Positions 1-64,000 of a stretch of DNA of 64,000 bases are shown piece by piece. Below the pieces are notes generated by a model, which was not told where the DNA came from, ran no database searches, and saw only the letters and a program-made list of their open reading frames with translations. The stretch is taken from positions 248,001-312,000 of the forward strand of contig JAQGBZ010000019.1 of NCBI GenBank assembly GCA_034687125.1, written 5' to 3'. The position numbers and the translations under genes were made by a program. Source of the stretch: Neelides folsomi. Taxonomy: Eukaryota; Arthropoda; Collembola; Neelipleona; Neelidae. How positions within the stretch are numbered: the stretch's first letter is position 1; every line of letters begins with the position of its first letter.

Positions 1-336
1 ATGGCATTGTAAAAGTATAATAAACTCATTTTTTCTTAATATTTAGACCAACCTAAAATTAATGATATTTAATATAAAAGTATAACATATTTACAAGATA
101 ACGAGATATTTGTCCCACATGAGAGTTAATGATTTTTTGGGTTAAAGCGCGGGTCCAAAATGAGATTTTGATGAGTATGAAATTATTCGGGGTTTTTCCA
201 TTTCGATTCGGTTCGGTTTTCAGTTGAGGGTGAATAAATCAAAATGTGAATTACGACCCATTAAGGTCTGGGTTATAAGATTGTAGGATGGGAAGTATTA
301 GTCTTGAAGACTATGAGAGAATATTAAAAGAAATAC

Positions 337-11694
<11,358 letters not shown>

Positions 11695-14600
11695 GCCTAA
11701 CCTCCGGGCTCCGGGGCGGGTGGCGGCAGTCTGAGGGAGGCGGAACTCTCCGACTTTCGCCTCCCTCCGCCCTTTCCACTCCCTGCGCAATGCCATTCAC
11801 TCCCCGAAACACCGAACCCCTCAAAGGTCCTCAAAAGGGTCAGCCCATTCAATCTCGTACCTTCTTTTCTAATATACCTTTCCCTATCCCCTTCATTCCC
11901 ATTCAAAGCCCAACAATGCGGAATAATAACAATCTCGACAATATCACTTCAGATACACTTCATATAAACACTTAATAATATATGTATACTTGGCCTATAT
12001 TAATGAACTAGAATGCAGCTTCATATACGACAAATTTGCATAATACATACTATACAGATACTTAGAGAACTGTACAGAAGTCATAAGAAACTTTAAAGCC
12101 AATGCTCCAAGTTTATTCTTTAAGGTTTTGCTTTAAGCCTATATTTTAACATTTAAGCCTATAGCTCTTGAAACCCAGTTTCAAAACATCTGAAATATCT
12201 TTCTTTCTTTGATACATTATCCTAAATAGTGTAAATGCATATACCTGATAGCTACAAAGTAAATGCTGTTTTAATAAGAGTAGAAGGTTCGACTTTTGTA
12301 GATTTACTAAAACATACGCAATTTTGTACATGGTACGAGGGATATAAGAAATAAGTTACATAGAGTAACAATAGTATACATATGTATGTAGTATGACTTT
12401 GTATTTAAGAAATATTTCTTAGAATATGGTATAGGTATTTAGTAAGGTAAGTATCCTTCAACTTACTTCGGATATATAGCATATGCATCTCTATATAACT
12501 TTGGCCCAAACCCCCAAATTGAACCAATTGTGTAGAGTCTATCAAGTTGAAGCATAGCAGAGATGTTTTATGCTTTTTATGCTTTTACAAGTTATATAAA
12601 GCAATACATAGAGTTGGTTGTTTGACTTGTTTGTAAAGTGAAACAATTTTATACGCCTTACAATTTACAATACTTTATAAGAATTTCTTAAATTATTTAT
12701 TGAGTTATAATTTCAAGATTGTTGTTACACATTTCTATTTGTTTTCCATGTTCTTGAAATGAATTTAAAAGTCTGCACGCATGAGTAATGCATAAATTAT
12801 GAGTTGAGTCAGGAGAACAAAGTCAAGAAAGGATTTTCATGGTTGTAATAAAAATCATACAATAGTATAGCTTATTACTAGTATGCAGTAATCTTTCTTA
12901 GCTACTTTTAATTTTTATAAAATTAAATATCCAATTTAATTTATTATTTAACTTGCAACGTACTCATATATTACATTTTTAATTTTATCAGATTAAGAAT
13001 ATTTGAGTTTTCTGTAACACCTCCATAGACTTTAAATTCATTTCATTTTCAGACATAGCCATTAGATGAAAATTAAAGTGAATTCTTGTACAATTTCAGT
13101 GAGAGTCCTCAAGAAGACAAATGAAAGTCTCGAGTTGAAAAATTACAAGAAATTCCCATTCTGCTCACAAAAATTAGCCCGGTTTAACATGAAAAAAACT
13201 CATATCCGTCGGCTACAACTTTTATAAGGTGAATACGCTCTTACCAATATGGCAAGTAACTAACAATAAGTATATATTATGTTATATAACTTTTCCACCG
13301 CTTCATCTAACCAATGGATTTCTCATCCCAATCCTTGCAGTCTTTTATTTACCATGATGCTCATTTCCATACGCATTTTATACATTGGTCTATCGGTCAT
13401 ACTCCTTTGATAAGAATATATTTCCTACTTCCATTTACTCCAATTGTTATGTGTATGAGGTTCGGAAAAGTGCGTCTTTATGAACATGATTTAAAAGATG
13501 TATAAATAAGTATGTTGTATAAAAGATACCATTTTGTGTACAAGTGGATCTGGAGTGGATAAGTAGACCCGAAGTGTATGGAGTGGTTATGGGGAGCTTA
13601 ATGGAATAAAATTAATTCTCGATTCCTCGAGTTGTGCTTACAAAGTCCATTAGCGTCCATGATTCACGAATCTGTCTCGGAGTAGGAGGAGAAACATGGA
13701 GAGAATATGAAGAGAGTTTGGATGCGGACGGAGTGGTTGGCGTAACATGGGAGGGATATAAAAAAGTGTATTAAAGAGTATGATTGAGTAATAAGGGTAT
13801 TATGAGATGTCGTCGTGATCGGGCGGCGGAGGTTCCCTTGGGGCTGCGGGTCGGGAGATTAATGGCCCACAAGACCCTCCGAACTTAATGGAACTCATCT
13901 CTCTGATTTATCACAAACCATTTGCATCTACAACAATACGCTCATTATTCCCTATATTAATACACTGTCATTTCTCTATAGTTTATCCAGAGTTTGATAA
14001 TACGAAACGGATTTTTATTATAAATATACCTTATTATAAAGATACACAGTTTTTACATTCAGTATTTTGACCAATATGGAGTTTCATACGCTATATGGAC
14101 ATTATGTATGACAATGAGAGAAGATGATGAGACTTGAAATGAGTATGGAAAATATGGGAATATTGTATAAAAAGGGTTAATTTTAATATAAAGAGGGGCC
14201 TTTGGGCTCGTGCGGGCTAATTGGGGCTTTGGGCCTTGAGGGCCCGGGGGAGGTAACAGGTAGGGAAAAAAGAACGGAAGTCATTTGGATAAAAAACGAT
14301 TTCCTGTCCAGGTACGCCAGGAGACCACAGCCGAGAATAAAACTCATCCTCCTCATTCTCCTATCATTTGGGTATTAAAACCAAAAGGAGTGGAGAGAAG
14401 TGGAGAGATGGGAAATGGAGGGGAGCTACGCATTTCGTCTACCGCAGAGTGAGCGGAGATGGCCAAGAAGGAGATGAGGATTTGGGCGAATATCGGAATG
14501 AGATGAGTCATGATCGGAGTTCCCACGCTGGGGACGTCTTATTTGGGTGGGGAGGACCGGAAAGGACTTCTGTTGCCACACTTCCTTTCCGCTTACCATT

Positions 14601-14872
14601 TCCCCCCGAATTTATTCAGATTTTAATACACACCTTCAATACCGACATGGAATATTCTCCGAGATGAAAAGATTTCAATAATCTCGTTTCAAAAATAAGA
14701 ATCGAAATACCGAATTTACATTACTCTCATTGAGTATAATCTCATTGCTCCTATAATGTATTGAAAATACTAATCGCAATGTTTCTAAATACATACGATA
14801 TATGGAGATATGGTATATGGAGTTGGTAATTTTTGTAAAATGGAAAATAATATAACTTACGCTTCTTTTTTG

Positions 14873-14920
14873 ATGAGGATTCCTCCCCGAACCCGCCCTC
14901 GACGCTGCTGATCATTCAGG
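14873..14920 (-). CDS. Small exon-like segment, gene unknown
   Basis: A short GC-rich segment with acceptor TTGTTTTTAG on its right and donor AAGC|GTAAG on its left, both canonical for the minus strand. One frame reads LLNDQQRRGRVRGGILIKKE. Another starts at an internal ATG and reads MISSVEGGFGEESSSKKK. It could be a 5' exon of Pax or part of the unnamed gene near 17 kb. Confidence 0.3.
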
Positions 14921-15497
14921 AGCTAAAAACAACCAACAATGTTAAAAAATCTCTATCTAAATGTCTGTATGTAACTACACTACGAGTCAGTATATGGTAG
15001 CATGAGACTTAGAATAATAATGCCACATTGTTGCTGAGAGACGCTTAGGTTTAAAGGACTGAAAGGGCGCGAGTGTTTAAAAGAAATTGCATGGCTCATT
15101 TCGTTTTTTCAATTTGGTTCTTTTTGTATGCTTTTGGACGAGGTTTGTTGGGAAGACGTGAGTTGATGTTTTGTGTCTGATGGGTCGAGTTGTGTCTTGC
15201 TGGAGACAATCGGAGTTGGAGGAGAAAGAGAACTTTACGTGTTTCTCTTGTGGTGGCCGGGATTAAGATGCCCGCCTGCTCTTCTACACTTTATTCTTCA
15301 GAATCACCAAAACCAAGAAACTCCGTCTCATTGCATTTGGAATCGTTTGGAATCATTTGGAGAGATATAACACGATGTGCTTACATTTATAATACCCTTG
15401 GATGTGAGTAGTATTTGGATGTACTTACTTTTAGATATACATAAATTGTATGGAGAGAGAAGTTGAGTTTTGGAGGTCTGTTGGAATTCGCTTTCAG

Positions 15498-16264
15498 CCC
15501 ATATGTCGTCCCAACTAAGGGAATTTCGGCGTCAGATGGGACCGAGTCAACGAACCGCCGTCGACTCAACATCTCACTCTCAACACTTCCTTACCTATGG
15601 GTTAGTAGGATTCCCCCAACACTCCTTTTTTATTCCATTCACACACGGCTTTTGACTTCCAATTATACAATGCCTTAATTACTAATTATTCCCTAACCTT
15701 ACAAAGCCAATAGATTCCTTCTAATCTCTAAAATTGTCTTTAACATATAGCCAATGACAGCCCAATAACTCCCTATAAGCTAAAAACAGCCCCAAACGCG
15801 ATATTTAGTAATTATCACACAATCTAACAATTTCCGCACTATTTAGTTTAATTGGAAACTTTTGCATTGGGTAGCTCTAATTGATGGCTTTCCGAGATTT
15901 ATGTAATGAAGGGTATGCGTTACAGGTGTTTTTGTGGTAAATTAAGGTAAAATCCCACACAGGTGTGTTTTATTAAATGCGAATGATTTTTATCACTTTA
16001 TAAAATCTCTGTTTGGAAGGGAGTATAAAGCGAGGATATAAAATTTGTGTAATAATGAGAGTCGGAAAGAGGGAAAGGGTGCAGGATGGGAAATGGCGGA
16101 GCATCTTTGACTCTTTGCATTCAATCACCCTTCGAATGATGAACCGTGAATGGCATTGTGAGTCCAACAGGTGAGGTGTTTTTTAAAAAGGGGACCGACT
16201 CTTAATAACACAACTTTGCGTTGCCAGATCCCAAATGGGAGTCCGAAACACCGTGGTTTTTTAC
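15498..16264 (+). CDS. Two candidate exons of an unrecognised plus-strand gene
   Basis: Exon 15498-15600 has acceptor GCTTTCAG and donor TATGG|GTTAGT and reads HMSSQLREFRRQMGPSQRTA and onward. Exon 16228-16264 has acceptor TTGCCAG and donor TTTTAC|GTATGA and reads SQMGVRNTVVFY. The phase 2 end of the first matches the single leftover base of the second. Neither end of the gene was found. The opposite strand of the first exon is also open (15387-15572), so the strand call is tentative. Confidence 0.3.
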
Positions 16265-17052
16265 GTATGAGCGGATTTCCCTTCCCCTTCCATTTTTATG
16301 GTCATTAGACAACTTGATAATATTTCCACAATCAGGTGTTTTTCCCCTCTCCCTCCTAAATTCCCTTACATGTGATATTTATTTAGGGCTTAATTGGTTG
16401 TTTTCTGATCTATTAAACTATACAGATTAACCTTTAATAAAAACTAATTTATAAAATATATTCGACCTGAAATTGTTATTATTTTTCACTAAATGTCAAT
16501 ATTTAAATTTTGCAAATTAGCATTTGTGTAAGAATACTTTACTTTGAGAATGGTATATTATGTATTGTCTATTGTGGTTTGGTTAAAAGGACTATAATTG
16601 AGAAGGTGTTGAAGAAGAAAAGATGTTGGGAAGTCGGCGAAAGATTTTCTCTGAGGGTTAAACGGCACATGTGAGAAAAGGTCTAAAGATTTCAACCTTT
16701 CTTCCAACCAGAGAGGAAAAGTCAACTTAACCTTTCTAATGCCTTAAACCAAACCATAACACTAATCATGTTCACAAAACCTCTCTTTATCTCTTTTTAA
16801 CAAAGTCTGAGAAATTCAGGTTAAATTAGGTAAACATTAAAGAAGTTTCTCAACACTGACAAATTAAAGCGGAGATTCAAAGGAGATTAAAGCGGGGGTT
16901 CAAAGGAGTTTCAAGTGAGTTTTAGAAGATGAAAAATTTTAAATTCAAGTATCAACAAAATGAATGTTGGGTGATTTGAATAAAGGCGGGGGCGAGGACT
17001 TAATTTGAACCGGAAATTGTAAAAAAGGGAACAGGATATTAAGAGAAAAAAC

Positions 17053-17342
17053 CCTCATGGGGTCTTCAAGGCTTCCACATCTTTCCCTTTCGCTCAAATT
17101 ATTCAAAACTTGATTCCCTGAACGTCTCTTGTCCAGCAATTCACCTTCAGGTTTTACAAGGGAACAATCCCTGTTTTACCCGAGTTTAAAAGATTAAAAA
17201 AGCGGGAGTTTAATAACGTTTTTTACCTGTGGCGGGACTTGTGTGTTGTCCGGTTGCTGTCGTTGTTGGGAGAGTGAGTTGAGGCGAGTCTTGTTGGTGG
17301 CTTCCGCTGGTTGACTGGCTCCGGTTCCCCCACTTCCTTCGC
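17053..17342 (-). CDS. Two candidate exons of an unrecognised minus-strand gene
   Basis: Exons 17342-17227 and 17170-17053 (or running on to a stop at 16945) are separated by a 56-nt intron with donor CACAG|GTAAAA and acceptor TAAAACAG. In the frame that stays open across the junction, the join reads HKSRHRDCSLVKPEGELL and then DKRRSGNQVLNNLSERER. In a second frame the first exon is also open and would end seven residues into the second exon, after GLFPCKT. I recognise no domain. A further open segment at 17755-17865 could be the preceding exon. Confidence 0.35.
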
Positions 17343-18539
17343 CTACTCCCTCAAACAGGTACCTACCTGTTACTACCTCCAACACCACCAAAATTCCCCC
17401 ACCTCTATCTTTACCAGATATACCAAAAATACCTATCATACTCCATCAAACTACTTCATACACCCTCGCTTTACTTTTTACTTCAATCGTAGGTTACATA
17501 TACATGAAGCACATTGCAAGATCCATATATTAAACACCAACTGTAGAAATTGGGGAGGTACGAGGGGAAAGCAGGTACGAGCATACCTGCACAGGTAAAT
17601 TCATACGTGTATCATACTTTTACCATTTTATACGTTTAGGCTATAAGAGGAAGAACAGGTGAATTTTGAGTATATATATTTCATACATTAGTTCTAAAGA
17701 GTTAATATGAGATTTGGAAGGCGTCGGTTCCTTTGGGGATTTTGAGCACCTGCCCCGAACAGGTGGAATTGGAGGTGGAGGATTGTGAGGGCAGGCACAC
17801 GCCAAGACTTGCCGGTTGGGCACTCAAGGCTTCCACTCCAGTCGCTGACCCACACACTTTCATACCCAATTAAAGAGATGATCTTCTCCTTTGGAGAGTG
17901 CAGGGAGCGTGTCTCCTCGCAGCTGCTCCCGCTTCCTATCCCTGACCACCGAACCAGAAGAGTCAAGGAAGAGCAGTCAAGGAGACACACGCGTGCCGAA
18001 ACACCCTGCACGAGCCAACCTGCCCATTACGCCCGCAGATACACACGCGGGTCCGATCTCACCTAACTCTAATTACTCAAATCAACTCAAACGAACAAAA
18101 ACGAGTTTTAAAATCCTTTATCGCCCTGCTCAATACTTTTAAAAGGCTAAAACCTCCTTGGAAAGATCCAATAAAACACACCAAGGTTCACAACATGATT
18201 CTACACAAAAAGGGTAAAAGACTATAATAGTCTATCATATTACAGATAAGTTCATCAGGCTATAACACATGCCAAATAACATCATCAAAATAATTCATAA
18301 TGTTAGTAAGAAAGGATTATTATATGCATGACAGATATGGGAGAAAGACTATAAAAAGATATGACTACACAACATACTATGTTGTAAGCCTGTTTGTTAA
18401 AAATATAGGCGTGATTAATGAATGGCTCAAGATTGGTTAAGTATGGTTAAACTTGTTCATTTAAGGAGATGTGAATGAATATTAAGGAGGGCATTTGAGG
18501 GACGTTTGTCTGCGGAGGGTTTGAGAGGGGATTTGGTTA

Positions 18540-18610
18540 ATGGGAGGAACCGCCGTCCTCATCATGTCCAGAGGAAGCCGAGTCTCGTAAAAAACGACGC
18601 TAATGGAGAG
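18540..18610. promoter_or_regulatory. GC-rich island with motifs shared with 20.56-20.64 kb
   Basis: Holds, in order, CCGCCGTCC (18550), CAGAGGA (18579) and GACGCTAATGG (18596). The same ordered motifs occur at 20565, 20588 and 20624 (GACTCTAATGG). The 11-mer CCATTAGCGTC on the minus strand here is exactly repeated on the plus strand at 13647. The island has no stable coding frame, so a regulatory role is only an inference. Confidence 0.3.
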
Positions 18611-20559
18611 ACACAAACGAACATATAAATATACACTCAAATCATCCTAACCATCTCAGAGACTCACCAGACACAACTCATATACCATAGATCATGATCA
18701 TATATTTATCTATCCTAGAATAGAAAACATTATCCTCTTAATACCATTGTATTATGAATAAATATATGAATACAATACAAAATAAGTATATTAATGTACA
18801 ATATAAAATGTACAGTATAATAATGTTTGTCCAGAATAGAATATAAAATTAACTTGCGTATATTTACAATATAAATTTGAATGTATGGAGCTATATGAAG
18901 AAACGATCAAGTTTTGTATAGTAATAAAAGAGATAAGGTAGAAAGTGGCGTGTGTGTATTGTAGCTACCTGTTCTGTACGTGAATAATATGGAAAATGTA
19001 TAAGACAAGTGCATAAGAAAAAAAGGAACGATAATGTCGGGAGATGGTTAATAAGGGGATTCGTACAGGTGTACGAAGGAGAATTTCTTGGTTTTGGGAG
19101 GAAGGGCGTAGACATCCGCTCCCCTTTGCCACTCCAATTGTCTTTTAAAACTTTAAATCTCCACTCGCTCGCGTGGCGAAATGCTCCATCGCCCATCCAC
19201 ATCCTCTCGCTCCCCTCAACATCCTCCTCATCTCAGAATCACTCACAAAGCTCCTGCAATACGAAATTACAAGATTTGAACTCACCCCTGCAACTACGCC
19301 GTCAACGGATGTACAAACATGAGAAAAAAAACTGAAGAAAAAACTAATGTCAAATATTGTCAATTTTCTATTTTGAACTGAACCTGACCTGGCTTAAGAT
19401 AATATCAAGAGAGAACCAGGAACCATTTCTAATTTGCACTCTTGAGAATGAATAAATGTGCGAATTTCGGGATTTATCATTGTTGGAGAAAGTAGACGGA
19501 GTAAATACAGATAGAAGCACAAAGGACGCTAACTATTTCCCACTAAATTGGCCAATTCAAAATTTGCTTGCACATCCCATTATGACAATCATGGTTAAAG
19601 AATGTATAAAAAGAAGCTCACAGATTGAATAGTAAAGACTTGCAGATATACAGATACTAGATTAACTTTTGGAAGATATATTAAGTACATAACTTGTAAC
19701 GTATATTGTAATGTCCAGAAATTCGCGAAATTATTTTTGCATGCCAATGAACTTATTTTAATTTAATTTTAATATGGTTATGAAGAAGGGGCTAAATAGA
19801 TGACTTGACTTTCTTATCTACGAACTATACCGATATATGCAAATTGGAGAAGTTTTAATCTTTCGATTCTCTTTCAATTTTTCGACTAATTGCATTCAAC
19901 GGTTTAATTCACCACTTAATAACTTAGCAATTTTATTAAGTCTCCGCTCGCGAATTCCTCCGACTCCCGAACGTTCAGTTTCAAGCATTTAATGTTCTAA
20001 GAAGGGATGGAACGTTGAAAGGTCCGAGTGAAAGGCGGGTCTAATCTTTGTGATGTTTTGAGTACGGCACTTAAACCTTTAACGACATTAAATTTTAAAT
20101 TTACCATCTATAGCTAAATCGAAGAATTAAATCATAAAAAATCAATATCTTATCATTTTCTAATATTTGTATCGTGCATTGTCATCAGCCAATCAGCGTC
20201 TCATTATATATACCTATATACCTGTATATATATATATCTGTATTTTAATTTATAATAAAACATCCAAATAACACGGTCTGACCTAATATTGTAAATAAAA
20301 ACATAAATAAAAAACGATGAGTCTAACATTAAATCCCAATGTACTTTAAATACAAAGGGCACTGTGACTTATAATGTTAGAGTTTCCCGTTAGTAAATTA
20401 TATTCGGAGAATCCAAATAATAAAAATGTATGATTGTAAAAATGGATTTGGTTAAGCGCACTTGTTCGATCGGGGTTTGAAAAGTCGGGGGCCTCTTAAA
20501 TCAAATCCGATGAGTTGCGGGGAGAATTTATGATGTTTTATACGACGTTGGTGGGTTCG

Positions 20560-20640
20560 GACGGCCGCCGTCCTAGTCGGGGCCTTTCAGAGGACCACAA
20601 AAGGGATCCGAAAAGTGTTTTATGACTCTAATGGCCCGAC
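20560..20640. promoter_or_regulatory. GC-rich island, diverged partner of the 18.55 kb island
   Basis: Same order of short motifs as at 18.55 kb, with spacing stretched by 5 and 10 bases. All long frames are broken on both strands. It sits in an otherwise AT-rich stretch without a recognised gene. Confidence 0.3.
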
Positions 20641-21691
20641 CCTCATCAACGCTACTCTTCTGCTTATGACTCCACATTAAAACAGTCTTCATAAATGCAT
20701 TATCGCTATACACTAATACACTCTTTATCTCTCTTTACACTCTCTCGGAATATCTCAGTGTCTTTATTCATCCAAATATAGTAAATATCTCAATATAGCA
20801 AAATAGCAAAATACACGATGATCTTGGTATGATCTGGTATAGAGGAAACAAGAAATTTTTGAAAAATATATCAAATATATTAAATTATAGCTACCAAGCG
20901 TTGTTATAAATATGAAGAGAGTTAAAAGAGGAGAGTTGTAGAAAGATGTGGGGAGATAAAAGTGAGTTCAATACACCGGGCAGCAACGGAGCGGAATTCA
21001 GCAACCTCAAGTCCAAGACTTCCAAGTGCTCAAATGGATCCAAATGACCCCAAAGAACCGCCCAACGAACTTCCACACTTATTGACACGCTCTGTCTGCC
21101 TTTTAATCCGGTTTTAATTACTATATTTCATCCATCTCCCAAGTTGGAAAAAGAGAGAATTTTAGCTCGTGCCGTAACCTCCGCCTTAAATCTAATACTT
21201 AAAAGCTCCTAACAACTTTAAGCCAATTTAGTCTTAGCTTTGAACAACTTATTTAGGCTCAAAACTTGTTTAAACCACTTAAGCCATTTCCCTCATTACC
21301 TTCATGTTTTACTTATAATTGGCTATAGACTTTATTTATTTCTCTCTCTTATAATATAACATAATAAATTTTAACTGTTTTACGTATAATGGTTGTTAAA
21401 ATACTATTTGGCCCTTATAAATTAATTATTTAGCTAAAAGATTAAAAGACTAAAATTCTTTTTTCCTTATTGCTTTTAATATCCGGTTAACGTTAAAAAT
21501 GGTTAGGTAAATTACTTTCATCGGGCAACTCTATTCGATAGATGAAAAATCTGAGTAAATTAAACATTTGACAGAAACACGTTTAAAATGGAGAAACCTC
21601 GTCACCATGAAAAAATTAACTTGAATGAATTTGAATTTTCAAAGAGAGTTGAAGAAGTAAAGAAATTATTAAAAAGGAGGCAAAAGTCACA

Positions 21692-22365
21692 ATGCCACGT
21701 AAAATTGTAGTTCTTCCCAATGTGGAAATTCGGGTTAAATCGGCAGGAATCATTGTGGCAGGACTTTCTGTTTTGGTGATTGATTTTATTAGTTGATTCA
21801 TTAACCTCCCATATCAGTACTTTTTCTTCAATAGATTAAGCATGTTTAAATGGGTAGAGTATTTTTAATTAATTTATCGTATGCTTATGCCGCAGATTGA
21901 TTTGATGCTCTTCTTTTTCATGACATCAAATTATGTTTTAATCGAAGAGATTTTTATCCGAAAGGAGTTCAAAGCGGGACCGCCTTTAGAACTCAAAGAA
22001 CATTGGGCCAGAGAGTCAGATAATACAAAGCATGTGAATGGAAGTCCGAAGGTCGATCCGAAAAACGTTTCTTGTGAGGAAAATTGTACTGTTGTTCACC
22101 ATCGTCTAGAAGTGGATGAATTCAATCTTTATTTTATATTCGGAGCTGGTAAGTTTTAGCATTAACATTTTAAATAATTCTCGCATAATGTATTTTATAA
22201 AAATTAAATAAAGTAAATTCAGTAAATAGTAAATAAATATGATGTCAAATAACTAGGTTAAAAATTGTATTTTCAGGGGGAGCGGGTCTCGGTTTGATTC
22301 TCCTTGTGACTTCTACCCTTCTTCTCAGAGGAATCGCTGATGTAAATAAAATTATTAATCATTAA
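21692..22365 (+). CDS. Small two-helix membrane protein, unrecognised
   Basis: Three exons, 21692-21775, 21896-22148 and 22277-22365, in consistent phase, giving 141 residues. A first hydrophobic segment spans about residues 14-45 (AGIIVAGLSVL, then IDLMLFFFMTSNYV). A polar loop of about 70 residues follows, with two cysteines (VSCEENCTV) and three N-glycosylation sequons. A second hydrophobic segment (GAGLGLILLVTSTLLL) lies near the C-terminus. Acceptors GCCGCAG and TTTTCAG and donor GGTAAGT are good. The loop is probably extracellular or luminal. No family recognised. It is followed in the same direction by another small membrane protein. Confidence 0.65.
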
Positions 22366-22600
22366 ATCCACCGATTATTAAATTCAAATAATAATTTTAA
22401 AATTAAAATTAATGACTGTTTAAAAGCCATTTAAGTAAATAAATGTAGAATTAGTGGAGGATTTTAAAATGGGTATTTAGTCAATAGTTAATGAACCAGA
22501 CATTAGACTTTAGACCGTTCAGTTTTCAGCCCGTAAATCCCAGACAGAATCCTTGTGAGGATTCTTGTGAGGATAAAAGCGAGTTTTCCTTTTGAGTTTT

Positions 22601-22789
22601 TCACAATTGTGGGGTCATTGAAGCAAAGGAGAAGCTTTGTGAAATCTCTTTTCCTTCCACACACTTTTCTTTCTTTTTTCTGTCTTGTTGGGAGATTAAA
22701 CCAAGTGGGTATTTGGTGATAAATGAGACCCTACGGGTGATGGCCACGATGATGATGAGAACAACGTGGGCGAAGCTCCACACCTTCAT
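22601..22789 (-). CDS. Short open frame with signal-peptide-like start
   Basis: Starts MKVWSFAHVVLIIIVAITRR and runs 62 codons to a stop. The first 19 residues look like a secretion signal and the rest is basic, then Ser-rich. A possible donor CACCC|GTAGGG would make it a first exon only. No homology recognised. Confidence 0.25.
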   Translation of the reverse strand: MKVWSFAHVVLIIIVAITRRVSFITKYPLGLISQQDRKKKEKCVEGKEISQSFSFASMTPQL

Positions 22790-23631
22790 GAACCCAAATT
22801 TACAATGCTTTACCTTATAAAAACCTCACATATTTACGTCTGCATCAAACTGATGGCTGTGGAAGAAGTTAAAGGGTTAACTCTTATAATAAACCTTAAA
22901 GTTATATCTTACAGAGCGACTATCATTATCAGAAGTCAAATAGTTAGTGAGTTGATTCAACTATAAAATTAGTACTTTTCTTTACAAAAAGACTTCCTAT
23001 ATAACTACGCATTATATCCAACCAATGTCCATTATTTCCATACTTAATGTTAGTCGTAGTATAAAATGCTTTTATATTATAAATTCATGTTTTTATATCA
23101 TGTGTCGTAGACAAATTATAAGACTATGAACTTTGCGGCTAAGAATTACCATCAGACAAGTTAGAATAGTTGAAGCTTTATATCATTTCCATTATTTACC
23201 CTTTATAAGAATTAACTGCGTTTAACCGCGCGGTTCTTTGGCTCATGTCAATGAGTTCATTGACAATGACAAAACCTCGTGAAAGGAAGAAAAGGACATT
23301 TACACCTCAGAAAATTTATACTTTTTTTAACGAGATTTGCCATATTTAACATCCTTATTAACTTATTTGGTTGGTAATTAAATACTTACTTGAATACTAA
23401 TTTTTAATTATAGTGCAATTTTTTAATTAAATGTAGATTTTTAATTCAATCGTAATGTAATTAGTTTAATATGAATTTAATTGGAGTATGTAATTACTTT
23501 AAATTATTAACTGTAAGTTTTTGTAAGGCAGAATTTATATGTTTCAACAAAAGAATTCAAATATTAATTGAATTAATGTTAGTTTAAGGGCAATTAAACG
23601 CGGTTTACTAATTCAAAGTTTATTTTAATAG

Positions 23632-24111
23632 CGAAAGAAGAAATTGCTCCTTCCTTGGTTGTTCGGTCGTGTGATGTTGTTTCTTGGTGTTTTGACCTGG
23701 GGATTGAATTGGTCCATCGACTCTTACAGGATCAAAAGAACTGACCAAGAATACGCACGTCATTTAAGGAACCTCCAACGATTGACGAATGGTCTAGATT
23801 GGGAAAGTGTGAAGTCGAAGGACCGTGGGCCAAACACTACTGGTTGGGAATACATTGTCCAAGTCGTGTTCGGTGTTGGGATTATCGTGGTCGTCTGCTT
23901 GCTCCTCGGTCATTCCATTTGGACCATCGGGACAGTGTTTTACATAAGGAGGAAAAATATTCCAAAAGAAGGGACTGAAATTCTTGAAGGATTTTTCTCG
24001 GCTAGTTCCTCCAAAGGAGAACTTACACCTTTGGAAGATTCCACACAAGTCGAATCTGTCCAATCCTTTCAGATGATCCAATCGGAGAAAATTTCAAATC
24101 AAACTTACTAA
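23632..24111 (+). CDS. Two-helix membrane protein, terminal exon
   Basis: Open from acceptor TTTTAATAG at 23631, beginning RKKKLLLPWLFGRVMLFLG, to the stop at 24111 (159 residues). Hydrophobic segments lie at about residues 5-30 and 78-104 (YIVQVVFGVGIIVVVCLLLG). Between them is a polar loop, and a Ser/Glu-rich tail ends SEKISNQTY. In-frame stops just upstream mean a first exon is needed unless translation begins at the internal ATG 23674. A tiny ATG exon 23471-23485 with donor GTATGT would fit by phase but is weak. Orientation and topology resemble the gene at 21.7 kb, though sequence similarity is not evident. Confidence 0.6.
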   Translation, partial: RKKKLLLPWLFGRVMLFLGVLTWGLNWSIDSYRIKRTDQEYARHLRNLQRLTNGLDWESVKSKDRGPNTTGWEYIVQVVFGVGIIVVVCLLLGHSIWTIGTVFYIRRKNIPKEGTEILEGFFSASSSKGELTPLEDSTQVESVQSFQMIQSEKISNQTY

Positions 24112-24426
24112 AATTCGCATGGGATAATCATTCGGATGTTAACACACTTTAATTGACCGTTAAATGATTTTGCTAGCTAACAATATTGAGTAAACAATGT
24201 TCAATTCGGCAAGAGATGAGAATAAAAATTGTACATTAATTTCAAATGATTCAAATGAGCTATTTATTAAATTATTGAAAAATCTAAAGCCAAATTCCAA
24301 AAAAACCAACTAAAATTAATGACCGTCCATAACCATTAAAAACCATTAAAAATGTAAAAAATGACAAGAAAAGTTAAAGCTTCTATAAATTAACCAGGCA
24401 GGATTTAGATAGACTTGAAATTAAAC

Positions 24427-24879
24427 TTATTGCAAGACTAAAAATGAGCAATTTGTAATCCCTTTGTCTCGATCTTCAATGACACCAAAAGCCGCGTAGG
24501 TCAAATCCAGAATTCGCCCAGGAACAAAAGGCCCGCGATCGTCAATTACAACGTCGACGGTTTTTCCATTGGACAAATTCGTCACCCGAACCTTCGTCCC
24601 GCAAGGGAGAGTTTTATGGGCAGATTCCATGGCAAAGCGATCAAATCCATTTCCACACGCTGTGGGCCATCCTTGAGGAATTTCTCCGTCGGCGCCATAC
24701 CAGCTGCATATCCCAGTTTCTAAAAATTTTACGTAATCAAAATTTCAACAAATTACTTAATTTAATAATAAGCATTTATTATTTTAATTAATTAAAGGAA
24801 TTTTCAATAATTTACCAGAATAATTCTGTCCAAATATCTCTAGGAGAATTGAAAAAAGTATAAAATAAAATAAAGACAT
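24427..24879 (-). CDS. Secreted RlpA-like double-psi beta-barrel protein
   Basis: Two exons, 24879-24816 and 24719-24427, give 118 residues. Residues 1-18 are a signal peptide (MSLFYFILFSILLEIFGQ). The mature part begins ETGICSWYGADGE and carries the RlpA/DPBB_1 hallmarks TACGNGFD, MESAHKTLPCGTKVRVTNL, NGKTVDVVIDDRGPFVPGR and ILDLTYAAFGVI. The His of SAHKTLP and the Asp of DDRGPF correspond to the conserved polar pair of the fold. Bacterial RlpA acts on peptidoglycan; eukaryotic relatives include expansin- and barwin-type proteins. Cysteines at SICSWYG-like, TACG, LPCG and TNCS positions suggest a disulfide-stabilised secreted form. Enzymatic activity is not established. The intron and signal peptide show it is a genuine nuclear gene rather than contamination. 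An earlier in-frame ATG (24987) is less likely because it buries the signal peptide. Confidence 0.85.
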
Positions 24880-24999
24880 AATGTAATTGGGAATTACAGG
24901 TATGAGGGAATTGATTCGATTACCTTTATTGAACACGCCAATTGATGTAAGTGGATTATATAGTGAATTACAAGTCATAAATTCCAATTAAAGAATAAA

Positions 25000-26274
25000 G
25001 GGAAAGACAGAGGAACAAAAGAAACCGATTCGGAGTGTTCTGAACAAAAGGAAGTTGAATATGAAAACTCTCATTGTAAGATATGTGGAAAATGTGGAGG
25101 GTCCGTGCAAAGGAATAAAAATCCTCATTTGTGGTTTATTTTTCCACAATGATTCCCCAAAGAAGGAACAGGTGAAGTTGTTTATGCGGATTTACATGAA
25201 AATAAATTTCATTTAATGCTAGATTCTCAAACTCAAGTAGAACAAACAAGAATGGATGGGATGCAGAAGATGAAATTGAACGTCAATCAAATAAACAAAG
25301 GAAACTGTCGTTTCCACCAACTTCCTTATTTCCTCCACGTGCTTCTCAAATTCCAAACTGTCCAATGAAATGAATTATTTGTTTGTTTATTAGTGAACCC
25401 GTTGGTTAATTTTATATGTAAGATTTATTGTTAATTAACTTTAAGAATGAATAATATTTAATTGTTTCAAAAACCACTATTTATAAAAGGGTGATTTCTG
25501 AAAATTCTAAATGCACAAATAAAGTGATTTTACTGAATACCGATGACAGATCATTTGTAGATTAGATATTCGGCTTATTTGGAACTTATGAAATGAATAA
25601 TAAAGCCAATTAAATCGCGTGTATCAAAAAAAGCATTATTGGAGTAATGAACAATGAGTATTCGCCATCTATCTTATAATATTGGTCAATGTTTGAAATT
25701 ATTGAGAGTCGAGTTTCCATTTTTATTATTTTAAGATACGTGCAGGCTTTAGGCTTATGATTCCTAAGTACCAATGTACCAATACCTATTGAGAGGTTAA
25801 CTTTTAAGCTAACATGATTCAAACATGATTAAACATACAATGCATGTTCATTTTTCAATTCTACCTATACTATTCTATCAATAATCAACACACTCGTATT
25901 TCTATCGATTTCATTATAGATTTAGAAATGAAAGTAAAAGTAAAATAGTTTAATAATGAAATAATAATAAAAGTGGGTTGAAATGTTGAATTAAATTTTA
26001 CTGGGATGAATTTTTGAATAATCGATATATTAAAGGGAAAGTGTAAGATATGATAACAATCCCCAGAGTACATACGAGTGAAATAATTGGGGATGAATGG
26101 CCCCAACTACCCCACAAATTAAATCACACTCATCTGGGGGAAATGCAAAGGAATAATTAAGCCATCTGCACTGCACAATTAACGGAATTAATTAAATTCT
26201 TCCATAAAACTCAATCCAGCAGCAGAAAAATGTCAAACTACTTATGCTCAGTTAAGTCGGAAAAATCCTCAAAT
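25000..26274. other. Intergenic, nothing recognised
   Basis: AT-rich sequence between the divergently arranged RlpA-like gene and the acidic secreted gene. Short open frames at 25610-25822 and 25885-26106 on the minus strand have no coding character. Confidence 0.6.
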
Positions 26275-27075
26275 ATGTTGTGCAAACTAATTTTCATTTT
26301 TATTTTATATGTGAGACTTCAAACATATCCGAAACATTTAAAAACTAAAAAACTAAAAAATTTAATTAATTAAAAAAATTGCACTACAAAAATATCTTTA
26401 ACAAAATATATGATTTATCTGATTTAATTTAATTTATTTAAATATTTAAATTACTTTAAATCAAACGCATTTAATTAATTAATTTTTTTAATTTAGGTCG
26501 TTGAATCAAAATGTACTCCGATTAAAGAACCAGAATTATCAAGGCAGGGTCTAGAAGGAATTGGCGAAACATTAATTGAAGGTGCTTTGACCAATTTAGT
26601 GGATTCCATTGTCGACTCTCCCAATTTTGAAGATTCCGTCGAGACGATTTTAACCGGCGTTTTCGATGCCAACCTCCCTAAAGTAGTTTTAGGAACTATC
26701 GGTTTAGCTCCGTCAACATTGACCAACACCGTCATTAACGCATTGGGTAATTCCTTTGTGAATCGTTTCTTTGCGACCACGACACTTTCCCCGCTGAACG
26801 CCACTGTGAATGGAACGAAGGTGAACAAAGGAAATTCCACCATTTTCACTCGTCCTCAAGATCTTCTCGGAGTGAATGGAACAAACGTTGGAGCTCCTCC
26901 ACCCGAGGTCATTTTCCCAAGCGGATCTCCCGATTTCACCAAAGCTCATCCCGACCGCCCCCTCACGCTCCAAAAGCCAAACAAAGTGGCAGAAAACAAA
27001 GAAAAGGAAAAGCCACAAGAAGAAGAAGAAGACGAAGATTCGGATGAAAATGAAGATGAGGAGGACACGGATTGA
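26275..27075 (+). CDS. Secreted protein with acidic C-terminal tail
   Basis: Exon 26275-26310 encodes the signal peptide MLCKLIFIFILY, and exon 26497-27075 the remainder, 204 residues in total. The donor TAT|GTGAGA and acceptor AATTTAG are canonical. The body contains GIGETLIEGALTNLVDSIVD and a hydrophobic helical stretch near LPKVVLGTIGLAPSTLTNTV, then N-glycosylation sequons (NATV, NGTK, NSTI) and PPPEV. The tail is a run of Glu/Asp beginning KEKPQEEEEDEDSDE. No family recognised; such tails often bind calcium or basic partners, but that is inference. Confidence 0.7.
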
Positions 27076-27374
27076 ATTAAAATTAATTAAACAAATGACA
27101 AAATAATGTAAAAATTGCAAAATTAAAGTGTTGAATATTATAGTATTTTTATAAATCTCTTTATTCTCTCAAAATAAATATTTCACAAATTAACAATGTT
27201 TAACTGAATTAATATTACTCAATTTGCCATTCTCAATTTATTAAATAGCTTCAATCATGAAGGTTTTAATAAAAATATTTAATTAATCAAGCATTTTAAA
27301 TATCACAAACTTCAACACTTTAATTCAATAGGATGATGCTAAAGTTTACAATAAAATGAACAAATGGAGGGTTT

Positions 27375-28699
27375 TCACGTTGGTTGAGCAAATTTTGCTT
27401 CTCGTGCAATTCTCCTATCTTCTTTCTCTTTTTCGAATTTTGACTTCCACATGGGGTCGTAAACGTATTCGTTGAGAACTTCAAGCTTTGCCTTTTTCTC
27501 AACTTCACGCCGAGGTTTCTTGGCTTTCAAAATGGCAATTTTCTCTCCGAGCAATTTATTCAACATTATCCCAACTTTTGAGGCCATCTGAAATTAAAAT
27601 TAATATTTCAAATTAAAATTGACTTTAATGTTTAAACAATCAAAGTATAAAATAAATTATATCGACTTGACTGTATAAATATCTTTTAAATTCTTTGAAC
27701 TGATAAATACTGACAGTATCAGAAATTCTTTAATCATATTTAATAATTTCGTTTCTTTTTATATTATCAATATTATTAAGATAATATCAAATCTTACAAT
27801 AACTGAAGCGGTGACTGAACGATGTTGATACGACCCTTGACCAATTTTGTCCAAAGAAGTAATTTGCCCATCTGGTGTGACACCAACAGCGAGCTTCCCT
27901 TTGGAGACGGATTCTTCTTCCAACGTCGCATCAACCACAAAATAAAGTCCAACTTTCGGTAAGGTCAAAATGACAGGAGCTGAGGAGACGTCAAGGAATG
28001 AGAATTCAAATTCATCTTTGGTGAAAACCGGAGTCGGAGCTCCCAAGTCATGTCGGACACCAACGGGATGAGGAATTTCAGTTAGACCAAGACAAACTTT
28101 AACGCCCATTGAAATGACGTCCAGTAGATTCCCTCCACATTGAAGCACCAGGATGTCAACCCCAATGACGAAAACCTTCTTCTCGGGTATAATACAAAGA
28201 GAGGTCAGGTCAATTGAACCGGAACGGTCAAAAGAAGCCGAAAGGAGACGACAGATGAAATTGGCCAAAGCGTCACCTCCTCGTCCCTCGAAATCCGGGG
28301 ATGCAGTTGGAGATCTAAAAACAAATTAAATTTTAGTCACAAATAAGAGAAAAATTAAAATAAATCTAAAACACGACTCACAATTAAATAAAAAGCATTG
28401 TTGTGAAAATTAATATTTTTATAAACTTGAATATAAATTTCTTACACATCAACGAGAAAATTAATCATTCCTTGATTTGGCTTATTCGGTTGTGGCTCAT
28501 CAACTGTCACTTGGGAAGCGACGATGATTTCCGTTTCGGCCAATTTGACCCTCAGAGAACCATGAGAGTTTGAGACGACGTCGACGGACAAGAGACCTGA
28601 ACGATATTGGAGTCGAGTTCGCCCATCAACCCTTACATCTTCTGACACTCCCATGACCAAATAATACTTCTCTTCTTCGCTCAATAAACACTCAGACAT
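27375..28699 (-). CDS. EXOSC7: Exosome complex component RRP42 (EXOSC7 orthologue)
   Basis: Non-catalytic RNase PH-fold subunit of the RNA exosome ring, acting in nuclear and cytoplasmic 3' RNA processing and decay. Exons 28699-28446, 28314-27798 and 27587-27375 keep frame and give 327 residues. Family blocks visible: EDVRVDGRTRLQYR, VVSNSHGSLRVKLAETEIIV, PDFEGRGGDALANFI, SIDLTSLCIIPEKKVFVIGV, LQCGGNLLDVISMGVKV, VGLYFVVDATLEEE and GKLAVGVTPDGQITSLDKIG. The last exon, beginning MASKVGIMLNKLL, is a continuation of the C-terminal helix and not a separate gene. It adds a lysine/glutamate-rich extension, so the protein is somewhat longer than the human one. The catalytic arginines of bacterial RNase PH are not expected in this subunit. 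Confidence 0.93.
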
Positions 28700-29070
28700 T
28701 TTACACCCTAATTAATCTAACCGACAATTAATTATTAATTAATTACAAACTAAATGAGTTAAAAATATGTGGATAAGTTTAATTTCATTAAACAATTTTA
28801 AAGTCCTAGAGGTAAGAATTACACGTAATGCAAATTCCAGCTTGAGTGTTCGACTGTTCGACTAATTGTAATTGATTATACTTTGTGAAATATTTAACCT
28901 TTAATAATTTAATGAAATTATTGGCGAAAAAGATATTCGAAATTGGAATCGAGTGGAATTGCGAGCGGCAGATGAAGCACATGCGGTTTGTAAAAGGAGC
29001 GAATTTGTTGGGCTGTAGGGGATAGGGGAGGAACGCTAAGGCCCCTTTTCTCTCCTCCTAACTCTCAACT

Positions 29071-29159
29071 GACTTCGTGGCCTAATGGATAAGGCGTCGG
29101 ACTTCGGAGTTTCGAACGAAGCGATCCGAAGATTGCGGGTTCGACTCCCGTCGGAGTCA
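29071..29159 (+). tRNA. tRNA-Arg(UCG): tRNA-Arg (anticodon UCG) with a 16-nt intron
   Basis: Acceptor stem GACTTCG pairs with CGGAGTC, with A as the discriminator base. The D arm is GGCCTAATGGATAAGGC and the T arm has GGTTCGACTCCC. The anticodon stem TCGGA/TCCGA encloses loop C-T-TCG-G-A, with anticodon TCG at 29104-29106. An intron of 16 nt occupies 29108-29123, directly after position 37, the canonical site. It can pair internally (TTCG/CGAA), and an oligo-T stretch follows the gene as a pol III stop signal. Confidence 0.95.
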
Positions 29160-29903
29160 GATTTTTTGATACTTTTTTCCGCCCTTATAAAACTTATCTC
29201 CTTATTTCATATAATTTAATAATTAAAATTACGTTTAAATATCTTAAAATGTCTGGTTATAAATCAACAATTTTCATATTTTTTGAAAATTGTAATTTTC
29301 TGTGTATTATTATTGCTTCTTCAATGTATAAATTAATGTTATTAAAAACATTAAACATCAAATTTTTAATTTATAATCTTATCAATTTGTTATTTAAATA
29401 ATAAACAAAATTAATTTTCAACATTTAAAAAAAATAATCATTGGGATTTGACAGGATTTCTAATTACATGTTTTATACACATTTTATTTTTAATTAAATA
29501 TTTCATTAAAAATATTCTGAGATTATTTATCTATTAAAAAATATAATACTTACTAATTGTAAGATTTGTGCATTGAATATAATATAAATAAGCTTTTTAA
29601 ACTATTTTAAACTTATGCAGATAATTTTTATATCACAATTTCATAATCAATTTTATTGCAAAACATTCATATTTTTAGGTGTAAGAAATAAAAAGAAAAA
29701 AATTTTCAATTCTGACAAGAAGGCCACACTTTTATTTTTGATGCTAGTATACTCGAAATAATACCCTTCAACATTAATTTTTAACAATGAATGATATAAA
29801 ATAAATGATTAAAGCATTTAAATAGTCACAAAATTTATTAATGTTGGTTTAAGGCTTAAAGATAAAAATGAGAGGAGAAATGAAGTTCTTGGGAAGTGAA
29901 GTT

Positions 29904-32199
29904 TTAATATCCCTTTGAATATGGATTGTAAGCTCCTCCGCCATGTCCTGGATATCCCGGTGGCCCCGGAATTCCTGGAGGTCCGGGAGGCCCAGGAAGT
30001 CCCTTACGACCCTTCGGCCTAGAATCAACACTTTACGAGTACTCGCAAAATTGATTACAAAAATTATACCTTAATTTATACACCATATAACTCCTTAAAT
30101 CACCATTTTTTAAATTGTAATAAACCAAAGTAATATGACATCGTATTTACAAATATATTATAATGTTAATTACACCACAAAGTATAAAATATTAAAAATA
30201 TAGAAAATTGGCTTTAATACATTTTGAATGCAAAGGTTAATATAAGAGTATATTTGCAGTATACTACTTAATATTAGTCAATTAAACTTTAATACGAATA
30301 ATATGTTACTTAAGAATAATATCCTATATCTGTAGTTTGAAAATGTATGAATTTACCCTGGGAATCCTTTAGGCCCTTTTGGTCCTGATCCTCCCATTAG
30401 TCCTCGTCTCAATTCAGGAGAAGACTCGAAGGCTTGGGGATATCCACCCATTCCCATCTAGTACAAAAGAGATGATTAAAAGAGATCTCAAAGTATATCA
30501 ATTGAGAATCTCAATGAAGTTCACTACAACTTCTTCAATTTAAATTCCATCTCATAATAAGTAAACACAAACATTGTGCCTTCGTCCTCAGCAATGTAAT
30601 ATTAGTACATATTTACAATGGGAAAGCAATGTTTATTTTAATTAACTACAATAGGATTAACAGATTATCATGTAAACATTAGTAATTTAAGCTTTTGTAA
30701 TGAAATAATGAAAAGCATGTACCATACATAAAACTGAAAGTTTACAATTCTGAAATAGTATTTAGTACTCCAATTGATGATCCAATTGAATATTGAATTG
30801 AATAATAAAATAATAACTAAACATCAGTAATTTAATAGCAACTTAATATATTATATTGTTGTTAATAATAATTAATAATAATTATTTACACAATAATCGA
30901 ATCGGATAAATAAACTTACAGTTGGATAATGAGGACTTGAACCAAACATTAGCGAATCGTCTCCTCCACTTTGCGCACAAGGTGAGGAAGGTGAAGAAGC
31001 GCAAGGTGAAGAACACGGCAATCCTCCACAAGTTCTTCTAGCCATCATCCCGCTGCCTCCAATTGATGTCACTTGGCTTCCTGGCACTCCTGCCGGCCGC
31101 CCTTGGCCCAGTTGGAATCCCAAGTCCAGGAGCCCGCCCTCGCCCTTGGCCCTCGCAGACCCAAGGGCAAATGAAGAGCCGGAGGAGTAGGATGATTCCC
31201 CACGTGTCCACATATTAGTGGAATCGCAGTTTCCACCAGAACAACCAGGCATCCCACCACCGCAATTTCCACCTGAACATCCGGGCATTCCAGGCATCAT
31301 TCCGGGCATTAAGGAGTCCTCTTCAGGTCCAAGGCCTAAATTAAATCCCGAGCCTGATCTCGATCCGATTTGCGGTGAGTGTGGAGAAGAGCCCGGGTAT
31401 TGTCCTGGATAGGAACCCGGGTAGGATGTGAATTCATCAAAGCTGCTTCCAAGTTCTGCTCGGCCGCTCATTGAGGCCGTTTGTTGAACAAAGTCTTGTG
31501 GTGATCCGCCAGAATGTCCTGCAGGGTAACGAGGTCTGCTTCCAGGATATGAACCGCTGGGGTAAGAGCTAGAGCTACCAGGGTAGGAACCCGAACTAGG
31601 ATAACCACCAGGATATGAACTACCCGGATAAGAGCCACTTGATGGGAAATACGATCCGGGCATCTGTTGTGGCTGACTTCCTTGCCCATGACGGGGTTGA
31701 CTTGATCCACAAGGTGAGCCAGGAGAAGCAGAGGAACAAGGCGATGGGCCGGAAGGGCCTGAAGCTCCGCCAGAAGGAAATTGGCTACTGCTTCCGTGAC
31801 CGTGTGGAGAGCCGTCGGGGCTTCCTGGGAAACCAGGGAATGAACCGAAGCCCACTGGAATTTCTTCATTTTCTTCAATTCCCGTCGCTCCGTGCATTGA
31901 CACTTTGGCATATTCTTTCCTTCGCCGTTTCTTCATTGGCATTTCGCCTAGAGAAAAAAAATCAAATTGTTAATTACTTACTATTACATAAAATTGCAAT
32001 TAAGTTATGAAAATTAACCATACTTACATGGTGGGCATGGTTGTGGCTGACAAGGAGATCTTTTCTCTCTCAAATGTGTTTCGTGGGTTTGTTGCAGATC
32101 GAAAATCTGGTTTTTGAGGTCGTAATTAAAGACGAGTAGGGAGACGGAGACCGTCGCCAGAGCGACGCAAATGAGGACCAACACTCCCTTCAACTCCAT
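29904..32199 (-). CDS. Cuticle-collagen-like protein with Ser/Gly/Pro/Tyr-rich core
   Basis: Structural cuticle protein candidate of 471 residues. Exons 32199-32028, 31947-30920, 30457-30357 and 30018-29904 keep frame. The N-terminus MELKGVLVLICVALATVSVS is a signal anchor. It is followed by LQQTHETHLREKRSPC with a REKR furin-type cleavage site and a Cys cluster (CQPQPCPPC), as in nematode cuticle collagens. The large second exon is unusual: instead of long Gly-X-Y runs it has repeats such as SSGSYPGSSYPGGYP and two GMPGCSGGNC copies. Gly-X-Y triplets appear only in the last two exons (GPKGPKGFPGPKG, then GLPGPPGPPGIPGPPG). The protein ends GGGAYNPYSKGY, suitable for tyrosine cross-linking. 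An ATG at 32277 would extend the N-terminus. Confidence 0.85.
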
Positions 32200-32204
32200 T
32201 GGGA

Positions 32205-34259
32205 CCGAATGGTTCTGGGCGCTGGAAGATTGTGATGGAAAGATTTTGGCCCAACCCTGACCTATCGCCCTTTCCAAGAACTTCGCTCTCCTTATTCAAT
32301 ATTAGCACGAATGTTGAGTACATGCAATATTCATATGGAAAATGGAACAAGCCTCGTGGAGTTCATTCACAATTTATAATATACAGATACTACATTTAAG
32401 TAATTAATGTTATTTAACGATTTATATTTATATAAAAATATTATATAAAATAGTATATTATCTCATATTTTATATGCATAGTATAGTGCATAAAATACAT
32501 ACCATTACGAATAGGTACATTACATAGGTACATTACGAATGCTAATCTTATAGTTTAGTTTTACTTACATAAGTATATGGTAAATATTCATTTTCAATAT
32601 ATTAGTTTCGTCATTATTTTGCAGCACAATTTTGCCATATTATAACTTTTTTGTTAATAAATAATAACGATAATTTTAATTTGCGACTCTCACCATTGGA
32701 CTCATCATTCCTTCTGTGAATCATTACTCATCATGTCATCACATTTTTATGCTCGACAAGAGATTCATTTTTCCAAATTTATTCAATTACAGATATGTAC
32801 ATTTAGGTAGTTAGATAAAATTTTCTAACATTAAGATAATTAAATTAAATTGCAAGGTGTGAATTTTAATTCTTTTAGAATAGTATTCATTTATGTATGA
32901 ATGTATCATTAAAAATATATTAGATTCCAATAGAAGAATTTGTTGGAAGTGTGGCAGATGAAAAATATTTTTAATTTACATTTAGATTTATTAATCATTA
33001 TGAAATTAAGATAAGCTATTTATCAAAGAGTCATAATTGGAAATAAACCTTGAGCTGAAAATTGAAATAATAACAACTTTTCAATTCCACGAGTCCGCGA
33101 GTATTCAATGGGACAGATGAAATTTTCGACCCTTTTTATTTGAAAAATGCTTATAATGCAGCTCTGTAGTAATAAAAATTTTTAAAGTTCTCCTCTCAAA
33201 TCTACATTATTATTTCATCTCAAATTGATAAATTAAGATAAAATCTTCTCATGTACTTAAAAAATTAAGGTAAATAATATCTAAATAGCGTATCATCTGA
33301 ATTTATTCAAAATTATTGCAGAAATATACTTTAAGTATGTATGGTAGGTACAGAGAACAGAGATTGATTGTATAGCTATTTAAAAATATCCTTGTAAGCA
33401 ATTAAATTTCTTTAAGATTTTAAAAATAATCTGAGATTAAACATTGAACATTATTAAGATATCTTACAAGAGATGTACTTACGTAATATTTACATAGCAT
33501 ACATAAATAGATATAAATGTGTAGTAGTGCTTGTGATTAATAATTAATAATATAATATATATTATTACTTACCTACATAGGTATTGGGTTATTCAATCAT
33601 TTAATAAATATTTGTAAAGGTACACATGCGATATAATTTAACGTTTGGATTATGCTAGCGACTTTTTTAAATTTTTATATCTAGCTATTAATTAAAATTA
33701 ACTTATGGTTAAATATTTTACTATCTCAATAAATGTGGAATGTGCATTGTACAAATATAAATCGTATCTACTATTTAGGTATATTAAATGTAATATGTAT
33801 AATACTTATGTAATTCAATATATGGTATTATTGAATCAATATTCTTAAAGTAATAATTGATTCATAATACCATATGGTAATCGATTAATTATCAACTATT
33901 TTAGGTAAATACTTTTTATATAGGTAAGATACCTATATAGTAAGGTATTCATGTACATACATTGATCATAGCCTAATATGGACTAATATTTTTGGTAGGT
34001 ACATTTGTATGTATTAGATATAACATACTGGGATATTCTATATTGGGATTGTTCAGACCGAACAGATTTGTTGCCATTGGTGCGCACATTCCAGATGAAT
34101 TTCTTTATTTTCTTTGGTCCAATTTTCTCCACTATTGAAGCCATTGAAGGAAACCTTTAACTTTTCATATTATCTTCATATTCAAATATATGACGTACGA
34201 CGTCAAATTTTTGTACCTACAATTTCTCACTTTATCCTCACCCATTGGTTAAAATTGTT
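32205..34259. other. Intergenic, AT-rich
   Basis: About 2 kb upstream of the collagen gene and downstream of the GPCR. It contains an inverted repeat at 33819-33875 and no credible coding frame. Confidence 0.6.
33819..33875. repeat. Near-perfect inverted repeat (hairpin)
   Basis: ATATGGTATTATTGAATCAA on one side and its near reverse complement, ending ATTCATAATACCATAT, on the other, around a short AT loop. It could be a small foldback element or cruciform. No coding content. Confidence 0.6.
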
Positions 34260-37200
34260 TTAATTCAAGTCTCTTTGTTGATTTTCCAAAGGTTGAGGGA
34301 GGCTTGGAGGATTTTCTTGTCGCGTTGGACAGAGGGAAGAAAAGGTGGCGAGGAAATTCCGCCGGAACTCCTTGGAGCAAAGAAAATAAATGTAAAAGTT
34401 GAAAGAGAAGTTGCAGAGCTCGAGGGTGTTCGCCGTCGCCCGGAATACTTGGAACCCAAAGTGCTTCTCCCAATCTTCAGAATAAATGATGGTCAGAATC
34501 GCCACCGGCGTCATGGTCACAATGAAGAGCACAACAATAGACAAAAGCCTGTTCAAACAATTCAAGTTCTCATTAATCCTCTATTTACTGCGCAGTGAAT
34601 TGTCTAGGAAATTTGATTTAAAAATGGAAATTAAATCGGGGGGAATTTTGAAAATTATTGGAATGTTTATCAAATATTAAATCGTACAATTGGACCATTC
34701 GTTTCTCATCTTTATAAATCTTATTTGATATCCTTTCTCCACGAAGGAGGATCGTGTTCGCCCCGCCGGATAAAATTTCCCTTTTCCTTTTGCTGATTCT
34801 TCTAAATTGTATGATGATGAGACAATTGAGAATGGCGAGGATTCCTGCAGGGACAAACCGAATCAACGATTCTTCCACGGGAATGAAAATCCGCCATATC
34901 AGCGTTGTTGTAACTGCCGTGTTCTCCCGATATTCATAATTATTCGGCCCTTTGCAGACCGACTTTAAAAGTGTAAGGGGAGCGGAGAGGAGAAATGCAA
35001 ACACATATGAGGCCAAAATGCATCGTTTTGCAACTTCCTTTGTGTGGAATCTCTTGAAATAAGTTGGGAGGCAAACGGAAACAAATCGATCGACCTATAA
35101 AATATAATTTATAATCAACTTATTTAATTATTTGTTGATTTATAATATTTTTAATAAATTTTATATTATTAATTTATTATCATTAATCATTACCATTGCA
35201 AAAATTTTGAAATTTATTGTAGAATTTTTTTAGAATTACTTGTACCAAATATGGTATTTTATAATTAGAATAATATACATATTGTGTAATATTTAAACTT
35301 TGTATCAACTCGACTCTCAAGTTTAAAAATTTCAGGGCTTATTAAAGAAATCAAAGGAATTCTAAGTAATTGTGCATAATTTATAATTTCATTCGAATAA
35401 AGGCAGAGAAAATAAAAACCAATTGGTATAAAAATGCCATTGATAATTGCTAGAGTGCAAATTATGAATGAAAGATTATTAAAAGATGTAATCAACAAAT
35501 ATATTAAGCTTGCAAATATAATATTAAAAATATAAATGCATATGGGGAGCATCAAATCAGAAAAATCGCTCACCCATTCGAGCATAAATAAGATATTTAT
35601 ATATACATTTTTCAATTCTTTGTATAATTCCACTTTTTCTGTGTCATCCATTTCATCATGATGTAATTTCAAATGATTTGAAATTTATACTAAAAAATTA
35701 ATAATTAAATTCATAATTGGGAAATAGTTCAATAATTATAATTTTCATTATGGCGCTTTGGTTAAAAAAAGTAATAATTATGTTATTAGGCATTATTATG
35801 TATGAAATAAATCCCTCTGATATAAAGGACCCAGGGGAAGCGGGGAGGGTGATATTGTAGGTAAGTAACTAAAATATATGTTTTAGCTCATGGAATATTA
35901 ATTTTGCATAATTCAAATGTTACCTTAACATTGATAAAATTCTTTCTGTATAAGTTAGAATAACGTATAAGACAAAAGAATAAAATATAATCATCATATG
36001 GCAGTGGAAAATCCAATAAGTAATGATTTTAATAATGATATTGAAGTAATAAGCAAAAATATTGATATTTTCGAAATTTGGATATCCAAACTCAATAATA
36101 CTTTTTAAATTTGATTGAGGGATAAAAGAAATAAATGCTAATTTAGGAAGAAATTTAGCATAATAATAACAACAATAATCACTTAATTCCCATTTAGCTT
36201 CAATTTTATATTTATTTCCTGAAAAATGTTTTAAATTAATATTATTTATTAAACGCATGATATTTATTTTACAATATTTACATACATACCAAATATCTTA
36301 AATACCAGTAATTTATTTATTAGGAAGCGGTCCATAATCTTCGTGTATTTAAACATAGGGACATGCAGATAAAATGGAATGGTGGGCCAAACCAAGCGGT
36401 CGGCATTTACATGCATTTTATTTAATTTGAATTTGAATTAATATGTGAATGCAGGAAATTTTGAATTATATCATCCGTTTTCCCCAAATTATGAATAATT
36501 CAAATGTGTCTTACATACTTTAAATAATAATTTTCGATAAATTAACAATAAATAATCTTTAGTTTCATAAGAGTTCCATAATCGTAGAAATTGCATACTT
36601 CAATATGCACGTATAATATGTATCCTACATAATAATAATTATAATTGTTTATTCAGTAATTACATATATCACCTATGTGTACATCAATTGTTTTAATGTA
36701 TCAATTATAATTAATATACTTCAATGTACTTATGTATGTGTACAGGTACAGTGTATACCACGACTATTGATAATAAATTACTGCAATCCCTTTGTATGGT
36801 CAAACGCAAATATTCAAGATGAGCTCTAATTGGATTTTTATGGAAATCCCATAATTATTTTCAATTATTCGACCTCTAAAATTTGTCAAAAGCACAAAAT
36901 TTATTTAACCGAAAACATCTAAATCCAATCATCGAATTTGAATGAAATTCTTAGAATTCACTCTTTTTGATTCGAAATTTTTTAACTGATTTCCAAACAC
37001 GAATCTCAAGTTCATGCAAGTCAGGAGTTAAGATAGAAAGCAAAAACTTTGTCAAATCTTGTTTTCCAACATTTATCCTTTGTGATTAAAGTGATTCATA
37101 TATACATTTGAATTTGTACGTGAATCTAAATCTAGCTAACTTGCTAACGTTTATGTTTATGATTATTTCAAAATTTGATTGATGCAACTTACATTTAGTT

Positions 37201-40200
37201 AGTTAGCATAGCATAAAAAGGATAAATGACATATGACATCACTTATGTTATACTTTATGCTTTGTCTTATGTCAAAATTTAATCTCTCTAAAATAAGCAC
37301 TAATATTAACAGATATTGAATTTAATTACTTACTGTGAGAACCACTACGAGGAAAATAGATGCAGCGATGAAGAAATTTGATAGGGGAATTTCAAGATGA
37401 GCATAGTAGAATGATGAAATCCAAATTCGACCACCATTCTTTGCATGTGTAAACCGCAACTATCATTAAATAATTTGATTTAAAAGTTAAAAAGTGATTA
37501 TAGGTGATTACCAAGTAATATTAATAGTCTATTATAAAAAATAGTTATAATTATCAAAGTAATGTTCGGAATAAGTTATTACATATAAATGAATGTGATA
37601 GGGCGAGCCATAATTTACCCAAAATTTTCAATATACCATAAATATGATAATGCTTAAATGTGCACCCAAAATAATCAAATCAAATTACTATAGCTATATT
37701 ATTAGTTAACATACCTATAGAGCAAGTCAGATTTCTGTGTTGACCTTTTTTTCTAAAATGACTTCAAGTTATTACTACTAAAATTACATATCAATTCAAT
37801 GAAAAAAAACTTACATGTTATTTGCCTTTATTACCTTGTTTTCTGTTTTCTCAAATTTAATAAACATTATTTTGCCATATCTAATTTAATAGATTTCTTG
37901 TAATCATGTTTTCATAAGATATTTATATCTTATCTGCGAGGAAAGATGGTAATTTTAAAAAAGGTCAACACAGAAATCTGACTTTGCCAGTACTTATTAG
38001 AAAATAGGTAACGTAAAAATATGTAGTGAAAATTTATCATAATCATGAAATCATGATACATATTAGGCATGAAAAATAATTTGATAAATTACCCATATAT
38101 GACTGAAATTGAAATTGACGAGTTATTAGTAAACCCAGTCCATTAAAAGGTCACACACGAGTTCAAATGATATTTTTTAAAACAATTTTTATCTTAGGTG
38201 TCCACAACTAATATTTATTAGTGACAATACTGATATCATATATATCTGAAATGAATTAGAAAATTCTAGACATGTTAAGTTGATTAATTAAATTCTAGTG
38301 ACAATTAGAGAAAAAAAATTGCCTAATAAAACATCATACACAATTAATTAATTAAAGCAAATCAAAGTTAATCAAGTTTTATAACAGGTAATTGTGTTCT
38401 AATATGTTGTATGTGATCCCCTGGCCTCAAGCAATGCTCCAACTCGGGCTTCGCAAGAAGCGTTCAGCGTCTGAAGACGCTCGAGCGAAATGTCGTTCCA
38501 AGCGGCTTGAATGGCGTCTTGGAGAGCTGTGGTAGAGTGAAACTGTTGACCATTACCGCAAACTTAATTGGCGAGGTATCCCCACAAGTTTTCAATTAAA
38601 TTCATATCCGGGGAATACCTCGGACAATCCATTAAACGCTCACCGGCATGTGTTGATTTAGATCGGTGAGGGGGTGCATTATCCTGCATTAGGATCCAGT
38701 TGTCTCCTCCTATTTCATGTGCCCGATCCATATTTGTTGAAATGAAGTCTAGATCAGTCTTCCCGTTGTAACCGAATCGAATGCCAGCCCATACCATGAC
38801 AGTTCCGCCTCCTCTGCATCTTTTTGTAAATGTTCTTGGATTTTTTCTAGAGTCGGCCCAATATCCTTTATAGCAATCCGGCTCATCAAAATTGAACCGC
38901 TTTTCATCAGTAAATATCACTCGTCGCCATCGGAGTCCCCATCTAAGTTTATCTCTTGCCCAATTCAATCGTTCAATCCTGTGAACCTCCTTCAAGCTTG
39001 GCCTTCTTTTCATCATTTTTCGTCTGATGTGGGGGGACGATTTAATCACATTCAGGATTGTTTGACGACAGTATCCAAGTCTGAGTAAGCTTTCATGTTT
39101 GCCAAAGACTGGGTAGAGTTGCTCGCAGCGTTTAAAATTCTGCGCTTTTCCCTTGGTGAGACAAGTTTGGGCCGTCCGGTTGGTTTCCTTTGGCCGTAAT
39201 TCTCTCCCATCCTGAGAAAACTGTATAAGGATGATCTTGAAATGCGTAACCTCCGGGCAATGTCGGTTTTGGTGACTCCACGATTGAGTAACTGGGCGAT
39301 TTGAGCCCGCTGGGCAACAGTCAAAACTTTCCCTCGAGTCATAACCTAGTTTAACATTTTAACTGTATGTTAACAACGGAAGTAAATTTATTTTATAAAC
39401 AAAATATACAAGTAATCGAATATTAATTAAATAATAATAACACATTATTTACCTGGTCAAATGGCTAATTAATTGAAGAGTGAAAGGCGGTGAAAGGAGA
39501 TGTGTGATTTTAATTGGACAAAATCAAGTTCCAAAAAATTGAAATTTTTAATTAACTTTTTCCCCAACACAATCTTTCTTGAAATGATTTGTGATATTGT
39601 TTTACTTGATAACAAAGCATATTTAAGCGGGGTACCATTTAAATATTTAGCCGCCTCGAAAAAATATCTTTAGTTTGCCATTTGTGTGATCTTTTAATGG
39701 ACTGGGTTTAGTGAGTTAGTAAGACAACAGTTAAAATTTTTACAAAAATGAACCATTTTTCAATTTATATGCAATTTATTAGCCACTTTAAAACGCTATC
39801 TAAAATAATTTACAATGTCGTCTTGGTTATTAATAAAATTTTCGCCAAGTAAAAGTTATTTATCCCTTTTATATGGAACGGTCCTAATGTTGTGGACAAG
39901 CAGGAATCTTTCCAATTTATGGACTGGTCCAACGTTTGGACCAGTGAATTTCCTTGTTCATTTTCCTTTTCTTCAAACATCTTTACTGTTTACAATTGTC
40001 ATTCAAATTGCTGGTGGACTTAAGATTAACTCTTGGTAAGTAAATAATCACATTCTAATAATATTGAATATTTAATTTTAACAATTTTTGGCATTTATTA
40101 AAATTATAGAGAAATGTCTAAGAGGAAAAGAGGCGAGTCTGACTTTTCAGACTCTTCTTTCTCTGAGGATTCGAGAAGTGAAAGCGATGTTGAGATTTCA

Positions 40201-43200
40201 GAAAATGTGGAAAATGACCAACCTCAAATTGACAGCGAATTCATTAATGGTATAACTACATTAAACTTTAAAACATAAAATTATTAAAGCTTAAAATTGA
40301 TGATTGTTTAAAAATATTGGCTGAGTTATCGTTTTCTGGCTGGGATTTCCGGCAAATTCCGGTAGTTGCCGGATTGGAAGATATAAATTACGGTAGTTAC
40401 CGGGTGCCGTCACGGTAACTACCGTCAAACATTTAGGCAAATGCCGTCACGGTAACTGCCGCAACGGCACTAGGTAGTTACCTTAATGGCAACTACCACG
40501 ATTTGATTTATTTCATTTATATTAGGTTAGGTTAGGTTAGGTTAGGTAAAAAGAACTAAAGTCGTAATTCCTATCAATACTAACCTAGCCTATCCTAAAT
40601 TAATCATAAACAAATAAAATTGAATGACTTTAATACTGAAGACAGATGCCGTCACGGCAACTACCTAAATTTCCCGGAAATCCCAGCCAGAAAACGATAA
40701 CTCAGCCTTTTGGCCGAACCATGGATTTGGATGAAAACAAAGGAGCATTCACCAATTCCCTTCAATGAACCATTTGACGACTTTTCATCTGGTTGGAATA
40801 TACCAGAGGAGGATTTTGGCAGTGAGATCAAATGTTTCAATGCTCTTTTCACCGAAGAAATTAAGGATCTCAATGTCATCCAAACAAATCTCAAAGCGGA
40901 GCAAGACATTGTTCGACAAATCGGGTAGCTGAAGGATACAAAAAGAATGAAATCATGGACTTTTTTAACTCGCAATGAATTGATGAAATTCTTGACTGTT
41001 CAAATATTGATGGGAATTGACTGAAAGCCTAATGTGTTCTATTATTGGTGCAGGAATCCTCTTGTCGGAGGAAGCATCATTTCAAAAATCTTGACATCAG
41101 ATCGCTATTTTGAAATATTGAAAGACTACAAAATCCACTATATATGGGAAATGGCAATGAAACAATTCACAAGAGTCCACATGATAAATTAGCAATTGAT
41201 GAATCTCTGATGCTCTTCAAAGGCCGACTCATAATTAAACAATTTATTCCAACAAAAAGATCTTGTTTTGGAGTGAAAATATTTTGCATTCGGGATGAAA
41301 CTACAAGATTCCTTCTAAATTCAAAAATATACCAAGGCAAGGGGCAAACTTTTGATGATCCTATTTTAATGTTTGGGTATGGTGGACCTCTCGTTCTTGA
41401 CTTGATGAAAGCCTTATTTGAATCAAACCACCAATTATTCCTTGATAACTGGTTTACTTCTCCGACTTTGGCCCACCATTTATTGCAACAAAGGACGTAC
41501 AAATATGCGGAACAGTACGGAAAAATCGGAAATTTCTTCCAATGTTTGACAACCTGCGAAAAGGTCAAGTTGAGGCGTGGGTTTGCAAAGGAGTACAAGT
41601 TGAGTTGGAAGGATAGGCGAAATGTCCACATGATATCTACATGCCATCATCATGAAATGATTAAAGTAAGCGATACACTTTACAAGCCTTTGACCGTCAT
41701 GGACTACAACGACAATGTACGCTAAATCGACCTTGCTGACATGCAGATTAGCCCTTACAATATAAAAAGGAAATCTCTCAGATGGTACGTGAAGACGTTT
41801 TTTCACCTTATTGATCTTACATTGTTCAACGCATTCTGCTCTGAACTCTGAAAGAAAATTCTGAAGACGAATTCACCAAACTTGTCATTCTTGGATTTTC
41901 GAATGAAATTAATTGAGCAAATTCTCGCTTCCGTTGATGTGAATCCAGCTTATCCCAATCAAAATTCTCATCGAATCAAATCCTCGCCGAAGATGCAAGG
42001 TCTGTTCAATTTGGAAGAAAGTCAAAAGATAAATATTTCACTGCAAGACTTGTAACGTCTCTTTGTGTCCAACAGCTTATTTTGAGGATTATCACACAAA
42101 ACTAACGTTAAAATAATTTAACTACTAATGATTTTTAATTCATGTTTATTATTCATTTGATATATTTATGATCTTATCTAATTTTAGAAATCTGGATTTC
42201 TCTTTATGTATGATTAGTTGGTTTTTTTCTTAATTTTTAGTAAAAAAACATGAAAAATGAAGGTGAAGGAGTCATTTTTTGCATTTTTAACGCAAGGTCA
42301 AGCCCCTAAAGGGGCGAGACCGAATGTAGCCTATGACCCAATCTATTCGATCCTGCTTCATTTTCACGCCTAAATTGACCATTGGTCCCTCACAGGAGTA
42401 AACAACATTTGGGGCCAACTGCAGCATATTACATAATGGCCCCATCAAATGCTCATTTTCCTATTCTTTTCAAATTGTTACTTTTATTTACAGTTGACTT
42501 TTAACCATTATTAAATAATTAAAATAAATTAACTTGTTCATAATAATAATAAATTGTTATTTCCTATCTTAAAAATCCTTCTCAGAATTATGAAATTCTT
42601 TCATTTACTGCCTACCAGAATTTGGAAATCATCAGAAAAATAAATACCATAGTTTTGATTAGAAATTTCATTCCCATAAATATAAAAGATTTTATGCGAT
42701 TTTCTGCCAGGTCAAAAGGTTATTTATAGTGTTAAAGATTAATCCACTTTCTTTATGAAACTATGGAGATTATGTTAAAACAAATAGTCATTTAATAAAT
42801 AAATACGGGGCTTTATGCAATTATAGTACTTATGAGTATAATATACCAATATACATACATAGATAATTCATATTTATTACATATAACGTAAATAAGTAAT
42901 TTGTAAAATGATTTACAATCATTGTAATGGCCGTTGAGAGTACTCCAATGTCTGAAGAGGCGAGGGCAAAGAGATAGGAGTAAACAACGCCTTTGAGACT
43001 CGGACGAGTCAGAACGATGAGATTCAAGACATTCCCCAACATCCCGATCCCAACCACCGTCCAACCCAGAACCTAAAATGATCAAAAACTTCAAATCCAC
43101 CCGATTAAGGGAATTATCCCTTTCCTCTCGTCTTTTCAACTCCTAAGATCAAAAAAGACAAGCTTCGATTTTCCAATCATTAACTAAACGCTTTTTAACT

Positions 43201-44403
43201 TTCTTCGCCAATTTGTTATAAAAAGGTTATCGAATATCAATACTCTGCTAATAATAATAAAGTATGGCTTAAGTCCAAGTTAATATAGTGAAATTATTAT
43301 TTATCTATATTGTATTTTATACATATCAAGTCATAGTATATTTTCATGTCCTTCAAGTTTACATTATGAGAATGGTGATAGAAATTGTGCTGGTTTTTTG
43401 GAAACTTCTCACGTCCTCACTTTGAGTGTGTGTATTTTGCTCCGAAAGTTCGAACGCCGTTGATCCTTAAACGCCCTTCTGAACTGGAGATGAAAGTGAA
43501 AAGCGTATTTTCCTATTTCCTCGCTTCCTCAAAGGGATTCCCTTGGTTTGAATTAACCGAATAATGGAATGGAGGGACTGAAGGATCTCACTATAAAAAT
43601 GGTCCGCACGCTCCATCGATCCAATTTAATTCCAAAGTGCACCCACGACATTCACTCCGACCAACTCAATTGACTTTACATTTTAACTCAATTTCGCGTT
43701 CATCTATCCTTTTTCATATATAGGAATTATCACCCTATCTTGCCAAAGCTAATTAGATTAAATTTAATTAATACATACTAACCATACGTAATTAAATTTC
43801 TTCGATTGTTAGGTTAATTACAATTAAATTATATTCAATGCGTAACAAAGTTGATTAAAATTTTCCAGAAGGGAGCAATTATCCTAAAAGCCGCTCCAAA
43901 GAAATTCCCATTAAAAATGTTGATAAAGACTTAATAAATTTAATGGAAAAACTTGTGTTTGGTATTGAGAAAGTATTATTAAACAAATAAAAATATCAAC
44001 TGTATTTTTCATTATCTACAAGATAAAAATGCTCTGATGAAAAATTGATAAACTTTCATTTTTTATATCTTACCTATACATTCTTATATTAATTTAATAG
44101 TAACCTAATAAATTATATTTACATCGTTCTTATAAACTATAAGTAAAAGCCGAAGCTCATCCATCTCAAAGATACATTAAGTAATTAATTAACTTAATGT
44201 ATCTTTACAAAACACTTCAGTGTCCCCCAAAATAATGTTTTTCTACAATTAAAAAAAGTGTAATTGATTACCACATAGGCTATCCATTCCATGGTGGCAA
44301 TTGCTAACATGGAAATTTTTTCGTCATCGGCTGTAGCATTCGAAATGTTGTTGGGCGGGCAAATGTTGACAGTGCTCGACTCATCGCTCCCGTTTTCATT
44401 CAT
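34260..44403 (-). CDS. Class A peptide-receptor-like GPCR
   Basis: Seven-transmembrane receptor of 369 residues in the plasma membrane, probably for a neuropeptide. Exons 44403-44272, 43072-42917, 37459-37334, 35094-34688 and 34548-34260 all join in frame. The N-terminus has N-glycosylation sequons (NNISNATAD). TM1 carries GMLGNVLNLIVLTRPSLKG. TM2 carries SYLFALASSDIGVL. TM3 is FFIAASIFLVVVLT followed by VDRFVSVCLP in place of DRY. TM5 is LIRFVPAGILAILNCLIIIQ. TM6 follows KDEKRMVQLLLS and has the TP motif. TM7 ends LELCNFSFNFYIYFLC as an NPxxY variant. The pattern GNxLNLIVLTRP fits the nematode FMRFamide/DMSR-type receptors. The acceptor CTTTCAG lies 16 bases before the ATG, as for spliced-leader addition. 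The gene spans 10 kb because of transposon-filled introns. Confidence 0.85.
35265..36416 (-). CDS. Seven-helix chemoreceptor-like gene nested in the GPCR intron
   Basis: Exon A 36416-36290 (MHVNADRLVWPTIPFYLHVP and onward), exon B 36218-35924 and exon C ending at 35265. The A-B junction, over a 71-nt intron with donor TTTG|GTATGT and acceptor TTTTTCAG, keeps frame. Exon B has hydrophobic segments and ends VILTYTERILSMLR. Exon C has MDDTEKVELYKELKNVYINI followed by four hydrophobic stretches. The helix pattern and the charged loop before helix 5 resemble gustatory-receptor-like (GUR/LITE-1) proteins, but no diagnostic motif is seen. The B-C junction does not work: exon B ends in phase 2, and the open frame of exon C has a TAA beside the only good acceptor. 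Either an exon is missing or the gene has a frameshift. Confidence 0.45.
37720..37990. mobile_element. MITE with Tc1/mariner-type inverted termini
   Basis: A 271-bp element between TA dinucleotides (37718-37719 and 37991-37992). The inverted ends share AGTCAGATTTCTGTGTTGAC followed by CTTTTTT. The interior is AT-rich and non-coding. It sits in the second large intron of the GPCR gene. Confidence 0.8.
38132..39708. mobile_element. Tc3-like DNA transposon relic
   Basis: Flanked by TA (38130-38131 and 39709-39710). The inverted termini share AACCCAGTCCATTAAAAG and continue with one mismatch as RTCACACA. A broken transposase gene on the minus strand lies inside. Inserted in the GPCR intron between TM2 and TM3 exons. 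Confidence 0.85.
38399..39342 (-). pseudogene. Tc1/Tc3-family transposase, inactivated
   Basis: The N-terminal HTH region reads MTRGKVLTVAQRAQIAQLLN and onward (39342-39090). The catalytic part has VIFTDEKRFNFDEPDCYKGY (first Asp), GGGTVMVWAGI, WILMQDNAPPHRSKS (second Asp) and DMNLIENLWGYL (Glu), the DDE triad of this superfamily. Damage seen: a frameshift near 39085, where the frame shifts into LRLGYCRQTILNVIKSSP; an apparent internal deletion between STNMD and the WILMQDN block; and an in-frame TAA after WGYLAN, beyond which the family C-terminus continues to 38399. Nested on the same strand as the GPCR. Confidence 0.9.
39815..40038 (+). CDS. Membrane-protein exon inside the GPCR intron
   Basis: Starts MSSWLLIKFSPSKSYLSLLY and has two hydrophobic segments (LSLLYGTVLMLW and FLQTSLLFTIVIQIAGG). 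It ends at a strong donor CTTG|GTAAGTAA. A possible spliced-leader acceptor ATTTATTAG lies about 30 bases upstream. If spliced to the next acceptor at 40109-40110, the split codon becomes TGA, giving a 74-residue protein ending GGLKINS. The true 3' exon may instead have been displaced by the adjacent piggyBac insertion. Function unknown. Confidence 0.5.
40114..42116 (+). pseudogene. piggyBac-like transposase, degraded
   Basis: Begins with an acidic N-terminus MSKRKRGESDFSDSSFSEDS typical of these transposases. It is interrupted by a MITE at 40319-40707, then resumes with FNEPFDDFSSGWNIPEEDFG. The DDE_Tnp_1_7 core (41147-41725) has LAIDESLMLFKGR, KRSCFGVKIFCI, LFLDNWFTSPTLAHHLL and TVMDYNDN, supplying the Asp residues of the DDD triad. 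A C-terminal Cys-rich tail (CKTCNVSLCPTAYFEDYHT) ends at 42116. Stop codons, frameshifts and a deletion before the first catalytic Asp show it is dead. It lies antisense within the GPCR intron. Confidence 0.9.
40319..40707. mobile_element. 389-bp MITE inserted in the piggyBac relic
   Basis: The ends are inverted copies starting GGCTGAGTTATCGTTTTCTG and staying identical for 34 bases, then similar for about 20 more. The interior has repeated CGGTAACTACCG-type motifs and five tandem TTAGG units (40522-40546). No coding frame. GC content is well above the neighbourhood. Confidence 0.88.
44168..44206. repeat. Perfect palindrome in GPCR intron 1
   Basis: AAAGATACATTAAGT and its exact reverse complement flank an 8-9 base AATTAATT centre. 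It lies about 65 bases downstream of exon 1 of the GPCR. Confidence 0.75.
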
Positions 44404-44678
44404 CAAATTGCCAGTCCTGAAAGTATTTCAAAATAATATTTCCTTTTCATTTTTCATCCATTTCCAAAAAAGTCCATTTCTCAATTTTTATCTCTCAATA
44501 TCAGTATATTACAAGTTTATCTTCAGCTAAAGATTACTTATATAAAGATTACAAGTTCGTTGGTGCGAGAAAAGAAAAAGAAACAAATGAAAAAAAGTAA
44601 AAAAAGAAAAAAAGTTTTAAAGGATTAAAAATGTAAACAGCCGTTCGTCTCTCATTGTTTATTTATCCATTGGTGCAA

Positions 44679-44905
44679 TTAGAAGAGAGAACCTTCAAAT
44701 GGAGCCAACGCACACGTTGCTCCAGTTCCACAGGGAAATGTATTAAACACAGCATCTTTCCGTGACGCAAATCTCAATTGACTCAAAAATGCAGAACTCG
44801 TTGAAACATTACACAAAAGATGTTTTTCACACAAATCGTTAAATAATTCTAAATAAAACTTTAAACCCTTTTGGGCAATCATGATGCATTTTACGCAAGT
44901 TTTTT
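44679..44905 (-). CDS. Terminal exon of a Cys-rich secreted-type protein
   Basis: Acceptor GCATTACAG at 44906, then an open frame TCVKCIMIAQKGLKFYLELF continuing to stop after FEGSLF. Cysteines occur as CVKC, DLCEKHLLC and PCGTGATC. The CxxC plus helical spacing recalls saposin-like domains, but the pattern is incomplete. Upstream exons were not identified. It ends about 260 bases before the acceptor of the GPCR start exon and has the same orientation, so a shared pre-mRNA is possible. Confidence 0.4.
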
Positions 44906-47900
44906 CTGTAATGCGAAATACTTTTTTATAGGCAGAATATCCATACTCTGGATTTTCAATCTTTGGCTAATTTCACTATATTAAATTCAGTGGTTTGGTT
45001 AATTAATTTTGATGGCTTTCCTTTGGTTATCCATTGAACTGACCGCAATGTAATTTTAAGGGAGAGGATTAAATCTCTTTTATGAATTTAACATTGAACT
45101 AATCGAATCATATTCCACCCAATGTGATTTATCTGAATCCAGTGTGAAAGGGAAAATTATAATGTATGTACTTACATAATATGTATAAATGTTTATAAGT
45201 ATATAGTATGGTAGAGTTTATACTGGACATTCATATACCATTTTACGATAGATCACCAAATATAAATAGAATTTAATTAAGTTTTCTGGATTCCAGGTCA
45301 ATTACTTTATCGTTATATTTATGTACTTGTGTTATTTCCACCTTTTAGAATTTAGATAATGGATATATCAAGTGTGCAATTAAATATTCCTTCTTGCTTT
45401 TCATTATATTTTGCTTAATTGCGATTCCATCTGAAATTACAAATTATCCCTCAGAAAATCAATATATCTTTATAAAGAGCTTAATTAAATAATCAAATAA
45501 TTTGGTTACAGAGTTATTCAATGATTGAATGATTTGCCACGAAACAATATGGTTATGGGAGTTAATTAATGGGGAAGATTTTGATAAGCATTTTAATTAA
45601 AGATTATAATCTTTATGAATTTCAAAGGAGAAATTCCGCGAAATTGGTGCGATCAAGTTTGAAAGCGGCCTGTGGATAATATTTATAGGGGTTGTTGAAT
45701 GGAATGGAGAGATTAGAGGAGGTTGTGCAAATATAGACAGGAGATTCCATTTATTCACCTCGCGGCTCCCAAATCAATTTATTCATTCGATCCTTCCAAT
45801 ATTCCTTCAACTCAATTTCGACATTTCCACCATTTCAAACCCACAGGGTTCAACCCAAACAATTCGAGCAAAATGAAATTCTTGCAGTTTTTACTTTCAT
45901 TTTTTATTCAATATCCACAATTCTTTCAATAAAGTAGACATATTGAAAACCAAGAGCTCTGGAAAATTGATATAATTAAAATATACAAGTAGGTAACATA
46001 TCTACATTCAACATTACAACATGTTGAAAATATTATTATTGATAATTTATTATGCATAGTACATATAAGTACAGATATATGCATGGACTACATACTAACA
46101 TTAACATAATTAACATTTGAGATTTGTAGTTTAAATGAATATAAAATAATATCTATGTATACAAATAGAGATTTATTTGTATTTATACATTAAAATGAAA
46201 CATGCTTTTTATTCCTTTCATACATTGCATATGAATTTCAATGTTCAAATAATTACTTAAGGGCAAACGCAGGATCGGAACTTGAGTGTTTAATCATGCA
46301 AACATAAAGATCGACCATAACAATCCATGTAATAAATAGACAAAGATGAGAGAAATGTTCAACTTTTGCATGCAAATAACAGTTTATTTCATCTCATATG
46401 TTAATTCTCACCGCTTCAACTAATTGCCAGATGGGATGAATTGGAATGGTAAGAAATTTTGAATTTAATTTTATCCCATTTGTTTCGGAATTCCTCAACC
46501 GAAATTCTCTTGTCTTCCGCACCTTTAATTGATTGGGGCATCAGACGGGTTTCCTCAGGGTTTTTGACACGAGAATGTCATTAATCTAATGAGCACAAAA
46601 GGAAATCCCATTTGGAGATTTACAAATTGAATCTCCCTTTCAATTTATATGCAAACTCCTTTCTCGGGCATTTCTTTACGAGGTATTTAAAACATGAATC
46701 AACTGCTGTTGCAACCAGACATCTCTATAAATTCAATTTTGGATTGAAGGTAATGCAATTCTTATATTTAAAATTCTAAATAGGCACTTTAGAAATGAAA
46801 AACACCAAGAAATAAATAAAATAGTAAAGGTTGGATTTGAAAAGATTTATCTAAGATTTAATTTTGAATTAAAAAGATATAAATCCACATGAGCTTTCTC
46901 TTCGTTGATAAAAAGCAAGGCAAAAAATTGTTGATTTTAATTTCAATTATTTTTCCTGTGTGAAAATGGTGGTTTTGTGTTGCGTTTGAAGTTTATTTAT
47001 GATGTCGGTGGGATCGCCTTTGAACCTAACCTAAATGAAAAGCTCGATGGCAAAATCCGAAAGTTGGAAACAAAATACATTATAAATGTATAAATTCCTC
47101 ATTTAAAGATAACATAGAATTTCAAAGAATCCGATGAATTTCATGTAAGCTAAAACTGCCCATGAGTCTCTTTTTATCTTTTCTCGTCTTCACTCTCGAA
47201 ACTGAACTATTTTGGAAAAATAAACTCTTTTTGCAAAAAAAAGAATTTCATATTACATACTAGGTATTTGGAAAACGTTAAACTATCAAATTTTCTGTTT
47301 TACAGATTTATTGCATTTAATATTTCAATTTCTCTCCATTTTTCATTAAATTCAAGAGGAAAGTTTCTGTTAATTAAATTTATGCAATCTATTCATAAAC
47401 TTTTTTTTATTAAAGTACATAGATCATTTGCTGAGATATTTTTCAAAACGATACCTACATATGTGGAGTTGATTAATTACATCTGCAAACTTTTCCAAGT
47501 TAAACTTTAACAAAGCAGACCAATTTGGGGAAATTTTTCAATGGATACAAAAGAGCTTTTTATTAATTTTTATTGAAACAATTATTAAAAATTATGATTT
47601 TGAATTTCAATTGAATTTTTTTATATACTTAAAACATATTTTTTATGAAATTGAGCAAAGTTGAAACAATTATTATTAAATTTGTTGAAAAGATCGAGTT
47701 TGAAATTAGATTGAAAGTTATGTATTTAATTTCGATTCCTTGTTATACTTAATTGTAATATTTATCTAAAATGAAAGTTTATAATTAAAAAATTGTAGTA
47801 TTACCTAGTCAAATAGATTTTGCAAATATCTGTATCTGTATATTTCAAATATTTATTTGAAAATATTTTAATAAATAAAGGACTTTTCTCTTACAAGGCA

Positions 47901-50162
47901 TTTTTGTTTGAAGAATTTTCTTCTTAAATTGAATTTTAACATGAGATGCACTGATGCACGACAGCAAATCCAAATGAGCAAAAAATTTCGGTCCATTTAC
48001 GAAGAAATATTTCTTAATGGAAAATGTAAAAGATATTCGATTTGGATTTGGATTTGGATTAACATGTGAAAATAAGTGAGAGGGTCGTGAAAGAAAAATA
48101 AATAAATCTTGTTTTCATAAAAAACAATCACTTTGTGAAAGTATCAATTTTTTATTTTTAAAATGCGAGATGTTATTATTTTATCAATGTATTTCTGATA
48201 AATAATATAGGACACATGTATACATACCTACCTAAATTATATAAAACTTAAGAAGTTTCTAGAAAAAATAAGTATTAAGTTCTGCCGAGCAGAAAATGGA
48301 TTTGGGGCCCAAGCCCAAATACGTAAAAATATACGTTTTCGCATAACCATTAAGAACCCTAAAAAAAATATCGAAAGACGTTATTATTTACAAAATTTCT
48401 GAACCATTTGACGTTATCAAATGAAAGATATTGTGAAAAAAATTATCAAAGTATTCACATGATTAATGGAATAAAAATGGAAGTCAATGAAAGTTCAATC
48501 CAACATTTTAATATTACATTTAGTTACACGGGAAATCCCTTTATGTTTTTAAAGAAAAAAAATTGGAATTTTCCTTGTCAAACCAACACTTTTGAGATTC
48601 CTTTCAATTATTTGACAAATTGACAAATTATGCATGAAAATCCTTGGCCTGCCACACCTCTTTTTACAACATTTTTTTCGATGAAATGCATTATGCATTT
48701 TTTTTATTAGTTTAACACCTTTTTATACAACACTTAGATTCCATGCACTTAAACTACAATAGGAATTCTTCACCATTATGAGAAATTCCTCACACTTTAA
48801 GAGTTTTCCTGGAACGCAATACTTTTTTATTCGGATTTTTATTTAGAGATTGGACAATCAAATTTTCATGTTGAAAAAACCGTGCAATTTATTTACTTGA
48901 ACGGAATCCATTACAGTGAAATATGAAACGGTTCGTGTTATATTTAGTAATATTACAAAGAGGAAATGAAAATAATAATAAAATGGCGGGTATATCCAAA
49001 AAACTTATTTAAATAGTGCTTTGACACTTTAATACGAAAAGGAAGTTTAATAGGAAATGAGTTGAATTTCCTATCCATTTGACACATTGATTTGATGGAT
49101 GTCTCATTCTCCCCTCGATGACGTAAAATGTAATTAAACGAGTTTCAAATGAATTGTAGAAAATATATTATTAATTTAATTTCAACTTGATTGATGAGGT
49201 AGGGCAAAAATATATAAAAAAACTCGGAATTTTTAACCCCGCTGATTTATTAATCAGATTCTACGTGTCATTTCTCTTTCTATTTGTCAACATTCTCAGA
49301 GTTTTACCTATTATTATTTAATGCAAAGCTGGCTAAAATGTAGGAGGAGTCTGATTATATGCAATATGTATTAATAATATAATGCTTTTTATATCTCAAC
49401 AGACAGCCATTGAGAACATTGCGGATAAAAGTGTAAATATTGCATAAGATTTTCAGCGAATATGTCAACCTGAGCTGTTGAAGGAGCTTGGAAGCTGCCA
49501 TGTTTTAACAAAGGAATTTTTCAAAGATAACATTATTTCTTGAAAATATTGATCGGGCATATCTTCCCTTATAAGATAAGAAAACAATTTTAGTATCTCG
49601 CACAATTATCTTTTCAAAAGAAGAGGCATCTTTATACATACTATCGAGTATCGAATTCCATGATTATTATGAACAATTGGCTAGATCAAGAAATACCATG
49701 TAGAATATATAAAAACGATACAAATATGATGTCGAAAATTAATAAAAACGATAAAAACCAATAATATGGTATAAGAATTTGGATAGTTAATTCTTGTAAA
49801 GATTCGTATTGTTATCGAGAATTTTATATTAAATTTCAATATCTGGATTTACTGAATAAATAATCAAGTTTTGAACAATTGACCAAATCTCATTCTAATA
49901 TTAAATGCCAAAGGCGTATTGTATTCGTGTATTAAAATGTTTTAATCTGAATATTTAAATCATATTTTATGAAACTTGGATGGAATTTTCATTAAAATTG
50001 TGTCTTGTATATCGCTAGTGAAAAATGAGAGGAAATGACTAAAATTGCTTAGAAATGCAGTCCACTTTCCCTCACCACCACCAATATCAACTTTCATGGT
50101 AAAAAATTGAGTTTGTGTGCTATGTGAAGTTGAGGGAAAGCAGAATTGTTGAAAAATCTTCA

Positions 50163-50198
50163 CTTGACAGCCATAAAAGAAACTTTATGGCTGTCAAG
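50163..50198. repeat. Perfect 15-bp stem hairpin
   Basis: CTTGACAGCCATAAA and its exact reverse complement are separated by a six-base loop. There is no gene next to it that would need a terminator. Confidence 0.75.
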
Positions 50199-50500
50199 AA
50201 AAAAATGAAAGCGGGAAATATACAGGCAAATAATAGAAAACTTGATGATTTAAAGGCTTAATATTTTAAGAAAAATAGATCGACAATTTACCTACGAATA
50301 CTTGTATGTATTTATTATGTACATAAATAGTTTATGCTACAGCTACAGTATAGCATCACATTCAGTTATATTGAAATTGGGTATGAAAGCTCATGAGATT
50401 TCTAGATTCATTGATTCGGATCCAATCTATCGTAAAAGGATAATTTCCGAATCACCAAATGCTTGAAATACTTATATACCTATATACCAACATACACATA

Positions 50501-50620
50501 CCGAGTGTTTTTTAAGGACGTTACCAATGATTATGTTAAAGCATAGGGAAAAGTCACCATCTTCTATGAACCCCTATGCTTTACATTACTCGTTGGTAAC
50601 GTCCTTAAAAAAACACTCGG
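50501..50620. mobile_element. 120-bp foldback MITE
   Basis: The termini are CCGAGTGTTTTTTAAGGACG continuing TTACCAA and the inverse at the right end, flanked by TA on both sides (50499-50500, 50621-50622). An inner arm AAAGCATAGGG pairs with CCCTATGCTTT, so nearly the whole element folds into one hairpin. Non-coding. Confidence 0.85.
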
Positions 50621-52070
50621 TACATGTACCATAGGCATAGAGTTACTAGAGTTACTTTACTCCGATGTTATATATTACTATTGGAATGATTTATATAAGT
50701 ATTTTATCAAAAGTGAATTGGAGCGATTAATCCCATTATACACGAGTTGGTAAATATATTAACATGACAATAAGATATAATACAAATACCATGAGCAATC
50801 TGTATGTACATAAGTTGGGACTAACATAAAAATAAGTCACTCAATGTAAAAAGTTAATGCTTCTCGATACCTACCATATTCTGATATCGTTAAATTAAAC
50901 TGATACGTGTTTTACGTATATATTATGTACTTATACATATGGTAGATAGGTATAATGACATAGGATAGGTAGGGTAGGATAGGTAATCATAACCAATTAT
51001 TTAATTTATTTATATTATAAAATCAATAATATATCATTTAAAAATGATATACTCGTACTTACAGATAATTACATAGATAAATACATAATATATTAGAATA
51101 TTACCAATTTGTATGTATAATCTTGATTATGTATGTGTACAATGTATATTATTTAAAATTAAAATAATGAAATTGTCAATTCCAGGGAAAAGGGATAGGT
51201 CGTAAAAGATGAAAGCATTTATCTATAAAAGAGCGTGTAATCAGATACCGAAAAGTCTGATTGATCTGCCTTCATGTTGGCGTTTAATTACAGCCTTAAT
51301 GAGATGCAAATACTTGAGACAATTTGAATTTAATCCTTGTTGAAAGCCCAAAGCCCCTGAGAGCTCCAAGGCCTTTCACTCACACTAGTAAGTTTGCCGA
51401 ATCAATGAAGAAATAAAGGAAAGCAAAATGCAGAATTTCCCCATTAAAACAGCGATACCTTTTATATTAAATATTTATCTTCCTACCCTGATACATCTAA
51501 ACATATAAAATCATCATCAATTATTTATTCATGTCAAATATTTATTCCTCTTAAGGTCATAAACAGGTAATTAAAAAATATAAATGATTTTTGCTAACAG
51601 GAAAATTTCACGTGACGACCGGTGATATTAAATATAATACAGTAATAAAGGCTCTGAGGTATTAATATCATATACAAGTACTAGGTTTGTAAGGTATGTA
51701 TGGTATATGATATATGAAATAAAAATTATAAAGATTTAGTATTATAATGCACAATGCAAATACCACACCAAGTAAAACTCAATTAAATTCCCTACATAAT
51801 GAGAATTGAATTGGCAATAAACTAATCAAAATTCACTTACGTAACAAACTCCATAATTTCAGCTTATGAACTTTTTCACCTTTAATATCCCGCACAATGT
51901 TTTATCAATTCAACCTAAATTACACATTTGGTCATAAAGAGAATCAAACATGAACAAAAGAGTATTAGAGGAACCACATAAAATTAAATGTATTTGGTGT
52001 TAATCTTTTAAAAGGAGATATCCCAACTATTGATTTGTTGATAATGAATTTGAATGTGTTTTTAAAGGCT

Positions 52071-52231
52071 TAGTGAATCAATAATTGAATTTAACGTTGT
52101 TGAAGCTGCGGCTGTTAAAGATGTGCCTAACGGAGAAATGCACCAGGAAACGTGTGGAGTCTTCGAGAGTTCGAACGCGAGTGAAATTTTGAGAATCCGC
52201 GGAGTGTATAAATGCAAGGTCCATTGAGGTT
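52071..52231 (+). CDS. Possible terminal exon, product unknown
   Basis: Open from acceptor TTTTTAAAG to a TGA, reading LSESIIEFNVVEAAAVKDVP and ending RIRGVYKCKVH. The minus strand of the same block is also open (52277-52062), so the strand is not certain. The composition of the plus frame is more protein-like. A further open frame beginning MNLQWICYGTDFPDFPMEW follows at about 52312-52446. Confidence 0.25.
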
Positions 52232-53582
52232 CTACGAAGAGATTCCTTTCATCTCCTACACTTGTAGAATTTAACATCCTCCCACTTCGCCCCCGAAACC
52301 CCGAATTCGGGATGAACCTTCAATGGATTTGTTATGGGACTGACTTTCCCGACTTTCCCATGGAGTGGAGAAGACGTCGAGGGCTCGTTGAAGAAATCCT
52401 TAATGATTCTCCAATTCTTTTTTTCAAATCAGCTCCGCTCGGCTGATCCTTTTGTTTGGACCAATTTCTCCTCATAATTTATGCCGATCTAAAGTCGTTA
52501 TTCTAATCGATGGGATCGTACAATGTCTTTATGTTTGCCAGCCGTCATTTTGCACGTTTGGCTCGTCGTACGATTATTTTGTAATTTGATAATGTAAAGT
52601 CTCCTGATTACTTATTGTCTGATAGCCCAAGAGTTTAACTTTCACTTTGAGTCAAAAGTCCTTCAAGTTTTCTTTCATAACTTTCCTCATTAAGTTTGCT
52701 GGGGAAAAAAGTTTCCTCCGAATGTTGCCTTGTGTTGAGCCAAGAGCCAATTTTAATTATCCATATCAACTCCACGTCAATCCCATTGGAAAGAAAAGGA
52801 GGAACATATTAATCAGCTCGAGATTCAATCATTAACTCCTTCGCTCAAACTCGGGGACTTTTAACTTCATAATGAGCCAATTAGCTATTTTTCCATGAAT
52901 CATCCTAACTTACCCTAATTTCAATATTATTTTTATTATTAATCACTTAACTAACTTTAAGTATACTAGTGTACTTTATGCAATTCAAGATCGCACTGTT
53001 TTATACCGTACATGTATTTATGTAATGTAGAGTATGCTTTACATGTGATGAATAATAATATAAATAGGTATTAAATACATTGTACTGTATTTCCTACTGA
53101 CCATGAGCGATCCATGGACCACACACAAGTTAACTTTGTTTTATTTTTATCGCATGAAATGAAGCAATGTATCTGAACGACACAATTACACCAAATAATT
53201 ACATTATTACATTGCTACAATTTCTAGACTTTAAAGTATATTTAAACCATTATTAAAATATTTTAATTTTAAAGTATTTTGATAAATACTAATTTTTTTT
53301 ATTGAATTCGTCCTCCTAAATCGCCAAAAGACACCATTTTCAAAAACATCGTTTCATAAGTAGCTTTGTTCTGAAAACGTTAGTTAAAATGTGATAACGT
53401 TAATCTAGTTTATTCTTAGTAAAAGTAAATAGATTAGATGATAAATGTAAAGTAAATGCGATAAAGCACTAGAAAAATTAATTTTAAGCCTATTTGGTTC
53501 ATTGCGAATATAAATTTCTACCCTTTTTTCGGTTTGCGATAATAAGAGACATTTATAATATTTAATTCAAAAAGTTTTCACT

Positions 53583-55635
53583 ATGGCCATGCCCATGGCC
53601 AAATCAATGTCCTCCAGTTCCGAAATCTTCCTTAACTTTGAGAAAATTGAAATAAACAAAAGGACGGATGCTGATCGACCAAGTAAGATTTCAAAAAATT
53701 CATATTTTTCTCATTAAGTAGCTTTAAGCCTTTAGGTATTATTAAGTAAATAGATCATCAACTGCACTGCTGAAGAAACTTATTATATTTATTAAATTTA
53801 TTATATACGTAATTTGTATTCTATCGTATATGAGAATTCTGCCTTTGAATTCTGTTTAATCCACTTACTCGTATTTAATCTACTATTATAGTATGTATAT
53901 TGGTATAAACTAAGTTCATCGAAAATCCCATTTTGTGCCAAATATTAAAGGATGATAATTCTCAAACTTTATTTTACAATCCGATTATTTAATTTAAAGA
54001 TTATTTCTAATTAAAGTTTATCAGGATTAATTAAATTAATTGATGAATCAAGGAGAAGTCCCTTTCTCTTACCCTTTGAAGTTTTATGAATAGGACCGCA
54101 TTTGATAAAGTATAATTAAATTAATTTACTTTTAATTAATTGAACAGGCATTGCAAAACCTGGTTTGGATGAAATTGAACAATATGAAGAAACCAGAAAA
54201 AAACAGATTGAAATTCGGTCCAAAGAGCTCGGGATCCCCAAAGACAAATTTATCATGGATGACTTCGACCCAACGTTTAAATATTACGAGAAGGATCTTT
54301 ATTTTCCTAGTTTAAAAGGCAATGTCACTTTCATGACGGTGAAGGCTCACGTAAGTTTGAAAAGCATGTACCTAAACATAAAACAATCATTTTATTATAA
54401 TTATAATTTCTTAATGCATTTATAATTATAATTATTAAGTATGTTTAAACCATGATAAATAATTATAATTTATACCTTACGTAATTTGAAATGTAAATTA
54501 TTTCATAATTAAAATTTTAATCTAAAGATATAAGTATCCATATTGAATTTATGGTATGTCAATTAAAGGGGGTTTCTAAAATCCAAGGAATGCTCGTCGA
54601 TCAAATTTACAAAGAAACGCGTCGCCAGATTTCAAAATCAATTGAAGTGTACACGAACGAATCATATCACGATCCAGATTTTCGACCTTCGAAGGGTCAG
54701 ATTTGTCTCGTGAAAGCTTTGACCTGGAGAGATATTGAAGAATTGATGAAGTCTCTACTTGGAAAACGTTGGTACTCTCTACGCGCCCCATCCAACAGAA
54801 ATAACGACATTGACAATCGCGATGCTGGGAAATGGTTCAGAGCAATTTGCACCGACACAGTTGCAAATTACGAGTGGAGATTAGCTTCTGCCTTTTTATT
54901 CACTTTCCTTGACACAGGAAGGAAAATGCCAATTCCGATCAAAAATATTCGCAACATAGTTTTCAATTATATACATCAGCCAATAATGGCCCCTTTTTTT
55001 ACTCTATTGCTTTACAGTAAATTGATTTTTTTATATATTTAAGAATTACCAATTTGATAAGAATTGATTAAATAAAATTCCTAACTTTTCGAATTTAATT
55101 GCGCAGACTTAGAGCAAATTGACAAGAGGACTGATGAAAAAGTAATAGAAGTTTTTCACAAATATCGAATCGTCACTTTGAAGGTTTTGGCGTTGGTTGG
55201 AGAATCCTTCGTTTCCAAACTTGTGAATCCAACGGAAATTGAAGTGAGGAATTATTTTAAAGCTCTTTCCAATCTTCTCTCCATCTCTTTTAAGTTTTAT
55301 TGACTTTGGGTAACTTTTATCTCCATTTTCCACTCGGGTGCTTTTAATGCATTAAAATTTAAATAACTTCATTAATCATTCTTTAAATACATCAAGATTA
55401 TTATAATTATATATTTATTAATCTATTAAATTATGATGATTTCATAATTTACATAATATGTTATCATCTTATCATATAATTTTGTATGAATATGGAGATG
55501 GACTTGGAGTTTGCTGTTTCGCATCGAGGCGCTCCGGCCAAATCACACCCTCATATTCTTGGAACACCGAGAGACGATGAGATTATCACATTAGATGTGA
55601 CGAAATTTGACATCGAGATGAATCTTCTTTCATAA
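53583..55635 (+). CDS. Possible Tudor-domain protein
   Basis: Five exons, 53583-53682, 54148-54350, 54569-55016, 55107-55243 and 55498-55635, in consistent phase, 341 residues, no signal peptide. It begins MAMPMAKSMSSSSEIFLNFE. The middle has GQICLVKALTWRD, WFRAICTD and then FLFTFLDTGRKMPIPIKNIR. This parallels the Tudor pattern of an entry strand, a WYRA motif, a VxFVDYGN strand and a final LRxL. If correct it would read methylated arginine, as in germline small-RNA factors. The usual second aromatic residue of FVDYG is Thr here (FLDTG), so ligand binding may be altered. The last acceptor (ATATGGAG) is weak. An alternative is an unrelated nematode-specific protein. Confidence 0.6.
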
Positions 55636-56042
55636 ATATTTTACTTCATAACATAAATATTTGGTAATAACTTTTCAAGTATGTTTTACAATGTTTTATC
55701 TCACTTTTATATTATTTTCTTTAAAGATATATGTAATGCTATAATGTAGAGTACGTACAAACTTTTAATAATTGTAAAACAAGCTCTTTTATATTGATAA
55801 TTAAAAATCGATTTTGTATAAAAACATATCATAAATAACAAATCATTATATAATATGTTACATAATTTAAGTTATTAAAGTAATTATTCTTCTGTTATAT
55901 GATATTGTTAGAAAATGATAGCTTCACCATAAAATAAATTTCATAAATATAATTTCGTATCGTTATTTATTTTCACATACCCACATATATACAAAATAAT
56001 AGAAATTTGCAAGAGTCACTTTTATATTTTATTTCAAGAAAT

Positions 56043-56628
56043 CTATGATCTGATGAATTTATTACGTCTGCGGTTGCCTGTTGGTTTCTCCGTTGCTGGT
56101 TTCTCGGTGTCAACTTCGTTTTCCTCATCAGGTTTCTCTGGGAGAACTGCAGTTTCCGTCGTTGGCTTCACATTGGCTGCAGATAGAGGAAGTTTCGTTG
56201 TTGTTGCGTTTGCAGCTCCAATAACACACCCAGGGCGTGGAACGCATCTTGAAAAAGCCCCAGTAAGACAAAAACACATGCCGCATTCGACGTCAAGCGG
56301 ATACGAGATAGACCCAAAATTACATGAACCAAGTCTAATTGCTGGGATGAATTTAATGTTCACTTGGACTAAATAAAAGTATTAAGCATTCAAAAATTAA
56401 ATTCTCAAATATTATTTAAAGAATTCAATAAATTAAACCACATTGTTTAACTTAATTTAAGTTGCGTGTTTTGGGGAAAAAATTTTTACATTGCGATCCT
56501 TGTGGAGCTGCCGTTGTTGGTTGATCCTGATTATTTTGTTGACTTCCTGGTAATTGAAATCCTGGGATTGTGGCATGTACAAAAAATACCGCTGAGAAGA
56601 CCCCAATCAATACACAAACTTTATCCAT
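56043..56628 (-). CDS. Secreted Cys-rich protein, pacifastin/VWC-like
   Basis: Exons 56628-56490 and 56368-56043 give 154 residues. The signal peptide is MDKVCVLIGVFSAVFFVHA. A Gln/Pro-rich linker follows, then one six-cysteine module: C-x12-C-x2-C-x-C-x7-C-x5-C, with LDVECGMCFCLTGAFSRC visible. The spacing is close to pacifastin light-chain inhibitors and also to half a VWC domain. The C-terminal half is Thr/Pro/Glu-rich and probably disordered. A protease-inhibitor role is inference. Confidence 0.65.
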
Positions 56629-58000
56629 ATTCAATATATTACTATTTGTGATTTAACTATTAATAAATAAGCTTATTTTTCCTAAATAGTTTTAAAATAT
56701 TTGTATTTGAAAAGGTCTGAGATGAAATTGAAGTTTGTTGGTCTTCGGATGATTGTTAGATTGTGACTGGAGATGATGTTGTTTATAAAGGGGAGTTTTG
56801 ACCCTCGTCTCCAACTCCTCATTTCCATATAATGGTAACGGGTTCTTTTCATTTGGGTCACCAGATCACTTCTCTACCATCATCAAATCCCTATTCAATC
56901 TCATAAACTACGAATGAATGAAGATTCTGAAAATTGAAAATGTCCAGGTGAGCATTCGAATCTCATTTGTAATTCATTTCCCTCTCGTCCTCACAAACAC
57001 TCAAAAACTCATTCACCCTTTCTTACCATTGTTATGATCCATGTTATGAAATTCTTCCTACAATATTAATATTGTTAATTTTATAATGTTAATTTAAATA
57101 TTACGCTCTCGATTGAAAATCTCCATTTCCATTATGCTTCAAAATGGGGTCAATTTCTTTTTAAAGTTTTATTCTTCTTCGTGATGCAACCATATTAAAA
57201 TTTAAATAATAATACAACACTTTAACACTTTACTTTAAATTATCTAATTTAACATCAAATTAAATAATTTAGTATTAATTTAGATAATAGTTATAACCTA
57301 TTTAACTCACACTGTAATTTAATTCATGAAGATGTTTTGGATTTCCTGAGAAGCTATTAAATACAAAATTAAATTTGGCGCTTAATCCAGTTTAAAATTT
57401 TTATAAACGTTATTGACCCAATGATCGCCATAAGAAGTCTTGAAATAAAGACAAGGAATGATCATCGATCATTTATGGTAGTATTACTCTACCAATATCA
57501 GTTTAAGTGTTCAGAATAGATTTAAAGTTGTTATGATAAATGATAAAAGAAATAAAATGAATTAGATTCGTGTTCTTCGGTTCTTCCTTTAACTGTAACT
57601 TCAACCTTTTAATCGGTTAGATCACATTTGATCCATAAAATCCATTGTTTTTCATAACTCACACTGTTCAACATTGTTAAATGAAACAATGATCAATTAT
57701 ATGATTTACCTTTTAACATGAACTTGATCAAAGAGCATCCAATAAAGATGATTCTTTTTATAGATGATTCAATATATCTCGTACAATACATTTAAATCAT
57801 TTAATACGTAAGTACATACTTAAGTTCATATGTAAGTAGATATCTGTATGTAATGCATGTTTAATATGTAAGATATTTATTTAAGTAAGTATAGTATTAT
57901 TAGATAGCTATATGCATCATATGAAAATCAATAATTGACAAAAAATTATTCAAATTGATGGACAGTTGATAATTTAATTGTATTAATTCTGATTGATGAT

Positions 58001-58639
58001 TCATGGTTTGGGCTGTGCAGTTTTGAGAAACGTGTTGTCCAAATAATGCTTGCACAGCGATTGGACCATGTCAGCGCAAAAAAGATTACAAAGGGACAAC
58101 ATCGCCACGCTGCTCATACTCATCTGACGAAGGAAACTTGGGATCGTCCGTCCATCTCCTTCAAAACCTATCTTCACCTCTTTAAAAAATTAAAACGATT
58201 AAATAATGTTTTTAAATATTGGTTCTTTATTATAGATTATAATACATTATAATTAAAAAACAATTTTAACAATTTGCCATATATATCAAAATTGCACAAT
58301 AACAAAAACAACACCATTATTGAATTCTTTAAAGATTCTTTGAAAATATTTTGTTTTTCACTTACCATTACCGTAATAGCGATTAAAGAGAGAAGGAAGT
58401 ATCACATGTTGTAGCAATTGATAAATAATATTATTCTCCTTATAAACTAAATTTTTATCGGTAGTATTGGAATAGGAATTGTAGTCAATCTTTTTACTCC
58501 CAAAAAGCAAAGAATTTTTCCTATAATTTACCAAATTGAGACCCGAGCCGACAAAGCTTGGTTTATTTCCTCCAAAACTCGTCCCTCCTATGAGAAGAGG
58601 GAGAAACAAAATAGAAATAAAAATAATGAGATATCTCAT
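58001..58639 (-). CDS. Small secreted protein, unrecognised
   Basis: Exons 58639-58366 and 58179-58001, phase 1 junction with donor AATG|GTAAGTG and acceptor TTTTTTAAAG, 150 residues. The signal peptide is MRYLIIFISILFLPLLIGG. The first exon continues GNKPSFVGSGLNLVNY and ends NRYYGN. The second has a Cys-containing helix (LSLCNLFCADMVQSLC). Reading past the donor instead would end two codons later. No family recognised. Confidence 0.6.
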
Positions 58640-59712
58640 AGTAGACAAAAGTTTGAGTGGAATTGAGAAAATGGAGAACCATTGTTTTGAATATCTGGGT
58701 TTTATAGGAAGGAATCCGAAAGTGTAGGTCAAAGTGCCTCAAGACGATGCGACCTGAATTGTCAAATTCAAGGTCACAGACATAAAAATAATACATAGAA
58801 GCCGAGAGGGTATCAATAATTGCTATTAGGGACACTCACGAAAAACACAAAACAAACGAATGCGGCTATCAGAGAAAGTTTAACAAACACTTCACCTTAT
58901 TTGCATAATAAAAAAGTTAAACGTATATTTTGTATATTAATTGCAAATTGCTTATCAAAGTATGAAAGTACCTTATGCCTTTTAATACTTTTAATATAAT
59001 GATAATTCTTTATTAATAAATTAATTCTTTATTTAATGTTAATGATAAAGCTATCCAATAAGATTAATTTAAATTGTTTTTATTATTTATAATTAATTTA
59101 CAATAATGTACATTTTTAGCATACCTAAAGTTATTTTATTAAAATTTTATTACTTAACTGGCTAATATTAACATTCGATTAAAAAATATATTTAAACCTT
59201 TGTGGTTTGGTATGAATTTTGGATTAAGAATTATTGCATTGCCTGGTTAAATCAAACCATCCATTCTATTGAAGATGTAAAAAAGTTGATTTATCAAAGT
59301 TGATAAGTTTGAGATCATCACAAGGTGATTGAAATTCCATTGTTCTTTCAATCTCTCATTCCAATTGATTTCTTATATGTGAGCTGGAGGTTAGAGATAG
59401 GAAATATCCATTTGTTTAAGTCACCTTCCCTCCAACCCACAATCACTCAGAAAATCCATATGACTTTGATTCTTTTCATTTTCCACATTTATCATCACTT
59501 GGATAAAAAAAATCAATACTGTGACAAATTATAGATTTTTAGATTTGCTTGTTCATGTAATAGTATTCTTTATAAATAGTATATAGTAAATTTTCCCTAT
59601 TATGTCTATAACATGGAAAATTAAATTGCACAAAAATTTAAATAAAATATAAAAGTGAGAACATTTATTTGTATATATAAAATTAATCAAAATATGATAT
59701 TATTTAAGGGAA

Positions 59713-60272
59713 ATGAAAATTTGGATTTTCTTCTGTTTGATTCTTTTCAATTTTGAAATTTCCCTCAATCCTCGTCTTTAGGAAATGATGAGAAACAAAT
59801 CCCGCGGGGGTATCCAGAAAAGCACACGTTCCTTAAAGAGATCTTCTAACCAACAATTAAACTCAGAATCCTTCGGGTTTCTTACGAAGAGATGGAAAAA
59901 CTCTTGGGATATGCTTTAAGAAGATGCTTCAAGGAAACTAGACGAGTTAAAAGCAGATGTTTCCAGACGTGAAGATGTTGTTTTACATTACAAATTACAA
60001 CCAAACTTGATGAAGAAGTCAGAAGTTCTCGAAGCTTACGCAGTAAACTTTAATTTAAATGAATTTATACATTTATAAATTATAAAGTATGCGAATAAAT
60101 ATACTTCTATATTTATATGTTTTTTATATATCAAATTTAATAAAAAAAATTCTTTCTAATTGCCAATTAAATTGAATTATAGAAATTAGATGCAGGGAGA
60201 AAAAGGGTGATTGGCATAAAAAGACGACTCGAAGAAATTGAAAAAGTTGGAAAAGCTGCAGGCGTGTTTTAA
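59713..60272 (+). pseudogene. Secreted basic protein gene with two in-frame stops
   Basis: Exon 59713-60042 begins with a signal peptide MKIWIFFCLILFNFEIS, and exon 60183-60272 ends with EEIEKVGKAAGVF. Donor GCA|GTAAAC and acceptor AATTATAG are in phase. The single frame is interrupted by TAG at 59779-59781 and TAA at 59917-59919, yet both flanking and intervening segments keep protein-like composition (KLDELKADVSRREDVV, EMMRNKSRGGIQKST). Neighbouring genes use TAA and TAG as normal stops. A young pseudogene is the simplest reading. The TAG could also be a splice acceptor for a shorter form. Confidence 0.5.
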
Positions 60273-60872
60273 CAAGTTGTTTATTTTACTATTTATAATT
60301 AAACAAATGTATGTATACCACAGTTTAGAAAATTATGACATTTTTTTTGATTTAATAAAGTAATTCCATAATCAATTTTCGATAAGCATTCAAATTCCGA
60401 TTAAGGTTTCAAAATTGTTTATTTTAGTTTAATAAACCCGCCGAATTTTAATTAAATGTAAACAAAAATTTATCAAAAGGTTCAATCATTTGTTGTTTTT
60501 ATTATTTACATGTGTATGTTTAATCGAACCTACATGATATGTATTTGATTTTGAAATGAGATTTAGCATTATTAGATTATTACTAAACCAGAATCATTTT
60601 ATTCGCATTTCAATTCTAACGGAATTAACTATATTATGTATATTCTGTATATATCAAATATTATATTGTTACATTTATTAGGTATATCTTAAATATGTAT
60701 TTTAAACAAACAATACTTTTATTAATTTTAATAAATTACTAATTAACATAGATATTCCTATATAAAAAGAAATAGCATTATGGTTTGAACAATCAAACGT
60801 TGATAGTTAAATAATACGTTAAAATTTCTTCATTTTAAATGAATAAATTGAAATTGTGCATTTTTTAATATA

Positions 60873-61505
60873 TCAATAATATTTCACAATGAAATTAAAA
60901 CTGAGGAAAGTGAATAAATGAAAAATGGATAGGAAATTATGCAAGGAATTCCCTCTGCAAATTCCCACTCTTTCTTCCATAAATTTAATTGTGACTTCCG
61001 GGATAGATTTATCCAAATTTCTAAACGCTTCTTGAGCCATTTTGATAACATTGTCAACTTCGTCTGTATCAATACATTCAAGGTCCCCTCCGCACTTAGG
61101 ATGCGTAAAAGTATCGTTAGCAATTTTCTTGATGCAAACCATATTTTTCCCCAGATCAAAACATCCAGATCCATTCCAAGCAGAACTGATTTCAAACTTC
61201 GTTTCGTCAATTTTAAGTCCAGCGAAACAATTGCATCTAAAATTAATGCAAAGAAGCGCCGTTTTATCGAATCCCAATATCCCACCGCAATCTTGAGAAA
61301 GTCCAATGATTCCGATCTTTGGAAGAATTAAAGGTAGAGTCATTGGCATATACGCACAGGTAGTTTCAGGGATTGCTGTTTTATTTGTGCTTATAAAAAA
61401 ATCTTCATTTGATTTTAAAAAGCTACTTGAATTATTCACAGATAAAAATTCACTCTGAATTAGCGAATTCACAATTAAAGTTTGCACTAATAGTAATGGA
61501 TTCAT
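60873..61505 (-). CDS. Cys-rich secreted or GPI-anchored protein
   Basis: Single open frame of 210 residues starting MNPLLLVQTLIVNSLIQS, a likely signal peptide. It has about ten cysteines including CINFRCNC and CGGDLEC, and several N-glycosylation sequons. The C-terminus is a hydrophobic stretch (FLSIFHLFTFLSFNFIV), as expected for a GPI-attachment signal or membrane anchor. No domain recognised. Confidence 0.55.
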   Translation of the reverse strand: MNPLLLVQTLIVNSLIQSEFLSVNNSSSFLKSNEDFFISTNKTAIPETTCAYMPMTLPLILPKIGIIGLSQDCGGILGFDKTALLCINFRCNCFAGLKIDETKFEISSAWNGSGCFDLGKNMVCIKKIANDTFTHPKCGGDLECIDTDEVDNVIKMAQEAFRNLDKSIPEVTIKFMEERVGICRGNSLHNFLSIFHLFTFLSFNFIVKYY

Positions 61506-61509
61506 TATC

Positions 61510-63326
61510 TTTTTTAAAAATTAACAAATTATAAATATTTTATATTTAAAATTTAAAATAATTCAGCATTAAAAAATTCAATATCCTGTAAGAATAAGTA
61601 TGATTTTTAATGAAAGTAAATTCGTAAATGATTTGCAATCAACTGAAATGTCTTTATATATAGACAACATTTTTTGGCGAATCAATGGATACTTCGTGTT
61701 TTTACTTAATTTGTGCCCATATGGGAGACATATTGATGTTTCAATTTTTGTGAAATTAACCTTGAAATTATCTTTGACATTAAGATAATATAAAAATTAA
61801 AAACTTGTTAAATTGAGTTAATTTTAAAACATCAGAAAATGAATCCAGATGGTGTGTGACTCACAATCACAATTCGTTCAACATCCTATTAATTGCAAGT
61901 GTGGGAATAATTCTGCGTAGGTGTTAGGAACAAATAAGTAGAATGATGAATGATCTTTAAAGAATTAACGTTCTGAACGAGGACTTCTTGTTAATCTCAT
62001 AAATGTTATTGATTCAGAATTTGATTCTGCGGAAAGAGACGTCACGCTTGATTTTTATTTTGAACTTCCTTCACCTCGATGTTTTCTGCTCGGGTGGCAT
62101 GCAATTTGGATTGTGTGATTTCTAGGACTTTCCTCTTTTCCTCTTAATTATTCTTCTTATCGGACAAATGGAAGAAATGAATCTTGAACGCCAGGAGATG
62201 TCAAAGAGGATTAAAATTAAGTTTAAAATGAAAAGCGCAAGACCCTTCATTCAACATTTCATGACTTTGGTCAAAATTGGAATTATTTGACCAGTTTGAG
62301 GGAAGAACACGAATATCTACTTTGGTCATAATATAAAGTAATTAAATATATTAATTTTTCTTAAGTTTAGTTTGAATTCATTTATTAAAATAACAATTTA
62401 TAGTTAATAATTTAAATGAAATCTATAAATTCAAAATATTGGGATTTCTTTATTTATCAATTATTTTAACACTTTTAGATTTCATTTGGGTTTTTGTAGC
62501 TATTTGGGTATTAAACACATTCATTTAATATAAATTTTTGCCAAATAAAGGATCAATGCTAATAAAATCAACAACAAAGAATCAAATATACTAAAATACA
62601 TAATACTTTATATGAAAGTTTGTATAAATTTTGGATTATAGAATTTCTGTTTACGTAACTGAAGTTTTGCTTATTATATTCTTTATAATTTCAATAATAT
62701 TATATTCATTACTTAAATAGGTAACTATCCACGTGAAAGGTCGAAGGAGGTGGATGACGTGTTAATTGAGTTAATTAAGAAATTTCGTTCTTTATAAATT
62801 CTCGAATGAGATTTTCGCGTGTTAATTAATCTTAAATGAGCCTAATTAGTTTATTAATTTTGATATATTATATAACTTCTATATATTTCAAATTTAATAA
62901 ACACGTCTGAGAAGGACATTCAAATGTATGTATATAGTTGACCCTCTATTTTGCTTTGTTTTAAAAAATATTATTGATTAAATAATAACAAAGCTAAAAT
63001 AAAGCAAACACTCGGTCTACCTAGATTGACTGTTAATTTCAAATACATACTATATCCTACATTATATAAAAGCAATATGTATTTACAATTAGTATGATTG
63101 TATAGGCAATGCCCTTTAATTATTTTGCTACCATACATTGATAAAACTGTTTATTACAATTAGGCTTAATTATTTAAATTATTTTCATTATAAATACTTC
63201 AAGGTAAATATTTCAATGTTTACTTTTAATTAAATCTACTTTTTTAATAAACGAGTAGTAATATAATAAAACTAATAATAATTTAGAAAATTTTAAATAT
63301 ATTTGATTAAAATCTTCTTTCAGAAA
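61510..63326. other. Intergenic, nothing recognised
   Basis: AT-rich sequence with only short AT-driven open frames. It is upstream of the divergently transcribed Cys-rich and neuropeptide genes and probably contains both promoters, but no element can be named. Confidence 0.6.
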
Positions 63327-63972
63327 ATGCAAACAACGATTCTTCTTGGATTCTTCTGCTTCTCAACACTTTTGATTTGTGGAAATGGAAATCCTCATTT
63401 TCCTCTTTATGTAATTTCTTAATTACCATTGATAAGGATAATTTAATGTATTAATAAATTATATTTTGAAACAAGAAGGCGAGGATTGGAGTGGGAACCA
63501 AATATGACAGCCAACAACCAATGCAAATTTGGAAAGGAAAACCTACAGTTTACGAACAAGTAAATTAAACTTTTTTTTAATTCTATCAGTTTTTAACATT
63601 ACGTATTTTAAATATATTTACACAATCAAATAATGAATATTAAATTATTTATATATAGTAGGAGAACAAAAATAATTTAAAGTAATACAATTAATTTTTG
63701 AATAAAAGGATTCTTCATATCAGCACAAACGAGCTTTGAGTCTTTTATCTCGATTTTATCCTTCTTTTGGTGGCGGGACTTACACCGTTCCAACTCCTGA
63801 AGTCCGTCGTGCAGTCATTCGAAATCCTTCAATTATGATGGGATCGACGTCTTACGTTCCCAACGTCAAGACCAAATGGCTCCAAACGGATGACAACGAT
63901 TTAAGTGGGATGAACCCAATGGCACATCTCAGAAGATCAGCGGGTTATAGGCTCAGATGGGGTAAAAAATAA
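63327..63972 (+). CDS. Neuropeptide precursor, predicted RLRWamide peptide
   Basis: Exons 63327-63410, 63476-63559 and 63709-63972 in phase, 143 residues. The signal peptide is MQTTILLGFFCFSTLLICG. Dibasic sites KR and RR divide the rest. After the last RR the chain ends SAGYRLRWGKK, i.e. an amidatable Gly followed by basic residues, predicting SAGYRLRW-amide. Other processed segments would be ALSLLSRFYPSFGGG and onward, and AVIRNPSIMMGSTSYVP and onward. The acceptor TTCTTTCAG lies three bases before the ATG, as for spliced-leader addition. RLRWamide ends resemble short neuropeptide F peptides of insects. The second exon start may be three bases later, since AAG and AAGAAG both offer AG. Confidence 0.75.
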
Positions 63973-64000
63973 TAACTGCAAATGAATTAATATTTCCTTA

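Follow-up and report, generated by a model that had tools for sequence, protein, structure and literature searches.

How a barrel of the bacterial RlpA type came to be encoded by an intron-bearing gene in an animal genome, and what a secreted form of it might do there, is the question raised by this locus. The window analyzed is the whole 64,000-nucleotide stretch, positions 248001–312000 of a 436-kb contig in an assembly of 75.1 Mb and 840 contigs. The RlpA-type gene, referred to as C19, occupies 24427..24879 of the window and is laid out as follows.

24957..24962, minus strand: TATA-like match (to the consensus only), 83 bp upstream of the start codon
24816..24879, minus strand: exon 1, with the ATG at 24879 and a hydrophobic stretch resembling a signal peptide (codons 1–21 plus the opening base of codon 22)
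24720..24815, minus strand: phase-1, spliceosomal-type intron of 96 bp, GTAAAT..TTTTAG, 86% A+T
24427..24719, minus strand: exon 2, with the entire DPBB (RlpA-type) domain and the stop codon
24263..24268, minus strand: AATAAA polyadenylation-like signal, 159 bp beyond the stop

Joined, the two exons read as a product of 118 aa. Its N-terminus is hydrophobic (top 11-residue Kyte–Doolittle mean 2.77), so the eukaryotic signal peptide claimed in an earlier note on this DNA stands as a putative signal. The AT-rich intron described there is present, bounded by GT..AG, as is every motif quoted from the protein (SWYG, AHKTLPCGT, VRVTNL, DDRGPFVPGR, and ILDL). ATG 24879 is only the likely start, because the 36 codons between it and the preceding stop hold one more in-frame ATG; the TATA-like match at 24962 would favor ATG 24879. 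From the sequence we infer that the product is spliced, secreted, and disulfide-bonded.

The barrel and its active site

Pfam assigns the C19 protein a sole domain, DPBB_1 (PF03330; 74.2 bits, E 9.8e-21, past the curated cut-off of 28.8), and the protein ends with this barrel. Six NCBIfam models are listed for it, RlpA models first, none of which reaches its own cut-off: MPL36 ranks top at 95.8 bits (cut-off 430), rlpA itself (TIGR00413) falls 2 bits short of its curated 82.15, and PRK10672 scores 77.5 bits (cut-off 201). The core was earlier proposed to lie nearer to bacterial RlpA than to expansins, and the scores bear this out, with 80.1 bits on rlpA against 20 on the expansin model EXLX1 (cut-off 100), whose second, binding domain is lacking here. 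The papain inhibitor SPI model (NF041659) gives 17.9 bits (cut-off 150). A sequence search of the PDB returned three matches, the top one being bacterial PA4485, and the protein has the predicted fold of a bacterial RlpA-type barrel.

Identity to PA4485, an RlpA-like protein (structure 4avr), is 41–42% over the fold, and to the RlpA of Pseudomonas aeruginosa, a septal ring lytic transglycosylase, 49% over the best segment. With these bacterial proteins C19 shares the barrel, both conserved aspartates, and a histidine. It differs in having no lipobox, no SPOR domain, and Asn for Glu, and in its four cysteines, eukaryotic-type signal, and intron. A lipoprotein signal is absent, the first Cys being residue 26, within the barrel, and Pfam finds in the protein neither a wall-binding domain, be it SPOR, lectin, or another, nor an aphid-type knottin (ICK) domain beside the barrel in its 118 aa. 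A C-terminal SPOR domain is not universal in RlpA. Against the 80 microbial rows of the larger alignment described below, the following positions stand out.

24706..24708, minus strand: Cys26, in the first strand (no Cys in any of the 80 rows; Cys also in C80, the second host copy)
24676..24696, minus strand: loop GADGEIP, residues 30–36
24655..24657, minus strand: Cys43 (also Cys in 4 of 80 rows, viral-contig loci L108–L111)
24649..24651, minus strand: Asn45, where 59 of the 80 rows have the conserved Glu (E120 in Pseudomonas RlpA)
24601..24603, minus strand: Cys61 (also Cys in 5 of 80 rows, L108–L111 and L122)
24538..24540, minus strand: Asp82 (D in 78 of 80 rows; D157 in Pseudomonas RlpA)
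24505..24507, minus strand: Asp93 (D in 79 of 80 rows; D168 in Pseudomonas RlpA)
24448..24450, minus strand: Cys112, in the last strand (likewise no Cys in any of the 80 rows)

The residue lost in C19 corresponds to E120 of Pseudomonas RlpA, which we take to be a functionally important conserved glutamate. Both conserved aspartates are kept. D168 of Pseudomonas RlpA is termed catalytic in the excerpted text of its source (PMC9712689), and E. coli RlpA has a serine at that place. Near-invariant columns are retained at 26 of 31 in C19 and at 21 of 31 in C80. The fold, these 26 columns, and the two aspartates together suggest that the C19 protein is a working one.

The four cysteines would presumably form two disulfides, Cys26–Cys112 and Cys43–Cys61. 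Other cysteines occur in the first and last strands of some bacterial and phage rows. A reading of all four as host inventions was dropped, since Cys43 and Cys61 are found in viral-contig RlpAs. There the two co-occur, in L108–L111, and position 45 is Gly in three rows and Pro in one. Because these loci carry the same Cys pair and also lack the Glu, its absence from C19 may stem from the donor subtype, although the viral-contig search used the word AHKTLPCG and the sample therefore leans towards Cys61-bearing rows. C19 may thus belong to an RlpA subtype that need not share the activity of Glu-bearing RlpA.

Second copy and microbial relatives

A DPBB_1 profile search of the assembly found six places, five of them above the cut-off. 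C80 (L006, 1168–1840) is another gene of the RlpA type, split into four exons whose junctions are all GT..AG; it scores 70.2 bits on rlpA (with a draft junction) and 49.4 bits on DPBB_1. C80 keeps the Glu, and Gln takes the place of the catalytic Asp. Its cysteines, one at the position of Cys26 and one four columns from that of Cys112, resemble those of C19 and hint at common descent. Two frames near C80 have no Pfam match, and the one searched in the PDB has none there either. The remaining barrels, on C38 (L003 and L004, in tandem), C354 (L005), and C438 (L002), read as expansin/papain-inhibitor-like; one C38 copy reaches 98.4 bits on the papain-inhibitor model and matches Pfam DPBB_1 and Barwin. 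The C38 copies have a signal-like first exon followed by an intron.

The search for microbial relatives covered 84,980 prokaryote species, each represented by a single genome, and yielded 395 loci. The best 80 of these 395 are 41–60% identical to C19 and come from Fusobacteriota, Pseudomonadota, Bacteroidota, Actinomycetota, Spirochaetota, and others; most contain the exact search word VTNLSNGK, so that the bacterial sample is biased. Among them Leptotrichia gives the best blastp score (103 bits, 51%). The C19 protein is also matched by 103 plasmid records, 57 phage records, and 15 viral-contig loci, the three top-scoring of which are 57–58% identical. Since the nearest relatives found are bacterial or phage, horizontal transfer of C19 from bacteria or phages is very probable on sequence grounds.

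The donor within this spread depends on the tree. A first tree thinned 82 rows at 80% identity to 59, 57 of them microbial. A second was built from 82 rows chosen by hand, 80 of them microbial: the 57 earlier ones were joined by 12 loci from plasmids or phages, 8 of the 21 viral-contig loci, a PA4485 fragment, and the genes of Pseudomonas and E. coli. The first gave a weak tie of C19 to actinomycetes (49/76, C80 included). The larger placed C19 with Leptotrichia instead (75/77), and neither tie is supported. In the larger tree C19 with actinomycetes is unrejected (p-AU 0.456), and C19 with the viral subtype L108–L110 is neither shown nor rejected (p-AU 0.477). On the first tree, a grouping of C19 and Bacteroidota was rejected, though marginally (p-AU 0.045); that group was picked after the tree had been viewed. 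With this microbial sampling plus C19 and C80, then, the actinomycete, Leptotrichia, and viral-subtype groupings all stand unrejected. C19 and C80 were sisters in the first tree (47/58); the pairing is absent from the best larger tree, though unrejected (p-AU 0.365), and the C80 branch is very long in the trees.

Individual relatives resemble C19 in different ways. The viral-contig RlpAs L108–L111 are short and 52–58% identical to C19, and have neither its Cys26 and Cys112 nor its GADGEIP loop. The string ADGEIP/GADGEI was found, among the loci compared, only in C19 and in Goodfellowiella L016, which also shares WYGADGEIP.G, FDR.AM, and LDLTY.AFG. The cysteine positions of L016 and of two further actinomycete loci, Nonomuraea L096 and Streptomyces L097, differ from those of C19, and opposite Asn45 stands Glu in L016 and L096 and Asp in L097. 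L097, on a plasmid of Streptomyces sp. NBC_01497, has its barrel fused to a ricin-type beta-trefoil lectin, whereas C19 is bare. Another gene annotated as a ricin-type lectin lies beside L097 on that plasmid.

Origin and function

The closest precedents are insect. Aphids acquired rlpA in the form of a signal exon, a knottin exon, and a barrel exon, with the donor unresolved and expression high in bacteriocytes, according to extracts of two papers (PMC2662799, PMC2829048). As the excerpted sources describe them, aphid RlpA1–5 share with C19 a bacterial RlpA barrel encoded in the nucleus of an arthropod, a separate signal-peptide exon, and an unresolved donor; they differ in forming a cluster of five with knottin (ICK) domains. 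The best bacterial score is 103 bits for C19 and 84 for aphid RlpA4 in the extract of PMC2829048, the two coming from different databases. RlpA is named in an extract on scale insects among transferred genes of scattered occurrence (PMC10158165), and soft scales are reported, in an extract of another paper, to have yielded none (PMC11084805). Expansin-like effectors of nematodes (PF03330), in the excerpt that so terms them, share DPBB_1 with C19 and a transfer-acquired origin (PMC4901422); the C19 host is not a nematode. No report of the C19 gene appeared among the matches listed in the open-licence literature. C19 is a bare-barrel addition, in another arthropod, to the known acquired RlpAs.

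As proposed in the earlier note, horizontal transfer with domestication is the best account of an RlpA barrel with eukaryotic gene structure placed among host genes. In the mechanism that we consider probable, a pancrustacean arthropod would have taken a bacterial or bacteriophage RlpA-type gene into its nuclear genome, where an intron and an exon for a host signal peptide were added. The product would now be a secreted, disulfide-bonded protein with one domain, about 97 residues long once cleaved, whose likeliest target is bacterial peptidoglycan. Outside the host cell this protein would bind and cleave peptidoglycan glycan strands in the manner of a lytic transglycosylase, for the digestive or antibacterial use suggested in the earlier note. 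Several observations weigh against this reading: Asn45 stands in place of the conserved Glu, there is no wall-binding domain, the rlpA score lies below its curated cut-off, and the best precedent, aphid RlpA, is argued in the excerpted text of PMC9116674 to have no link to peptidoglycan metabolism. That the C19 protein actually cuts peptidoglycan is accordingly proposed here only tentatively.

Two alternatives are unlikely but deserve weight. One concerns the route: the gene could have arrived through a fungus or other eukaryote, or be part of a wider, older arthropod family. The relatives searched were microbial and from the host genome alone, that genome holds further papain-inhibitor-like or Barwin-like barrels, and intron number differs between C19 and C80, all of which leave room for such a history. 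The matches found, however, are bacteria and phages, and the aphid authors, in the extract of their paper, knew of no eukaryotic rlpA outside aphids at publication (PMC2662799). The other, similarly improbable, keeps the acquired gene and changes its action to non-lytic wall loosening or glycan binding, like that of an expansin or loosenin, on plant, algal, or fungal walls. The RlpA-like sequence argues against it, as do the low EXLX1 score, the missing second expansin domain, and the retention of Asp93.

It is less likely still, though a serious alternative, that the product is a secreted protease inhibitor. Streptomyces SPI is a protease inhibitor and offers a model for such a role, as does RsRlpA of Rhizoctonia, so described in the excerpt of PMC7662947; C19 scores poorly on the papain-inhibitor model. 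A more elaborate scenario, which we regard as a long shot, has a non-aphid arthropod independently taking up a short RlpA of phage or actinomycete type and deriving from it a pair of secreted, wall-acting proteins with complementary active-site losses (C19 with the catalytic Asp and no Glu, C80 with the Glu and Gln at the catalytic Asp). Of the two, C19 would be the enzyme and C80 a binder or decoy lacking catalysis, both directed at bacteria in the gut or hemolymph.

Genomic setting and host

The surroundings of C19 bear on whether the sequence belongs to the host at all. Two neighbors lie close by.

27759..28711, minus strand: RRP42 (exosome) gene in two open frames, 27759–28325 and 28442–28711, within 3 kb of C19
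29071..29159, plus strand: tRNA-Pro(CGG)

The RRP42 gene matches exosome RRP42 of PDB entry 6d6q (E 2.7e-60), and the tRNA is apparently intron-bearing, given a length that Rfam puts at 89 bp and ARAGORN at 91. Beyond it lies a rhodopsin-type 7TM receptor gene, best fit by the general 7tm_1 family. These neighbors are ordinary eukaryotic ones, as had been claimed, but in an arthropod assembly they are not the nematode genes they were taken for. Third-position GC is 0.39 in C19 and 0.40 in part of RRP42 exon 2. Within 24300–25200, bacterial-type promoters number one against a shuffle mean of 3.1 and bacterial-type terminators none against 0.8, with no excess of either. Elsewhere in the window are a 356-aa Gly/Ser/Pro-rich low-complexity frame with no Pfam match (30872–31942, minus) and, about 14–17 kb from C19, pieces of a Tc1-type (DDE_3; 38567–39358, minus) and a piggyBac-type (DDE_Tnp_1_7; 41144–41722, plus) transposase. 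A misassembled bacterial fragment or contaminant would explain the bacterial-type sequence, yet is extremely improbable for an intron-split coding region with a signal exon upstream of its barrel, host-like third-position GC, and RRP42 so near on the same contig.

The host itself is identified chiefly by its mitochondrial contig, C742 (L106 and L107; 15,157 bp), whose cox1 has 11 in-frame TGA codons. Its gene order is I-Q-M-nad2-W-C-Y-cox1-L2-cox2-K-D-atp6-cox3-G-nad3, continuing A-R-S1-E-F-nad5-H-nad4-nad4L-T-P-nad6-cytb-S2-nad1-L1-(rRNA region)-V; tRNAs were called by ARAGORN and protein genes read by eye, cox1 alone being tool-named, with tRNA-Asn uncalled and an odd tRNA call at 1361–1417 set aside. 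This we take to be the pancrustacean ground pattern, in which cox1 and cox2 flank Leu2, and we conclude that the host is a hexapod or crustacean, apparently one whose genome is small. A profile search found 39 Chitin_bind_4 matches in the assembly, and the two loci read (L092, L093) presumably resemble RR cuticle proteins of insects and crustaceans. Three 7tm_6 matches were found, two of which were read: L094 scores 57.7 bits on 7tm_7 against 36.4 on 7tm_6, and L095 matches 7tm_6 alone (29.6 bits). The nematode host named by the earlier note is contradicted by these cuticle domains and the mitochondrial order, as well as by the lack in the assembly of any nematode cuticle-collagen domain (a search with no positive control) and of the SL1 22-mer at up to one mismatch. 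Rfam likewise gave no SL1 (50 of 21,760 candidates scored, with no positive control). That C19 is a nematode gene is virtually untenable: weak Srsx, Srw, and Srx labels on neighboring receptors, all below their own cut-offs, would favor it, and the best fit to 7tm_1 opposes them.

Markers of other lifestyles and lineages were also searched across the assembly. GH45 and PL3 pectate lyase, markers of plant parasites, gave nothing in searches with no positive control, and intradiol dioxygenase, a spider-mite marker, gave nothing where controls were positive. GH5 has one match (27 bits, above the cut-off of 23.5), in L091 on C254, presumably a fungal-type exo-glucanase by resemblance; this gene has a signal-like start and is apparently intron-split.

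With the host corrected to an arthropod, conclusions resting on "nematode" would be wrong. A bacterial-type RlpA gene in an arthropod nucleus is likely one more instance in which an animal has taken over a wall-acting protein from bacteria. If the transfer is true, RlpA-type barrels entered arthropods more than once, here in the simplest form possible, a secreted bare barrel without knottins, and the gene would offer a clean test of whether animals reuse the RlpA fold for cutting peptidoglycan, a question still open in aphids.
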